Source of the DNA: an uncultured Bacteroidota bacterium
Lineage (GTDB): Bacteria > Bacteroidota > Bacteroidia > Flavobacteriales > Flavobacteriaceae
Length of the DNA stretch: 64,000 bases
Direction of reading: 5' to 3'
Assembly (NCBI GenBank): GCA_902515565.1
Contig: CABXVR010000002.1
Coordinates: 1 to 64,000, forward strand
Shown here: piece by piece, positions 1-64,000 of the stretch
Layout: the number at the start of each line of letters is the position of its first letter
How positions within the stretch are numbered: the first letter of the stretch is position 1
Position numbers and translations under genes: made by a program
The notes under the pieces: generated by a model
Seen by the model: the letters and a program-made list of their open reading frames with translations, nothing else
Databases searched by the model: none
What the model was told of the DNA's origin: nothing

Positions 1-815
1 ATCATACTTGGAGAGTCATTATCTATGGATAAATAAAATTTTGAAAATGGAGCCAAATTAATAAATCTACTATCTAAATTATTATCGCTACTAAACAAGT
101 ATTCATTTTTAATAAAATTAGCCCAGATATCTTTTTCATTTTTTGATGCCCAAGAAAATTCTTCATTTGTGTAACCAATTATCTTTGAATCTTCTGTGTC
201 AGTTAACATTGAACTTGTAAATAATAATATTTTTCCGTGGTTAATCATTTTTTCTATAAAAGTATAATTATCCACTTTTATCTCTGAAATTACTGAAACG
301 GCATATTCTTTTGCAATATCAATTACAATATTTTCTTTATTGAATGTGCTTTTAATATAATTAGGAAATGAAGAATAAAAAAAATGATTTTCACCCAGAT
401 AATTATCTAATCCAATTAAAAGAAGTGAGTCAGTTAAAATTATTTTCTTTCTATAATCAACATCGGTAGTTAAAGTAATTAGTCTAGGTATTTTATATTT
501 AGAGTCGTATTCTAAGTAATTACTGTAAAAACTTTCAATCTCATATTTTTGATCTGAAAAATCACCAAAAGATAAATTTACTTCACTGTAAAGTTGATTT
601 TGAATAGTATCCTTTAAACGGTTAATCCATATTTGATCGTCATACTGGGGAGGGAATAAAAAAGAAAAATCTTCTTTTACTTTATAAAGATTATTAGCAT
701 CAGTATTAAAAAAAATATCTTCGAATCGTTCTATCTCAACCTTAACATTTGGAGTGTTAACGTTATTACAACTCAATGTTAAAAAAATAAATAAAAAGAT
801 TAAAAATTTATGCAC
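1..815 (-). CDS. gldB: Gliding motility lipoprotein GldB (C-terminus beyond window)
   Basis: This partial gene has about 271 codons visible and runs off the left edge. The reading frame begins at a GTG (815-813), because an in-frame TAA lies four codons upstream and no ATG or TTG falls between them. The N-terminus is a lipoprotein signal: a short hydrophobic run ending in LTLSC (Cys about residue 16). The body resembles GldB of Flavobacteriia, an envelope lipoprotein needed for gliding and type IX secretion in characterised relatives. Recognisable segments are VEIERFEDIFF near the start and FLFPPQYDDQIW about residue 50. It is divergent from nadE, a pairing I remember as common in Flavobacteriaceae; gldC would be expected downstream, outside the window. 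The family call is from recall of GldB sequences, not a search. Confidence 0.85.
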   Translation of the reverse strand, partial: MHKFLIFLFIFLTLSCNNVNTPNVKVEIERFEDIFFNTDANNLYKVKEDFSFLFPPQYDDQIWINRLKDTIQNQLYSEVNLSFGDFSDQKYEIESFYSNYLEYDSKYKIPRLITLTTDVDYRKKIILTDSLLLIGLDNYLGENHFFYSSFPNYIKSTFNKENIVIDIAKEYAVSVISEIKVDNYTFIEKMINHGKILLFTSSMLTDTEDSKIIGYTNEEFSWASKNEKDIWANFIKNEYLFSSDNNLDSRFINLAPFSKFYLSIDNDSPSM

Positions 816-846
816 AGATAATAACTTTTATTAATGTTTTAATATA

Positions 847-867
847 TATTTTTGTACTACAAATGTA
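847..867. promoter_or_regulatory. Overlapping divergent promoters for nadE and gldB
   Basis: TATTTTTG at 847-854 on the plus strand matches the Bacteroidota -7 element TAnnTTTG and would start nadE mRNA near 861, about 38 bases before its ATG. On the minus strand TACATTTG (867-860) matches equally well and would start gldB mRNA near 853. The two -7 boxes are only five bases apart and face each other, so both polymerases cannot bind at once. Clear -33 TTG boxes are not visible for either. Confidence 0.4.
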
Positions 868-898
868 AGATTCTTATTACATAAATAATATATATTTT

Positions 899-1684
899 AT
901 GAAAACGGAGAAAGTTTCAGAGTTTATAGTCGATTGGCTAAAAAATTATGCTCAAACAAATAAAATATCAGGTTTTGTTGTCGGCATTTCTGGTGGAATA
1001 GACTCTGCTGTTACTTCCACTTTATGTGCGAAAACTGGACTTGAAGTAATATGTGTTGAAATGCCTATTAAGCAAAATGATGAACATGTCACTAGGGCTA
1101 AAAATCATATAAAAAATCTTCAATTAAATTATGATAATGTTACTGGTAAATTAGTAGACTTAAACTCTGTGTTTGATTCATTTTGTAATCAAGTAAATTC
1201 ATCGAAAAAAAAATTTACTCATGAACTATCGTTGGCTAATTCAAGAGCGAGATTAAGAATGACAACTCTTTATTATTTTGCAGGAATTAACAATTACTTG
1301 GTTGTTGGTACAGGAAATAAAGTTGAAGATTTTGGAGTTGGTTTTTACACGAAATATGGAGATGGAGGAGTTGATTTAAGTCCAATAGCAGATTTATTGA
1401 AATCTCAGGTTTACAACTTAGGTAAATTCTTAAATGTTGACAATACAATAATTAACGCTAAACCAAGCGATGGTTTATATGCTGACTCAAGGTCAGATGA
1501 AGATCAAATTGGAGCCACATATGATGAATTAGAATGGGCAATGAATGCTAAAGCATCAAATTCTAAAATTAGCAGTAGAGAAAAAGAAGTTCTTAAAATA
1601 TATAGAAGTTTTAACACAAAAAATAGGCATAAAATGGAACCTATTCCAATATGTACGATTCCAAAAGATCTATTAACAGATTAA
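899..1684 (+). CDS. nadE: NAD(+) synthase NadE, ammonia-dependent type
   Basis: NadE makes NAD+ from nicotinic acid adenine dinucleotide, ATP and ammonia in the cytoplasm. At 261 residues it is the short form without a glutaminase domain, so it should use free ammonia. The PP-loop SGGIDSA lies at residues 31-37. Further family motifs are the segment around NSRARLRMT, then VVGTGNKVEDFGVGFYTKYGDGG with the acidic NaAD site, followed by DLSPIADLLKSQVY. The ATG start gives a normal N-terminus. The stop overlaps the convergent dnaG stop by four bases. Function is secure from the motifs. Confidence 0.95.
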   Translation: MKTEKVSEFIVDWLKNYAQTNKISGFVVGISGGIDSAVTSTLCAKTGLEVICVEMPIKQNDEHVTRAKNHIKNLQLNYDNVTGKLVDLNSVFDSFCNQVNSSKKKFTHELSLANSRARLRMTTLYYFAGINNYLVVGTGNKVEDFGVGFYTKYGDGGVDLSPIADLLKSQVYNLGKFLNVDNTIINAKPSDGLYADSRSDEDQIGATYDELEWAMNAKASNSKISSREKEVLKIYRSFNTKNRHKMEPIPICTIPKDLLTD

Positions 1685-3633
1685 ATTACTCTTTTTAGTT
1701 TTCTAGAAAGTAGCATCTTTAAATTAGAATAATTTAATACCTCATCAAGAATTGATTTATTTTCTTGACTATCAATTGTCTTATTTTTGAACTCATTTAC
1801 TTTTTGATCAATTAAAAAACATCTTAAGTTTAGAATTGTATCGTTAACTAACTGGGCAATAGTTTTTGATTTTTCTTTTGGAAAAATATTACTCCTTTGC
1901 CAATCGTGTAGTCTGTATTTTTCTTCGCCCATTAGTATATTAGTTATTTCTAACTCAATGCTAACTGGAACTTTATTTGCAAACATCTCAACTGTGATAT
2001 TTGATCCTTTATTTAAATTTTCAATAATTATGTAATAAATATTTTTAAAATCATCATTTGAAAACTCCATTTCATCTTCTTGAAGATCCATATATATTTT
2101 TTCAAAAACTTTACTTGTCTTGACGACTGGTTCTAAAACTAATTCCCCAGCTTCATTTTCTTTTAATAATAAATCTTCAAAATCCTCTGTTTTATCTCCA
2201 TATAAAATTAATATTTCTATGATTTTTTTTTCTAATTCATATAAAACATTGATGCTCTTTTTTTCGTTTTTATTTTTAACAACCCTAAAAGATTCTTCTG
2301 ATCTTGAAGTAGGTTTGTTTAATTTAGAGCTTTGTTTTTTAGAAATCTGAGCTAAAGTACTATATAAAACTTCCTCGCTAATATCCATAATTGAAGAACA
2401 CTCCTTTATATATATCTCTTTTTTTATTTGATCACTTATTTTTGAAATACTTGCTACCATATCTCTAATAGTTTCTGATTTTTTTATAGGATCATTTTTA
2501 GCACCTTCAATTAATAAGGATGCTTTATAGGTTATAAAATCTTTTGAATTTTCTAAGAAATAAGAAGACAACTCTTCAACATTTTTATCTTTTGCAAAAC
2601 TATCAGGATCTTCACCCTCAGGTAAATTACATATTTTCACATTCATCCCCTGCTCAAGTATTATGTCAATACCTCTAAAAGCAGCATTTATTCCTGCAGA
2701 ATCTCCATCAAATACTACTGTTATATTATTTGTAAGTCTATTAATTAGTCTTATTTGGTCTGAACTTAAAGCAGTCCCCGATGAAGAAACTACATTACGT
2801 ATTCCTCTTTCATACATCCTCATCACATCTGTATATCCTTCAACTAAAAAACAATTGTCTTGTTTTGCAATCTCCTGTTTGGCATGAAATAAACCATATA
2901 AGACTTTACTTTTGTAGTAAATCTTACTTTCAGGTGAGTTAAGGTACTTGGCAGTAGATTTTGAGGTTTTTAGCGTTCTTCCTCCAAAACCTAAAACCCT
3001 ACCAGACATACTTAGTATAGGAAAAATTACTCTTCCTTTAAATCTGTCAAATTTCTTATCCTCTTTAACAATTGTTAAACCAGATTTTTCTAAAAATTCA
3101 ATCTTATAGCTATCTTTTATAGCCTGATCTGTAAAACTAGTCCATTCATCCTTACAATATCCTAATTGAAATCTATTAATAGTGTCTTCTGCAAATCCTC
3201 TTTCTTTGAAATAACTTAACCCTACCGACTTACCTTCATCAGTTTTTTTAAGGGTTTTTTGAAAAAACTTGTTGGCATAATCACTTACTAAATATAAACT
3301 CTCCATTTCATCAGACTCGAGTTTTTGTTCGTTTGTTTGCTCGGTTTCTTCAACTTCAATATTATATTTATTTGCTAAATATTTTATAGCTTCTGGATAA
3401 GTGAAGTGTTCATGCTCCATTAAAAAAGTAATGGCAGTACCACCTTTTCCACTTGAAAAATCTTTCCAAATCTGTTTTACAGGAGAAACCATAAAACTAG
3501 GAGTTCTTTCTTCACTAAATGGGCTTAATCCTTTAAAATTCGATCCAGATTTTTTTAATTGAACAAAGTCTCCTATGACTTCCTCAACTCTTGAAGATTC
3601 GAATACTTTATCAATTGTGGACTTTGAAATCAC
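1681..3633 (-). CDS. dnaG: DNA primase DnaG
   Basis: DnaG lays RNA primers for replication. At 650 residues it is of normal family length. The order is an N-terminal zinc-ribbon-like fold (about residues 30-90), the RNA polymerase/Toprim core (about 120-350) with VEGYTDV, DGDSAG and PEGEDPDSF, and a helical C-terminal helicase-interaction region. The start is GTG (3633-3631), giving MISKSTIDKVFESSRVEEV, the usual flavobacterial beginning. Oddly, none of the four zinc ligands of the E. coli ribbon is present: the CPFH position reads SPFS and the CFGC position reads DFSS. I recall this loss in other Flavobacteriia, so it is probably a lineage trait and not damage. It is convergent with nadE. 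Confidence 0.95.
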   Translation of the reverse strand: MISKSTIDKVFESSRVEEVIGDFVQLKKSGSNFKGLSPFSEERTPSFMVSPVKQIWKDFSSGKGGTAITFLMEHEHFTYPEAIKYLANKYNIEVEETEQTNEQKLESDEMESLYLVSDYANKFFQKTLKKTDEGKSVGLSYFKERGFAEDTINRFQLGYCKDEWTSFTDQAIKDSYKIEFLEKSGLTIVKEDKKFDRFKGRVIFPILSMSGRVLGFGGRTLKTSKSTAKYLNSPESKIYYKSKVLYGLFHAKQEIAKQDNCFLVEGYTDVMRMYERGIRNVVSSSGTALSSDQIRLINRLTNNITVVFDGDSAGINAAFRGIDIILEQGMNVKICNLPEGEDPDSFAKDKNVEELSSYFLENSKDFITYKASLLIEGAKNDPIKKSETIRDMVASISKISDQIKKEIYIKECSSIMDISEEVLYSTLAQISKKQSSKLNKPTSRSEESFRVVKNKNEKKSINVLYELEKKIIEILILYGDKTEDFEDLLLKENEAGELVLEPVVKTSKVFEKIYMDLQEDEMEFSNDDFKNIYYIIIENLNKGSNITVEMFANKVPVSIELEITNILMGEEKYRLHDWQRSNIFPKEKSKTIAQLVNDTILNLRCFLIDQKVNEFKNKTIDSQENKSILDEVLNYSNLKMLLSRKLKRVI

Positions 3634-3809
3634 TATTTTTAATTTTTAATAAATATAAGATATATCATTTAAAAATTATCAATAATTAAATTTATGAAAC
3701 CAATATTTAAAAGATTATTACTGATAATTACATTGTGAAAATGGATAATTAAATCCATAAGTATAATATTTTGTACATTTATAAGTAACAAACCAATACT
3801 CAACTACTT

Positions 3810-5423
3810 ATGAAAAAAATTACTTTTTTATTATCACTAATTATTACTAGTTCCATTTATGCTCAATCTTTGGAAATGCCAAATATTCCAGCTGATGGTG
3901 TGAACTATGAAACTAGGACCTTAGATGATGTTATATTTATTTCCGATCAAGGGCCCTGGGATTTTTCTCAGTTCAATAATTTGCCAGATCAAAGTGTTAT
4001 CTCTATGCAGTCAATAGATGATTCTCCATATTCAAGTTCAAATTACCCTAATACTACCCACGTTAAATATGGTACTTCTGGCTCTCAGAGTGTTATTCAG
4101 TTTCCTGGATTTACCTCTAGTGGATATACTTATAATGGAGAAAACAGTATAATAGTAAACAACTATGCAACTCCTCTAACTATTAATCCATACCCATTTA
4201 ATGTTGGTGACACTCATACAGATGCAGTTTACGACATCCCTTTCACTTGTGCTATTTGCCCTCCGTCAATGTTTAGGGATCATGAGGTTGAAACTGAAGC
4301 TCTTTCCTCAGGCTCTGTTACAATGCCAGATGGAACAGTATTTGAAAATGTTATGCTAGTTCGCTCTGTAGCAGTATTTTCTGATGCTCAAACAGGATCA
4401 AATCCATGTATTAACACAAGAGAATCTTATTTTTTATGGGCAGCAGATATTGGAATTCCTTTAGTTGAAAGTTTTAGCCAAGTAACTACTGGTGCTTGTA
4501 ATTTTGATCCAGTACAATTTACTAGATTTTATGAATCAGAATCAGAATTTAATAATGGCGGCGGCGGAACTGATTGTCCTGACGAATATGAATTGCCAAT
4601 AGTTTGGAGGGACGGTTTTGAATGCTATACTCCATTCGCAATTGACAATATCGAAGGCTGGACAGCGATAGACGGAGAAGGTGGTACGACATGGGGAGCT
4701 AACGATGTTGATTTTACAAATGAATCATATGCTGGTGCTGGTATTATCTGGAATAGTAATGAAGCTGACAATTTAGGAAACGATATTTCAGCTTACAATG
4801 CATACGAAGGAAATCAAGGCTTATATTTCTTTGCTTCAGGTGCAAATAGTACCCCATTTCCAAATGATGATTGGATGATAAGCCCTGAATTTACTATTAG
4901 TGGGGTTAGTTCTCCTACACTTAGTTTTTGGGCTAAATCTATAACAGATCAATATGGTCTAGATAGATTCCAAATAGCAATTGGCAGTAGTACAAACCCT
5001 GCAGATTTCACTGTGATTTCAGCTGGAGCATTCGAAGAGGCTCCTATTGAGTGGACACAGTACGAGTACGATTTAAGTGCTTACGATGGTCAAACTGTTA
5101 GAGTTGGTATACACTGCGTGAGTAATGATTCTTTCGTACTACAAATGGATTCATTTGTTGTGGAAGGTACTTTAGGTGTGAACGATGTTCAATCTCTTGA
5201 AATGAACATTTATCCAAACCCAGTTAATGGTAATTTTGTTACAATACAAACTCCAGTAAATGGAATGAAGTATGTTGAGGTATTTGATATCACTGGAAAG
5301 AGATTAATCAATACTTCATTAAGTGCCGATACTTTAGAAGTTAGTTCATTAAGTGCAGGAATGTACCTAATTAAAGTAACTGTTGAAGGTCAAAGTAAAA
5401 CATCTAAATTAATAGTTAGATAA
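3810..5423 (+). CDS. T9SS-exported protein with choice-of-anchor J (cleaved adhesin) domain
   Basis: This 537-residue protein has three parts: a signal peptide (MKKITFLLSLIITSSIYAQ), a middle region, and a C-terminal type A sorting domain. Residues about 20-250 form a conserved-looking but unrecognised exported region. A short GGGG linker follows, then a cleaved-adhesin/choice-of-anchor J-type beta domain (about 262-452, with DGFECYTPF, GNQGLYFFA, DDWMISPEF and LSFWAKS). The last about 80 residues (NIYPNPVNG, EVFDITGKRL, LSAGMYLIKV, SKLIVR) are the type IX secretion signal. The protein should be secreted or held on the cell surface. Its ligand cannot be read from sequence. It is monocistronic, divergent from dnaG and followed by a strong terminator. 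Confidence 0.85.
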   Translation: MKKITFLLSLIITSSIYAQSLEMPNIPADGVNYETRTLDDVIFISDQGPWDFSQFNNLPDQSVISMQSIDDSPYSSSNYPNTTHVKYGTSGSQSVIQFPGFTSSGYTYNGENSIIVNNYATPLTINPYPFNVGDTHTDAVYDIPFTCAICPPSMFRDHEVETEALSSGSVTMPDGTVFENVMLVRSVAVFSDAQTGSNPCINTRESYFLWAADIGIPLVESFSQVTTGACNFDPVQFTRFYESESEFNNGGGGTDCPDEYELPIVWRDGFECYTPFAIDNIEGWTAIDGEGGTTWGANDVDFTNESYAGAGIIWNSNEADNLGNDISAYNAYEGNQGLYFFASGANSTPFPNDDWMISPEFTISGVSSPTLSFWAKSITDQYGLDRFQIAIGSSTNPADFTVISAGAFEEAPIEWTQYEYDLSAYDGQTVRVGIHCVSNDSFVLQMDSFVVEGTLGVNDVQSLEMNIYPNPVNGNFVTIQTPVNGMKYVEVFDITGKRLINTSLSADTLEVSSLSAGMYLIKVTVEGQSKTSKLIVR

Positions 5424-5443
5424 TTACAAGATTAAATAATTTC

Positions 5444-5483
5444 AAAAAAAAAGCACCTTAACTAAAACTAAGGTGCTTTTTTT
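5444..5483. terminator. Bidirectional intrinsic terminator
   Basis: GCACCTTA (5453-5460) pairs with TAAGGTGC (5469-5476) around an 8-base loop. The stem is flanked by an A run on the left and TTTTTTT on the right, so it terminates both the T9SS gene (plus) and the rlmN end of the long minus-strand block. Confidence 0.85.
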
Positions 5484-5506
5484 ATTTATGCTTAAACGGG
5501 TTATAG

Positions 5507-6544
5507 TTATTGGCTTTTATTAGCTAATTGACCACATGCAGCATCAATATCCTTTCCTCTAGACCTTCGAAAAGTAACAGTAATGTTATTTTTTTCTAAA
5601 ACATTCATATATAAAGCAATAGCAGAATTATTTGCTTGCTTAAAACTTGGGTCATCAATTGAATTGTATTGAATTAAATTAACCTTACTTGGTGAAAATT
5701 TACAAAATTCAACAAGAGCATTAACATCCTCCATTTTATCATTTATTCCTTCCCAAACTACATATTCATATGTAATTCTATTTTTAGTGTTTTTATACCA
5801 ATATTTTAAAGAATCTCTTAACTCTACTAAATTAAATTTTTCATTAAAAGGCATAATTGAAGTCCTTGTTTTTTCAATTGCACTATGCAAAGACACGGCT
5901 AACTTAAATTTAACTTTATCATCAGCCATTTTTTTAATCATTTTTGGAATTCCTGATGTAGAAACAACTATTCTTTTAGGCGACATACCTAAACCACTTG
6001 GAGAGGTTATCTTGTCAATAGCCTTTAAAACATTATTATAATTCATTAAAGGCTCTCCCATCCCCATAAAGACAATGTTTGTCAATGGTTTATTATGGAA
6101 TTCCAGACATTGATTATTAATAGTAACTACCTGATCGTATATTTCATCAGGATTTAAATTTCTCATTCTTTTTAATCTGGATGTTGCACAAAATTTGCAA
6201 TTCAAACTACAACCAACCTGTGAAGATATACATGCAGTCATTCTAGTCTTTGTAGGAATTAACACAGACTCAACTGTTAAACCATCATGTAGTTTAATAG
6301 CATTTTTAATTGTTCCATCCGTACTTTTTTGTACAGAATCAATTTCAATATTATTAATTACAAATTCAGACTTGAGAGAATCTCTAATTTCTTTAGAGAT
6401 ATTTGTCATTTGATCAATATCAGTGATGGATTTTTTCCATAACCATTCATAAACTTGGTTTCCTCTAAATGCTTTGAAACCTTTATCAATAAAGAAAGCT
6501 CTAAGATCTTCTAGAGATAGTGATCTAACGTCTTTTTTAGTCAT
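5507..6544 (-). CDS. rlmN: Dual-specificity rRNA/tRNA adenine-C2 methyltransferase RlmN
   Basis: RlmN is a radical-SAM enzyme that methylates C2 of A2503 in 23S rRNA and A37 in some tRNAs, affecting ribosome accuracy. At 345 residues it has the usual length. The radical-SAM cluster motif CKFCATSRL follows SSQVGCSLN at about residues 112-128. GMGEPLMNY is the SAM-binding GGE-like motif, and the C-terminal AACGQL carries the second catalytic Cys. ATG start. It lies two bases after queA, so the pair is co-transcribed; both modify RNA. Confidence 0.95.
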   Translation of the reverse strand: MTKKDVRSLSLEDLRAFFIDKGFKAFRGNQVYEWLWKKSITDIDQMTNISKEIRDSLKSEFVINNIEIDSVQKSTDGTIKNAIKLHDGLTVESVLIPTKTRMTACISSQVGCSLNCKFCATSRLKRMRNLNPDEIYDQVVTINNQCLEFHNKPLTNIVFMGMGEPLMNYNNVLKAIDKITSPSGLGMSPKRIVVSTSGIPKMIKKMADDKVKFKLAVSLHSAIEKTRTSIMPFNEKFNLVELRDSLKYWYKNTKNRITYEYVVWEGINDKMEDVNALVEFCKFSPSKVNLIQYNSIDDPSFKQANNSAIALYMNVLEKNNITVTFRRSRGKDIDAACGQLANKSQ

Positions 6545-6546
6545 GA

Positions 6547-7596
6547 TTATATAATCAGCATTGCATCACCATAACTAAAGAAATTATATTTCTTTTTAAT
6601 GGCCTCTTCATATGCTCTTAACATAAAATCGTGACCTGCAAATGCAGATGTCATCATCATTAAGGTTGATTTAGGCATATGGAAGTTTGTAACCATGCAA
6701 TTTGCAATACTAAATTCATAAGGAGGAAAAATAAATTTGTTTGTCCAGCCATTATACACATTTAAAGTTCCACTTGATGATACAGAACTTTCAATAGCTC
6801 TCATAGATGTAGTTCCAACTGCACATATTCTTCTTTTTTCTTTTAATGCTTTATTAATAATTGTCGTTGCATTAATATCAACATCAATTTCTTCACTATC
6901 CATCTTATGTTTAGATAAATCTTCAACTTCAACTGGATTAAAAGTCCCCAAACCAACATGCAAAGTGATTTCTGCAAAATTTATTCCTTTAATTTCTAAA
7001 CGCTTTAAAAGGTGTCTTGAAAAATGCATTCCTGCAGTTGGTGCTGCAACAGCTCCTTCATTTTTTGCAAATATTGTTTGATATCTTTCTTTATCGTCAG
7101 GTTCAACTTCTCTATTTATATATTTAGGTAAAGGAGTTTGACCAAGTTCAGTCAATTTAGATCTAAATTCATCATAACCCCCATCGAATAAAAATCTTAA
7201 GGTTCTACCTCTAGAAGTTGTATTATCAATTACCTCAGCTACTAATGTATCATCATCGCCAAAGTATAACTTATTTCCAATTCTTATTTTTCGTGCTGGA
7301 TCAACTAACACATCCCATAATCTTTGTTCAGAATTTAATTCTCTTAAAAGAAAAACCTCAATTCTTGCTCCAGTTTTTTCTTTATTACCATAAAGTCTAG
7401 CTGGGAAAACTTTTGTGTTATTTAATACCATAACATCATCTTCATCAAAATAATCAATAATGTCTTTAAATGACTTATGTTCGATAGTTTGTTCTTTTCT
7501 GTTAAGAACCATTAGTTTTGATTCATCTCTGTTTTCAGCAGGGTATTCAGCTAAGCGATCTTCAGGTAATTCAAATAAGAAGTGGGATAATTTCAT
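6547..7596 (-). CDS. queA: tRNA preQ1(34) S-adenosylmethionine ribosyltransferase-isomerase QueA
   Basis: QueA adds the cyclopentene-diol precursor (oxQ) to preQ1 in tRNA using SAM as ribosyl donor, a late step of queuosine synthesis. The 349-residue length and motifs are typical: [21 protein letters not shown] at the start, VGLGTFNPV in the middle, and TSMRAIES and NFHMPKSTL near the end. It is upstream of rlmN. A putative queuosine-precursor transporter occurs separately at 55159-55863, so the cell both modifies tRNA with Q and probably imports precursor. Confidence 0.95.
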
Positions 7597-7618
7597 GTTA
7601 TATATTTTTTAGAAGGTG

Positions 7619-7650
7619 CTAATATACAATCTGGGAATAGGCAAAGTCAA
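7619..7650 (-). promoter_or_regulatory. Candidate promoter for queA-rlmN
   Basis: On the minus strand TTG (7650-7648) is followed after 21 bases by TATATTAG (7626-7619), one mismatch from TAnnTTTG. It lies in the 59-base gap between aroA and queA and would give a leader of about 15-20 bases. It suggests that queA-rlmN can be expressed apart from the aromatic block. Confidence 0.35.
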
Positions 7651-7655
7651 GTAAA

Positions 7656-8882
7656 TCAGCTTTTATTTATTGTAATTCCTATTTTAGTTAAATCATTCCA
7701 AAAATCTGGATAAGACTTTGAAACAACATCTGGATCTTTAATAATGATATTTGTCAAAACTGATAATGGTGCAAATGCCATTGCCATTCTATGATCTTCA
7801 TAAGTTTGAATAGTAACATTGTTATTTATTTGGTTTGGATTATTAAAGCTCAAAGTATCGCTCGTAATCACTATATCAGTCCCGAGTTTTTTAATTTCAT
7901 TTTTCAATGCTAACAATCGATTAGTTTCTTTGATTAGTAAGGTCTTTAGCCCAGTCAATGAGCAATTAATTCTAAGTCCTAAACATGTCACAGCAATAGT
8001 TTGTGCTAGATCTGGTGATGAATTTAAATCAAAAGACACAGTGTGTTTAGAAATCTTAGTTTTTTTGATTGTTATTGAATTATCATTAAAACTTGTTTCA
8101 ACTCCAAATTCATTGTAAATCTTATTAAGAACAGAATCACCCTGAAGACTTGAAATATTATAGCTGCTTAATATAATTTCAGTGTTAATTGGAGATAGTG
8201 CAACAAAACTATAATAGTAAGATGCAGAGGACCAGTCTGATTCAACCTTTATAATTTTTTTTACACCCAAGTCATTAAATCTATTAATTTTAATAACATT
8301 TTCTTCAAAGCTGTATAAAACACCTAATTGATTTAATAAAGATAAAGTCATCATAATATAGGGTTTAGAAGTAATTTGCCCTTTTAAATTAACTTCTAAC
8401 CCATTTTTTAAACTAGAACCAATTAATAATAATGCAGAAATATATTGACTACTTACATTAGAATCTAAACTTAATTTATTAGTATTAAATTCTTTCCCTC
8501 TAATTCGTAAAGGAGGATAACCTTTTTTATTCAAATATTTAATATCAGCACCAATACTATTTAGAGCATCTACTAGAATTTTGATAGGTCTATTTTGCAT
8601 TCTATTAGATCCTGTAAGAATGATATTACCTGATTTAGATATTGCAAAAAATGCTGTTAGAAAACGCATTGCAGTACCAGCATGGTGAATATCGATAGTA
8701 TCTGAGTTAGAAGCTAATGCTTTATGTAAAACATTAGTGTCATCTGATTTAGAAAGGTTTAAAATAGTAATGTTGGGATAAAGTGCCTTTAAAATTAATA
8801 ATCTATTAGATTCGCTTTTTGAACCAGTAATGGATAAAAATGAACCACTTAGTACGCTAGATTTGTTAAGAATTAAACTCAT
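7656..8882 (-). CDS. aroA: 3-phosphoshikimate 1-carboxyvinyltransferase (EPSP synthase)
   Basis: AroA joins phosphoenolpyruvate to shikimate-3-phosphate, the sixth shikimate step. At 408 residues it is slightly short for the family (about 430). The N-terminal SGSFLSITGSKSESNRLLIL holds the S3P-binding Lys-Ser-Glu-Ser region. HAGTAMRFLTA is the equivalent of the NAGTAMRPL loop. SSQYISALLL and the late KETNRLLALKNEIKKLG and EDHRMAMAFAP motifs are present. ATG start, overlapping the MazG-like gene by four bases, so translational coupling is likely. It completes the chorismate branch begun by the DAHP synthase three genes upstream. Confidence 0.93.
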   Translation of the reverse strand: MSLILNKSSVLSGSFLSITGSKSESNRLLILKALYPNITILNLSKSDDTNVLHKALASNSDTIDIHHAGTAMRFLTAFFAISKSGNIILTGSNRMQNRPIKILVDALNSIGADIKYLNKKGYPPLRIRGKEFNTNKLSLDSNVSSQYISALLLIGSSLKNGLEVNLKGQITSKPYIMMTLSLLNQLGVLYSFEENVIKINRFNDLGVKKIIKVESDWSSASYYYSFVALSPINTEIILSSYNISSLQGDSVLNKIYNEFGVETSFNDNSITIKKTKISKHTVSFDLNSSPDLAQTIAVTCLGLRINCSLTGLKTLLIKETNRLLALKNEIKKLGTDIVITSDTLSFNNPNQINNNVTIQTYEDHRMAMAFAPLSVLTNIIIKDPDVVSKSYPDFWNDLTKIGITINKS

Positions 8883-9208
8883 TTAATTAACTTATCATTA
8901 TTGTGGTGCCTATCATGATCTCTTTTAGTTTTTAATGCCATTTTTGAATCAAACGACTTTTGAAGATCTACACCTGTTTGATTAGCTAAACATAAAACAA
9001 CAAACATAACATCAGCTAGCTCCTCGCCCAGATCAGATTGTTTATCTGAATCTTTTTCACTTTGTTCACCATACCTTCTTGCAATTATCCTAGCTACTTC
9101 ACCAACTTCTTCAGTCAATTGAGCCATATTTGTCAACTCGTTAAAGTATCTAACTCCATGATTATTTATCCATTTGTCTACCTGAGTTTGTAAGTTGTTA
9201 ATTTCCAT
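8879..9208 (-). CDS. MazG-like nucleotide pyrophosphohydrolase
   Basis: This 109-residue protein has a single MazG-type all-alpha NTP pyrophosphohydrolase domain. The metal-binding helices show EEVGEVARI (about residues 33-41) and GEELADVMFVVLCLA (about 62-76), the paired acidic motifs of the family. Such small enzymes hydrolyse nucleotide triphosphates, often non-canonical ones, to the monophosphate; the preferred base cannot be told here. It sits four bases after dtd and overlaps aroA by four, so it belongs to the same transcript. Grouped with dtd it suggests quality-control passengers in the aromatic operon. Confidence 0.85.
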   Translation of the reverse strand: MEINNLQTQVDKWINNHGVRYFNELTNMAQLTEEVGEVARIIARRYGEQSEKDSDKQSDLGEELADVMFVVLCLANQTGVDLQKSFDSKMALKTKRDHDRHHNNDKLIK

Positions 9209-9212
9209 AAAT

Positions 9213-9659
9213 TTATTTTTTTAATTTGAGACTTGAATCATATATAATTGTAACAGGCCCGTCATTTGATAAGTTAATTAGCATGTCTGCTCCAAATACT
9301 CCAGATTTCAATTCTGTATTAAGATTTTCATTTAGTTGCTTTAAAAATTTGTCATACATAATTTTAGCTAATTCAGATTTTGCAGCTTTAATGAAACTAG
9401 GTCTGTTTCCTTTTAAAACATTTGCTTGAAGAGTAAACTGACTAACCAGCAAAACATCGCCCTTAACTTCGTTAATATTATTATCAAATGTGTTAAACAT
9501 TCTAAGTTTTATTATTTTATTTATTAGCCAATGTATATCATTATCATTGTCATCAATTGCTATTCCCAAAAAAATAACAATCCCCTTATTAATTGAGGAA
9601 ACTAACTTTCCGTCAATTATTGTTTCAGCACTCGACACCTTTTGAATAACAGCTTTCAT
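9213..9659 (-). CDS. dtd: D-aminoacyl-tRNA deacylase
   Basis: DTD removes D-amino acids (and misattached glycine) from tRNA. At 148 residues it is full length. It has the active-site SQFTL (about residues 77-81), KGNRPSF, and near the C-terminus NDGPVTI, which carries the Gly-cisPro element of the partner active site. It overlaps rsgA by four bases, so translation is probably coupled. D-Tyr and D-Phe tRNAs are classic substrates, which makes its position in an aromatic amino-acid operon fitting, though this link is inference. Confidence 0.95.
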   Translation of the reverse strand: MKAVIQKVSSAETIIDGKLVSSINKGIVIFLGIAIDDNDNDIHWLINKIIKLRMFNTFDNNINEVKGDVLLVSQFTLQANVLKGNRPSFIKAAKSELAKIMYDKFLKQLNENLNTELKSGVFGADMLINLSNDGPVTIIYDSSLKLKK

Positions 9660-10606
9660 TTAACATCAAAATTATCAACTCTGTAGCTGGACTTATCATC
9701 TTCTAAAATTTGAAGATAATTTTCATATCTAGAAATTGCAATTTTACCATCTTCAACATACTGCTTGACTATGCATTTTGGTTCATTTACATGCATACAG
9801 TCATTAAATTTACATTGATTAACCAATTTATAAAATTCTGGAAAATAATTTTTAATATCACTTTTGTTAAAATCGACTATACCAAAGCCTCTAATACCGG
9901 GAGTATCAATTATTTTAGCACCAAAATCAAGATCGAATAATTCTGCATTTGTAGTAGTATGTTGACCTTGTGAATGTTGAACAGAAATATTATTTGTTCT
10001 TAGATTTAAATTTGGCTGAAGAGAATTAATTAAAGTAGACTTACCAACTCCAGAATGTCCTCCAAACATACTTATATTATCCTTCATTAAGAATTTAACT
10101 TTGTCTGTATTATATTGGTTTTTAGCAGATATTTCAAAACATTTATATCCAATATTTGTATAAATCTCAATTAATTTTTTTAAAACTTTTTTTTCTGCCC
10201 CATCCAACAAATCGATTTTATTAAATAATAATACAGTGTTTATTGAATAAGCGTTTGACGTTAATAAAAATCTATCTATGAAATTTGTAGAAGTTACAGG
10301 GCTAGATATTGTTATAATTAAAAAAACAATATCAATATTTGAAGCTAGAATATGTGTTTGCTTGGAAAGGTTAACAGATTTTCTTAAAACATAGTTTTTT
10401 CTTTCACAAATGTTATTTATGACTCCAGTAACAACATCACTATTTTTTTCTAATTCAAAATCTACATAGTCACCAACAGCTATAGGGTTGGTGCTTTTTA
10501 TACCATCTAATCTAAATTTACCCTTAATTCGACAATCAAATTGCTCATTGCTTGGGGTTTTAACAGAATACCAACTGCCGGTTGATTTATAAACTAATCC
10601 TCTCAT
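9656..10606 (-). CDS. rsgA: Ribosome small-subunit-dependent GTPase RsgA
   Basis: RsgA is a 30S maturation GTPase. The 316-residue protein has an N-terminal OB fold (about 1-75), then a circularly permuted GTPase domain in the order G4 (FNKIDLL), G1 P-loop (GGHSGVGKSTLIN) and G3 (DTPGIRGFG). The C-terminal zinc knuckle reads CKFNDCMHVNEPKC, giving the Cys-Cys-His-Cys ligand set. ATG start. It is 53 bases after the DAHP synthase gene, the largest gap inside the block, and a promoter-like site lies there. Confidence 0.95.
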   Translation of the reverse strand: MRGLVYKSTGSWYSVKTPSNEQFDCRIKGKFRLDGIKSTNPIAVGDYVDFELEKNSDVVTGVINNICERKNYVLRKSVNLSKQTHILASNIDIVFLIITISSPVTSTNFIDRFLLTSNAYSINTVLLFNKIDLLDGAEKKVLKKLIEIYTNIGYKCFEISAKNQYNTDKVKFLMKDNISMFGGHSGVGKSTLINSLQPNLNLRTNNISVQHSQGQHTTTNAELFDLDFGAKIIDTPGIRGFGIVDFNKSDIKNYFPEFYKLVNQCKFNDCMHVNEPKCIVKQYVEDGKIAISRYENYLQILEDDKSSYRVDNFDVK

Positions 10607-10611
10607 TATTA

Positions 10612-10643
10612 CAAAGATGAAGATTAATAACTCTCAATGCAAA
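10612..10643 (-). promoter_or_regulatory. Candidate internal promoter for rsgA
   Basis: On the minus strand TTTG (10643-10640), 20 bases, then CATCTTTG (10619-10612) match the Bacteroidota promoter with one mismatch in the -7 box. Transcription would begin at or just before the rsgA ATG (10606), so the message would be almost leaderless. This could separate rsgA-dtd-mazG-aroA from the pheA attenuator. Confidence 0.35.
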
Positions 10644-10659
10644 AAAAATATTTAATAAT

Positions 10660-11742
10660 CTATTGTTTAAAAATGCTTTGTTGATGATTAATAGACTCTT
10701 GATGAATTGCTTTATATACTCTCAAAATAAATTGCTCACTTAAATCCTTCTTTTTACCCTCTGCAATCATTTTTTCTAGAATCTCATTCCATCTTTTAGA
10801 TTGTAAAACTGCAACGTTATTTTCTTTTTTTAAAACACCAATCTCTTCAGCTATATTCATTCTTTTTCCTAAAGTTTCTAATAATTGACTATCAACAAGA
10901 TTTATTTTTGTCCTAAGATTGTTCAAATTATTTTTATACTCATCTGCATGATCAGTAATTTTTCTAATTTTTAAATCCTTTATGATTTTTATCAAGCTGG
11001 AAGGGGTTACCTGTTGAGCTGCATCGCTCCAAGCATTATCTGGGTCATGGTGAGTTTCTACCATAAAGCCATCATAATTAAGCCCTAAAGCAGTTTGACA
11101 TAAATCAAATATTATATCTCTTCTTCCAGCAATATGAGAAGGGTCTAAAATTAAAGGCAAATCAGGAAATTTATTTTGTAACTCAATTGCAATTTGCCAT
11201 TCTGGATTATTTCTGTAATTGGTCTTTTCATAAGTGGAAAAACCTCTGTGGATAACTCCTAAATTCTTTATGTTACAAGAATAAAATCTCTCTACAGCTC
11301 CAAGCCACAATGAAAGATCTGGATTTACTGGATTTTTTATTAAAACTGGCTTATTTGTTCCTTTAAGAGCTTCAGCTATTTCTTGAACAATAAATGGACT
11401 CACAGTTGATCTAGCACCAATCCATAATATATCAATATCATGCTTTAGAGCTAATTCAACATGATTTGCATTAGCGACTTCAGTTGTAATTAGCATTCCG
11501 GTTTCTTGTTTTGCTTTTTGTAGCCATTTTAGACCTAATGAACCTACCCCCTCAAAATTACCTGGTCTAGTTCTAGGCTTCCAAAGTCCTGCTCGAAAAA
11601 CAGTAGCTTTAGTGTCCTTTAGACTATGTGCTATTTTTAAAACTTGACCCTCAGTTTCTGCACTACAGGGTCCCGCTATTGTTAAAGGGTGATTTAAGTT
11701 AAACTCATCTAGCCAGTTTCTTAATTCTTTATTATTTTTCAT
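10660..11742 (-). CDS. Bifunctional DAHP synthase / chorismate mutase
   Basis: This 360-residue fusion catalyses both the first shikimate step and the chorismate-to-prephenate step. Residues about 1-255 are a DAHP synthase: TIAGPCSAET, FRAGLWKPRTRPG, LIKNPVNPDLSLWLGA, DPSHIAGRRD. Residues about 265-350 are an AroQ-type chorismate mutase helix bundle: NLRTKINLVDSQLLETLGKRM, then VLQSKRWNEIL. The fused mutase is expected to make the synthase sensitive to prephenate, as in characterised fusions of this type. It overlaps tyrA by four bases and is the last gene of the overlapping pheA-aminotransferase-tyrA chain. Confidence 0.93.
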   Translation of the reverse strand: MKNNKELRNWLDEFNLNHPLTIAGPCSAETEGQVLKIAHSLKDTKATVFRAGLWKPRTRPGNFEGVGSLGLKWLQKAKQETGMLITTEVANANHVELALKHDIDILWIGARSTVSPFIVQEIAEALKGTNKPVLIKNPVNPDLSLWLGAVERFYSCNIKNLGVIHRGFSTYEKTNYRNNPEWQIAIELQNKFPDLPLILDPSHIAGRRDIIFDLCQTALGLNYDGFMVETHHDPDNAWSDAAQQVTPSSLIKIIKDLKIRKITDHADEYKNNLNNLRTKINLVDSQLLETLGKRMNIAEEIGVLKKENNVAVLQSKRWNEILEKMIAEGKKKDLSEQFILRVYKAIHQESINHQQSIFKQ

Positions 11743-12590
11743 TTTATTCCTTTGAGAATGTTTTTAATGTAATTTGTTTGTGTCATTTGAGTTTTTAGTT
11801 CTCCAAATTTATCATTTTGGAGTAAATTTTTAAAGCTCTTTAAGTTCATTATATATTCATCTAAACTCTCAACAATATTTTCTTTATTTAATTCAAGAAT
11901 TGGAGCCCACATTTCTGGTGAACTTTTTGCTAGTCTTACTGTGGATTCAAAACCACTTCCTGCCATATCAAAAATATTATTTTCGTTCTTTTCTTTATCC
12001 ATAACAGTTTTACCCAACATAAATGAACTAATGTGAGATAAATGAGATACATAGGCTATATGCTTGTCGTGAGATAAAGAATCCATATATCGAATGTTCA
12101 TGTTCATACTTCTAAATATGTTTTCAGCAGATGTCAATAGATTTGGATCGGTCTTTTCAGTATCACACAAAATCATAGTTTTATTATTAAATAAGCCTGA
12201 AAATGCAGCATTTGGTCCTGAGAACTCAGTACCAGCAATTGGATGAGATGCTAGATAGTTTTTTCTTTTTTTATGATTTTCAACTGTGCTACAAATGTTG
12301 GTTTTGGTAGATCCAAAATCAATCACTAGTGATGTACAATTAATATTATTTAAAACATCAATTATTATATTATTTGCTACATCGACCGGAGTAGAAATTA
12401 GTACTAAATCAGCTTTATATAAAACATCTAAACTAGACTTATAATCAATTAAATCTAGCTTAAGAGCTAGGTCTAAATTTTCAGAAGAAGTATCTATGCC
12501 ATAAACTTTGACTTTGGGATATATTTTTTTTATATCTAAACAAAGACTGCCTCCAATTAAGCCAACTCCAATAACAAAAATATTATTCAT
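11739..12590 (-). CDS. tyrA: Prephenate dehydrogenase TyrA
   Basis: TyrA oxidatively decarboxylates prephenate to 4-hydroxyphenylpyruvate for tyrosine. The 283-residue protein opens with a Rossmann motif (FVIGVGLIGGS) and has SHPIAGTEFSGPNAA, the substrate-binding SHP region, followed by the helical dimerisation domain (SHDKHIAYVSHLSHISSFML). There is no ACT domain and no fused mutase, since the mutase sits on the adjacent DAHP synthase. ATG start, overlapping the aminotransferase by eight bases. Confidence 0.92.
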   Translation of the reverse strand: MNNIFVIGVGLIGGSLCLDIKKIYPKVKVYGIDTSSENLDLALKLDLIDYKSSLDVLYKADLVLISTPVDVANNIIIDVLNNINCTSLVIDFGSTKTNICSTVENHKKRKNYLASHPIAGTEFSGPNAAFSGLFNNKTMILCDTEKTDPNLLTSAENIFRSMNMNIRYMDSLSHDKHIAYVSHLSHISSFMLGKTVMDKEKNENNIFDMAGSGFESTVRLAKSSPEMWAPILELNKENIVESLDEYIMNLKSFKNLLQNDKFGELKTQMTQTNYIKNILKGIK

Positions 12591-13731
12591 TGATTCTATT
12601 AATTGCTTTAATTAATAATTCTTTTGGTGCGCATAACGAAAATCGCACATAACCTTCTCCGTTAGATCCAAATATATCTCCAGGAGCTATAAATATATTA
12701 TGATTATATAACAAATCATCTGTAAATTCTTTAGATTTTATACTTTCTTGAATTTTGGCCCAAACAAATAAGCCAGATGATAATTTATTATATGTACAGT
12801 TTAAACTATCTGCTAATTTCCAAACCAAAATTCTTCTTTCGTTGTATATTTTGTTTATTTCATTAAACCATGAGTTTGTGGAATTTAAAACAGCAATAGC
12901 TCCTTTTTGAATTGGATAAAACATTCCCGAGTCCATGTTACTTTTAACTTTTAATATATTCGAGATATTTTGCTTACTTCCCAAAACCATTCCAATTCTC
13001 CATCCAGACATATTGAACGTTTTACTTAAAGAGTTTAATTCTAAACAATGTTCTTTTGCTCCTTTTAAATTTAAAATACTTATTGGATTATCATTCAAGA
13101 TAAAACTATATGGATTATCATTTACCAATAAAATCTCATGTTTTCTTGCAAAATTTATTAATTCTTCAAATAAACTATGATCGCAATTAGCACCTGTAGG
13201 CATATGAGGGTAATTTAACCACATTAATTTAACCTTTGTTAAATCATTTTTTTCTAATTCTTGAATACTAGGAAACCAATTATTTTCGGCTTTTAAGTCA
13301 TAATATATAGGATTAGCCTGGACTAAATTTGTAACAGAGGAATAAGTAGGATACCCTGGGTTTGGTATTAAAACTGAATCGCCAATATTTAAAAAAGCCA
13401 TAGAGATATGCATAATTCCTTCTTTACTACCCATAAGTGGTAGAATTTCAGAATTAAAATCTAAATCAACATCAAACCACTTATTGTAGAATTTAGAGAT
13501 TGAAATTCTTAAATCTTCTAATCCAATATAGCTTTGGTAATTGTTTGCATATTGGTCATTTAAACTATTCTTTAAAGCCTCAATAGCATATGATGGGGGT
13601 AATAAATCTGGACTTCCAATACCTAAATTAATTATCGGATTACCTTTTTTAATTAAAGAATTAACCTCTTTTAGCTTTGTTGAAAAATAATATTCCTCAA
13701 CAGTATTTAATCGTTTTGCGCTAACTTTCAT
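12583..13731 (-). CDS. Class I/II aminotransferase, probably aromatic (Phe/Tyr) transaminase
   Basis: This 382-residue PLP enzyme has fold-type I aminotransferase motifs: NPGYPTY, MWLNYPHMPTGA (substrate Asn region), VNDNPYSF, and SLSKTFNMSGWRIGM with the Schiff-base Lys. Lying between pheA and tyrA with overlaps on both sides, it most likely transaminates phenylpyruvate and 4-hydroxyphenylpyruvate, or prephenate. Aspartate and LL-diaminopimelate aminotransferases look similar, so substrate is inferred from context only. Confidence 0.85.
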   Translation of the reverse strand: MKVSAKRLNTVEEYYFSTKLKEVNSLIKKGNPIINLGIGSPDLLPPSYAIEALKNSLNDQYANNYQSYIGLEDLRISISKFYNKWFDVDLDFNSEILPLMGSKEGIMHISMAFLNIGDSVLIPNPGYPTYSSVTNLVQANPIYYDLKAENNWFPSIQELEKNDLTKVKLMWLNYPHMPTGANCDHSLFEELINFARKHEILLVNDNPYSFILNDNPISILNLKGAKEHCLELNSLSKTFNMSGWRIGMVLGSKQNISNILKVKSNMDSGMFYPIQKGAIAVLNSTNSWFNEINKIYNERRILVWKLADSLNCTYNKLSSGLFVWAKIQESIKSKEFTDDLLYNHNIFIAPGDIFGSNGEGYVRFSLCAPKELLIKAINRINE

Positions 13732-14552
13732 TTCTTTCTATTTTCATATTCACCTAATACCTTAAAGTCTTTAGCCATAATAGACATGATTGATTTAGCT
13801 TTTAAATAGTATTCATAATTATCAAAAGTAATATCTATGAAGAATGAGTAAACCCAAGGAGAATCTATTTTAGGTAATGATTGTATTTTAGTTAAATTAA
13901 GTTTACAATCACTTAGAACATTTAATACTGCAGCTAAACTACCTCTTGCATGATCTAATTCAAACTTAACAGATGCTTTGTTTAATTTATCTTTAGTTTT
14001 ACTTGAATATTTTTGAAGTATCACAAATCGAGTTTCATTATGTTTTATAGTTTGGATACTCTTGTTTAATATAGTCAAAGAAAATATTTCTGCAGCCAAA
14101 TCACTTGCAATTGCTGCAATATTTTTTAGTTTATTTTCACTTATTCTCTTAGCAACTTGAGCGGTATCTTTGTCCTCAACTAATTTAATGTTTGGATATT
14201 TTTTGAAGAATTCTTTACATTGTAAAAGTGCCATAGGGTGTGAATGGACTTCTTTAATATCATTAATACTTTGACCACTTAAACAAATTAAATTATGTTG
14301 AATATCTAAATATTCTTCTCCAACAATATGTAAATTATTATTGTCAATTAACGCATAATTTGGAATAATTGAACCTGCTATAGAATTTTCTAATGCCATT
14401 ACAGCAAAATTACATTTTTCATCAACTAAAGAGTCTACCAAGTCATCAAAACTTAAAAATTCACTTATGGCTACTTCATTTTTAAAATATTGTTTTGTAA
14501 CAATATGATGAAAAGAGCCTTTTATTCCTTGAATTGCAATTGAATTTTTCAT
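13728..14552 (-). CDS. pheA: Prephenate dehydratase PheA
   Basis: PheA converts prephenate to phenylpyruvate. It has 274 residues: a periplasmic-binding-protein-like catalytic domain (GIKGSFHH at the start, ALENSIAGSI, and the catalytic NETRFVIL at about 168-175) and a C-terminal ACT domain (DHARGSLAAVLNVL, KIQSLPK) expected to bind phenylalanine. There is no fused chorismate mutase. It is the first gene of the aromatic operon. Its ATG lies only two bases after the U-tract of a leader terminator, so its transcription is probably attenuator-controlled. Confidence 0.93.
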   Translation of the reverse strand: MKNSIAIQGIKGSFHHIVTKQYFKNEVAISEFLSFDDLVDSLVDEKCNFAVMALENSIAGSIIPNYALIDNNNLHIVGEEYLDIQHNLICLSGQSINDIKEVHSHPMALLQCKEFFKKYPNIKLVEDKDTAQVAKRISENKLKNIAAIASDLAAEIFSLTILNKSIQTIKHNETRFVILQKYSSKTKDKLNKASVKFELDHARGSLAAVLNVLSDCKLNLTKIQSLPKIDSPWVYSFFIDITFDNYEYYLKAKSIMSIMAKDFKVLGEYENRKK

Positions 14553-14554
14553 AA

Positions 14555-14586
14555 TAAAAAAAGCCTCGATTTTCGAGGCTCACATA
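14555..14586 (-). terminator. Leader terminator and antiterminator pairing before pheA
   Basis: On the minus strand AGCCTCGA (14580-14573) pairs with TCGAGGCT (14569-14562) around an AAA loop, followed by seven Ts (14561-14555). This is an intrinsic terminator immediately upstream of the pheA ATG. A competing helix is visible: GAGGCCATATA (14620-14610), inside the leader ORF, can pair with TATGTGAGCCTC (14586-14575). That gives 11 pairs including one G-U, with one bulged A, and uses up the left arm of the terminator. The two structures are mutually exclusive. Confidence 0.8.
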
Positions 14587-14602
14587 AATATTTGGTTACA
14601 AA

Positions 14603-14674
14603 TTATAAGTATATGGCCTCTCTTTTACTAAAAAAATAAAAGTTATAATAGATTATATGTAAGTAATTTATCAT
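14603..14674 (-). CDS. Aromatic leader peptide of the pheA operon
   Basis: This is a 23-codon ORF on the minus strand (ATG 14674-14672, TAA 14605-14603), 50 bases before the pheA ATG. Codons 9-15 read YYNFYFF, with further Tyr at 4 and 22: eight aromatic residues in 23. The antiterminator segment lies at codons 19-22. A ribosome held at the Phe/Tyr run would leave that segment free to block the terminator. A ribosome reaching the stop would cover it and let the terminator form. This is the layout of a classic pheL-type attenuator. AT richness makes Phe and Tyr codons common, so the case rests on the combination of ORF, position and alternative RNA structures. Confidence 0.7.
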   Translation of the reverse strand: MINYLHIIYYNFYFFSKREAIYL

Positions 14675-14747
14675 ATTGATATTGAATGAATAGCTAATGT
14701 ATGTAAATTTTCAATATTTTAACATTATAATAGAATTAAATTCAAAA

Positions 14748-15812
14748 TTACTTTAATATTTCGTTTGACAACCAAGTCCCAACCTCAGATGTACTGAAAC
14801 TTTTCCTTCCCTCAGACAAGTCTTCAGTTACAATTAACTGCTCTAAAGAAAGATTAACAACATCGCGAATCAATTTTGCCTCCTCTTTTAGTTTAAAAGC
14901 ATCTTCAAACATCATAGCTGCAGATAATATTGTCGCTAAAGGATTTGCGATATTTTTTCCAGCAGCTTGTGGATAAGAACCGTGAATAGGTTCATATAAT
15001 GATGTTTCTAACCCAACAGATGCTGATGGCATAAGCCCCATAGAACCTGAAATAACTGAAGCTTCATCAGTTAAAATATCACCAAATAAATTCTCCGTAA
15101 TTAAAACATCATAAGATTTAGGCCATTGAACTAAACGCATAGCTACAGCATCAACAAATTCATAAGATACTGTAACCTCAGGATAGTCTTTTTCCATTGA
15201 TTGAACAGTTTCTCTCCATAATCTAGACGACTCTAAAACATTTGCCTTATCAACGCAACAAAGTTTTTTTGATCGTTTCATTGCCAGGTTAAAACCTTTT
15301 TTAGCTATCCTTTTAACCTCATTTCTAGTGTACGTGCAAGTATCATAGGCTGTTTCTCCATTGTCTAACCGGCCTCTTTTACCAAAGTAAATACCTCCAG
15401 TAAGTTCTCTTAAAAAAACAAGATCTGTACCTTCAATGATATCTTTTTTTAATGGGGATTTATTTAGCAACGAAGGAAACACAAAAGTTGGTCTAACATT
15501 TGCAAATAAACCTAATTTTTTTCTCATTTTTAATAATCCCTGCTCAGGCCTTACTTTGGCAGACGGATCATTATCAAACCTAGGATCACCGATAGCTCCA
15601 AATAATATAGCATCTGCATTTAAACAAATTTCGTGCGTAGTATTTGGGTATGGGTCATCATGAACATCAATTGCAGCTGCTCCAACTAGACCGTTAATCC
15701 AACTAATTTGATGATTAAATTTTTTGGCAACAGCGTTAGAAACCTTAACTGCTTCATTAATAACTTCGGGACCGATACCATCGCCAGGTAAAACAGCTAT
15801 ATTTAATTTCAT
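14748..15812 (-). CDS. leuB: 3-isopropylmalate dehydrogenase
   Basis: LeuB oxidises 3-isopropylmalate to the precursor of 2-ketoisocaproate in leucine synthesis. At 354 residues it has the beta-decarboxylating dehydrogenase motifs: AVLPGDGIGPEV at the start, ELTGGIYFGKRG (substrate region), and the NAD-binding end GSMGLMPSAS and EPIHGSYPQAAGKNIANP. ATG start. It is the last gene of the ilv-leu block, ten bases after leuD. No terminator is obvious between it and the pheA leader. Confidence 0.95.
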   Translation of the reverse strand: MKLNIAVLPGDGIGPEVINEAVKVSNAVAKKFNHQISWINGLVGAAAIDVHDDPYPNTTHEICLNADAILFGAIGDPRFDNDPSAKVRPEQGLLKMRKKLGLFANVRPTFVFPSLLNKSPLKKDIIEGTDLVFLRELTGGIYFGKRGRLDNGETAYDTCTYTRNEVKRIAKKGFNLAMKRSKKLCCVDKANVLESSRLWRETVQSMEKDYPEVTVSYEFVDAVAMRLVQWPKSYDVLITENLFGDILTDEASVISGSMGLMPSASVGLETSLYEPIHGSYPQAAGKNIANPLATILSAAMMFEDAFKLKEEAKLIRDVVNLSLEQLIVTEDLSEGRKSFSTSEVGTWLSNEILK

Positions 15813-15822
15813 TTTTAATAAG

Positions 15823-16419
15823 TTAAAGTGGTGTATTTTTAGCGAATTCAGTAATGGTCTCTTTCATGTTTATTAAATAGTCAATATCGTCATATCCATT
15901 TAACATATTATTTTTTTTATAATCATTTATGTTAAATGACTCACTAAGTTTTAAATCTGGAATGCTAACTAATTGATTAGGCAAATCAACATTAAGCTGA
16001 ATATTTGGGTTTTTATAAATATTTTCAAAAATTATATTTAAAAAGCTAGGTGAAACTTGAACAGGGAGAACACCAACATTTAAGCAATTGGCTCTAAAAA
16101 TATCAGCAAAAAAACTTGAAATAACGCATCTAAAACCATAGTCATAAACAGACCAAGCTGCATGCTCTCTAGATGATCCAGAACCAAAATTTTTACCCCC
16201 AACAAGTATTTTTCCATTGTATATTGGATTATTCAATACGAAGTCTTTTATAGGTGAGTTATCTGAATTATATCTCCAATCTCTAAATAAATTATCTCCA
16301 AAACCCTTTCTCTCAATTGCTTTTAAAAACCTTGCAGGGATTATTTGATCTGTATCAATATTTTCTATTGGTAAAGGAATACATGAGCTCTTAAGTATTT
16401 TAAATTTATCGTATGCCAT
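15823..16419 (-). CDS. leuD: 3-isopropylmalate dehydratase small subunit
   Basis: LeuD (198 residues) is the swivelling small subunit of isopropylmalate isomerase. IENIDTDQIIPARFLK near residue 18 and FGSGSSREHAAWSVYDYGFRCVIS carry the family signature (GSGSSREHA). It partners LeuC, five bases upstream on the transcript, to convert 2- to 3-isopropylmalate. Confidence 0.95.
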   Translation of the reverse strand: MAYDKFKILKSSCIPLPIENIDTDQIIPARFLKAIERKGFGDNLFRDWRYNSDNSPIKDFVLNNPIYNGKILVGGKNFGSGSSREHAAWSVYDYGFRCVISSFFADIFRANCLNVGVLPVQVSPSFLNIIFENIYKNPNIQLNVDLPNQLVSIPDLKLSESFNINDYKKNNMLNGYDDIDYLINMKETITEFAKNTPL

Positions 16420-16424
16420 TTTTA

Positions 16425-17819
16425 TTAAAATAAAGTTCTTGGATCGGTTATCACTCCTGTTACTGCTGCTGCTGCTGCAACCAAAGGACTGGCTAAAATA
16501 GTTCTTGATCCAGGTCCTTGTCTACCTTCAAAATTTCTGTTTGATGTACTTACAGCATACTTTCCTTTAGGAATTTTATCATCATTCATAGCTAAACAGG
16601 CAGAACAGCCAGGTTCTCTAAGTTCAAACCCAGACTCAGTTAAAGTGGCTAAAATACCCTCATCTATAATAGCCTTCTCCACTTGATGAGAGCCCGGAAC
16701 TAACCATGCAGTGACATTATTTGCTTTTTTTCTACCCTTAATTATTTTGGCAAAATCTCTAAAATCTTCAATTCTCCCATTAGTGCAACTTCCAAGAAAA
16801 ACAAAATCTATTTTTTTTCCTAACATACTTTCTCCTTCATCATAATTCATATAATTAAGAGATTTAAAATAGCTTTTTGAAGCTGAATTTTGGTCATCAA
16901 CTTTTGGAATATCATTTAATATACCCATTCCCATACCAGGGTTAGTACCATAGGTAATCATTGGAGTAATACTACAACCGTCGAATGATATTTCTTTATC
17001 AAAAACTGCATTAGGATCGGTTTTTAAAGTTTTCCAATATTCCATTGCCCTATCCCATTTATCTCCCTTTGGAGTAAACTCTTTTTCTTTTATGTATTCA
17101 AAAGTTTTATCATCTGGAGCAATCATTCCTCCTCTAGCTCCCATTTCAATACTAAGGTTACAAACTGTCATTCTACCCTCCATGGACATTTGCGAAAATA
17201 CTTCACCATAATATTCTACAAAATAACCAGTAGCCCCAGCTGTACTTAATTTTGAAATAATATATAATGCAACATCTTTTGGACTAACACCTTTACCTAA
17301 TGAACCATTTATCGTAATTCTCATTTTTTTTGGCTTTGGCTGCATAACACATTGCGTAGACAAAACCATTTCCACCTCAGAAGTTCCTATACCAAATGCT
17401 ATAGCACCAAAAGCTCCATGAGTAGATGTATGAGAATCTCCACAAACAATTGTAGCACCAGGCTGAGTAATGCCATATTCAGGGCCAACCACATGTACAA
17501 TACCATTTTTTTCATGACCTAAACCCCAATATAAAATACCATGCTCTTCAGAGTTTTCTTCTAGTACTTTTAATTGGTTTGCAGACAACTTGTCTAAAAC
17601 TGGAAGATGTTGGTTAATAGTTGGTGTATTATGATCTGCAGTAGCAAAAGTTTTTTCAGGGTACAATACTTTAACTCCTCGATTTTTTAGACCTAAAAAT
17701 GCAACTGGACTTGTCACTTCGTGAATCATGTGTCTATCTATAAACAAAACATCTGGACCGTTAGAGATTTTACTAACAACGTGTGAATCCCAGACTTTAT
17801 CAAATAAAGTAGTACTCAT
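16425..17819 (-). CDS. leuC: 3-isopropylmalate dehydratase large subunit
   Basis: LeuC (464 residues) is the aconitase-type subunit that carries the 4Fe-4S cluster. Cluster ligands are visible as [14 protein letters not shown] (about 345) and [14 protein letters not shown] (about 405-411). [14 protein letters not shown] is the substrate-binding HTSTHG motif. ATG start. It lies between leuA and leuD in the leucine part of the operon. Confidence 0.95.
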
Positions 17820-17831
17820 TTTTGTTACTAT

Positions 17832-18983
17832 TTATAAAATATTATTAATTATTTCTGGAATATCCTTATCCAATACACTTTTATTGTTATCTGCAAATTT
17901 TAAAAATTCAGGATAAACTAAATCTAATTCATCTTTAGATAGTTCAAATCCAACTAATTTAGCCCTGTATGCCAATGCCGACCTTCCACTTCTGGCAGTT
18001 AATATTATGGATGATTTATTTACCCCAACATCAAAAGGGTCAATTATCTCGTAGGTTAACCTATTCTTTATAACGCCATCTTGATGTATTCCAGAACTAT
18101 GCGAAAAAGCATTTGCACCAACAATAGCTTTATTAGGCTGAACCATCATACCCATGCTTTCAGAAACTAAAAGACTAGTTTCATAAAGAAGCTTTGTGTC
18201 TATGTTAGTATCTAAATTTAGACTGTTGTGTTGCTTCATAATCATTACAACTTCCTCTAAAGAAGTATTTCCAGCTCTTTCTCCAATTCCATTAATTGTA
18301 CATTCAATTTGTCTTGCACCGTTTGCAATAGCAGCAATTGAATTTGCAGTGGCTAAACCTAAATCATTATGACAATGACATGATACAGTTGCCTTGTCAA
18401 TATTTTTAACATTTTCAAAAAGGTATTTAATTTTATTACCATAATCCTCTGGAAGACAGTATCCAGTTGTGTCAGGAATATTTAAAACTGTCGCTCCAGC
18501 TTCAATCATTTTTTCACAAACTTTTGCTAGAAATGCATTATCAGTTCTTCCAGCGTCTTCAGCATAAAATTCTACATCTTCAACGAATGTTTTGGCATAC
18601 TTAACAGCATTATAACCAGTTTCTATAATTTTTTCCCGAGTAGAATTAAACTTATGCTTGATATGTGAATCAGAAGTTCCAATACCGGTGTGAATCCTAG
18701 GGAACTTAGCGTATTTTAAAGCTTCTCCAGCAACCTTAATGTCATTCTCAACTGCTCTTGAAAGAGCACAAACAGTAGTGTCCTTAATAATTTTTGTAAT
18801 TTCTAAAACTGAATTAAAATCTCCAGGACTAGAAACAGGAAACCCAGCTTCAATTACATCAACACCAAGGTTTTCTAGTTTTTCTGCAATTACAACCTTT
18901 TGAGCTGTATTAAGCTTACAACCCGGCACCTGCTCTCCATCTCTTAAAGTAGTATCAAATATTTTAACTGATTCTTTATTCAT
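17832..18983 (-). CDS. leuA: 2-isopropylmalate synthase, short form lacking the regulatory domain
   Basis: LeuA condenses acetyl-CoA with 2-ketoisovalerate, the committed leucine step. The catalytic TIM barrel is complete: [14 protein letters not shown] at the start, the metal site [22 protein letters not shown] and SGIHQDG. The protein is 383 residues, against about 510 for the usual enzyme, and stops after the short linker subdomain. The C-terminal LeuA dimer domain that binds leucine is absent, with no sign of frameshift downstream. It may therefore be insensitive to leucine. Context with leuCDB argues against homocitrate or citramalate synthase. Confidence 0.88.
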
Positions 18984-19040
18984 TTATAAAAAATTATACT
19001 CAATAAAAATAGTGAATTATAACAACTAAATATATTAATA

Positions 19041-20633
19041 CTACAAAATATAATCAGTCGAAATAAAGTTTGATTTTTTTGTGTTTAATAAATCCTTTAT
19101 AATTTTTTTATTTGTAGGGTTATCTTTGGAAGCAACGAAAGTTCTAATTGAAAAAGATCTTAAAGCATCATGAACACTTAAGGTACTAAAAGCTGAATCT
19201 TTTCTGCCAGTAAAAGGATAATTGTCTGGACCTCTTTGACAAGAACTATTAAGATTAACTCTGCAAACTAAGTTAACTAGAGTATCAATAAGTGGTCCTA
19301 ATTTATCAATATCTGTACCGAATACACTTGCTTGTTGACCATAATTAGATTCAGCCATATCATTTAGAGGCACATTAATATCATTAAATGTTAAAATTGG
19401 AACAACTGGGCCAAACTGCTCGTCTTTATAAACATCCATATCTTTGGAGACAGGAAATAATACAGCAGGGAATACATAGTTTTCTGAGCTTAAACCACCA
19501 TTTTTATTTATAATTTTAGCTCCTTTATCTTGGGCATCAGAAATTAATTCTTTAATATATTTTGGTTTATTTGGTTCAGGCAAGGGAGTTAATTGTGCAT
19601 TATTATCCCAAGGGTTACCAAAATTCAACTCATCAACTTTTTCGCTAAACATTTTATTAAACTTTTCAACAATTTGTTCATGTACATAGATGATCTTAAG
19701 AGCTGTACACCTTTGACCATTAAAAGATAAAGCGCCTGCAACACACTCGTTAACTGCTAATTCCAAATCGCAATCTGGCATTACTATAGCTGGGTTTTTA
19801 GCCTCTAATCCTAAAACAAGTCTTAACCTATTTTTCTTAGGGTGGCATTCTTGTAATGCATTAGCTGAAGAACTATGACCGATTAAAGCTAAAACATTAA
19901 CTTTTCCAGACTCCATTATAGGAGTGGCTAAAACTCTTCCTCTTCCATAAAGAATATTTACAACTCCTTTAGGAAAACATTTTTGAAATGCCTCCATCAA
20001 TGGAGATATTAATAAAACTCCATGTTTAGCTGGTTTAAAAATAGCTGTATTACCCATAATCAGAGCTGGTATTAATAAACAAAAAGTCTCATTTAAAGGA
20101 TAATTATACGGACCTAAACATAATACAACACCTAGTGGTCCTCTTCTAATATGGGCATAAATATTGCTATTTTTTTCAAATTTTGCGGAGTCTCTGTCAA
20201 TAATCTTGTATGCTTCAATTGTATCAAAAATATAGTCAACTGTTCTGTCAAATTCCTTTTCAGAGTCAGCTAAGTTTTTACCAATCTCCCACATCAATAA
20301 CTTAACAATTTCATCTCTTTTAGTTTTCATTTCATTTGCGAAATTTCGCATATGCTTAATTCTATCACGCACTTTCATGGTTGGCCACTCACCTCTTCCA
20401 TTATCAAATGCATCACAAGCAGAATCTAATGCTTCTATGGCTTGTTCTTTTCCCAGACTTGGAATTTTACCTAAAAGGGTTGGTTTGTATTCCTTTGTAG
20501 ATGAAATTGTAGAATATACATTAGAAAAATCTCCTTTCCAATTAACTAAATTACCTGAAACAAGATAATCTTCTTGATTTACTAAATTATTGATTTTATA
20601 TTTTTCAGGAATTTCATTGTATGATAGTTTCAT
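19041..20633 (-). CDS. gapN: NADP-dependent non-phosphorylating glyceraldehyde-3-phosphate dehydrogenase
   Basis: This 530-residue aldehyde dehydrogenase has the superfamily motifs: [35 protein letters not shown] (catalytic Glu region), and [10 protein letters not shown] with the nucleophilic Cys. Its sequence matches what I recall of the GapN-type enzymes of Flavobacteriia, which oxidise G3P directly to 3-phosphoglycerate and make NADPH. It lies within the branched-chain block between ilvA and leuA, 57 bases before leuA and 29 after ilvA. KARI uses NADPH, so co-expression would make metabolic sense, but this is inference. Another aldehyde substrate is possible. Confidence 0.78.
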
Positions 20634-20662
20634 ATTTATTTTTTTAATAATTTATTTATTTC

Positions 20663-21916
20663 TTATATTAAGAAGTGAAATAGTTCAGGTTTATTGTTTA
20701 AATAATCTTGATAAAAACCAAAACTTTTCATTCTTTCGATTAGTGGCTGTAAATCTGTCTGATTTTTTAATTCAATTCCGACGCTTGCAGTTCCATTACC
20801 CATTTGATGTTTTTTCATATATTGAAAATATGTAATATCATGATTTGATCCCAAAACTTCGTTAACAAATTCTTTTAACGCACCTGCTCTTTGCGGAAAT
20901 TTTAGGATAAAGTAATGTTTTAAATTAGACCAAAGCATTGCTCTTTCTTTAATCTCTGACATTCTTGCAATATCATTATTACTGCCACAAATTATACAGC
21001 CAACTTTTTTGTTTTTTATTTTTTTCTTGTATTGACTTAAAGCACTTATTGCCATTGCTCCAGCTGGTTCAACTACAATTGCATCTTTATTGTATAAATC
21101 TAAAATTGTTTGACATATCTCACCTTCATCAGTTAAAACTATATCATCTAGGTGTTTATTACATAAATTAAATGATATCTCACCAACTCTTTTTACAGCA
21201 GCACCATCAACAAAGTTATCTATGAATTCAAGGGTTGTAATTTTTTTGTTCTTTAATGACACATGCATGGAGGGCGCGCCAGCTGGTTCAACTCCTATAA
21301 TTTTAGTTGTTGGCGAGAGTTGCTTAAAAACACTTAAAGCGCCTGCAATTAAACCTCCACCTCCAATAGGAACAAATAAATAATCTAATTTATCAGCATG
21401 TTGATTAATGATTTCTAAAAATAACGTTGCTTGCCCTGCAATTACATCATAATCATCGAATGGGTGAATAAAAACTTTATTATTATTTTTTGTAAATTTT
21501 AAAGATTCGATATTAGCTTCATCATAATTATCACCAACTAAAATTACTTCCACAAATTTACCTCCAAACATTTTAACTTGATTTACTTTTTGGCCAGGAG
21601 TTGTTGTTGGCATAAAAACTGTACCAAGAGTGTTGAGTCTTTTGCAAGCTAAAGCAAAACCCTGAGCATGATTTCCTGCACTAGAGCAAACCACCCCTTT
21701 TTTGAGTTGAGAATCGGATAAAGAATAAATTTTATTATAAGCCCCTCTTATCTTAAAGGATCTTACTTGCTGAAGGTCTTCTCTTTTTAAAAACACTGAA
21801 CATCCAAATAATTCACTATACCTAGTATTTTGATAAAAGGAAGTTTTTACAACTACATCTTTTATATTTGACTGGGCTTTTTTAATTATTGATATTTCTA
21901 ACAATTTATTAGACAT
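20663..21916 (-). CDS. ilvA: Threonine ammonia-lyase (biosynthetic threonine dehydratase)
   Basis: IlvA deaminates threonine to 2-ketobutyrate for isoleucine. It has 417 residues. The PLP fold-type II domain has SFKIRGAYNK with the Schiff-base Lys, SSAGNHAQGFA and GGGGLIAGAL. The C-terminal region is a single ACT-like domain (HYFILKFPQRAGALKEFVNEVLG), where isoleucine feedback is expected. Its ATG shares one base with the ilvC stop, so translation is coupled. Its place in the operon supports a biosynthetic, not catabolic, role. Confidence 0.92.
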   Translation of the reverse strand: MSNKLLEISIIKKAQSNIKDVVVKTSFYQNTRYSELFGCSVFLKREDLQQVRSFKIRGAYNKIYSLSDSQLKKGVVCSSAGNHAQGFALACKRLNTLGTVFMPTTTPGQKVNQVKMFGGKFVEVILVGDNYDEANIESLKFTKNNNKVFIHPFDDYDVIAGQATLFLEIINQHADKLDYLFVPIGGGGLIAGALSVFKQLSPTTKIIGVEPAGAPSMHVSLKNKKITTLEFIDNFVDGAAVKRVGEISFNLCNKHLDDIVLTDEGEICQTILDLYNKDAIVVEPAGAMAISALSQYKKKIKNKKVGCIICGSNNDIARMSEIKERAMLWSNLKHYFILKFPQRAGALKEFVNEVLGSNHDITYFQYMKKHQMGNGTASVGIELKNQTDLQPLIERMKSFGFYQDYLNNKPELFHFLI

Positions 21917-23385
21917 TAAACAATTTTTTTCATTTGTTTCATAGAATTTCTTAAAGTCATACCTATTTTTTCAATCGGATGAGAACTAATAATTGAATTA
22001 ATATCAATTAAATCACTGTCATGAAAATCATCAGAAGTGTCACATGCAATACCAATGGTATTAGCAGGCAAATCAGTTACAAAATCTTTTAAAAGAGGCT
22101 TGCAAGCATGATCAAACAAATAACAACCATACTCTGCAGTATCTGAGATAATTCTATTCATCTCAAATAATTTTTTTCTTGCAACTGTGTTAGCTATAAG
22201 AGGTAATTCATGTAAAGATTCATAATAAGCAGAAGAATCGATTATTCCAGAATCAACCATTGTTTCAAAAGCTAGCTCAACTCCTGATCTTACAAATGCA
22301 ATCATTGCAATTCCATGATCAAAATACTGCTGTTCATCAATTTTTTCATTTGATGAATTAGTTTTCTCGAACAAGGTTTCACCAGTTTCAGCTCGCCATT
22401 TTAGTAAGTTTTTATCATTATTGTGCCAATCTAACATCATTGTCTTAGAAAACTCTCCAGACATAATGTCGTCCATATGTTTTTTAAACAAAGGTCGCAT
22501 TAGGACTTTTAAATCCTCGGAAATTTTAAATGCTTTTATTTTTGAATTATCAGAAAGTCGATCCATCATTTTAGTGATACCTCCGTGTTTAAGCTCCTCT
22601 GTAATTACTTCCCAGCCATTTTGAATCAATTTTGCAGCATATGTTTTTTCAACTCCTTGGTTAATCATTTTATCAAACAATAAAATTGATGCAGTTTGCA
22701 AAACTCCACATAATATGGTTTGTTCACCCATCAAATCACTTTTCACTTCAGCAACAAATGAAGATTCTAAAACTCCAGCTTTGTGACCACCTGTTGCCAC
22801 AGCATAAGCTTTAGCTTGACTTAAACCTTTATTTTCGGAATCATTTTCAGGATGAACTGCAATAAGGGTAGGAACTCCGAAACCTCTTTTGAATTCTTCT
22901 CTTACCTCAGTTCCTGGACATTTTGGAGCCACCATAATAACAGTAATGTCCTTTCTGATTTCCATTCCCTCTTCAACAATATTAAAACCATGAGAATAAG
23001 ATAGTGTAGAACCTTTTTTCATCAAATGCATAATTGATTTTACAACATTAGTGTGTTGTTTGTCAGGAGTAAGGTTTAAAACTAAATCAGCATCGGGGAT
23101 TAATTCTTCATATGTTCCAACAGTAAAACCATTATTAGTCGCATTTAAAAAAGATTGTCTTTTTTCTTCAATGGACACTTTTCTTAACGAATAAGAAATA
23201 TCTAGTCCAGAATCTCTCATATTAAGGCCTTGATTTAATCCTTGAGCACCACAACCAATAATAACTATTTTTTTATTTAATAATGCAGATACTCCGCTAT
23301 CAAATTCGTCAGAATTCATAAATCTACATCTTGAAAGCTGGTCTAATTTTTCACTTTTCGAAAGGGTGTTAAAATAATTTTTCAT
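21916..23385 (-). CDS. ilvC: Ketol-acid reductoisomerase, class II (long form)
   Basis: KARI isomerises and reduces acetolactate and acetohydroxybutyrate with NADPH. At 489 residues it is the long, E. coli-like class II form with duplicated C-terminal knotted domains. The Rossmann motif is [34 protein letters not shown] and [11 protein letters not shown] hold the metal-binding acidic residues. ATG start, 12 bases after ilvN. Confidence 0.95.
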
Positions 23386-23397
23386 TATGTTTTTTAA

Positions 23398-23928
23398 TTA
23401 ATTTTTAAAATCAGATAATATTTCTGAAATATTCATTGGTTTTTTTGTTATGGCAACAGCTCCAGATCTGACAAATTGTAGAATTCCGTATTCATTCAAT
23501 TTATTATATAAACTATCAATCTCTTTTCTTCTACCAGATTTTTCTAATACAAAAAACTCTTTGTTTACAGTTACTATCCTGGCATTACTGTCTTTAATAA
23601 TGTTTTGTATTTGTCTATCATCAAATAATAAACTTGATTTTATTTTAAACAAGCAAGACTCTTGATAAACGGTATCATCTTCATTATGGTAGTAAGCTTT
23701 AATTACTTCAATTTGTTTGTCAATCTGGCCTATTATCTTTTTTATTTGAATTTCAGTTACATTTACAATAATCGTAAACCTATACACACCTTTAATTTCT
23801 GAAACTGAAGAGTTTAAACTCTCAATATTAATATGTCTTCTTTGAAATATTGCAGAAATTCTGTTTAATAATCCAATATTATTCTCAGTATAAATTGAGA
23901 CCGTAAATGTTTTAATTTCTTTTTCCAT
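23398..23928 (-). CDS. ilvN: Acetolactate synthase small (regulatory) subunit
   Basis: The 176-residue regulatory subunit has an N-terminal ACT domain (FTVSIYTENNIGLLNRISAIFQRRHINIESL), where valine normally binds, followed by the ALS_ss_C-type domain. It partners the catalytic subunit encoded two bases upstream. Its length is normal for the one-ACT IlvN/IlvH class. Confidence 0.95.
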   Translation of the reverse strand: MEKEIKTFTVSIYTENNIGLLNRISAIFQRRHINIESLNSSVSEIKGVYRFTIIVNVTEIQIKKIIGQIDKQIEVIKAYYHNEDDTVYQESCLFKIKSSLLFDDRQIQNIIKDSNARIVTVNKEFFVLEKSGRRKEIDSLYNKLNEYGILQFVRSGAVAITKKPMNISEILSDFKN

Positions 23929-23930
23929 AC

Positions 23931-25628
23931 TTATTTTAATCTTATATCTGAAACCGCTGCCCCACTTGGAATCATTGGAAATACATTAGCTTCTTTTTCT
24001 ACAACTACTTCTAAGAAAAATGATTCTTTAGATTTTATCATTTCTTCAACTGCAGAAGCAAGATCATCTCTTTTTGATACTTTATTACTTTTAATGTAAT
24101 AAGCCTTGGCAATTGCAGTAAAGTCTGGATTAACAAGTTCTGTAGAAGCATATCTCTTTTCAAAGAATAGTTGCTGCCATTGTCTAACCATACCTAAAAA
24201 ACTATTATTCAATACCACAATCTTAACAGGAACTTTAGATTGAAATATCGTACCTAACTCTTGAATTGTCATCTGATATCCTCCGTCCCCTATCACTGCT
24301 ACAACTTCTCTTTCAGGACATGCCATTTTAGCTCCTATAGCTGCCGGAAGTGCAAAACCCATAGTACCTAAGCCGCCTGAGGTTATGTTACTTCTTGATT
24401 TATTAAAATTAGCATAACGACAAGCAATCATTTGATGTTGACCAACATCAGTGACAACTGCAGCATTTCCTTTGCTATAGTTATTAATTTCTTTAATAAC
24501 TTCACCCATAGTTAAACCATCTTTAGTAGGGAACAAATCTTCTTTAATTACTGAATCATACTCAATCTTATATAATTCTTTAAAATTATTAAGCCATTTG
24601 TCATGTTTTCTTAATTTCAATAAGGGCAAGATCTTTGTTAAACTTTCTTTAGCATCTCCTAACACTGGAACATCTGCTTTAACATTCTTATTTATTTCAG
24701 CTTTGTCTATTTCAAAATGAATTACTTTGGCTTGCTTTGCGTATTTATCTAAATTTCCGGTAACTCTATCATCAAATCTCATCCCAATAGCAACCAAAAG
24801 GTCACATTCATTGGTAAGCATGTTTGGTGCATAATTTCCATGCATTCCAACCATTCCAACGTTTAAAGGGTGTGAAGTAGGTATAGCCGAGACCCCCATA
24901 ATAGTCCATGCAGCGGGAATACCTGTTTTTTCAACAAAAGCCTGAAATTCTATTTCTGCTTCTGAGAGAATAACTCCTTGACCCCAAACTATTAAAGGTT
25001 TTGAAGCATTGTTAATTAAATCAGCAGCTAGATTTAGGCTTGTAGCTTCTAGTTTGGGAACTGGCTTATAACTTCTTATTCCAGTTACTTTTGAATAATT
25101 AAAATCAAACATCTCAAATTGAGCATCTTTAGTAATATCAATTAAAACTGGACCGGGTCTACCACTTTTAGCTATGTAAAATGCTTTTGCTAATACCTTT
25201 GGTATATCAGCAGCTTTTGTGACTTGGTGATTCCATTTTGTGACAGGTGTAGATATTCCAACTATGTCTGTTTCTTGAAATGCATCACTTCCTAATAAAT
25301 GTGAAGCTACTTGTCCGGTGATACAAACCATTGGAGTAGAATCAATTTGAGCATCAGCTAAACCAGTTACTAAATTTGTAGCTCCAGGACCTGAGGTTGC
25401 AATTGCCACGCCTACCTTACCTGATATTCTTGCAAAACCTTGAGCAGAATGTGTAGCTCCTTGTTCATGCCTAGTTAAAACGTGATGAATTTTATCTTCG
25501 TATTTATGAAGTTCATCGTATACCGGCATTATAGCACCACCAGGGTATCCGTATATAATTTCTACTCCTTCAGCTATTAAACATTTAACAACTGCTTCAC
25601 TACCGCTTATTTTTTTTTGACTACTCAT
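23931..25628 (-). CDS. ilvB: Acetolactate synthase large (catalytic) subunit
   Basis: This ThDP enzyme has 565 residues. YGYPGGAIMPVYDEL with the catalytic Glu region (RHEQGATHSAQGFAR) opens the protein. The FAD-binding middle domain includes GMVGMHG. The ThDP motif GDGGYQMTIQELGT with NNSFLGMVRQWQ lies near the C-terminus. It forms acetolactate or acetohydroxybutyrate, the first common step for Val/Leu and Ile. It lies between ilvD and ilvN with 2-base gaps. Confidence 0.95.
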   Translation of the reverse strand: MSSQKKISGSEAVVKCLIAEGVEIIYGYPGGAIMPVYDELHKYEDKIHHVLTRHEQGATHSAQGFARISGKVGVAIATSGPGATNLVTGLADAQIDSTPMVCITGQVASHLLGSDAFQETDIVGISTPVTKWNHQVTKAADIPKVLAKAFYIAKSGRPGPVLIDITKDAQFEMFDFNYSKVTGIRSYKPVPKLEATSLNLAADLINNASKPLIVWGQGVILSEAEIEFQAFVEKTGIPAAWTIMGVSAIPTSHPLNVGMVGMHGNYAPNMLTNECDLLVAIGMRFDDRVTGNLDKYAKQAKVIHFEIDKAEINKNVKADVPVLGDAKESLTKILPLLKLRKHDKWLNNFKELYKIEYDSVIKEDLFPTKDGLTMGEVIKEINNYSKGNAAVVTDVGQHQMIACRYANFNKSRSNITSGGLGTMGFALPAAIGAKMACPEREVVAVIGDGGYQMTIQELGTIFQSKVPVKIVVLNNSFLGMVRQWQQLFFEKRYASTELVNPDFTAIAKAYYIKSNKVSKRDDLASAVEEMIKSKESFFLEVVVEKEANVFPMIPSGAAVSDIRLK

Positions 25629-25630
25629 TT

Positions 25631-27307
25631 TTAAAATTCATCTGTAACACAGCCTTTAGAAGCTGATGAAACAGTTTTTGCATATTTATATAATGAACCA
25701 AAATCTACTTTCAATTTTGGTTCAACCCATTTATTTTTTCTTTTTATTAACTCATTGTCTTCAACATCAAGAATTATTGTGTTTTTTATTGCATCAATGA
25801 TAATGGTATCACCATTTTCAATTAAAGCAATGTTACCTCCATTTTGAGCTTCTGGTGTTATATGTCCAACAACAAAGCCGTGAGTACCTCCTGAAAATCG
25901 ACCATCAGTGATTAAAGCAACATCTTTCCCAAGTCCAGCTCCCATAATAGCTGCTGTAGGCTTTAACATTTCAGGCATTCCAGGGCCTCCTTTAGGTCCT
26001 TCATATCTAATAACAACAACATCCCCTTTTTTTACTTTTCCTTCACCAATCCCTTTATTTGCCGCAAATTCAGAATCAAAAACAATTGCTGAACCCTTAA
26101 AAACTAAACCTTCTTTACCCGTAATTTTAGCTACTGAACCTTCCTCTGCAATATTTCCATATAATATTCTAATATGACCTGAACTTTTAATTGGGTTTTC
26201 TGTTGTTTTAATAACATCTTGATTCAGTTTAAGATCACTGACTTCTTTTAAATTCTCTTCTAATGTTTTACCAGTAACGGTAAGACATTCACCATGAATT
26301 AATCCTTTTTTAAGAAGATATTTCAAAACTGCAGGAGTTCCTCCAATATCATGCACATCTTCCATTAAATATTTTCCACTAGGCTTTAAATCTGCTATAA
26401 ATGGAGTGCTATCACTGATTTTTTGAAAATCATCTAATGTGAAATCTATTTTTGCAGCCCTAGATATAGCTAGAAAGTGTAATACAGCATTGGTAGATCC
26501 ACCAAGAGCAACTACTAATCTAATAGCATTTTCTAAAGATTTTCGAGTAACAATATCTAATGGCTTTAAATCTTTGATTAGTAGATTTTTTATCGCTTTA
26601 CCACAATTTTCAGATTCAATTTCTTTAAGTTTACTGTTAGCTGGATTTGACGAATTAAATGGTAAGGACATTCCTAACGCTTCAATGGCAGAGGCCATTG
26701 TATTTGCGGTATACATTCCACCACATGCTCCAGCACCTGGGCAAGCTTTTTTAATTATTGACTTATATTCCTGATTATCCATCTGCCCAGAAACCTTACT
26801 TCCCCATGCTTCAAAAGCAGAAACTATATCTAATTTTTTTCCATTGTGACAACCCGAATCGATTGTACCTCCGTAAAGCAATATTGATGGTCTATTTAAT
26901 CTAATCATAGCCATTAATGCTCCTGGCATGTTTTTATCACACCCAACTACAGTGACTAAACCATCATAGCTCATGGCTTGGACAACTGTCTCCATTGAGT
27001 CTGCAATAATATCTCTTGAGGGTAAGGAATATCGCATTCCTGGGGTACCCATTGAAATTCCATCACTAACCCCAATGGTATTAAAAATTAATCCTGTAAC
27101 ATTATTTGATAAAACTCCTTTTTTTACAAGTTTTGATAAGTCATTTAAATGCATATTACATGGATTCCCTTCATAACCAGTACTAGCTATTCCAACAATT
27201 GCATTTTTAAAGTCAGATTCTTTCATCCCAATGGCATGCAACATTGCCTGAGCAGCCGGTTGTGTATCATCTTGAGTAACCGTTTTACTATACTTGTTTA
27301 AATTCAT
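25631..27307 (-). CDS. ilvD: Dihydroxy-acid dehydratase
   Basis: IlvD dehydrates dihydroxy-acids to 2-keto acids, the last common branched-chain step. At 558 residues it is full length. [14 protein letters not shown] and [14 protein letters not shown] hold cluster cysteines (with GNPCNMHL at about 52). [19 protein letters not shown] is the conserved C-terminal motif. It is the first gene of the ten-gene ilv-gapN-leu block. ATG start, with 317 bases of non-coding sequence upstream. Confidence 0.95.
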
Positions 27308-27624
27308 TTTATGAGATTCTTAAAATTAAAGGCTTTAATTAAATTATTCTTAGTGAAAGATGGCTAAATTTGAAATATCCATATTTATCTATTTTTCAGT
27401 GATTTAACCTTATAAATCCTAAATAAATATATATTTATTAATTGAATATTAAAAATTAATAACCGAATTATTAATTAGTATTTAGAATTAGGAAAAATGA
27501 TATATAGACCATTATTTAAAAAAATAAAATGAACTATCAAAAAGAATAAAAAAAACTACCAATAAGATTGAACTAATAAAATAAAAATAGACTTTTCAAC
27601 ACAAATTAAGCTTAAATAACTATA
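27308..27624. other. 317-base non-coding spacer upstream of ilvD
   Basis: The region is very AT-rich and holds no gene I can support. It should carry the ilv-leu operon promoter, but I find no exact TAnnTTTG box. Near ilvD there is an inverted repeat (AATTAAAG, one base, CTTTAATT; 27324-27340). GATTTA and TAAATC (27420-27403 on the minus strand) form another. A ten-codon minus-strand ORF lies at 27382-27350. No GC-rich terminator with a U-tract is present, unlike the pheA leader. Confidence 0.5.
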
Positions 27625-30375
27625 CTATAAGTCATATACTAGCCTGAAAGTTATAAACCTTGGCTGAATAAAATACTCGGTTGAACTTATCGAAATATTT
27701 CCAGTGTTTGATTGATTTTGAGATTTAGTATTAAGTAAGTTGGTAGCTTTTAATTCAAATTCCCATTTACTATCTTGGTTTTTTTTGTATGCAAGTGATG
27801 CATCCCAAAATTCGTACTCATTTAAAACAGCTCTGTCATTACTAAAAGAGGTGTTTGTATACCTCGATCTAAAAGTAAATGATTTTAAAATTAATGCATC
27901 TACATCGATAAATGGAGCTTTTGTGTAAAATTTACTTTCAACATCACCCAAGATATTATTAGTCAGTGAATAGTTATATCCAAGTTCTACATTTGGTGCT
28001 TCTCTAAACGATGTTCTAACAGTTGCCCCATAGTTTTGAGAAAAGTTTTCACTTATACTAGGATTATTTATATCAGAAATATACTGATTGAATTTAGAGA
28101 AATTAATACCACTAGATAATGATGCTCTAATTTTCCCAAATTGTCTTTGAAATCTACCATTTGCAGAAAAATTTTCATCTGCAAAAGGAGAATTAAAAGG
28201 AGAACTAGAAGCCACAACACTCTCAAATGTTGTAAGGTTTCTAATTTGATCAATACTTTTATTGTATGAGATTCTTGCAAATATATTAGTATAATTAAAT
28301 AAGTTGAAACTGAAATAATTTAGATTAAAGCTGTGTGAAATAGCATTTTGTATTTCATTATCTCCACTAAAAATAGAGTTATAGTTATTTAAAACTAATC
28401 CTTGAGCTATTTTAGAAACGTCTGTAAATTGAGTTCTCATCGCATAATTAAATCTTATTGACTCACTTTGTTTAAGTTGAATTATCGCATTGAAATCAGG
28501 TAATATTTTAAAGAACGAATCCGAATAATCAACAGAAAATTGACTATTTTTCGAATTGTAGGCGTGTGCAGTAAAACCAGGGCTAAGAGTAAAAATGCCA
28601 GATTTAAGCCTGTAATGCATACCAACATAATAATCAGAAAAATTATAATTTATGTTGTTATAATCAATTCCGTTATTTACCGTAGGAATTGACTCATAAA
28701 TATCTCCATTATCTAAATACTGAAATATATTAGAGTCAAATTTTTGATCACTTAAAATAGTTCCAACAGTGAAATTAATGTCACTTTTAATGTTTAAAAT
28801 GTTCCAATAGTCCAGTTTAGCGTCTAACTGATTAGTCTTCACTAGTTTTTCTTGATTAATATTAAAATTAGATTGATTATTATCAAAACCTAGTCCTAAA
28901 GCTGTGTTTTGATAATTAGCATCATTTTCTAAAATAGCATTGTAAAATGGATCATCTTCACTAATAAGATGTTGTGCTTCTAATGCAAAAATGTTCTTTT
29001 CGTCTAAAGTGTAATAATAATTAAGATTTTGATTTATACTAAATGCTTCAGAATTTTCATCTTGAATTGTATTTCCTAAAACAGAAGAAAATAAAGTTTG
29101 GTCTTGACTTTCAATTGAGTTTCTAGTTAAAATTTCATAATCTAACTGATTATTTGAATTAGGTTTGTATTTAACTGTAAATTTAGATAGTGCGAGATCA
29201 CTAACCTGGGCAGTATTAGTCTCTGTTTCTTCATCAGGAATTCCAAGTTCAGTATTTATATATTGAGTGGAATTTTTTTCTTGTAAATCAATATCGCTTC
29301 TTGTTAAAATGACAAATCCATAAAGGTCGAGTTTTTTATTAGGTGAATAACTAAAATTAGCTGCTCCAAATTTTGAGGATATATCTTTTGCTTTATTATT
29401 TTGTAGTTGTAAAAAACCTAAGTTATTATTACCTAAGCTAATTGATGTACCGCTTTTACTGCTTGGCTGGCTAAATCCACCTGAAAAATTAAAATAATCT
29501 CTTCTTGTGAAAGCTAACTCACCTATATTATTTAAATCTCCTATTACATTAACAGTGTATTTGGGGCTGTAATAAAATAGTTTAGGCTGAAACAAATACA
29601 GACTCTGGTTATCGACGTCAGTATCAGAAGTATTATTCAGCAATCCTTCAATTGCAGAAACTCCAGCTGTTACATTTCCAAACCAAAATTTATCTTTTCC
29701 TTTTTTTAATTTTATGTTAATAGCAATATTGTCCTGGTTATTTTGAACCCCACTTAATTGCCCTACTTCTGAATAATTTTTTAATATCTGTACCTTATCT
29801 ATAGCATTTGAAGGAATATTTTTAGTTGCTATTTTCGTGTCTCCATCAAAAAAATCTTTTCCCTCAACCATTACTTTTCCAACTACCTTACCTTCAACTT
29901 CAATCTGACCATCGTCGTTGACCTCAACTCCAGGAAGATTTTTAAGTACATCTTCTAACTTTCTTTCTGTTCCAGTATTAAATGAATCAGCATTGTAAAT
30001 TAGAGTATCACCACTAATTTTAACGGGCATTTCGTAAGTAAGTTCAACTGCATCTAAAACATTGCTTTGGGATAGTGTAAAATCTTTATTAATGTCGTTA
30101 TCCTTAGAATCAATTTGTCTGGAAATAGACTCCATCCCTATGTAACTAACTTGTAAGTTGTAAGAGGTATTCTTTTGTAGTGATAGTTTATATTCACCAT
30201 TTGCATTAGAAATGGCAAAGCTTTCTAAAGCACTAGTTTCCTTGTTAATTAAAATAACATTAGCAAGTTCTAATGGGTTATTTAAACTATCCTTTACCAA
30301 ACCTTCCATTTTAATCTGAGAAAAAGTTAAAGATGTGGTTAATAGCAATATAAAGGTATATAGTATTTTGTTCAT
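27625..30375 (-). CDS. TonB-dependent receptor-like outer-membrane beta-barrel protein
   Basis: I chose the ATG at 30375, not an in-frame start at 30405, because MNKILYTFILLLTTSLTFSQ is a clear signal peptide and this avoids overlap with the upstream gene. The protein has 916 residues. Residues about 22-105 are a carboxypeptidase-regulatory-like beta domain (EGLVKDSLNNPLELANVIL, NANGEYKLSL, VSYIGME). A plug-like domain follows at about 120-230 (KISGDTLIYNADSF, LEDVLKNLPGVEV). The rest is a large beta barrel ending FRLVYDL. No clear TonB box is seen. Substrate is unknown. It follows the GLPGLI gene by 20 bases, a pairing common in Bacteroidota. Confidence 0.82.
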   Translation of the reverse strand: MNKILYTFILLLTTSLTFSQIKMEGLVKDSLNNPLELANVILINKETSALESFAISNANGEYKLSLQKNTSYNLQVSYIGMESISRQIDSKDNDINKDFTLSQSNVLDAVELTYEMPVKISGDTLIYNADSFNTGTERKLEDVLKNLPGVEVNDDGQIEVEGKVVGKVMVEGKDFFDGDTKIATKNIPSNAIDKVQILKNYSEVGQLSGVQNNQDNIAINIKLKKGKDKFWFGNVTAGVSAIEGLLNNTSDTDVDNQSLYLFQPKLFYYSPKYTVNVIGDLNNIGELAFTRRDYFNFSGGFSQPSSKSGTSISLGNNNLGFLQLQNNKAKDISSKFGAANFSYSPNKKLDLYGFVILTRSDIDLQEKNSTQYINTELGIPDEETETNTAQVSDLALSKFTVKYKPNSNNQLDYEILTRNSIESQDQTLFSSVLGNTIQDENSEAFSINQNLNYYYTLDEKNIFALEAQHLISEDDPFYNAILENDANYQNTALGLGFDNNQSNFNINQEKLVKTNQLDAKLDYWNILNIKSDINFTVGTILSDQKFDSNIFQYLDNGDIYESIPTVNNGIDYNNINYNFSDYYVGMHYRLKSGIFTLSPGFTAHAYNSKNSQFSVDYSDSFFKILPDFNAIIQLKQSESIRFNYAMRTQFTDVSKIAQGLVLNNYNSIFSGDNEIQNAISHSFNLNYFSFNLFNYTNIFARISYNKSIDQIRNLTTFESVVASSSPFNSPFADENFSANGRFQRQFGKIRASLSSGINFSKFNQYISDINNPSISENFSQNYGATVRTSFREAPNVELGYNYSLTNNILGDVESKFYTKAPFIDVDALILKSFTFRSRYTNTSFSNDRAVLNEYEFWDASLAYKKNQDSKWEFELKATNLLNTKSQNQSNTGNISISSTEYFIQPRFITFRLVYDL

Positions 30376-30395
30376 AAAGTTAATTTTAAAAGTTT

Positions 30396-31301
30396 TTAAT
30401 TCCATTTACCGCCACGGGATCTACCTCTATTATCTCTCATTTCTTGCATCTTAAACTGAACCATATCGGTGTATTCTTTTTTGGTAACAACATCTCCTTT
30501 AGATGGTCTTGTAATTTCATCCTTCTTCTCAGGATTTAATACAATTTTTGAACATAACATTGTTGTGTTTTTTGTGTTTAACTCCAATATTAAACCTGGT
30601 AAACCATAAGATTGTTCAGGTCCATTACTAATTGGAATTTGAGGAGTATACCAAGCTACAATAGTTTCAATTTTTGCATCAACTACAACTTCTTCTATCT
30701 CTTCTAGTTTAGTGTTTGTTTCTTCATCAACATCTGAAATTTTTTCATTGTTGTCATTTTCTTTATTTGTTGAATCTTTGGATGTTTGGTTTCTTGACCC
30801 TCTTAAGCTCTCCCAACTAAAGTTGTCATTTACTCTTTTTCCGACAGCTTTAAAACAGATATAGTTACCAATTTGTTTTTGTTCACCCGTCATTTCCCAC
30901 ACAAATTCTGGTAACTTATCATTAACTAAAAACTTTTTACCAAAAAATTCATTTTCCTGGAGATAAACCTTTTCTTTAATGTTTTTATACATCTCTGGAT
31001 TACCGCTTCCAGCACTCATAAACATTGCTCCCATACCAGATCTTCCTGAGCCTGGAGCGTCTAGTCTTTCTTCTTCCTCAAAAGTAGACTCTGTCCTATT
31101 AAAAGTTAAGATAAAAGTCTTTTCTAAATAGGGTTTCATCCTGTCTTTCATTGCACTTTTTTGCTCGGCAGACATTCTGCTTCCCCAACTTCCTAGATCC
31201 ATAGTAGTTTTGGATTGATAAAAAGCTTTTCCTTGAAAATCTTGAGAAAATAAATTTATAGAAACAAAAAATAAAATTATTAGTGTGAGTAATTTTTTCA
31301 T
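30396..31301 (-). CDS. GLPGLI family exported protein
   Basis: This 301-residue protein has a signal peptide (MKKLLTLIILFFVSINLFSQ) and the family hallmark GLPGLI at residues 233-238 within SYGLPGLILELN. A hydrophilic, Asn/Glu-rich insert occupies about 170-205. The C-terminal tail is Arg/Gly rich (RDNRGRSRGGKWN). The family's molecular function is not known to me; members are often encoded next to TonB-dependent receptors, as here. The protein is probably periplasmic or outer-membrane associated and works with the downstream receptor. Confidence 0.85.
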   Translation of the reverse strand: MKKLLTLIILFFVSINLFSQDFQGKAFYQSKTTMDLGSWGSRMSAEQKSAMKDRMKPYLEKTFILTFNRTESTFEEEERLDAPGSGRSGMGAMFMSAGSGNPEMYKNIKEKVYLQENEFFGKKFLVNDKLPEFVWEMTGEQKQIGNYICFKAVGKRVNDNFSWESLRGSRNQTSKDSTNKENDNNEKISDVDEETNTKLEEIEEVVVDAKIETIVAWYTPQIPISNGPEQSYGLPGLILELNTKNTTMLCSKIVLNPEKKDEITRPSKGDVVTKKEYTDMVQFKMQEMRDNRGRSRGGKWN

Positions 31302-31380
31302 GAGTTTAATTTTTAGCTAAATTATAAAGGTTATAGATCAAAACAGTTAATATTATCTTAAAAGATTGTATCTTAATTTA

Positions 31381-32160
31381 ATGAGATTCTTCACTATAAT
31401 ATATCTATTATGTTTTTCAGTTTTAGCCAATGAAAACTCGTTGGAGTTTAAATTAATTTTCAAGAAAGAAAATGTAAACAAAAATATAAAGGCAATAGAT
31501 AATTTTAACAACATTTATTCTATAGAAAATAATGAGCTAATTAAAAGTTCGGATACTAAAGACTATTATTATAAGAACAGTTTATATTCAAATATTTCCT
31601 CAATTGATGTTCAAAATTCCTTGAAAATAAAATTGTTTTATGAAGATTACAACTCCTTAATTGTTCTTGACAATAAACTTTCTGAAATATCAAAAATTAA
31701 TTTTAATATACTTAGTCCCAATAAAATAATTTCTAAGTTTTCGGCATCAAATGACAACAATATATGGGTATACAATGAAGTAAACTCAAAAATTGAATTG
31801 TATAACTACGTTAATAATACATTTAGAATTGTTAACTCAGAAATTTCAGGACAGGTAATTTCATTAGAAAGCAACTATAAGTATTGTTGGGTTCTAACAG
31901 ATTCACACATATATAAATTCAATTATTTTGGAAGTTTGATTACTAAAGTTGCTGTAAATAAAATTGAGCAAATTGAAAGTTTTAATGATTTTTTATTTTT
32001 CAAAAGAAATAATGAGTTGTTTTATTTTGATCAAGATCTTTTATTAGAGAATAAATTTAAATTAGAAAATTTATTAATAAAAGATTTTTTTGTAATCAAT
32101 CAAAGCTTGTATATTTACGATTCTGAACATTTTATAAAGTATCAAATTCAAAAAAAATAA
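31381..32160 (+). CDS. Exported protein of unknown function
   Basis: I do not recognise this 259-residue protein. An in-frame TTG lies at 31366, but the ATG at 31381 gives a proper signal peptide (MRFFTIIYLLCFSVLANENS) and is preferred. The body is rich in Asn, Ile, Phe and Lys. It contains repeated short beta-like stretches (NNIWVYNEVNSKIELYNYV, YCWVLTDSHIYKFNYFG, LFYFDQDLL) that resemble blades of a beta-propeller, though no repeat signature is clean. It ends three bases before the deoxynucleoside kinase gene, so the two are co-transcribed. The link between them is unclear. Confidence 0.75.
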   Translation: MRFFTIIYLLCFSVLANENSLEFKLIFKKENVNKNIKAIDNFNNIYSIENNELIKSSDTKDYYYKNSLYSNISSIDVQNSLKIKLFYEDYNSLIVLDNKLSEISKINFNILSPNKIISKFSASNDNNIWVYNEVNSKIELYNYVNNTFRIVNSEISGQVISLESNYKYCWVLTDSHIYKFNYFGSLITKVAVNKIEQIESFNDFLFFKRNNELFYFDQDLLLENKFKLENLLIKDFFVINQSLYIYDSEHFIKYQIQKK

Positions 32161-32163
32161 ATT

Positions 32164-32772
32164 ATGCATATTGCAATTGCAGGAAACATTGGAGCAGGAA
32201 AAACAACTTTAACTAATTCACTAGCCAAGCATTACAAATTCGAGGTACAGCTTGAAGATGTAGTAGATAATCCATATTTAGATGATTTCTATAATGAAAT
32301 GGAAAGGTGGAGTTTTAATCTTCAAGTTTACTTTTTGAATAGCCGATTTAGACAGCTAATTGATATTACAGAAAGTAAAAAAAATGTAATTCAAGACAGA
32401 ACAATTTACGAGGATGCAAATATATTTGCACCTAATTTGCATGCAATGGGCTTAATGGCCAATCGTGATTTTGAAAACTATAAATCTCTATTTGAATTAA
32501 TGGAATCAAAGGTAGACGCCCCAGATTTATTAATTTATTTAAGAAGCTCAATTCCCAATCTAGTTTCTCATATACACAAAAGAGGAAGAGATTATGAAAA
32601 TTCAATAAGTATTGACTATTTAAGTAGATTAAATGAGCGTTATGAAGCTTGGATTCACAACTACAACAAGGGTGAATTATTAATCATTGATATTGATAAT
32701 TTAGACTTTGTTGATCACCAAGAAGATCTTGAGAAAATAATTTCGATGGTTGATGAAAAATTAAAGAAATAA
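32164..32772 (+). CDS. Deoxynucleoside kinase
   Basis: This is a 202-residue dNK-family kinase. The P-loop GNIGAGKTTL is at residues 7-16. QDRTIYEDANIFA holds the DRS-like catalytic region (about 79-91), and HKRGRDYENSIS is the LID arginine motif (about 138-149). It phosphorylates deoxyribonucleosides to 5'-monophosphates; which base it prefers cannot be told. A second dNK domain occurs fused to FolK at 53970-55094. A strong terminator follows. Confidence 0.9.
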   Translation: MHIAIAGNIGAGKTTLTNSLAKHYKFEVQLEDVVDNPYLDDFYNEMERWSFNLQVYFLNSRFRQLIDITESKKNVIQDRTIYEDANIFAPNLHAMGLMANRDFENYKSLFELMESKVDAPDLLIYLRSSIPNLVSHIHKRGRDYENSISIDYLSRLNERYEAWIHNYNKGELLIIDIDNLDFVDHQEDLEKIISMVDEKLKK

Positions 32773-32807
32773 AAAAAAGCCTCATTTGAAAATGAGGCTT
32801 TTTTTAT
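32771..32807. terminator. Bidirectional intrinsic terminator
   Basis: AAGCCTCATTT (32777-32787) pairs with AAATGAGGCTT (32790-32800), with an A run before and a T run after. It lies between the convergent dNK and hppA genes and can terminate both. Confidence 0.88.
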
Positions 32808-32824
32808 GAAATAATATAATATAT

Positions 32825-35206
32825 TTAATTCTCTTGAGCCTCAGCTACAAGATCCTTAACTGTTTGATTTACATGGGACTCACTACCCTTAATAACAGAT
32901 GAAACTTTCGTTTGAACTCCGTCTTTGTTAGTTATAATCTTGACTTCTGCAGTTATATTATCTGCATCATCAACACTAGTCGCATTTACTTCAACCTGAA
33001 CTTCATTAGTAACTGAAGAATGATTTTCTGAAACCGAATGACCTCCTAATATAGGTGCAATCACTAAACCAATCAAACAAGTTAACTTAATTAAAATATT
33101 CATTGAAGGACCTGAAGTGTCTTTGAAAGGATCACCAACTGTATCTCCTGTGACAGCAGCTTTGTGAGCCTCAGAACCTTTATAAGTCATCTCGCCGTTA
33201 ATTTCAACTCCTGCTTCAAATGATTTTTTGGCATTATCCCAAGCTCCACCAGCGTTATTCTGAAATATCGCCCATAAAACTCCACTTACAGTAACCCCTG
33301 CCATATAACCACCAAGCATTTCGGCAATTATTTGATTATCCATACCAAATAACATTGGTAAGACAGTTATTAGTATTGGGAAACCGATAGTTAATAATCC
33401 AGGTAACATCATTTCTTTTAACGAAGCCTGCGTAGAAATAGCAACACATTTATCATATTCTGGTTTACCAGTTCCTTCCATAATTCCAGGAATATCTTTA
33501 AACTGTCTTCTTACTTCATATACCATTTCCATTGCAGCTTTTCCTACAGCATTCATTGCTAATGCAGAGAAAACAACCGGAATCATACCTCCAACAAATA
33601 ACATTGCTAAAACTGGAGCTTTAAATATATTTATACCATCAATTCCTGTGAATGTAACATAAGCTGCAAATAAGGCAAGAGATGTTAAAGCAGCAGATGC
33701 AATAGCAAACCCTTTTCCTGTAGCTGCAGTTGTATTACCAACTGAATCTAAGATATCTGTTCTTTCTCTAACTACAGGTTCTTGTTCACTCATTTCTGCA
33801 ATACCACCAGCATTGTCAGAAATTGGACCGAAAGCATCAATCGCCAACTGCATAGCAGTAGTAGCCATCATTGCAGAAGCGGCTAAAGCAACTCCGTAAA
33901 ATCCAGCAAGAGCATAAGAACCCCAAATAGCAGCAGCAAAAAGTAGTACTGATGGGAATGTAGATATCATACCAGTAGCTAAACCAGCGATGATATTAGT
34001 ACCTGCTCCAGTACTTGATTTTTGTACGATTTCTAAAATTGGTTTTTTTCCAAGACCTGTATAATATTCAGTAATTGAAGAAATGACTCCACCAACAAAC
34101 AATCCAACTAGAGTAGCAAAAAAGACTCTCATTGAAGAAATATCTTGTTTCCCTTCTCCAAAGAACTCCATTTGCATTGTTTCAGGTAACATGTAATCAA
34201 CTAACAAATAACATGATAAAGCAACTAAAGCTATAGAAACCCAGTTACCTTTATTTAATGCTCCCATTACCTGATCTTCCTTAGCATCATTAGAATTAAT
34301 TTTTACTAGCATAGTTCCTATTGCTGAAATAATAATTCCAACTCCGGCAATTGCCATTGGCAATAAAATTGGACCAATACCTCCAAAAGCATCGTCAATT
34401 GAACCTCCCATATCAACTATAACATAATTTCCTAAAACCATTGCAGCAAGCACAGTGGCTACATAAGATCCAAATAAATCTGCACCCATTCCAGCTACAT
34501 CTCCAACATTATCTCCCACGTTATCTGCAATTGTTGCTGGGTTTCTTGGATCATCTTCTGGTATTCCAGCTTCAACCTTTCCAACTAAATCAGCACCAAC
34601 ATCAGCAGCTTTGGTGTATATACCACCTCCAACTCTTGCAAATAATGCAATTGATTCAGCTCCTAATGAAAATCCAGCCAACGTTTCTAATACTATTGTC
34701 ATATCTTCAGTAGATGTCCAAACTCCGTTCATAAAGTATTGAAAGAAAAGAATGAAAAAAGTTGTTAATCCTAAAACAGCAAGTCCTGCTACTCCAAGTC
34801 CCATAACTGTTCCTCCACCAAAAGATATTTTTAAAGCATTTGGCAGACTAGTAATTGCTGCTTGTGTAGTTCGAACATTTGTTTTGGTAGCTATTTTCAT
34901 CCCCATATTTCCAGCCCATGCTGAAAAAAGCGCACCAAATATAAATGCTACAACTATTAATATATGTGTAGTTGGGACTATGAATGATATTCCAGCTAAT
35001 GCTAAACTTACAATAATCACAAATACAGTTAAAAGTCTATATTCAGCATTTAAAAATGCTAAAGCTCCTTCATAAATGTGATCAGAAATTTCTTTCATTT
35101 TACCATCTCCTGCATCTTGTTTCATAACCCATGATTTTTTGTAAATCATGTATCCTAGTCCTAATAAAGCCGCTAGTATCGGCATGTAAATAATCATTGA
35201 ATCCAT
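32825..35206 (-). CDS. hppA: Membrane-bound ion-pumping pyrophosphatase HppA, K+-stimulated signature
   Basis: HppA couples pyrophosphate hydrolysis to H+ or Na+ export across the inner membrane. The 793-residue protein has about 16 hydrophobic helices and the catalytic motifs [38 protein letters not shown] in the second quarter (acidic PPi/Mg site) and [16 protein letters not shown] later. [16 protein letters not shown] has Ala and Gly at the two positions that are Lys and Thr in K+-independent enzymes, so K+ stimulation is expected. A hydrophilic tail of about 65 residues follows the last helix. Whether it pumps H+ or Na+ cannot be decided here. Confidence 0.93.
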
Positions 35207-35238
35207 TTTATATTTTTTAGTAATTTTTAATTCGGTGG

Positions 35239-35246
35239 CAAAAGTA
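35239..35246 (-). promoter_or_regulatory. Candidate -7 box of the hppA promoter
   Basis: On the minus strand TACTTTTG (35246-35239) matches TAnnTTTG and would give a leader of about 25 bases. Immediately upstream, GTTTAG and CTAAAC form a short inverted repeat around a 9-base AT spacer (about 35255-35275), a possible operator. No clear TTG -33 box is seen. Confidence 0.4.
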
Positions 35247-35295
35247 ATGAAATCAGTTTAGATTTAAAAACTAAACAGATCTCAAATACGAATGC

Positions 35296-36276
35296 TTATT
35301 TTTTGTAAAGCACTTTTTTAACAGCTTTAATTACATCTTCACTGTTTGGAAGCCATTCAGCTAAAAGAACAGGTGAATATGGAGCTGGAGTATCTGCAGT
35401 ATTTATCTTTTCAATTGGAGCATCTAAATAATCAAATGCTTTCGACTGAACTTGAAAAGTAATTTCAGTGGAAACATTTCCAAAAGGCCAAGCTTCTTCT
35501 AAAATAACTAGTCTATTTGTTTTTTTAACAGATTTAAGTACACTGTCAATATCTAAAGGTCGAACAGTTCTTAAATCAATAATTTCACAAGAAATATTTT
35601 CTTCCTTTAATTTATCGGCTGCTTTGTATGCCTCTTTAATTATTTTTCCAAATGAAACTATAGTAACATCTGAACCTTCTCTTTTAATGTCAGCAACTCC
35701 AATCGGTAATGTGTATTCTCCTTCAGGAATTTCACCTTTATCTCCATACATTTGCTCGCTCTCCATAAAAATAACAGGATCATCATCTCTAATAGCAGAT
35801 TTTAATAATCCTTTAGCATCGTAAGGGTTTGAAGGAACTATGACCTTAAGACCAGGTGTATTTGCAAACCAATTTTCAAAAGCTTGAGAATGAGTCGCAC
35901 CTAATTGACCTGCAGATGCAGTTGGGCCTCTGAAAACGATAGGGCATTTAAATTGACCACCAGACATTTGTCTGATTTTTGCAGCATTATTAATAATCTG
36001 ATCAATTCCAACAAGGGAAAAATTAAATGTCATGTATTCAACTATAGGACGGTTACCTGTCATTGTGGAGCCGATAGCAACACCTGCAAATCCCAATTCA
36101 GCAATTGGTGTGTCAATGACTCTTTTTTCTCCAAATTCGTCTAACATTCCTTTTGAAGCTTTGTAGGCTCCATTATATTCTGCAACTTCTTCTCCCATAA
36201 GATAGATACTTTCATCTGCTCTCATTTCTTCTGACATTGCCTCACAAATAGCTTCTCTAAATTGAATTGTTCTCAT
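35296..36276 (-). CDS. Pyruvate dehydrogenase complex E1 component, beta subunit
   Basis: This 326-residue protein is the beta chain of a ThDP 2-oxoacid dehydrogenase. It has MGEEVAEYNGAYKASKGMLDEFG at the N-terminus, DTPIAELGFAGVAIGSTMTG, and the C-terminal transketolase-type swivel domain (ILEEAWPFGNVSTEI). The wording of these motifs fits the pyruvate enzyme better than the branched-chain one. The alpha subunit and E2 are not in the window, so they are encoded elsewhere, as I recall for Flavobacteriia. It is divergent from etfBA. Confidence 0.88.
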   Translation of the reverse strand: MRTIQFREAICEAMSEEMRADESIYLMGEEVAEYNGAYKASKGMLDEFGEKRVIDTPIAELGFAGVAIGSTMTGNRPIVEYMTFNFSLVGIDQIINNAAKIRQMSGGQFKCPIVFRGPTASAGQLGATHSQAFENWFANTPGLKVIVPSNPYDAKGLLKSAIRDDDPVIFMESEQMYGDKGEIPEGEYTLPIGVADIKREGSDVTIVSFGKIIKEAYKAADKLKEENISCEIIDLRTVRPLDIDSVLKSVKKTNRLVILEEAWPFGNVSTEITFQVQSKAFDYLDAPIEKINTADTPAPYSPVLLAEWLPNSEDVIKAVKKVLYKK

Positions 36277-36292
36277 TTATATAATTTTACTG

Positions 36293-36300
36293 CAAAAATA
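36293..36300 (-). promoter_or_regulatory. Candidate -7 box for the pyruvate dehydrogenase beta gene
   Basis: On the minus strand TATTTTTG (36300-36293) matches TAnnTTTG and would start a message about 10 bases before the ATG at 36276. The 24-bp palindrome lies about 40 bases further upstream, so one regulator could in principle affect both divergent genes. Confidence 0.4.
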
Positions 36301-36338
36301 CTAAAGGATTTAATAATTGTAATTAAAAAAAATAAAAT

Positions 36339-36362
36339 AATTACTATGCATGCATAGTAATT
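36339..36362. promoter_or_regulatory. Perfect 24-bp palindrome, probable operator
   Basis: The core TTACTATGCATGCATAGTAA (36341-36360) is a perfect inverted repeat and extends by AA on the left and TT on the right to 24 bases. It lies between the divergent pyruvate dehydrogenase beta gene and etfB, roughly 29-52 bases upstream of the predicted etfB start site, overlapping where the -33 box should be. Such symmetry is typical of a homodimeric MarR- or TetR-type regulator. No regulator gene is adjacent. Confidence 0.65.
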
Positions 36363-36376
36363 TATGTATTATTAAT

Positions 36377-36384
36377 TATATTTG
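36377..36384 (+). promoter_or_regulatory. -7 box of the etfBA promoter
   Basis: TATATTTG (36377-36384) is an exact TAnnTTTG match, placing the message start near 36391. This rules out the in-frame TTG at 36382 as the etfB start and supports the ATG at 36403. Confidence 0.55.
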
Positions 36385-36402
36385 ATCTTTAAATTAAAAG
36401 AT

Positions 36403-37149
36403 ATGAAAATAATAGTTTGTATTAGTCATGTTCCTGACACAACTTCAAAAATAAATTTCTCTGATGGAGATACAAAGTTTGAAAGAAATGGTGTTCAATT
36501 TGTAATTAATCCAAATGATGAATTTGGTCTTACAAGAGCAATGTGGTTTAAAGAAAAACAAGGAGCAACTGTTGATGTGATCAATGTTGGTCTTTCTGAT
36601 ACTGAGTCAACTTTAAGAAAAGCGCTTGCCATTGGAGCAGATAAAGCGATTAGAATAGACATGAGTCCTGAGAATGGGTTTAATGTAGCTAAGCAGTTAG
36701 CTAATTATATAAAAAAAGAAAATTACGATCTTGTAATTGCAGGTCGAGAGTCCATTGATTACAATGGAGGAATGGTTCCAGGGATGATAGCTGGTTTGAA
36801 CAATGCTAATTTTATAAACAATTGTATAAGTCTTGAAATTGACGGTACTAACGTGACTGCTTCTAGAGAGATTGACGGAGGAAAAGAAACTATTGAATCT
36901 TGTATTCCACTAGTGATTGGAGCTCAAAAAGGTTTAGTAGAAGAAAGTGATTTAAGAATTCCTAACATGAGAGGAATAATGATGGCTAGAAAAAAACAAC
37001 TTGAAGTTATTCCAGCTATTGATGCATCAAATCAAACTAACTCAATTGAATTTGAAAAACCAAAACCAAAAGGAGAAGTAACACTAGTTTCTTCAGACAA
37101 TTTGGATGAATTAATCAACTTACTACATAACGAAGCTAAAGTAATTTAA
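36403..37149 (+). CDS. etfB: Electron transfer flavoprotein beta subunit
   Basis: EtfB and EtfA carry electrons from acyl-CoA and related dehydrogenases to the quinone pool. The ATG at 36403 gives MKIIVCISHVPDTTSKI, the normal family N-terminus, and 248 residues. An in-frame TTG upstream overlaps the promoter and is not credible. ADKAIRIDM and VIAGRESIDYNGGMVPGMIA form the AMP-binding and signature region. It is two bases before etfA. Confidence 0.93.
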   Translation: MKIIVCISHVPDTTSKINFSDGDTKFERNGVQFVINPNDEFGLTRAMWFKEKQGATVDVINVGLSDTESTLRKALAIGADKAIRIDMSPENGFNVAKQLANYIKKENYDLVIAGRESIDYNGGMVPGMIAGLNNANFINNCISLEIDGTNVTASREIDGGKETIESCIPLVIGAQKGLVEESDLRIPNMRGIMMARKKQLEVIPAIDASNQTNSIEFEKPKPKGEVTLVSSDNLDELINLLHNEAKVI

Positions 37150-37151
37150 AT

Positions 37152-38111
37152 ATGGCAATATTAGTATACACAGAATCAGAACAAGGTAAATTTAAAAAAA
37201 TAGCTTTTGAATTAGCTTCTTATGCTAGGGCAATAGCGGATGAAAATAACACTACTGTGACCGCAGTATGTTTCAATGCAGAAAGTCCAATGGAGTTACA
37301 AAACTATGGTGTAAATAAAGTTCTTAATATTTCTAATCAAGACTTAAAATCATTTAACGCCATGTCATACTCCCAATGTGTATTTGAAGCTGCAGAAAAT
37401 GAAAAATCTAACATTATTGTTATTAGCTCAAGTGCTGATTCAAAATATTTAGCTCCGCTACTTGCAGTAAAACATAATGCTGGATATATCTCTAATGCTT
37501 GTGAATTACCAACAAGCTACAGTCCATTAACAGTTAAAAGAACAGCTTTTACAAACAAAGCCTTTGAAATCACAAAGGTTAACACTGAAAATGCATTAAT
37601 AAGTTTAGCTAAAAATAGTTATTCTATAAATGAAGTTAAAACAGATGCATCTTTAGTAGATTTTTCTGTAAATGTTTCCCAAAATGACACAAAAGTTAAG
37701 TCTATAGATAAAGCTACTGATAAAGTAACAATTGCTGATGCCGATACAGTTGTATCAGCAGGCAGGGGATTGAAAGGTCCAGAAAATTGGGGAATGATAG
37801 AAGAATTAGCTGAGGTCTTGGGTGCAGCTACAGCTTGTTCAAAACCTGTATCTGATTTGGGTTGGAGACCCCATGGTGAACACGTGGGTCAAACTGGTAA
37901 ACCCGTAGCAAGTAACCTTTATATTGCTATTGGAATCTCTGGGGCAATACAACATTTAGCAGGAATTAATTCTTCAAAAGTTAAAGTCGTGATTAATACT
38001 GATCCAGAAGCGCCATTTTTTAAAGCTGCTGATTATGGTGTTGTTGGAGATGCTTTTGAGGTAGTACCTGAATTGATAAATAAACTAAAAACTTTCAAGG
38101 CTCAAAACTAA
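37152..38111 (+). CDS. etfA: Electron transfer flavoprotein alpha subunit
   Basis: This 319-residue protein is the FAD-binding ETF subunit. The C-terminal FAD domain is intact: VVSAGRGLKGPENWGMIEELA, then GEHVGQTGKPVASNLYIAIGISGAIQHLAG, and TDPEAPFFKAADYGVVGDA. The N-terminal domain pairs with EtfB. Spacing of two bases makes co-translation certain in practice. Confidence 0.95.
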   Translation: MAILVYTESEQGKFKKIAFELASYARAIADENNTTVTAVCFNAESPMELQNYGVNKVLNISNQDLKSFNAMSYSQCVFEAAENEKSNIIVISSSADSKYLAPLLAVKHNAGYISNACELPTSYSPLTVKRTAFTNKAFEITKVNTENALISLAKNSYSINEVKTDASLVDFSVNVSQNDTKVKSIDKATDKVTIADADTVVSAGRGLKGPENWGMIEELAEVLGAATACSKPVSDLGWRPHGEHVGQTGKPVASNLYIAIGISGAIQHLAGINSSKVKVVINTDPEAPFFKAADYGVVGDAFEVVPELINKLKTFKAQN

Positions 38112-38116
38112 TTCCT

Positions 38117-38146
38117 TTTGAGTATAACATAAAAAGGTTAAATTTG
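38117..38146 (+). promoter_or_regulatory. Promoter of the bifunctional nuclease gene
   Basis: TTTG (38117-38120), 18 bases, then TAAATTTG (38139-38146) is a near-ideal Bacteroidota promoter. The start site would be near 38153, which excludes an in-frame TTG at 38148 and supports the ATG at 38169. It may also serve the downstream nucleoside transporter gene. Confidence 0.6.
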
Positions 38147-38168
38147 ATTGCAATTTGTTAAATCAAGT

Positions 38169-38768
38169 ATGAGCTTAGTACGTCTAATTATTAAAGGAAT
38201 TTCTTACAGTCAAACACAAAATGGAGCTTATGCACTAATTCTTAGTGAATTAGAAGGGCAAAGAAAACTTCCGATTGTTATTGGAGCTTTTGAGGCTCAA
38301 TCTATTGCAATTGCTTTGGAAAAAGAAATAAAACCTCCTAGGCCTCTAACTCATGATTTATTTAAAAATTTTTCTATCCGTTTTGACATAATTGTTAAAC
38401 AAGTGATTATTCATAAACTTGTAGATGGAGTATTTTATTCAAGTATAATTTGCGAGAGAGATAAAATTGAGGAAGTTATTGACGCTAGAACAAGTGATGC
38501 AATAGCACTTGCACTCAGATTTAATGCACCAATTTTTACATATGAAAATATTTTAATTAAAGCTGGAGTAATTCTAAAAGTTGAAAATGACGAAGGACAA
38601 GGGGATTCTATTCTAAAAGAAATTATTCACGAGGACACAAAAGACAGTAAGAAAGATTACAAAAACAAAACAACTGAGGAGCTTCAAAAATTATTAAAAA
38701 TTGCTGTTTTAAAAGAAAACTATGAAAATGCAGCTCTAATAAGAGATGAAATATCTAAAAGACAATAA
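38169..38768 (+). CDS. Bifunctional nuclease family protein (DUF151) with UVR motif
   Basis: The ATG at 38169 gives 199 residues. Residues about 1-130 are the DUF151/bifunctional nuclease domain (YALILSELEGQRKLPIVIGAFEAQSIAIALE, ARTSDAIALALRFNAPIFT). The last about 35 residues are a UvrB/UvrC-type helical motif (LQKLLKIAVLKENYENAALIRDEI) after a Lys-rich linker. Members have been reported to have RNase and DNase activity in plants; bacterial roles are unclear. The UVR motif suggests interaction with a UvrB-like or Clp partner. The nucleoside transporter gene begins two bases later. Confidence 0.85.
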   Translation: MSLVRLIIKGISYSQTQNGAYALILSELEGQRKLPIVIGAFEAQSIAIALEKEIKPPRPLTHDLFKNFSIRFDIIVKQVIIHKLVDGVFYSSIICERDKIEEVIDARTSDAIALALRFNAPIFTYENILIKAGVILKVENDEGQGDSILKEIIHEDTKDSKKDYKNKTTEELQKLLKIAVLKENYENAALIRDEISKRQ

Positions 38769-38770
38769 TT

Positions 38771-40438
38771 ATGTTAAAAAAACTTTCAATTTTACTATTT
38801 ATCTTTTCATTTAATTCAATTTTTTCTCAATCTATTGTTGGTGATTGGTTTTTTCAAAATATTCAAGATTCTAATGGAAATGAATTATTTGAAGTTAAAA
38901 AAACAGATCTCTTAAGTATTACTGGAAAAGATTTTAAGTACAACTTAGAAGCAAAAAATAATTTACAGGCTGATGGTAGTTACTCAATTGCAAACAATAA
39001 ATTGTCATTTAAATATAATACACCTTCTGACACCCTAAGAACTTATGATATTACTTTATTATCTGAAAATGAACTAGAATTTACAGAAAATGGAGTTAGC
39101 TATAAATTTCAAAGGATTGAATCATTAATTCCTAGTCAAGGGTTTTCCATCTCTGGAATGACAAAGGGGATTACAGGAATGGTTTTTTTAATTTTCATAG
39201 CATTTTTATTTAGTAAAAACAGAAAAGCAATAAAATGGAAAACAGTATTTATTGGGTTAGCCGCACAGCTTTTGTTGGCCGTAGGTGTTTTAAAGGTTGA
39301 TTTTATTCAAAAAATATTTGAATTTTTTGGAAAGATATTTGTAAAGACACTCGACTTTACAATGGAGGGAAGTACATTTTTGTTAGGGGATATGATGAAC
39401 GTAGAAAGTTTTGGTTATGTGTTTTTGTTTCAAGTTTTACCGACCGTAATATTCTTTTCGGCCTTAACATCAGTCCTATTTTATTTAGGAGTTATTCAAA
39501 AATTTGTTAAAGCACTAGCATGGGCTCTAACAAAATTATTAAACATTTCTGGTGCAGAGAGTTTAAGTGTTGCAGGGAATATATTTTTAGGTCAAACTGA
39601 AGCTCCACTAATGATAAAAGCATATTTAGAAAAAATGTCTAAATCAGAAATATTACTAGTCATGGTAGGTGGAATGGCTACAGTAGCAGGTGGAGTTTTG
39701 GCTGCTTACATTGGATTTTTAGGAGGGGAAGATGAAGTTGTTAGGTTATTTTACGCAAAACACCTGTTAACTGCATCAGTTATGGCTGCTCCAGGAGCAA
39801 TCGTGATTTCAAAAATACTATATCCTCAAACTGAAAAAATTAACACTGAGGTACATGTCTCTCAAGAAAAAATTGGCGCTAATTTACTTGACGCAATAGC
39901 AAACGGAACAACAGAGGGGTTGAAATTGGCTGCAAATGTTGGTGCAATGCTATTAGTTTTTGTCGCTTTTATAGCCATGATTAACTTTGGATTTGAGAAA
40001 ATTGGAACGATTGGTCAAATAAATAACTGGATTAGTTCGAATACTTCATATGACCAACTTTCCATAGAGTTTGTTTTAGGTTATACATTTTCTCCATTAA
40101 TGTGGCTAATTGGAGTTGCAAAAGAAGACATGGCATTAATGGGTCAGCTATTAGGAATAAAGTTAGCTGTCAGTGAGTTTATCGGATACATGCAATTAGC
40201 TGAACTTAAAGACATCACAAATTTGATTCATTTTAAATATGAAAAATCCATAATTATGGCTACATATATGTTGTGTGGTTTTGCAAATTTTGCATCTATT
40301 GGAATTCAAATTGGTGGTATTGGTTCATTAGCACCTGGGCAAAGAAAAAACTTGTCAGAATTCGGATTTTTAGCTTTGATAGGTGGGACACTTGCCTCAC
40401 TATTATCTGCAACTTTTGCAGGAATGATTATTGGCTAA
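38771..40438 (+). CDS. NupC/CNT nucleoside transporter with an extra exported N-terminal domain
   Basis: This 555-residue protein begins with a signal peptide (MLKKLSILLFIFSFNSIFSQ) and a beta-rich, lipocalin-like segment (about 22-117: GDWFFQNIQDSNGNELF, SYSIANNKLSFKYNTPSDTLRTYDITLL). The concentrative nucleoside transporter core (about 130-555) follows, with the family motifs GQTEAPLMIKAYL, MATVAGGVLAAYIG, AANVGAMLLVFVAFIAMINF and CGFANFASIGIQIGG. The core should import nucleosides with Na+ or H+. The front domain would face the periplasm; its role is unknown. thyA, folA and a dNK gene nearby fit nucleotide salvage. Confidence 0.87.
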   Translation: MLKKLSILLFIFSFNSIFSQSIVGDWFFQNIQDSNGNELFEVKKTDLLSITGKDFKYNLEAKNNLQADGSYSIANNKLSFKYNTPSDTLRTYDITLLSENELEFTENGVSYKFQRIESLIPSQGFSISGMTKGITGMVFLIFIAFLFSKNRKAIKWKTVFIGLAAQLLLAVGVLKVDFIQKIFEFFGKIFVKTLDFTMEGSTFLLGDMMNVESFGYVFLFQVLPTVIFFSALTSVLFYLGVIQKFVKALAWALTKLLNISGAESLSVAGNIFLGQTEAPLMIKAYLEKMSKSEILLVMVGGMATVAGGVLAAYIGFLGGEDEVVRLFYAKHLLTASVMAAPGAIVISKILYPQTEKINTEVHVSQEKIGANLLDAIANGTTEGLKLAANVGAMLLVFVAFIAMINFGFEKIGTIGQINNWISSNTSYDQLSIEFVLGYTFSPLMWLIGVAKEDMALMGQLLGIKLAVSEFIGYMQLAELKDITNLIHFKYEKSIIMATYMLCGFANFASIGIQIGGIGSLAPGQRKNLSEFGFLALIGGTLASLLSATFAGMIIG

Positions 40439-40513
40439 AAAGTTAATAACTTTAATATATTTATTATTTAATTTTCTCTGGATTTATCTATTTTTATTTT
40501 TTAAATATTTCAA

Positions 40514-41338
40514 ATGAAGCAATACTTAGATTTAGTAAAAGAAGTTTTAGAAAACGGAAATCAAAAAGGAGATAGAACAGGGACCGGAACAAAAAGTATT
40601 TTTGGTCACCAACTAAGATTTGATTTAAGTAAAGGCTTTCCGATGATTACTACAAAAAAACTTCATTTAAAATCTATAATTCATGAATTATTATGGTTTA
40701 TAAATGGAGATACCAATATTAGTTATCTTAATGAAAATGGTGTTAAGATTTGGAATGAATGGGCAAATAATGATGGTGATTTAGGGCCTGTCTATGGCTA
40801 TCAGTGGAGAAATTGGAACGGTGATGAAATTGATCAAATTAAGGAGCTAATAAGTACATTAAAAAGCAATCCTAATAGTAGAAGAATGCTAGTCTCTGCT
40901 TGGAATCCATCTGTTCTACCAGACACTTCTAAATCTTTCGAAGAAAATGTTGCAAATGGCAAAGCTGCACTTCCTCCATGTCATGCCTTTTTTCAATTTT
41001 ATGTAAATAACGGAAAACTTTCTTGTCAACTATACCAAAGAAGTGCAGATGTTTTTCTTGGAGTTCCCTTCAATATTGCATCCTACTCATTATTCACAAT
41101 GATGATTGCACAAGTGTGTGGATATCAAGCTGGAGATTTTGTACATACATTTGGAGATGCTCATATATATAACAACCATATTGAACAGGTCAAATTACAA
41201 CTAAGTAGAGACACAAGACCATTACCTAAAATGGAGATAAACCCTGAAATTAAAAGTATTTTTGATTTTAAATTTGAGGACTTTAAATTGGTCGACTATG
41301 ACCCACATCCACATATTAAAGGAGCTGTAGCAATTTAA
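40514..41338 (+). CDS. thyA: Thymidylate synthase ThyA
   Basis: ThyA methylates dUMP to dTMP with methylene-tetrahydrofolate, releasing dihydrofolate. At 274 residues it is the classical enzyme. Motifs: [39 protein letters not shown], the catalytic Cys in [12 protein letters not shown] (about 160), and [19 protein letters not shown]. It is followed five bases later by folA, which recycles the dihydrofolate. Confidence 0.97.
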
Positions 41339-41343
41339 AAAAT

Positions 41344-41847
41344 ATGACTAGATCTAATTTAACTATAATTGTTGCTGCCGACTTAAATGACACTATCGGT
41401 AAAGACAACAAATTAATTTGGCATTTACCTGATGACTTAAGGAGATTTAAAAAACTTACTTCAGGGCATCACATTATTATGGGAAGAAAAACCTTTGATA
41501 GCTTTCCAGGCCTATTACCAAACAGAAAACACATTGTCATTACAAGACAAAAAGAAAATAAAGAAATTGAAAATGTTGTTTACGTAAACTCTATGCAAGA
41601 GGCTATTAATGTCAGTAATGAAGACCCTAATCCATTTGTAATTGGAGGTGGGGAAATTTACAAAATAGCAATGGACTATTGTTCAAAAATAGAGCTAACC
41701 AGAGTTAATCATTCTTTTGATGGAGACACACATTTCACTAAAATTGATAGCAACGATTGGACTAAAATATCTGATGAATTTCATGATATAGATGAAAAAC
41801 ATAAATATTCATTTAACTTTGAAACTTACGAAACAAAAAACATATGA
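41344..41847 (+). CDS. folA: Dihydrofolate reductase
   Basis: DHFR reduces the dihydrofolate made by ThyA. The 167-residue protein has IVAADLNDTIGKDNKLIWHLPDDLRRFKKLT at the N-terminus with the Trp-His-Leu loop and catalytic Asp, then IIMGRKTFDSFPGLLPNRKHIVITR, and VIGGGEIYKIAM. It overlaps fabD by four bases. Confidence 0.95.
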   Translation: MTRSNLTIIVAADLNDTIGKDNKLIWHLPDDLRRFKKLTSGHHIIMGRKTFDSFPGLLPNRKHIVITRQKENKEIENVVYVNSMQEAINVSNEDPNPFVIGGGEIYKIAMDYCSKIELTRVNHSFDGDTHFTKIDSNDWTKISDEFHDIDEKHKYSFNFETYETKNI

Positions 41848-42728
41848 AAGCTTACGTATTTCCAGGGCAAGGTGCTCAGTTCTCAGGAATGGGATTAGAT
41901 CTTTATAATCAAAGTGACATCGCTAAAGAATTATTTGATTCTGCCAATTCAATTTTAGGTTTCAAAATCACTGAAATAATGTTTAATGGATCTGCTGAAG
42001 ACCTAAAACAAACTAAAGTAACACAACCTGCTATCTTTCTTCACTCTGTAATTTTAGCAAAAATGTTGGGCGATAATTTTAAACCTCAAATGGTTGCTGG
42101 ACATTCCCTTGGTGAGTTTTCTGCACTTGTAAGTACTGGTGTGATTAGTTTTGAAGATGGATTGAAGCTTGTTTCTAAACGAGCAATTGCTATGCAAAAA
42201 GCTTGTGATATTCAAAAAAGTACAATGGCTGCAGTTTTAGGATTAGAAGATTCGATTGTTGAAAAAGTATGCGATAGTATTGATGGGGTTGTTGTAGCCG
42301 CTAATTATAATTGTCCAGGTCAATTGGTAATCTCTGGAGAAATAAACGCAATTAATGAAGCTTGTGAAAAATTAAAGGAAAATGGAGCAAGAAGAGCTTT
42401 AGTCCTCCCTGTTGGTGGTGCATTTCATTCCCCACTTATGAACCCTGCTAAAGAAGAGTTAGAAAAAGCGATCAACACCACCACATTTCATAAACCATCT
42501 TGTCCTATTTACCAAAACGTAAGTGCAAGTGCAGTTATGGATGATAATAAAATAAAAACCAATTTAATTTCTCAACTTACCTCACCAGTTAGATGGACTC
42601 ATACAATTCAACAAATGATTAAAGACGGAGCTACAGAGTTCATTGAAGTTGGCCCAGGAAAAGTACTACAAGGATTAGTAAAAAAAATAAATAGAGAATC
42701 CGAAGTTTCTTCTGCTACAATATTTTAA
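41844..42728 (+). CDS. fabD: Malonyl-CoA:ACP transacylase FabD
   Basis: FabD loads malonate onto acyl carrier protein for fatty acid synthesis. It has 294 residues. FPGQGAQFSGMG opens the protein, GHSLGEFSALV (about 88-98) carries the nucleophilic Ser, and GGAFHSPLM carries the catalytic His. The C-terminal EVGPGKVLQGL is typical. It overlaps folA and is five bases from lspA, so it belongs to the thyA-folA-fabD-lspA transcript. Confidence 0.95.
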   Translation: MKAYVFPGQGAQFSGMGLDLYNQSDIAKELFDSANSILGFKITEIMFNGSAEDLKQTKVTQPAIFLHSVILAKMLGDNFKPQMVAGHSLGEFSALVSTGVISFEDGLKLVSKRAIAMQKACDIQKSTMAAVLGLEDSIVEKVCDSIDGVVVAANYNCPGQLVISGEINAINEACEKLKENGARRALVLPVGGAFHSPLMNPAKEELEKAINTTTFHKPSCPIYQNVSASAVMDDNKIKTNLISQLTSPVRWTHTIQQMIKDGATEFIEVGPGKVLQGLVKKINRESEVSSATIF

Positions 42729-42733
42729 TAAAA

Positions 42734-43216
42734 ATGAAAAATAAAAGAAATTTATATATTATATCTCTAGTGATTTTAAATATCATTCTAGATCAATTAT
42801 CCAAATTTTGGATCAGAGCCAATGTAGCTCCTTACAGTGATATTAATATAATTGCTGATTATTTTATTATTACTAATGTTGAAAATAGTGGAGCATTCTT
42901 AGGCCTTGGTAGTGATTTTTCACCTGTCATAAAAAGTATCTTATTACTTGCTTTACCAGTAGGAGTTCTTGTAACTGTTTTAGTTTACGTATTTAAAGAC
43001 AAATCTATAGACAAATTAAGTCTTATTGGTTATAGCTCAATTATTGGTGGTGGTATTGGAAATATTTACGACAGGTTTTTATACGGATCCGTGACAGATT
43101 TTTTATTTATTGATTTAGGTGGAGTTTTTAAAACAGGTATTTTTAATATAGCTGATCTATCAGTTACAACCGGAATGATCTTAATTATTTGGGCAAGTTT
43201 TAAAAATAAAGAGTAA
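42734..43216 (+). CDS. lspA: Lipoprotein signal peptidase LspA
   Basis: LspA cleaves the signal peptides of prolipoproteins in the inner membrane; substrates here should include GldB and the lipoprotein RidA. The 160-residue protein has four hydrophobic segments. The catalytic aspartates fall in GNIYDRFLYGSVTDF and FNIADLSVT. VENSGAFLGLG is the family NxGAAFG-like loop. It is convergent with the amidohydrolase, four bases apart. Confidence 0.95.
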   Translation: MKNKRNLYIISLVILNIILDQLSKFWIRANVAPYSDINIIADYFIITNVENSGAFLGLGSDFSPVIKSILLLALPVGVLVTVLVYVFKDKSIDKLSLIGYSSIIGGGIGNIYDRFLYGSVTDFLFIDLGGVFKTGIFNIADLSVTTGMILIIWASFKNKE

Positions 43217-43220
43217 AAAA

Positions 43221-44498
43221 TTAATTTTTATAAACTACCCCTTCTTTCATTACAAAAACTACATTTTCTAAAGTTGAAACATTATCCAAAGGGTTATGTT
43301 CAGTTGCTACAATATCTGCAATAAAACCTTCTTTAATTTTACCTAAATCATTTTCCATACTTAAAATTGAAGCATTTGTAATAGTTGCTGACTGTATACA
43401 CTCCATTATTGGCATCCCAACTTCATGCATATATCCAAACTCTTTACCATTAATTCCATGTGGATATACACCAGCATCAGAACCAAATGCAATTTTTACA
43501 CCTGCTTTGTAAGCTTTTGCAAATGTAGATTGAATTTGCGGGCCAATAGCAAGCGCTTTAGGCACAACTAATTCATCATAATATCCTTTTATTTTTGCTT
43601 TTTCTGCAACTTCTTTACCTGCAGTAATTGTAGGAACATAATAAGTTCCGTATTCTTTCATAAGTTCGATGGACTTATCACTCATAAGTGTTCCATGTTC
43701 AATCGTGGTAACTCCTCCAATTATTGCTCTCTGAATCCCTTCATCTCCGTGAGCATGAGCTGCTATAATCATTCCATAGTCTTTAGCAGTATCGCAGATT
43801 GATTTAATTTCCTCCAAAGTAAACTGAGGGTTTTGACCATTTTTGGCAATACTCATTACTCCTCCAGTTGCAGTAATTTTTATATTATCTGCACCGTCTT
43901 TATATCTTTGTCTAACAGCTTTTTTTGCGTCATCTACACTATTAATAACTCCTTCTTTCGGGCCTGGATCCCCTCTTAATGAGTTTTTCCATCCATTTGT
44001 AGGATCCGCATGACCTCCTGTTGTACCAATTGCTTTTCCAGCAGTAAATATTCTTGGTCCTACAACTTCCCCTTTAGCAATAGCATCTCTTAGTGAAATA
44101 TTTATTCCCGTTCCTCCTAAATCTCTAACAGTCGTAAATCCAGCCATTAGGGTTATTTCTGCAAATTTTAAAGACCCAAAAGCTATATCAGCATCATTTG
44201 CTGTAAAAGCATTCATATATTTTTGAGGATTAAACTCAGATTCAATGTGAACATGCATATCAATTAATCCAGGCATTACAGTTTTTGATTTTAAATCAAT
44301 TACTTTATCAAGTGGATTATCAGATGAAACATATCCATTTTTTATTGCTACAATTTTGTCAGAAGAAACAATTATAGTTTTCTTATTTAAAACCTTACCT
44401 CTCTCAGTATCTATGATTTTTCCACATTGTAAATAAGTGTCTTGAGAGCTGATGTTAAAACTTATAAAGAAAATAAGTAGGCATATAAATTTTTTCAT
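43221..44498 (-). CDS. Exported amidohydrolase family protein
   Basis: This 425-residue metal-dependent hydrolase has a signal peptide (MKKFICLLIFFISFNISSQ). It shows the amidohydrolase motifs: GLIDMHVHIESE (HxH metal pair, about 77-88), KITATGGVMS, AAHAHGDEGIQRAI, TIEHGTLM and AFGSDAGVYPHG (late metal Asp). It resembles the Xaa-Pro dipeptidase/imidazolonepropionase-like exported hydrolases common in marine Bacteroidota. The substrate is probably a peptide or amide in the periplasm, but sequence alone does not decide. Transcribed alone. Confidence 0.83.
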   Translation of the reverse strand: MKKFICLLIFFISFNISSQDTYLQCGKIIDTERGKVLNKKTIIVSSDKIVAIKNGYVSSDNPLDKVIDLKSKTVMPGLIDMHVHIESEFNPQKYMNAFTANDADIAFGSLKFAEITLMAGFTTVRDLGGTGINISLRDAIAKGEVVGPRIFTAGKAIGTTGGHADPTNGWKNSLRGDPGPKEGVINSVDDAKKAVRQRYKDGADNIKITATGGVMSIAKNGQNPQFTLEEIKSICDTAKDYGMIIAAHAHGDEGIQRAIIGGVTTIEHGTLMSDKSIELMKEYGTYYVPTITAGKEVAEKAKIKGYYDELVVPKALAIGPQIQSTFAKAYKAGVKIAFGSDAGVYPHGINGKEFGYMHEVGMPIMECIQSATITNASILSMENDLGKIKEGFIADIVATEHNPLDNVSTLENVVFVMKEGVVYKN

Positions 44499-44657
44499 AA
44501 TTGGGGTATTTTTTTGTTTATGACAGTGTACTAATGTACATATTTTTTTTTCCTTTTGAGAAAAATAATATAAAGTAGTGTATTTTAGCTATAAAATAAT
44601 TTTATCATTTATAATATAATATTACATACAAGTAGGTTTGTTTTTAGATTACTATCG

Positions 44658-45818
44658 TTGTTCAACTCTAAAATTAAACTTGGAGTTATTGGTAGGCATG
44701 AGACTTTTAATCGACTTAATAATTCTATTAATTCAAATGATAAAACTATTTGGTTTCATTGCGCATCCCTTGGCGAATATGAACAAGGGTTTCCACTGTT
44801 TGTAGAAATAAAAAAGAAATATCCGAATCATAAACTAGTATTAAGTTTTTTCTCTCCATCTGGTTATGAAGTTAAAAAAGCAAATAGTATTGCAGATGTT
44901 GTTGTATATCTTCCAATAGATACTAAAGATAATTGTGAAAAATTTTTAGATTTAATCAAGCCTGAAATAGTAGTATTTATAAAGTCTGAGATTTGGCCAA
45001 ACTATTTAAATGAAATTAAAAAAAGAAATATAAAATCGATACTAGTTTGTGCAATTTACAACTCTTCACAAATGAAGTATGGTTTATTGAAAAAAGCAGT
45101 TTTAAAGTTTGATTACATTTTTACTCAAGATGAAAAGTCAAAAGATTTCTTTAAATCAATTGGACATAATAATGTATTTAATAGCGGAGATACCAGATTT
45201 GATCGAGTCTCCTTGTCTAAAAACTTAAATGAAGATGTTGATTATATTAAAGAGTTTTTGAGTAAAAAAGACTGTCTAATCGCAGGTAGTACGTGGGGTA
45301 AGGACCATGAGATACTTACAAGTTATATAAATCATTCAAAGTCAAATCTTAAATTTATTATAGCTCCTCATGAAATAAATAAAATGGAAATAAATAATCT
45401 AAAATCATTTATTAATAAAAAAACAATTCTTTTCTCTGAGTTAAATAATGAAAATATTAAGACTGCAAGTGTAATTATTGTAGATAATATTGGGACTCTT
45501 TCTAAGCTCTATAAACACGCTAGTTTAGCTTACATAGGAGGTGGATTTAATGGTGAAGGCAAGCTCCATAACACGTTAGAAGCAGCAGTTTTTGGTTTAC
45601 CAATAATCATTGGAAAATATTATAGTAAATTTCCAGAAGCAGTGAGTATGATTAAAAGTGGAGGAATGTTTTCAGTTAATAATGCTGAATCTTTAAAAAT
45701 TAAAATTGATGAATTAATTAGGGATAAAGAAAAACTACAAAAAACAGGTGCTCTTAACTCTAGTTTTATTAATAGTAAAATTGGGGCTACCCAATCAATA
45801 TTAGCTAATTTAAAATAA
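44658..45818 (+). CDS. waaA: 3-deoxy-D-manno-octulosonic acid transferase (start uncertain)
   Basis: WaaA adds Kdo to lipid A in the inner membrane. The body is clear: ASLGEYEQGFPLF with the catalytic Glu, LVLSFFSPSGYEV, IFIKSEIWPNY-like text, GSTWGKDHE, and GGFNGEGKLHNTLEAAVFGLPIIIG. The only standard start is TTG at 44658, giving 386 residues and no membrane anchor. Yet the frame stays open back to 44595 and encodes a typical WaaA N-terminus (NFIIYNIILHTSRFVFRLLSLF) with no ATG, GTG or TTG. Either ATC or ATT near 44604-44607 is used, or the start codon has been lost. See findings. Plus strand, eight bases before the ridA-like gene. Confidence 0.85.
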   Translation: MFNSKIKLGVIGRHETFNRLNNSINSNDKTIWFHCASLGEYEQGFPLFVEIKKKYPNHKLVLSFFSPSGYEVKKANSIADVVVYLPIDTKDNCEKFLDLIKPEIVVFIKSEIWPNYLNEIKKRNIKSILVCAIYNSSQMKYGLLKKAVLKFDYIFTQDEKSKDFFKSIGHNNVFNSGDTRFDRVSLSKNLNEDVDYIKEFLSKKDCLIAGSTWGKDHEILTSYINHSKSNLKFIIAPHEINKMEINNLKSFINKKTILFSELNNENIKTASVIIVDNIGTLSKLYKHASLAYIGGGFNGEGKLHNTLEAAVFGLPIIIGKYYSKFPEAVSMIKSGGMFSVNNAESLKIKIDELIRDKEKLQKTGALNSSFINSKIGATQSILANLK

Positions 45819-45824
45819 ACAAAA

Positions 45825-46301
45825 ATGAAATATTTCGTATTAACAGTATTGAGCTTTGTAATTATCTCTTGTGATTATAAAGTAGAAAAAACAATAGATT
45901 TTAACAGCTCTTCAGCTGCAGAAGTTGAATTTTACTCCACTGAAGAAACAATAAAAGCAGGATATCCATTTTCTGATGCAGTGAAAATTAACGATGTTAT
46001 AATTCTCTCTGGTGTTGTTGGAAATGTTCCAGGTAATGAATCTGTGGTTGAGGGAGGTATACAAGCAGAAACAAGACAAGCTTTAGAAAACATCAAATCT
46101 ATACTCCAACATTATGATTTAACAATGGATAATATTGTAAAATGTACTTGCATGATTGATGATATTTCTGAATGGGGACAAATGAATGAAGTATATAAAA
46201 CCTATTTTACCAAAAACAAACCCTCAAGGAGTGCTTTTGGTGCTGACGGACTAGCACTTGGCGCTAAATTAGAACTAGAATGTTGGGCAGTAGAAAATTA
46301 A
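45825..46301 (+). CDS. RidA family protein carried on a lipoprotein signal
   Basis: This 158-residue protein has a lipoprotein signal (MKYFVLTVLSFVIISC, Cys 16) followed by a full RidA/YjgF domain: SDAVKINDVIILSGVVG, AETRQALENIKSILQHYDLTMDNIVKC, and PSRSAFGADGLALGAKLELECWAV with the conserved Arg and Glu. RidA proteins hydrolyse reactive enamine/imine intermediates in the cytoplasm. A lipid-anchored form must act in the periplasm or outer membrane, on an unknown substrate. It is co-transcribed with waaA. Confidence 0.85.
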   Translation: MKYFVLTVLSFVIISCDYKVEKTIDFNSSSAAEVEFYSTEETIKAGYPFSDAVKINDVIILSGVVGNVPGNESVVEGGIQAETRQALENIKSILQHYDLTMDNIVKCTCMIDDISEWGQMNEVYKTYFTKNKPSRSAFGADGLALGAKLELECWAVEN

Positions 46302-46321
46302 ATCGCATAAATTGTGATTTA
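46299..46321. terminator. Stem-loop between convergent ridA-like and ABC genes (possible terminator)
   Basis: TAAATCGCA and TGTGATTTA (9 pairs, one G-U, 5-base loop) form a hairpin that starts at the stop codon of the RidA lipoprotein gene. There is no good T run on either side, so it may be a processing or stability structure and not a true intrinsic terminator. Confidence 0.3.
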
Positions 46322-46355
46322 TATTCTACTTAAAAATATTTAATCCTATAATTAT

Positions 46356-47786
46356 TTAATCTATAAATTCCTGAGCAGATTTATTTTTTAACCGCTTTGA
46401 ATTAAATAAGAAAAATACGAAAGCACTAGTAAAAAGAAGAATTATAGTGCTTAACCATATATTATTTTTAATTCTGTTTTCATAATTAAACACAGGCATT
46501 TCATTATAGTTTTTAATTGTAAATTTCTGATTCTTAAATAGCATAGGCGCTAAGTAACTTCGCCACTTATCAGAAAACTCAAATACCTGTTTTTTATAAT
46601 CATTATAATGCTTTTCAGATGTGCCTGCAAAATTATTTAGTGATTGTTGAACTAGTATAGCCGGCGATAAATACTTAAACAAACTAATTAAGTCTTGTTG
46701 TTTTTTTAATTGACCCTCATATTCAACTAATATTGGTTTTGTTTTTTCTTCCATAACTTTTTCTGAAGCAAAATAATTATGCCAGAAACCAAAATTATCC
46801 TTATCGCTCTGTTGAGCTAGTTCTGGGTGATTTCGTAAATACTCATCCATAATTTTGTTTTGACTCTCTTCATTTTCTTTTTTAATTAATCGAATTTCAT
46901 TAATCATTTTTAAGCGAGAAGGAACTGGATACAAAGAATTACCTATTTGATTAATTGAAGCAGGTAATACTAAAACGATAAGTAACCATAAACCAATTAG
47001 AGTTAATGCATTTTTTGCTGAATTATTCACCATTATATTTATCACACAACTTAAGACAAACCAAAACAAGTTATATGCAGAAAGCAAAGCTACTAAGCCT
47101 AACATGCTAAACCCATCTGCGAGTGAATTTGGAGAAAAGATAGCAATAACAAAAAGTAATGAAACAATACTTGTAAGGGTAAAAATCAGGAAACGAATTC
47201 CAGTTTTTTGTAACAACCAATTTATCATAGAAAGAGGTTGAGCTGACAATAACCTAAGAGTTCCTAACTCCTTTTCTTTTGATAAAATATTAAAAGTAAA
47301 AGATATAATTAGTAAAGGTAAAATGTAAATAATTACAAATGCCAAGTCAAAATTTCCGAACAATAACTGCACAGGATTAATCATTTCAGAGTAATCTAAT
47401 GCAAAGTTGTTCCCATATACAGTTGGACTCTTAAAATGAGTATACATATCACTTTGTCCTGTTGCAATAAATGAAAACTCATTTGGATCCATTATTGCTA
47501 ATCGTGGATGTCTATATCCAATGGTCATAGGGTCAGATGGTAAACGCCAACTCGGACCATCAACAGCTTCACCTTTTTCAATTTTTGTAAGTGTCGATAA
47601 TATTGCGCTATCCTGTATTTGCAAACCCTCTGTAACCTTTGAAATGTCATTGAGTCTTTTTTCTACATTTTTATTTCCATTAAATGCAGCAAAAGCAAAC
47701 AGTAAGGTTGTACTAATAAACAATACAAGTAGCCATTGGCTTCTAAGCAGTAATTTGATTTCGTGTAATAAGTTATTTAAAAACAT
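46356..47786 (-). CDS. ABC transporter permease, DUF3526-like
   Basis: This 476-residue ABC-2 type permease has one N-terminal transmembrane segment, a large extracytoplasmic region (about 40-140, including SFIATGQSDMYTHF), then a run of five membrane helices, a second soluble region (about 290-430) and a final helix. It resembles its neighbour at 47790-49193 in layout, so the two probably form a heterodimeric membrane part for the ATPase at 49195-49908. The ends of both soluble regions contain conserved aromatic and charged residues (GNNFALDYSEM, FNYENRIKNNIW). Substrate unknown. Confidence 0.8.
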   Translation of the reverse strand: MFLNNLLHEIKLLLRSQWLLVLFISTTLLFAFAAFNGNKNVEKRLNDISKVTEGLQIQDSAILSTLTKIEKGEAVDGPSWRLPSDPMTIGYRHPRLAIMDPNEFSFIATGQSDMYTHFKSPTVYGNNFALDYSEMINPVQLLFGNFDLAFVIIYILPLLIISFTFNILSKEKELGTLRLLSAQPLSMINWLLQKTGIRFLIFTLTSIVSLLFVIAIFSPNSLADGFSMLGLVALLSAYNLFWFVLSCVINIMVNNSAKNALTLIGLWLLIVLVLPASINQIGNSLYPVPSRLKMINEIRLIKKENEESQNKIMDEYLRNHPELAQQSDKDNFGFWHNYFASEKVMEEKTKPILVEYEGQLKKQQDLISLFKYLSPAILVQQSLNNFAGTSEKHYNDYKKQVFEFSDKWRSYLAPMLFKNQKFTIKNYNEMPVFNYENRIKNNIWLSTIILLFTSAFVFFLFNSKRLKNKSAQEFID

Positions 47787-47789
47787 TTT

Positions 47790-49193
47790 TTATTTATTTT
47801 TTGAAAAGATTAATAAACCTACAAACGGAAGAAATAGCCAAAGACATAAAAACAATATGTTTTGAGTATTTTCTTTTATTATTTCTGAATTTGTAGGAGG
47901 AGTGAAATTAAATTTTGGAAGTTGTTTAAACTTCTCCTCTGTCATATTGTAACCGCGCTCACCATACTTTGAATTATCTTTAATATCATAATTTAAAAAC
48001 TCTTGTTTTTGCAATCGATATTTCTCAGCAGCATTAGTGAATTTCCAATGTAATTTATCGCTTGTATTTGAGACATCCATTGATAAAAATCGTAATGAAA
48101 TAAATGGTGACAAAAAGGATAAACTTTCATAAACCTTGTTTTGTTTGATTGCAATTTCATTTAAAATATCATAATGTTTTTTATAAATCTGAGCTTCATG
48201 CTCTTCTCCTTTTTGCATTCGATAACCCGAATAATTAAACGGTAATTCACTAATCTTTTCAACTCCATATTCTTCTAATGTTTCTAACTCTAGTTTTTGA
48301 GCAGCCTCGTTCCATGGGTTGTGACCATCAAGTCCATTTTTTTTATCTTCAGCAACAGCTGCGTTAAATTCTGATTTTGATGGATAAGGGTGGGCTTCAT
48401 TTGCAAAATTTGTGGCAACTTTTGGAGTAATAAAACTAAATAAAATCCAAATTAGCAAAGTGCATACTAAGGAAGTTCCAGATGATTTACTGAATAAAGA
48501 AACTAAAACTGTGATCGTTGAAATAATTAAATAATAAACCAAATATGAAGCCAATAGAGTCATTAAACTGCTCCAACTAAAAAAGGCTAAGTCATGAACA
48601 TTTGATAAAACAACTCCTATAACCAAAAAGGTAAATATGGTTAGAATAAAAATAGGAATTATTGCAGCGAACCACTTTCCTAGAATTAATTTTACAGAAC
48701 TTACACCTTGACTTTTTAACATTGTCAAAGTTTTATTTTCTAATTCTTTCGTATAAGAATTATAACCAATAAGTATTATTATTAAAGGAAATAAGTAAAT
48801 CAATACAAAGTTGATAGAAAGTGTGCCAAAACGAGCTAAACTTGTTTGGTCTGTAGCCTCACTAAATGATGCTTCATTTCGATTGTGAGCCTCTAAAAAT
48901 ATGGAATTACCAGTATACTTAGTGACACCATAATCTAATAAAGACAAAGCAAACTTAGGCTTAAAGGCATAGGTCCCATAGTGGGCTGCAGAGTGTGGGT
49001 TTTTAGCTCCTTGTGTCTCCCAGATTGTACGTTCTTTAGAAACCGACTCGGTAAGTTGTTGATTACTTTTTTTATATTGATTAACCCCTGTAATTAAAGC
49101 TAACAGTAGTAAAATACAGGATATAACGACTGCTGATTTAAATCGTCCATCTCTACTTAACTCTTTAAGCTCCTTAAAAATTATGTTTCTCAT
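47790..49193 (-). CDS. ABC transporter permease, DUF3526-like
   Basis: This 467-residue protein has the same plan: an N-terminal helix, an extracytoplasmic loop (AHYGTYAFKPKFALSLLDYG), a block of membrane helices with the ABC-2 coupling text YTKELENKTLTMLKSQGVS, a long soluble region (about 270-430) and a last helix. It is three bases from its partner permease and one base from the ATPase, so all three are translated together. Its relatives often accompany metal-related TonB receptors, which are not present here. Confidence 0.8.
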   Translation of the reverse strand: MRNIIFKELKELSRDGRFKSAVVISCILLLLALITGVNQYKKSNQQLTESVSKERTIWETQGAKNPHSAAHYGTYAFKPKFALSLLDYGVTKYTGNSIFLEAHNRNEASFSEATDQTSLARFGTLSINFVLIYLFPLIIILIGYNSYTKELENKTLTMLKSQGVSSVKLILGKWFAAIIPIFILTIFTFLVIGVVLSNVHDLAFFSWSSLMTLLASYLVYYLIISTITVLVSLFSKSSGTSLVCTLLIWILFSFITPKVATNFANEAHPYPSKSEFNAAVAEDKKNGLDGHNPWNEAAQKLELETLEEYGVEKISELPFNYSGYRMQKGEEHEAQIYKKHYDILNEIAIKQNKVYESLSFLSPFISLRFLSMDVSNTSDKLHWKFTNAAEKYRLQKQEFLNYDIKDNSKYGERGYNMTEEKFKQLPKFNFTPPTNSEIIKENTQNILFLCLWLFLPFVGLLIFSKNK

Positions 49194-49194
49194 A

Positions 49195-49908
49195 TTAGCT
49201 TACATTTTTAAAGTTCATAATATCCAAGTAAATTGTTTCCAACTGCTTAAGTGTAAGTTCAGACGTACTAGAATAGTTTTCCAAAATACCGGAACGCATA
49301 ATTCCTATATGGGTACTAACTTCTTTTGCTCTAAATAAATCGTGAGTAGCCATTAGTATAGCAACACCGTCGTTCTTCATTTTTTTAAGCAATGAAATAA
49401 ACTCATTACTAGATTTTGGATCCAAACCAGATGTAGGCTCATCAAGTAATAAAACCTTTGATTCTTTTGCAATAGCTAATGCAATTCCAACCTTTTGACG
49501 CATTCCTTTAGAGAATGTATTTACTCTATTATTATGAGCAGCTTTTTCTAATCCTGCCTCTGACAAAAAGTTTTGTAATTGTTGCTGATCAAATGTCTTA
49601 TTAGAAAGTTTAGTAAAATAATCCAAATTCTCAACAGCACTTAATGTTGGGTACAACATAAGGTTTTCAGGTATATAGGTTAGAAATTCTTTTGTTTTTA
49701 TTGGATTTTTTATAACATCAAGATTATTGATTTCAGCAGTTCCTAAGCTAGGAAGTGTGAAGTTTAATAAGATGTTGATTATTGTAGACTTTCCAGCACC
49801 ATTAGCACCAAGCAAACATAATATTTCTCCTTCATTGACATTAAAAGAAAGATCATTAATAGCTGTGAAATCACCATATTTTTTGGTGATATTATTTGTG
49901 GTTATCAT
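49195..49908 (-). CDS. ABC transporter ATP-binding protein
   Basis: This 237-residue ATPase has a complete set of motifs: Walker A GANGAGKST (about 34-42), Q-loop region, signature FSKGMRQ (about 128), Walker B VLLLDEPTSGLDP and H-loop MATHD. It should drive the two permeases encoded downstream. The arrangement (one ATPase, two fused-loop ABC-2 permeases) suggests export or envelope maintenance instead of nutrient import, but no substrate can be named. Confidence 0.9.
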   Translation of the reverse strand: MITTNNITKKYGDFTAINDLSFNVNEGEILCLLGANGAGKSTIINILLNFTLPSLGTAEINNLDVIKNPIKTKEFLTYIPENLMLYPTLSAVENLDYFTKLSNKTFDQQQLQNFLSEAGLEKAAHNNRVNTFSKGMRQKVGIALAIAKESKVLLLDEPTSGLDPKSSNEFISLLKKMKNDGVAILMATHDLFRAKEVSTHIGIMRSGILENYSSTSELTLKQLETIYLDIMNFKNVS

Positions 49909-49931
49909 ATAAATAAATTAAAAATTAGCAA

Positions 49932-49959
49932 TTAATATAGCGTGATACTATATCATTAA
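49932..49959. promoter_or_regulatory. Imperfect inverted repeat upstream of the ABC ATPase gene
   Basis: TATAG and CTATA flank CGTGATA, with outer TTAA on both sides (49932-49935 and 49956-49959), in the 99-base gap between the small exported protein and the ATPase gene. It could be an operator or an mRNA hairpin. No clean promoter box accompanies it. Confidence 0.3.
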
Positions 49960-50007
49960 ACAAGTCTTTAAGACATGTGATTATATTGTAAAAAGCAAAA
50001 AGGTGTA

Positions 50008-50304
50008 TTATAATGTAGGTGGAGGCCTACAAAAAAGAGAATTGTCAATTTGACTTTGTTTGAATTTATAATCATGAGCATAAAAATTTTGCTCTTTAAA
50101 TAAATTCGTGATTTGTGTTGAAGAACTAATTGAGTTATTAGTTGTAAAATCTGTCTCATTAGTAACAATGACATGCTCACAAATTTCGCAATCATTGTCT
50201 AGAGTGTCACTTTCATCGTGAGTAAAAGAGTGTAAACTGACTACTTTTAGTCCCATAAATAGGAAAAGTAAAAAGAAGGCAATATTATTTTTATATTTAA
50301 TCAA
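50008..50304 (-). CDS. Small exported CxxC protein, possibly metal-related
   Basis: I chose the TTG at 50304, giving 98 residues and a signal-peptide-like start (MIKYKNNIAFFLLFLF). An earlier in-frame TTG at 50334 lies upstream of a promoter box. The mature part has a SLHSFTHDE segment, a CEIC motif, an Asn/Thr/Ser-rich middle, and ends FCRPPPTL. I recall similar small flavobacterial proteins with CxLC and a terminal RPPP, usually next to TonB receptors or transporters for copper or zinc. Here it precedes the ABC exporter on the same strand. Function is unproven. Confidence 0.65.
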   Translation of the reverse strand: MIKYKNNIAFFLLFLFMGLKVVSLHSFTHDESDTLDNDCEICEHVIVTNETDFTTNNSISSSTQITNLFKEQNFYAHDYKFKQSQIDNSLFCRPPPTL

Positions 50305-50322
50305 GTGAACGAATTTAACAAT

Positions 50323-50330
50323 CAAAAGTA
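50323..50330 (-). promoter_or_regulatory. Candidate -7 box for the small CxxC protein gene
   Basis: On the minus strand TACTTTTG (50330-50323) matches TAnnTTTG; the message would begin near 50316, 12 bases before the chosen TTG start at 50304. No -33 box is evident. Confidence 0.4.
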
Positions 50331-50422
50331 ACAATATTTTAAATATCTTTAAAATAAAAATACAATTACTATAGACATTATAGTGTTTGTTATTTTATTT
50401 TAAAAATTGAATTTATTTTAAT

Positions 50423-50458
50423 AAAAAAAGGGGTTAATCTTAAAGATTAACCCCTTTT
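50423..50458 (-). terminator. Intrinsic terminator after the tRNA genes
   Basis: AAAAGGGGTTAATCTT (50426-50441) and AAGATTAACCCCTTTT (50443-50458) form a long, nearly perfect hairpin starting one base after the tRNA-Leu 3' end. On the minus strand it is followed by Ts, so it ends the mutS-tRNA transcript. Confidence 0.88.
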
Positions 50459-50459
50459 G

Positions 50460-50544
50460 TACTGAAGGCGGGACTTGAACCCGCACGGACTTACAGTCCA
50501 TTGGATTTTAAGTCCAACGTGTCTACCAATTCCACCACTTCAGC
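50460..50544 (-). tRNA. tRNA-Leu(UAA)
   Basis: This 85-nt type II tRNA has acceptor arms GCTGAAG/CTTCAGT (first pair G-U), anticodon loop CTTAAAA (anticodon TAA) between TTGGA and TCCAA, a long variable arm, and T arm GCGGG-TTCAAGT-CCCGC. CCA is not encoded. It lies 14 bases after tRNA-Gly on the same transcript. Confidence 0.95.
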
Positions 50545-50558
50545 ATATATATTTTCAG

Positions 50559-50630
50559 AGCGAAAGAAGGGATTTGAACCCTCGACCTCCACCTTGGCAA
50601 GGTGATGCTCTACCCCTGAGCTACTTTCGC
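50559..50630 (-). tRNA. tRNA-Gly(GCC)
   Basis: This 72-nt tRNA has perfect acceptor arms GCGAAAG/CTTTCGC, anticodon loop TTGCCAA (anticodon GCC), T loop TTCAAAT, and discriminator T. CCA is not encoded. It lies about 93 bases downstream of mutS, transcribed in the same direction. Confidence 0.95.
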
Positions 50631-50723
50631 AGTTTTTTTAATGAACGAACACCTAATGGTGCGGGTGCAAATTTAATACAATTCTTATAATAGCAAAGTA
50701 TTTTTTAAAAAAATAAGCAGTTA

Positions 50724-53321
50724 TTAAATATCTAACTTTTTTTTAAGTTCGCTAAGTTTAAGTAAAGCCTCAACTGGTGTTAATGAGTTAATATCAATTT
50801 TTGATATTTCATCTTTCAACTCCTCCAAAACAGGATTATCTAAATTAAAAAACTGAAGTTGAATATCGTCTTTTATTGACTTAACCTTCCCAGTTAACTC
50901 CTCATTAGAATGTGATTTTTCTAGTTTTTTCAAAATCTGATGAGCCTTATTTAAAACCTTTGAAGGCATACCAGCCATTTTAGCAACATGTATTCCAAAG
51001 CTATGTTCACTACCTCCTGGAACTAATTTTCTTAAAAACAAAACATCATTTTTTTCTTCCTTTACAGAAACATTAAAATTCTTTATTCGTTTGAAAGAGG
51101 AAGTCATTTCATTTAGCTCATGATAATGTGTTGCAAAAAGAGTTTTTGGTTTGGATATGTTATCGTGTAAAAACTCGCTAATAGCCCAAGCTATTGATAT
51201 TCCATCATAGGTACTTGTTCCTCTTCCTATTTCATCTAGAAGAATCAAACTTCTACTAGAAATATTATTTAATATGGATGCAGTTTCATTCATTTCTACC
51301 ATGAAAGTAGACTCTCCCATGGAAATATTATCACTTGCTCCAACTCTAGTAAATATTTTATCAAACCAACCCATTCTTACGGATTTTGCAGGTACAAAAC
51401 TACCCATTTGAGCCATTAAAACAATTATTGCTGTTTGCCTTAATATGGCAGATTTACCCGACATATTAGGCCCAGTAATCATTATAATTTGTTGTTTATC
51501 TGCATCTAAAAAGACATCATTAGAAATGTAAGATTCATGTGCCTTTAATTGTTTTTCAATAACAGGATGTCTGCCATCTTTGATGTCCAAATCATGAGAG
51601 TCATCTATGATAGGTTTGCAGTAATCATTCTCTATTGATAGTTGACTAAACCCAGATAAACAATCTAATTTTGCAATTAAAAACGAATTATTTTGAACCT
51701 CCTTTATAAAGCCGCCCATCCATTGAACTAAATCATTAAAAATTTGAATTTCAAGAGTCATTATTTTTTCTTCAGCACCAAGTATCTTAGATTCATACTC
51801 CTTTAATTCTTCAGTAATATATCTTTCTGCACTTACTAATGTTTGTTTTCTTATCCAATGCTCTGGGACCTTATCTTTATGAGTGTTTCTGACCTCTATG
51901 TAGTATCCAAACACGTTATTTGAAGCTATTTTTAGAGATGTAATACCTGTCGCTTCACTTTCTCTAACTAGCATTTTATCTAACACCTCTTTGCCTGAAA
52001 AAGCAATATTTCTTAATTCTTTTAACTCCTTTGAATATTCAGAAGATATAGAATTTCCTTTTAAAATATTAACTGGAGCTTCTTCCAAAAGAGTTTCTTT
52101 AATCCTATCCCTTAACTTATCACAATTACTTAAGGTAACTCCGATTTCTTTTACAGAAGCATTAGTAGATTTTTCTGCAAGTGATTTAATTGGAATAATT
52201 GCCTCAAGAGAATTTTTTAATTGAATTACTTCTCTGGGGCTAATTTTAAAAGTAGCAACTTTAGAAATGAGTCTTTCTATATCACCAATTAATTTAATAT
52301 GATGTTGGATTTGATTTAAAGAATTTAAATCTTGAATAAAAAACTCAACCACTTCTTGGCGACTATTTATTTCTTTAAGATCTTTTAGGGGAAGTGCTAA
52401 CCATCTTTTAAGTAGTCTACCACCCATTGGAGATATTGTTTTATCGATAACATCAATTAAAGTAACCGCATTTAAATTATTTGAATTAAAAAGCTCTAAG
52501 TTTCTTGTGGTAAATCTATCCATCCATACATAATCCTCTTTTGGTATTCTTTTAATTGAAGATATATGATTAATTTTCTGGTGTTGTGTTTCACTTAAAT
52601 AATGCATAATAGCTCCTGCGGCTATAACACCATCATTTAAATTTTCAATTCCAAAGCCTTTAAGGTTCTTAGTTTTAAAATGCGTACAGATAGACTCTTT
52701 AGCAAAGTCATGTTGAAAGACCCAGTCTTCAAGATAAAAAAGTTGATATGGGTAGCTAAATTTTGAGCTGAAGTCTTGTTTTTTTTGTTTGGAAACTAAT
52801 ATTTCACTGGGATTAAAATTTTGAAGAAGCTTATCTACTTCGTCAACTGTTCCTTGAGAAATTAAAAACTCTCCTGTGGAAACATCTAAGAAAGAGATTC
52901 CAATCTGTTTTCCTAGGCTAATTGCAGCTAAAAAATTATTTGTTTTTGGAGAAAGCACTTCATCTATAATAGCTAGACCTGGTGTTATTAGCTCTGTTAC
53001 TCCTCTTTTAACTATCGTTTTAGTAAGCTTAGGATCTTCAAGCTGGTCACATATAGCAACTCTTAATCCGGCCTTTACTAGCTTAGGCAGATATGTATTT
53101 AATGAGTGGTGAGGGAAACCTGCAAGTTCTGTTTCACTAGAGCTGCCAGCACCTCTTTTAGTTAGAATAATTCCAAGTATTTTTGCAGTTTTAATTGCAT
53201 CCTGTCCAAAGGTTTCGTAAAAATCTCCAACTCTAAAAAGTAACAATGCATCAGGATATTTTACCTTGATAGCATTATATTGCTTCATTAAAGGGGTTAT
53301 TTTTTTTACTGTTTTAGACAA
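50724..53321 (-). CDS. mutS: DNA mismatch repair protein MutS
   Basis: MutS recognises mismatches. The 865-residue protein has all domains: the N-terminal mismatch-binding domain with FYETFG (Phe-x-Glu at about 31-36), connector, lever and clamp, and the ATPase with GPNMSGKSAILRQ (about 612), DEIGRGTSTYDGISIAWAISEF and ATHYHEL. The first usable start is TTG (53321-53319), giving MSKTVKKITPLMKQYNAI, which matches the usual flavobacterial N-terminus; an ATG at residue 12 would cut it. Divergent from the TrmH-type gene. Confidence 0.95.
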   Translation of the reverse strand: MSKTVKKITPLMKQYNAIKVKYPDALLLFRVGDFYETFGQDAIKTAKILGIILTKRGAGSSSETELAGFPHHSLNTYLPKLVKAGLRVAICDQLEDPKLTKTIVKRGVTELITPGLAIIDEVLSPKTNNFLAAISLGKQIGISFLDVSTGEFLISQGTVDEVDKLLQNFNPSEILVSKQKKQDFSSKFSYPYQLFYLEDWVFQHDFAKESICTHFKTKNLKGFGIENLNDGVIAAGAIMHYLSETQHQKINHISSIKRIPKEDYVWMDRFTTRNLELFNSNNLNAVTLIDVIDKTISPMGGRLLKRWLALPLKDLKEINSRQEVVEFFIQDLNSLNQIQHHIKLIGDIERLISKVATFKISPREVIQLKNSLEAIIPIKSLAEKSTNASVKEIGVTLSNCDKLRDRIKETLLEEAPVNILKGNSISSEYSKELKELRNIAFSGKEVLDKMLVRESEATGITSLKIASNNVFGYYIEVRNTHKDKVPEHWIRKQTLVSAERYITEELKEYESKILGAEEKIMTLEIQIFNDLVQWMGGFIKEVQNNSFLIAKLDCLSGFSQLSIENDYCKPIIDDSHDLDIKDGRHPVIEKQLKAHESYISNDVFLDADKQQIIMITGPNMSGKSAILRQTAIIVLMAQMGSFVPAKSVRMGWFDKIFTRVGASDNISMGESTFMVEMNETASILNNISSRSLILLDEIGRGTSTYDGISIAWAISEFLHDNISKPKTLFATHYHELNEMTSSFKRIKNFNVSVKEEKNDVLFLRKLVPGGSEHSFGIHVAKMAGMPSKVLNKAHQILKKLEKSHSNEELTGKVKSIKDDIQLQFFNLDNPVLEELKDEISKIDINSLTPVEALLKLSELKKKLDI

Positions 53322-53439
53322 TGTAGAGTAGTTTTAAATATTTATTTTTACCAACATAATATCATGTGTTGCTAATGTAACTAATATTTATTTTTTTAAA
53401 AAGACATTAAAAAAAGATATTATAAATAATTTTTCTAAA

Positions 53440-53961
53440 ATGAGAAAATTAAAAAACAGTGAGCTAAACAGAATTAGCCCCAAAGAATACAAAGAAGCTG
53501 TTAAAAGTCCTGTCATTGTTGTGCTTGATAACATTAGAAGTTTAAACAACATTGGAAGTGTTTTCAGAACTAGTGATGCTTTTATGGTAGAAAAAATATA
53601 CCTATGTGGGATAACAGCAATACCACCTCACAAAGACATTAATAAGACTGCCTTAGGCAGTACAGATAGTGTAGAATGGGAACATATAACAAGTACTATA
53701 GAATTAGTAAATCAATTAAAAAAACAAGGTGTAAAGGTTATATCAATTGAGCAATGTGAAGGCTCTAGTAAACTTAATGAATACACGTTTGAAAAAGATG
53801 AAAAATATGCCTTTATATTTGGAAATGAAATTAAAGGGGTGGATCAAGAAGTAATTAACCAAAGTGATGATGTTATTGAAATTCCTCAGCTTGGAACCAA
53901 GCATTCTTTAAATATTTCAGTTAGTGTAGGGGTTGTACTTTGGAACTCAGTTTTTAAATAA
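53440..53961 (+). CDS. SpoU/TrmH family RNA 2'-O-methyltransferase
   Basis: This 173-residue SPOUT methylase has the trefoil-knot motifs: LDNIRSLNNIGSVFRTSDAF (motif 1, catalytic Arg), IFGNEIKGVDQ (motif 2) and IPQLGTKHSLNISVSVGVVLW (motif 3). It methylates a ribose in tRNA or rRNA; the target nucleotide is not evident. It lacks an N-terminal substrate-binding domain. Divergent from mutS, a neighbour relation I remember as conserved in Bacteroidota. Confidence 0.88.
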   Translation: MRKLKNSELNRISPKEYKEAVKSPVIVVLDNIRSLNNIGSVFRTSDAFMVEKIYLCGITAIPPHKDINKTALGSTDSVEWEHITSTIELVNQLKKQGVKVISIEQCEGSSKLNEYTFEKDEKYAFIFGNEIKGVDQEVINQSDDVIEIPQLGTKHSLNISVSVGVVLWNSVFK

Positions 53962-53969
53962 GAAACTAA

Positions 53970-55094
53970 TTACTGACAAATAGATTTTAATATGCTCAAA
54001 TAATCTATTCTGTTATTTACAAAATCCATATTATTAATGTCAATGATTTTTATATTTAAATCGGTTTGAGTTTTGTGAAAATCAAGATATCCTGAGTTAA
54101 TATTTTTCAAATACTTTGAATCTATATTTTGTTCGTAATCTCTACCGCGTTTTTTAATATTTTCTTTTAATCTGTCAATATTTTGATTAAGATATATATA
54201 TAAATCAGGTTTGAGAATATCTTTATACATAGAGAAAAATAGCTTTCTATATAATGCAAACTCATCCTCACTTAAAGTTATTTTAGAAAATATCAATGAT
54301 TTAAATATATCATAGTCACTAACAATAGAATCATTAAAAATATTTAGTTGTGACAAGTCATCAGTAATTTGCTGATATCTTTCTGCTAAAAAAGACATCT
54401 CTAATGTAAATGCATACCTATCTGGATCTTTATAGAATTTTGGGAGAAAAGGATTATCTGCAAATCTTTCTAAAATCAATTTTGAGTTAAAATCTATAGA
54501 TATTTTTTTAGCAAGAGAAGTTTTACCAGCTCCAATATTTCCTTCAATAGCTATATATTTAAACTTAGAAATATCAAATTGATCCTTTGGGTTAGTTAAA
54601 ATTTCACGGAGTTTTTCCACATCACCACTCTTACACAACTTTAATAATTCATTTGAGGTTTTATTTAAAATTGGGTGGTTTATATTTGGATCAATATCGT
54701 TTAATGGAGCTAAAACAAATTCACGCAAATGCATAGAGGGGTGAGGTACAGTTAATAGATTGTTTTTGATAACCTGGTCCTCGATTAATATAATATCAAG
54801 ATCAATTATTCTTGATTCATACACATTTTTATCGCTCCTAGTTCTGCCAAGTTTTGCTTCGATATTTAGAAGAGATTGTAATGTGTTATTTGGATCATCA
54901 TTTGAGAAAAAAGAAATACATATATTATAAAAATCATCGCCTTTAAAACCTACAGCTTTTGTTTTATATATAGAAGATATTGAGGATACAATAGAGATTT
55001 CTAAATGGATTAAATCAATTGCATCTTGGAGGTTTTGCAGCTTATCTCCAATATTAGAGCCAATAGAAATATGATATTTATTAAAAGATTTCAT
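53970..55094 (-). CDS. folK: HPPK (FolK) fused to a deoxynucleoside kinase
   Basis: This 374-residue fusion has two domains. Residues about 1-135 are 6-hydroxymethyl-7,8-dihydropterin pyrophosphokinase: SIGSNIGDKLQNLQDAI, GRTRSDKNVYESRIIDLDIILI and HPSMHLREFVLAPL. After a linker, residues about 172-374 form a dNK domain: GNIGAGKTSLAKK (P-loop), DYDIFKSLIFSK region, and KKRGRDYEQNIDSKYL. The first domain makes a folate precursor; the second phosphorylates deoxynucleosides. I recall this fusion in other Flavobacteriia. It is convergent with the methylase gene and divergent from the transporter. Confidence 0.9.
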   Translation of the reverse strand: MKSFNKYHISIGSNIGDKLQNLQDAIDLIHLEISIVSSISSIYKTKAVGFKGDDFYNICISFFSNDDPNNTLQSLLNIEAKLGRTRSDKNVYESRIIDLDIILIEDQVIKNNLLTVPHPSMHLREFVLAPLNDIDPNINHPILNKTSNELLKLCKSGDVEKLREILTNPKDQFDISKFKYIAIEGNIGAGKTSLAKKISIDFNSKLILERFADNPFLPKFYKDPDRYAFTLEMSFLAERYQQITDDLSQLNIFNDSIVSDYDIFKSLIFSKITLSEDEFALYRKLFFSMYKDILKPDLYIYLNQNIDRLKENIKKRGRDYEQNIDSKYLKNINSGYLDFHKTQTDLNIKIIDINNMDFVNNRIDYLSILKSICQ

Positions 55095-55158
55095 TGGTAC
55101 AAATTAAACAAAAAGAAATTCAAAATGTTATATTTACTTTAAATAATATTTTGAATTA

Positions 55159-55863
55159 ATGACAGTAAAAAATAAAATATTAGCACAAAAAATATATCTT
55201 ATTCTTGGGGCTTTATTTATCACATCTTTAGTTGTTTCTAACTTAATATTTCAAAAATTTTTTTATTGGCATCCATTTGATATAAAAATATTTGGGGTGG
55301 ATTTATTTATTCTTTCTGTAGGCATTTTACCCTACCCTATCACCTTTTTAATTACAGACTTAATTAGTGAGATATACGGAAAACAAAAAGCTAATCAGAT
55401 GGTAACTGTTGGGATTTTTGCATCTATTTTTTCAATTTTGATAATCTTAGTGGCAGATTCTGTCCCTGCAATTGTAGATTCTCCTGTTGGAGATGAATTA
55501 TTTTCAAAAGTGTTTGGAAGTACAATAATCGCTGTATTCGCAAGCATGATAACTTACCTGTTTGCTCAATTTGTAGATATTCATATTTATCATTTTTGGA
55601 AAAACCTGACCAAAGGTAAAATGCTTTGGCTTAGAAATAATTTTTCAACTTTTTTCTCACAATTTGTAGATACTTTTACCATTACATTCTTGCTCTGTGC
55701 ATTTGAAGTATTAAACTGGGATCAGTTTATGGGATTACTTATTTCTGGATTTTTATTTAAGGTTATAATTGCTCTTATTGATACTCCGTTTTTATACTTA
55801 GGGGTATATTTTTTTAGAAGAAAGTTTAATCTTAAAATAAATGAAGAAATTAATATTGATTGA
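55159..55863 (+). CDS. Queuosine precursor transporter (YhhQ/DUF165 family)
   Basis: This 234-residue integral membrane protein has about six hydrophobic segments. The family text ALFITSLVVSNLIFQKFF, ILPYPITFLITDLISEIYGK and RNNFSTFFSQFVDTFTITFLL (acid and Asn/Gln in membrane helices) is clear. E. coli YhhQ imports preQ0/preQ1. With queA in this genome, import of a Q precursor is plausible. ATG start. It runs to within four bases of the convergent DUF2797 gene. Confidence 0.88.
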   Translation: MTVKNKILAQKIYLILGALFITSLVVSNLIFQKFFYWHPFDIKIFGVDLFILSVGILPYPITFLITDLISEIYGKQKANQMVTVGIFASIFSILIILVADSVPAIVDSPVGDELFSKVFGSTIIAVFASMITYLFAQFVDIHIYHFWKNLTKGKMLWLRNNFSTFFSQFVDTFTITFLLCAFEVLNWDQFMGLLISGFLFKVIIALIDTPFLYLGVYFFRRKFNLKINEEINID

Positions 55864-55867
55864 TTTT

Positions 55868-56659
55868 TCAAAAAGATACTTCCACGACAAAACCTTCATG
55901 AGACCTAACATTAAAAACTTTGTTTTCTTCAAAAATTAAGTATTGACCTTTAATTCCTTTCAAAGTTCCTTTTATCTCATTTGTTTTTATAAGTTTTTGA
56001 GTGAGTGGTTTAATTGGATATTCTTTTACTGGGAAATTAATATCTGTTGGGCTATTACTTTGAATATAATATTCAAGAGCTTCATTTGGGATATGTTTTT
56101 TAATATCTTCTTTACAGGATATTAAATCAAGCTCATTAGATTCATTAGTTAACATTTTTCTCCAATTGGTCTTATCGCTTATAAACTCTTTTATGGCAAC
56201 TTCTGTTATCCCAGCTAAATATCTATTTGGAACCTCGACTAGTTCAACTGCTTGATGAGCTCCCTGATCAATCCACCTAAATGGAACTTGAGTCTTCCTA
56301 GTTACACCAACTTTAATTTGACCTGTATTAGCTAAGTAAACAATATGTGGTTGGAGTTGAACACTTTTTTCATAATCTAGATCTCTATCTTCAATATTTA
56401 AATGGGCTTTACTTAGTTCTGGTTTAATTATCCAATCTCCAGCCTGGGGTTGTTCAAAGAAACAGTTTTTACAATATCCTTGTCTAAAGATTTCTTTTTC
56501 TCTTTCACAACTTAAACAAAAATAATGTAGGAACTTTATTGAAACTTCTTTTTCTAGTAGATCATTAAGGCAAATGAAATCATCATCAAATTCCATATAA
56601 TATTTTATAGGACTTTTAAACTCACTCTGCATTTTTCTGATAACACCTTGAAATTTCAT
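55868..56659 (-). CDS. DUF2797 protein with zinc-ribbon-like cysteines
   Basis: This 263-residue protein belongs to DUF2797 by recall. Residues about 48-67 hold two CxxC pairs (CLSCEREKEIF, GYCKNCF), a probable zinc site. The middle reads PHIVYLANTGQIKVGVTRKTQVPFRWIDQGA, which resembles the start of a GIY-YIG fold (VYLA...IKVGVTR), followed by EVAIKEFISDKTNWRKML. A nucleic-acid role is possible; function is unknown. Convergent with the YhhQ-like gene. Confidence 0.75.
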   Translation of the reverse strand: MKFQGVIRKMQSEFKSPIKYYMEFDDDFICLNDLLEKEVSIKFLHYFCLSCEREKEIFRQGYCKNCFFEQPQAGDWIIKPELSKAHLNIEDRDLDYEKSVQLQPHIVYLANTGQIKVGVTRKTQVPFRWIDQGAHQAVELVEVPNRYLAGITEVAIKEFISDKTNWRKMLTNESNELDLISCKEDIKKHIPNEALEYYIQSNSPTDINFPVKEYPIKPLTQKLIKTNEIKGTLKGIKGQYLIFEENKVFNVRSHEGFVVEVSF

Positions 56660-56701
56660 GAAAATATTACTAATTTTAGTATTCTATAAATATATGAAAA
56701 A

Positions 56702-58210
56702 ATGGTAAATCCTTTTATTAATACAGTAACCTCTTGGTTTCTAAAAAAACGGATTCATCAAATTGAATTGTTCATAAAATATCCGAACGAAGTTCAAAAC
56801 GAATTACTTTTAAAACTACTAAATACAGCTAAAAATACTTCAATCGGAAAACTATTTGATTTTAATTCTATTAATAGTTACAAAGAGTTTAGCGAAAGAG
56901 TTCCTGTTACAACTTATGAAGAAATTTCAGAAATTATTGAAAGATCTAGAAAAGGAGAAAAAAATATTTTTTGGAACACAGAAATTAAATGGTTCGCTAA
57001 ATCTAGTGGAACTACAAATTCTAAAAGTAAATTTATTCCTATCAGTCAAGAATCTTTAGACTATTGTCATTATGCTGCAAATAAAGATTTACTATGTCTG
57101 TATCTATCAAATAATGAAAACTCAAAATTGTTTGAAGGAAAAAATCTTCGATTAGGCGGAAGCAAATCAACCTATTCTGAAAATGGTAGCATATATGGTG
57201 ACCTCTCTGCAATTTTAATTGAAAATATGCCAATCTGGGCAGATTTTAGTAGTACCCCGGGAAAAAACGTTGCATTAATGAGTGATTGGGAATATAAAAT
57301 GGACGCCATAATTAATGAAACAGTAATGGAAAATGTTACAAGTTTAGCAGGAGTTCCGTCATGGATGCTAACACTACTAAATAGAACATTAGAGGTTACA
57401 AAAAAAAGTTCTATTAACGAAATTTGGCCAAACTTAGAAGTCTATTTTCACGGTGGCGTTAGTTTTAACCCATACTTAAATCAATATAACTCTATACTCA
57501 AGTCTGATAAAGTAAAATATTACGAAATTTATAATGCATCAGAGGGGTTTTTTGCAGTACAAGACTCTAACGATTCAAAAGATCTTTTATTGATGTTAGA
57601 TTATGGAATATATTATGAATTTATTCCAATGGATGATAACCAAAAAGAAACAATTATTAATCTGTCTCAAGTAGAGCTAAACAAAAACTATGCAATTGTT
57701 ATTACTACTAACGCAGGTCTTTGGAGATATAAAATTGGTGATACAATTCGATTTAAATCATTAAACCCATATAGAATAGTAGTAACAGGAAGAACAAAAC
57801 ATTTTATAAATGTATTTGGTGAAGAAGTTATTATTGAAAACAGTGACAATGCAATTAAAAATTTATGTAAAAAAAAGAATTTAGAAGTTGTTGAATACAC
57901 AGTAGCTCCTGTGTTTATGGACGGAAAGAATAAAGGAAGACATCAATGGTTAATTGAGTTCAAAAAACCTCCATCTAAAATGCAAGAGATATCAAGCCTA
58001 ATTGACGAACTCTTAAAATCTGAAAACTCAGATTACGAAGCAAAGAGGTATAATAATATTTCTTTAGACAAACCAGAAATTATCATTGGCAAAAAAGGAG
58101 TATTTTACAGGTGGATGAAAAAAAGAAATAAGTTAGGAGGTCAAAATAAAATTCCAAGACTATCTAACTCTAGGGAATATATTGAGGAGTTATTAAAACT
58201 CAATATTTAA
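56702..58210 (+). CDS. GH3 auxin-responsive promoter family protein
   Basis: This 502-residue protein resembles bacterial members of the GH3 family, acyl-adenylate-forming enzymes related to plant acyl-acid amido synthetases. Visible motifs are [19 protein letters not shown] (phosphate-binding loop, about 99-117), [14 protein letters not shown] (about 278-291) and [13 protein letters not shown] (about 340-352). Bacterial function is not established to my knowledge; it may conjugate a carboxylic acid to an amine. It stands alone, divergent from the DUF2797 gene and overlapping the clpX end by four bases. Confidence 0.85.
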
Positions 58211-59433
58211 GATGCTGCTTTTAATTTTTTTAAGCTAATTCTAGATAATTGCTTTTCTGCATATGATTTAGTCACAACTAATTTCTTGCTAGCCCCGCCC
58301 GGCATACTAAACATAGCGTCATTTAAAATTTCTTCACACAATGATCTTAAACCTCTAGCTCCTAAATTATAGTCTATAGCTTTTTCAACAATATAATCTA
58401 ATGCTGGTTCTCTAAACTGAAGATCGATATCATCCATTTTAAATAATTTTACGAATTGCTTAATTATTGCATTTTTTGGAGTAGTTAGAATAGCTCTAAG
58501 AGCATTTTTATCTAACGGATTCATATAAGTTACTACTGGTAATCTTCCAATTATTTCAGGGATTAATCCGAAATCTTTTAAGTCTTTTGGATTAATATAC
58601 TGCAGTAAGTTTTCTTTCAAAATAACTTCCTCTTTTGAAGATTTATAACCGATAGCAGCCATGTTTAATCTTTTTGAAATAAATCTCTCTATTCCAGAGA
58701 ACGCACCGCCAGCAATAAATAAAATATTTTCAGTATTTACCTCAATAAATTTTTGATCTGGGTGTTTTCTTCCTCCTTTAGGAGGGACATTTACTATAGT
58801 TCCTTCTAATAATTTAAGTAAAGCTTGTTGAACCCCTTCACCAGAAACATCTCTTGTAATAGATGGATTATCACTTTTTCTTGCAATCTTATCAATTTCA
58901 TCAATAAAAACTATTCCTCTTTCTGCTTTTTCTAAATTGTAATCTGCAGCTTGTAATAATCTTGTTAAAATACTTTCAACATCTTCACCTACATATCCTG
59001 CCTCTGTTAAAACAGTTGCATCTACAATTGCCAATGGAACATCTAACATTTTTGCAATACTTTTTGCAATCAAAGTTTTGCCAGTTCCTGTTTGACCAAC
59101 CATTATTATATTACTCTTTTGAATTTCAACATCATCATCAATTTGCTGATTTAATCTTTTGTAGTGGTTATATACTGAAACAGAGAGGATTTTTTTGGTA
59201 AAATCTTGACCAATTACATATTCATCTAGAAAGTTTTTAATTTCTTGGGGTTTGAGAAGTTTTTTTTGAGAAACCTCAGGGTTATTTAAATCTGATTTAG
59301 CCTCTTGAATAACAATCCCATTAGCTTGCTCGATACATTGATCACATATATGTGCATCAATTCCAGCAATTAACAGTTCAGTTTCTGCTTTTTTCTTTCC
59401 ACAAAAAGAACATTGTAATTCAGATTTGCTCAT
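58207..59433 (-). CDS. clpX: ATP-dependent Clp protease ATP-binding subunit ClpX
   Basis: ClpX unfolds substrates for ClpP. The 408-residue protein has an N-terminal zinc-binding domain ([14 protein letters not shown]), Walker A GQTGTGKT (about 113), [10 protein letters not shown] pore-loop region, Walker [12 protein letters not shown] and sensor [12 protein letters not shown] start, 12 bases after clpP. Confidence 0.97.
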
Positions 59434-59445
59434 AGATAAATAAAT

Positions 59446-60120
59446 TTAAGATCTAGTAAGAATTTCATCAATCATACCGTATTCTAACGCTTTATCCGCT
59501 TTCATCCAGTAATCTCTATCACTATCTTTATAAACCTTGTCATATTTTTGACCAGAATGCTTACTAATAATTTTATATAATTCCTCTTTAAGAATTAATA
59601 TTTCTCTTGCGGTTATTTCAATATCACTGGCTTGACCTTGAGCACCACCCAAAGGTTGGTGAATCATGACTCTGGAGTGTGTTAATCCACTTCTTTTACC
59701 TTTCTCGCCTGCACACAATAAAACAGCCCCCATTGATGCTGCCATTCCTGTACAAATAGTTGCTACATCAGGTTTTATTAATTGCATTGTATCATATATA
59801 CCAAGACCAGCGTAAACACTACCACCTGGAGAGTTTATATAAATTTGAATATCCTTTGAAGAATCCGTACTCTCTAAAAATAAAAGCTGTGCTTGAATTA
59901 TGTTAGCTACTTGATCATTTATTGCAGTTCCCATGAAAATTATTCTATCCATCATAAGTCTTGAAAAGACATCAAAAATAGCAATATTCATTTGTCGTTC
60001 TTCAATAATGTTAGGGGTTAAAGAACTAGGATACATACTACTGATAATTTTGTTGTAATAAGTACTATTAATACCTTGGTCTTTTATAGCAAACTTTTCA
60101 AACTCTTTAGAATAATCCAT
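59446..60120 (-). CDS. clpP: ATP-dependent Clp protease proteolytic subunit ClpP
   Basis: ClpP (224 residues) is the serine peptidase partner of ClpX. Catalytic residues are seen in GMAASMGAVLLCAG (Ser, about 121) and SRVMIHQPLGGAQGQASDIEI (His, about 146). YINSPGGSVYAGLGIYDTM forms the substrate-binding strand. It lies 39 bases after tig. Confidence 0.97.
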   Translation of the reverse strand: MDYSKEFEKFAIKDQGINSTYYNKIISSMYPSSLTPNIIEERQMNIAIFDVFSRLMMDRIIFMGTAINDQVANIIQAQLLFLESTDSSKDIQIYINSPGGSVYAGLGIYDTMQLIKPDVATICTGMAASMGAVLLCAGEKGKRSGLTHSRVMIHQPLGGAQGQASDIEITAREILILKEELYKIISKHSGQKYDKVYKDSDRDYWMKADKALEYGMIDEILTRS

Positions 60121-60159
60121 ACGATTTAATAATTTATTTAAATATACTGATTTTAAAAA

Positions 60160-61485
60160 TTAGGCACCATAAACTTCTTTAACGAATTTTTCGTAAGAAA
60201 GTTTCTTCGCTTTTAAATTTACATTTTCTTTGAAAAAAGATAATATTTTTTGACTAGTTAATTGCTCAGATATTCTCTTTACTTCATCTTGATTAGAAAG
60301 AACTCTAGTTACAATATCTTCCAATTCTTTATCTCCAGGATTAGTTTGCCCATACTGTAGCATTTGATTGGTGATCATTTCTTTAGTGTAAGATTTGATC
60401 TCATCCATATTAACTTGAAGTTTGTTTTCGGTAATAATTTTTCCTTCAATTAACTGATATCTCATACTTTTTTCAGACTTTTCATATTCTGCTTTAGCTT
60501 CTTCAAGAGTAAGATCTTTTTCTCCTGCTGTTTGCATCCATTTATGCAAGAAATCTGAGGGTAAAACAAATTTAGTGTTATCTAAAAGATACTCGGTAAC
60601 ATCATTTAACAACTTTTGATCAGACTGCTGTACAAATTGTTTTTCTGCATCTTCAGCGATTTTTTTCTTCAACTCAGTAGCAGTTTTCACAATACCTTTG
60701 CCAAAAAGTTTATCAAATAATTCAACATCTAAATCTGCTGGTTCTCTAAAATTTATTTCTTCAATGGAAAGCTCAAGTTCAATTTTTAAATTTTCCGCTT
60801 TTTCTGTTGAAATTTTTAATGCACTAACCAAATCTGCCTGATTCACAAACAAATTATTAGTTTTGATTGTGATTTTATCACCAACCTTAAGTCCAGTGAT
60901 GGCTTTAGCAGTAGATTTACTTTTAATTTTGTCCAATTTAAAAGTAAACTTGTTGTTGATTTCTTCATCTTCATTAACAAACAATGCAGTAATCTCATCT
61001 GATTTAGAAATCTCTTTTTTGCTAATTAATTTTCCATATTGATTTTGAATATTAGCAATTTGGTCATTAATCATTTTGTCATCAGCAGTAATTGTGTAGC
61101 TAGTTACTGGTTTCTTAAATTTTAGATTAACATCAAAAACTGGAGTTAAACCAACCTCAAAATCAAAATTAAGTTCTCCAGAATTCCAATCAATATCATC
61201 ATTAGATACTGGAAGTGGACTACCTAAAATATCAAGTTTTTCTGTAACTAAATACTTTCTTAATTCTTCTTGGATAATTTTATTTACCTCATCAACAATA
61301 ACTGCTTTTCCATATTGTTTTTTAACCAATCCAAGGGGAATATGTCCTTTTCTAAAGCCTGGCATATTTGCTGTTTTAGAATAATTAACTAATATCTCAT
61401 TTACTTTTTCAGAATAATCCTTTTCAATTAATTGGACACTAATTAAGGAATGTTGTTTACCTAGACTTTTTTTAGAAATTTTCAT
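60160..61485 (-). CDS. tig: Trigger factor
   Basis: Trigger factor is the ribosome-bound chaperone. The 441-residue protein has the N-terminal ribosome-binding domain with MPGFRKGHIPLGLVKKQYGK (about 40-60), a diverged PPIase-type middle domain (about 150-240) and the helical C-terminal chaperone arms. It is the first gene of the tig-clpP-clpX transcript. Confidence 0.93.
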   Translation of the reverse strand: MKISKKSLGKQHSLISVQLIEKDYSEKVNEILVNYSKTANMPGFRKGHIPLGLVKKQYGKAVIVDEVNKIIQEELRKYLVTEKLDILGSPLPVSNDDIDWNSGELNFDFEVGLTPVFDVNLKFKKPVTSYTITADDKMINDQIANIQNQYGKLISKKEISKSDEITALFVNEDEEINNKFTFKLDKIKSKSTAKAITGLKVGDKITIKTNNLFVNQADLVSALKISTEKAENLKIELELSIEEINFREPADLDVELFDKLFGKGIVKTATELKKKIAEDAEKQFVQQSDQKLLNDVTEYLLDNTKFVLPSDFLHKWMQTAGEKDLTLEEAKAEYEKSEKSMRYQLIEGKIITENKLQVNMDEIKSYTKEMITNQMLQYGQTNPGDKELEDIVTRVLSNQDEVKRISEQLTSQKILSFFKENVNLKAKKLSYEKFVKEVYGA

Positions 61486-61508
61486 TTTTTGCTTTAAAAA
61501 TTGGGTCG

Positions 61509-61539
61509 CAAAAATACAATAAATTTTAGATTAGGGCAA
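61509..61539 (-). promoter_or_regulatory. Promoter of tig-clpP-clpX
   Basis: On the minus strand TTG (61539-61537), 20 bases, then TATTTTTG (61516-61509) is a textbook Bacteroidota promoter. The message would begin near 61502, about 17 bases before the tig ATG. Confidence 0.6.
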
Positions 61540-61555
61540 GACTATAATTACAGAT

Positions 61556-62332
61556 TTAATTTTTTAAAATTTGAAGTAATTTCATGTTAAAGTATTCAGG
61601 GTTTTCTGCGTGTACCCAATGTCCTGAATTTGGGATTGAAATAATTTGTGAATTCGGAAATCTATCTTTGATTAAAATAACATCGTTTTCATTTATATAA
61701 GCTGATTTTTCACCTTTAAGAAAAATTGTATCAATCAAGATTTTATCCTCAATTATTAACTTTTCCATTAATACTATTAAATTTTGATGAAGAACATTGA
61801 TATTAGCTTTAAAGAAAAATTTGTTATTACTGTCCCTCCCAATATTTTTTAAAAGAAAAAACACTAAAGATTCTTCCTTAACATTTTTTGTAAGCTCGAC
61901 TTCTATCTCTTTTCTTGAACTACAATTACCTAAATTTAGTGATTGAAGTGCCTGAAATAAATAATTGAATTTAGGTTCATATTTTTTAGGGGCTATATCA
62001 ACAATTATTAATTTATGTAAATATTCGGCGTGAGTCATACTAAAATTAATAGCAGTTTTACCACCCATTGAATGCCCTACAAGAAAACACTTTTCAATTG
62101 AATTGTGTTTTAAATAATTATGTAAATCATCAACCATTAAATCATAGTTAATTTTTTCTGAATGAAAACTTTTTCCATGATTTCTTTGGTCAATTAAATG
62201 AACGCAAAAGCTTTTATCATTTGATAATTTATTGGCAACTGACTTCCAATTATCACCCATTCCTAATAATCCATGAAGAATAATAATATGATTATTCCCT
62301 GATCCAATTATTTTTGAATGAAGAATTTTCAT
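61556..62332 (-). CDS. Alpha/beta hydrolase, YbfF-like esterase
   Basis: This 258-residue hydrolase has the oxyanion region HGLLGMGDNWKSVANKL, the nucleophile elbow VGHSMGGKTAINFS (Ser about 91), and late SGHWVHAE with the catalytic His. The layout matches small acyl-esterases such as E. coli YbfF, reported to act on acyl-CoA and esters. Natural substrate is unknown. Its ATG overlaps the pdxJ stop by four bases, so it is co-translated with pdxJ. Confidence 0.85.
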   Translation of the reverse strand: MKILHSKIIGSGNNHIIILHGLLGMGDNWKSVANKLSNDKSFCVHLIDQRNHGKSFHSEKINYDLMVDDLHNYLKHNSIEKCFLVGHSMGGKTAINFSMTHAEYLHKLIIVDIAPKKYEPKFNYLFQALQSLNLGNCSSRKEIEVELTKNVKEESLVFFLLKNIGRDSNNKFFFKANINVLHQNLIVLMEKLIIEDKILIDTIFLKGEKSAYINENDVILIKDRFPNSQIISIPNSGHWVHAENPEYFNMKLLQILKN

Positions 62333-63042
62333 GATAATTTTTGCAAATAAGATTTTATAACTGGCTCAAGTCCCATGATCAAACTCTCAGTTATTAAAGC
62401 ATGCCCTATTGAGACTTCAAGTAAATTATTAATTTTTTTCTTGAAAAATTCTATGTTCTTCAATGACAAATCATGACCTGCATTAACTCCTATATTTAAT
62501 TGATTTAACAGTTTAGCACAATTTACATATGGATCAATAGCGCTGTAATTTCCTTGTTCATAATTAGTTGCATAATCTTCAGTGTATAGTTCTATTCTAT
62601 CTGTACCAATTTTATGTAAATTTTCGATGAATTTTAGTTCTGGGTTAAGAAATATTGATGTCCTTATGTTATTTCGTTTAAACTCTCCAACTACTTCAGC
62701 TAAAAAACTTTCATTTTTAATTGTATTCCATCCGGAAGAAGAAGTAATATCATTTACGCCATCTGGGACAAGGGTTACTTGAGTTGGTTTAATTTCAAGA
62801 ACCATTTTAATAAACTTTTCATTAGGATTTCCTTCAATATTAAACTCTGTATTGACAATTGGTGATAAATTATACACATCGGAATATCTTATATGTCTCT
62901 CGTCAGGCCTTGGATGCACTGTAATTCCTTGAGCGCCAAACATTTGAATTTTTTTTGCAAATTCTAATAAGTCAGGATTGTTTCCTCCTCTAGCATTTCT
63001 TAATGTTGCTATTTTATTAATGTTAACACTTAATTTAGTCAT
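62329..63042 (-). CDS. pdxJ: Pyridoxine 5'-phosphate synthase
   Basis: PdxJ closes the pyridine ring of pyridoxine phosphate from 1-deoxyxylulose-5-phosphate and aminoacetone phosphate. The 237-residue TIM barrel has NINKIATLRNARGGNNPD, GITVHPRPDERHI (catalytic His/Arg region), VTLVPDG and the C-terminal VSIGHALI phosphate site. PLP from this pathway is needed by IlvA and the aromatic aminotransferase in this window. Confidence 0.95.
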   Translation of the reverse strand: MTKLSVNINKIATLRNARGGNNPDLLEFAKKIQMFGAQGITVHPRPDERHIRYSDVYNLSPIVNTEFNIEGNPNEKFIKMVLEIKPTQVTLVPDGVNDITSSSGWNTIKNESFLAEVVGEFKRNNIRTSIFLNPELKFIENLHKIGTDRIELYTEDYATNYEQGNYSAIDPYVNCAKLLNQLNIGVNAGHDLSLKNIEFFKKKINNLLEVSIGHALITESLIMGLEPVIKSYLQKLS

Positions 63043-63115
63043 TTGTTAATTTTAATGTAAAAATACAAACTACTTTAAGTAAATTATGTAATTTGGTTTA
63101 AAATTTACAAGTAGT

Positions 63116-63424
63116 ATGGTCGTAGAAAATATTGTTGAAAACGAGGTAACAATTAAGGTTCTAAAAAACATTAATTCTTTTTCCTTTTCTGAAATTTGTC
63201 AAATATTAGAAGTCAATAATGTTAAAATATTTAGTGTTTCCATTTCTAATACAAATTTAGAATACATTAAAGCTATAGTAAAGATTTCTGCAAAAGACTT
63301 AGCGCCGGCACTTAGGCTACTAAGAGAGTTTGAATATGAAGTTCTGTCAAATCACGAAGAAGATGATTTTTTAAATGATTTAAAAGACAGGTCAAAATAT
63401 TTGGATAAATATTTAAACATTTAA
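63116..63424 (+). CDS. ACT-like domain protein resembling the C-terminus of a CBS-domain protein
   Basis: This intact 102-residue ORF aligns by eye with the C-terminal part of the about 220-residue CBS-domain protein that I recall between pdxJ and nadK in Flavobacteriaceae. Matching segments are SFSEICQILEVNN, LREFEYEVLSNHEEDDFL and DLKDRSKYLDKYLNI. The two N-terminal CBS motifs are missing, and the 73-base gap to pdxJ leaves no room for them. It may be a reduced functional protein or a relic. It ends five bases before nadK, so co-expression is likely. Confidence 0.72.
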   Translation: MVVENIVENEVTIKVLKNINSFSFSEICQILEVNNVKIFSVSISNTNLEYIKAIVKISAKDLAPALRLLREFEYEVLSNHEEDDFLNDLKDRSKYLDKYLNI

Positions 63425-63429
63425 ATTAA

Positions 63430-64000
63430 ATGAAAGTAGCTATTCTTGGTAAAATTAATAAATCCGATCCAACAGAATACATTACTAATTTGATAACATT
63501 ATTAGAAAAAAGAAATGTTTCTGTTTTTATTGAATCTGAGTATTTCAATTCTATAAGTGGGTTTATTTCAAAATCTATTAGTTCATTTAAAGACTTAGAT
63601 AAATCTTTTGATTTACTTATTTCTATTGGTGGAGATGGAACAATTTTAAGAGCCATAACATTTGTGAAGGATTTATCCATACCAATTATAGGTGTCAACA
63701 CTGGAAGATTGGGGTTTTTAGCTAAAATTCAAATTGACAATATTGAACAGGTTATTGAAGAGATTATTTCAGGAAATTATTCTATTTCAGAAAGAACTTT
63801 AATTGAAGTTTCAACATCTGAGTCAAACAAACAGCTTTCAAAATTAAACTTTGCACTAAATGAAATAACCTTAAGTAGAAAAAATACTACTTCAATGATT
63901 TCAATTGATACAAAGCTAGACAATAAACACTTAAACTCTTACTGGGCAGATGGACTAATTATTTCTACCCCTACCGGATCGACTGGATATTCATTAAGCT
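63430..64000 (+). CDS. nadK: NAD kinase (C-terminus beyond window)
   Basis: About 190 codons are visible, starting at ATG 63430 (MKVAILGKINKSD) and running off the right edge. The diagnostic motifs are all seen: ISIGGDGTILRAI (GGDGT, catalytic Asp), IIGVNTGRLGFLAKI, ALNEITLSR (NE motif) and ADGLIISTPTGSTGYSLS. It phosphorylates NAD+ to NADP+. With nadE at the other end of the window, both end steps of NAD(P) synthesis are represented. Confidence 0.95.
   Translation, partial: MKVAILGKINKSDPTEYITNLITLLEKRNVSVFIESEYFNSISGFISKSISSFKDLDKSFDLLISIGGDGTILRAITFVKDLSIPIIGVNTGRLGFLAKIQIDNIEQVIEEIISGNYSISERTLIEVSTSESNKQLSKLNFALNEITLSRKNTTSMISIDTKLDNKHLNSYWADGLIISTPTGSTGYSLS

Follow-up and report, generated by a model that had tools for sequence, protein, structure and literature searches.

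Results

A conserved palindrome upstream of etfBA

A perfect 24-bp palindrome located upstream of etfBA is very probably the binding site of a MarR-type regulator that, in Flavobacteriales, controls both its own β-oxidation operon and etfBA, most likely as a repressor, as judged from comparative sequence analysis. The palindrome lies within the window, the whole 64,000-nucleotide stretch of DNA that was analysed, in which the following features were delineated:

36339..36362, no strand assigned: candidate operator, perfect 24-bp palindrome AATTACTATGCATGCATAGTAATT, with 0 mismatches to the conserved TAYTATGCRYGCATARTA; kept in relatives
36377..36384, + strand: etfB -7 promoter box TATATTTG (consensus TAnnTTTG), beginning 26 bp past the operator centre
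36403..37149, + strand: etfB, electron transfer flavoprotein subunit beta, the conserved target gene; orthologues in 54 of 60 relatives
37152..38111, + strand: etfA, electron transfer flavoprotein subunit alpha, presumably on one transcript with etfB
35296..36276, - strand: pdhB, pyruvate dehydrogenase E1 beta (name kept from the preliminary description), the divergent neighbour
36293..36300, - strand: putative -7 box TATTTTTG of the divergent pdhB

The preliminary description of this DNA had reported a perfect 24-bp palindrome in an intergenic gap of about 126 bases. Both statements were borne out, as positions 36339–36362 read AATTACTATGCATGCATAGTAATT and 126 bp separate the pdhB start at 36276 from the etfB ATG at 36403. 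This is the longest perfect palindrome of the window, in which there are six of at least 16 bp; the runner-up measures 18 bp. Shorter perfect palindromes, such as those at 27422–27439 (18 bp) and 32415–32430 (16 bp), occur in about the number expected by chance. When the window (70% A+T) was simulated 60 times with a first-order Markov model, palindromes reached at most 22 bp, a length seen at 0.017 per window, and none of the 60 simulated windows contained a perfect palindrome of 24 bp. The earlier judgement that a chance origin is very unlikely was slightly overstated, since rarity by itself counts as no more than moderate evidence in AT-rich DNA; conservation of the site in relatives is much stronger evidence and decides the matter. 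Allowing up to three mismatches, the 20-mer core has no second copy in the window, nor does the remainder of the 65%-complete genome (1.27 Mb) contain one, and a search of that genome for further sites with up to three mismatches returned the etfB site together with two weak matches that were no better than the reversed control.

Conservation and spacing at etfB

The window's own genome holds a single copy, and related genomes carry the site too. The 20-mer with up to two mismatches was found in 31 of 60 related genomes and its reversed pattern in none, while the 18-mer TAYTATGCRYGCATARTA with at most one mismatch was found in 44 of the 60, at 1–7 copies each (reversed control, 0). The possibility that the site occurs nowhere else, raised in the preliminary description as a ground for refutation, holds for the 65%-complete assembly of the window's genome and fails for its relatives. 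A second such ground, lack of conservation upstream of etfB, does not apply either: the site was present in 28 of the 30 relatives' etfB loci that were fetched, and 18 of these match at 18 of 18 positions. An alignment of these loci centred on the site gives 1.55 bits per base within the operator, compared with 0.43 in the left flank and 0.55 in the right, which indicates a footprint at etfB and not general similarity. The operator centre lies 26–29 bp upstream of an etfB -7 box in all 28 loci with the site, a count that is favoured by the use of a loose pattern (TAnnTT[TCA][GCA]) over a range of 20–34 bp. Two genomes count against the main reading: G026 has FadB and etfB and lacks both the site and the MarR protein described below, and G039 has a MarR gene with its own site and no site at etfB.

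These data bear on two other accounts of the palindrome. It could be an inverted repeat that arose by chance, or else a terminator or the scar of a transposon, with no operator role, as the AT-rich genome and the six palindromes of the window might suggest; however, its strong conservation across genera and families, its fixed distance from the promoter, the absence of the reversed pattern from all 60 relatives and its single copy in the window's genome all speak against this, and conservation alone already refutes an explanation that we consider almost certainly wrong. The site could also govern mainly the divergent pdhB, or both genes, in a regulon for pyruvate and acetyl-CoA supply. This would fit the presence of pdhB, divergent and adjoining etfB, in all 30 etfB loci examined, but the length of the spacer varies, and the distance from the site to pdhB ranges between tens of bases and over 1 kilobase (L008), whereas the etfB -7 box keeps a constant distance of 26–29 bp. 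The difference argues that etfB is the conserved target. As its spacing to the operator is not kept, pdhB was rejected and is probably not a target; the remaining sites, moreover, lie at fatty-acid genes and not at pyruvate genes, which makes this account highly unlikely.

A MarR gene heads a β-oxidation operon and carries the site

To survey other targets, 60 loci around sites other than those at etfB were fetched and their genes clustered. The gene most often found right after the site, in 23 of the 60 loci, encodes an approximately 150-aa MarR protein, which nearly always heads an operon continuing with a FadB-type protein (802 aa), a thiolase (396 aa) and an acyl-CoA dehydrogenase (about 600 aa); a gene for an AMP-forming fatty-acid CoA ligase often adjoins it. 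MarR, FadB and the ligase were named from Pfam and NCBIfam, and the thiolase and acyl-CoA dehydrogenase by sequence reading. Copies upstream of such β-oxidation genes and of one MarR gene had been predicted in the preliminary description, and the arrangement found is almost exactly the one foreseen.

The MarR winged-helix domain was detected in the protein above the curated cut-off (PF01047, E 7e-8). Its AlphaFold2 model (pLDDT 89.8) gave MarR, MepR, HcaR and PcaV as top Foldseek matches, with CouR and FabT lower. Among the named MarR equivalogs of NCBIfam (HpaR, MarR, SlyA and others), none was matched at its cut-off, the best scores being 32–44 bits where the cut-offs are 121 and 200 bits. 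Of the MarR- or TetR-type dimer proposed originally, Pfam and fold thus support the former, and TetR was rejected as the regulator family because the linked regulator is a MarR protein.

A scan of named genomes with an alignment of this MarR protein yielded 80 loci, found via the protein and not via the site, in Flavobacteriaceae genera that include Winogradskyella, Formosa, Algibacter, Maribacter and Arenibacter. An autoregulatory site, the lack of which the preliminary description had listed as a ground for refutation, lies just upstream of the MarR gene in all 80 named genomes, 79 of them without mismatch (18/18), and its centre is 16–18 bp upstream of the marR -7 box in every locus; this check from the protein side is not fully independent, because the alignment was built from loci chosen by the site. 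In 21 of the 80 loci there is a second operator copy further upstream, with centres roughly 27–30 bp apart. Tandem operators of this kind in the marR promoter are seen, for example, at L083:6429-6473, and in the named loci the downstream copy matches more closely. Upstream of more distant MarR orthologues within the taxonomic class, a TATGCnnGCATA-like core is mostly kept.

Site and MarR gene also occur together across genomes. Among the 60 relatives, 39 have both, 5 the site only, 3 MarR only and 13 neither (Fisher p 7e-7, kinship ignored); among 148 Bacteroidota genomes the corresponding numbers are 19, 2, 8 and 119 (Fisher p 1e-15, again ignoring kinship). One genome counts against the main reading: G046, which comes from another family and is 99% complete, carries three good sites (L065, L093 and L121) and neither MarR nor the long FadB.

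Other genes downstream of the site

A gene for a TonB-dependent receptor follows the site at 7 of the loci around other sites, and in six of these seven genes the operator centre lies 44–46 bp upstream of the -7 box. This receptor gene, whose substrate may be a lipid, is located between glmS-like and atpD-like genes (L095, L101, L104, L105, L111, L116 and L120). At nine loci (L068, L073, L078, L091, L097, L098, L117, L119 and L121) the site recurs before a FabK/nitronate-monooxygenase-like gene, which suggests a role for that gene in lipid metabolism. A FabH-like gene comes after the site at four loci, in two of which the site is more than 150 bp upstream, and further genes after the site encode FadL-type porins, GDSL lipase-like proteins, a zinc-type oxidoreductase and an alpha/beta hydrolase. 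The additional targets (FadL-type porins, GDSL and alpha/beta hydrolases, FabH-like and FabK-like proteins) are mostly lipid-related. The regulon for acyl-CoA or pyruvate oxidation that had been suggested in the preliminary description can be narrowed to fatty-acid (acyl-CoA) oxidation; the pyruvate part was not retained, as the spacing to pdhB is not kept.

Proposed mechanism and sign of regulation

We infer that the MarR protein of the fad operon is the one that binds the palindrome. As a dimeric factor it would act as a local regulator of fatty-acid β-oxidation; being encoded by the first gene of its own operon, with the operator across its own promoter, it would be autoregulated, and an operator at etfB as well would allow ETF to be made at the same time as the acyl-CoA dehydrogenase whose electrons it accepts. 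Less certainly, MarR may repress by covering the -33 or spacer region and be released by acyl-CoA or a fatty acid, a choice of ligand that we assume by analogy.

Flavobacterial -7 boxes occupy -12 to -5 (PMC9723704), which places the operator centre near -29.5 in the marR promoter, near -39.5 in that of etfB and near -58 in that of the TonB receptor gene. An etfB promoter with the palindrome at its -33 region had been claimed at the outset, and both elements are in place: the -7 box TATATTTG is present at 36377–36384, and the operator centred near -39.5 covers the -33 region. At marR the operator covers the promoter spacer, as would fit autorepression, and its position at etfB would fit repression, with activation as a less likely alternative. 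The operator of the TonB receptor gene lies at a distance from the promoter that simple steric blocking would hardly explain, which counts against the main reading.

The identity of the regulator and the sign of its action are the points at which other explanations compete. The site might be read by a different regulator of the MarR or TetR family, unlinked to the fad operon, with the MarR gene of that operon as just one of its targets; G046 and G019 have sites and no MarR gene, as this would predict, but G019 is a fragmented, 84%-complete genome, and the site carried by the MarR gene in all 80 named genomes, together with co-occurrence across the phylum, leaves this explanation improbable. 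Alternatively, the regulon could be the same and MarR be an activator or dual regulator at etfB, where its site would replace the -33 element. The site is about one helical turn further upstream at etfB than at marR (26–29 vs. 16–18 bp), the sequence reveals no TTG-type -33 element at etfB, and the spacing at the TonB receptor gene extends the series of centres from -29.5 and -39.5 to -58. Against this, most MarR proteins repress, a repressor centred at -39.5 would still cover -33, and ETF is needed while β-oxidation is running, when the fad operon would itself be derepressed. We regard activation at etfB as doubtful, although deserving of more weight than an unlinked regulator, and retain repression by the fad-operon MarR as the preferred reading. 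A broader proposal is put forward tentatively: an undescribed MarR subfamily may be a general regulator of β-oxidation in Flavobacteriales and part of Bacteroidia that uses three geometries: repression of its own operon from a site near -29.5, action on etfBA from one near -39.5, and action on outer-membrane uptake genes, possibly as an activator, from one near -58.

Relation to known regulators

Several known systems resemble the one proposed here. FabT, a MarR-family regulator of fatty-acid synthesis in Streptococcus (PDB 6jbx), binds a palindrome upstream of lipid genes, its own operon included. By structure and profile the MarR fold is common to both proteins; FabT, however, regulates synthesis, belongs to Firmicutes and is 15–16% identical to the present MarR in structural alignment, and the core here is TATGCnnGCATA. 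MarR regulators of the CouR, HcaR and BadR type (PDB 6c2s, 4rgr) control a degradation operon for aromatic acyl-CoA compounds, and some sense CoA thioesters. They share the MarR fold but differ in their aromatic substrates, in phylum and in sequence (20–22% identity in structural alignment). The job proposed here is done elsewhere by proteins of other families, the GntR-family FadR of E. coli and the TetR-family PsrA/FadR of other bacteria, which control fad genes and in several cases etf genes; sites at both β-oxidation genes and etf, by which that functional class is recognized, were found here.

A search of the literature, with subscription papers outside its range, returned no paper on the MarR regulator or the operator site, and the sole match in a literal search for the palindrome core was an unrelated nematode paper. 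This local, autoregulated MarR regulon is apparently undescribed in searchable papers. Flavobacteria are major marine degraders of algal matter, and binding sites are known for few of their regulators. An operator and a candidate regulator gene present in many cultured genera, with a short list of targets, make the control of lipid use testable in this phylum, and the operator can be used to predict lipid-use genes of unknown function, such as that of the TonB receptor between glmS and atpD.

The fad operon in the window's genome and genus

The preliminary description had placed the regulator elsewhere in the genome. In relatives MarR is carried by a separate fad operon. In the window's own assembly (G000, 65% complete) the operon is cut, and neither a MarR gene of the operon type nor the long FadB was found. 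Contig C6 of G000 opens with the operon's thiolase (31–1221) and acyl-CoA dehydrogenase (1227–3017), the contig end lying 30 bp before the thiolase, so that FadB and MarR are, most simply, probably located beyond the contig edge. The absence of MarR from this assembly and from three of the four other genomes of the genus counts against the main reading. The fourth, G003, is the sole genome of the genus with the full operon; it has two tandem operators upstream of MarR and gave no etfB match. Loss of the operon from the genus was rejected, as G000 keeps the thiolase and acyl-CoA dehydrogenase, and G002 and G004 retain pieces of FadB that are truncated at contig ends. Assemblies of this genus break in or just after the fadB-type gene (G000:C6:1-1226, G002:C69:2 and G004:C36:2), as if the region were hard to assemble or variable.
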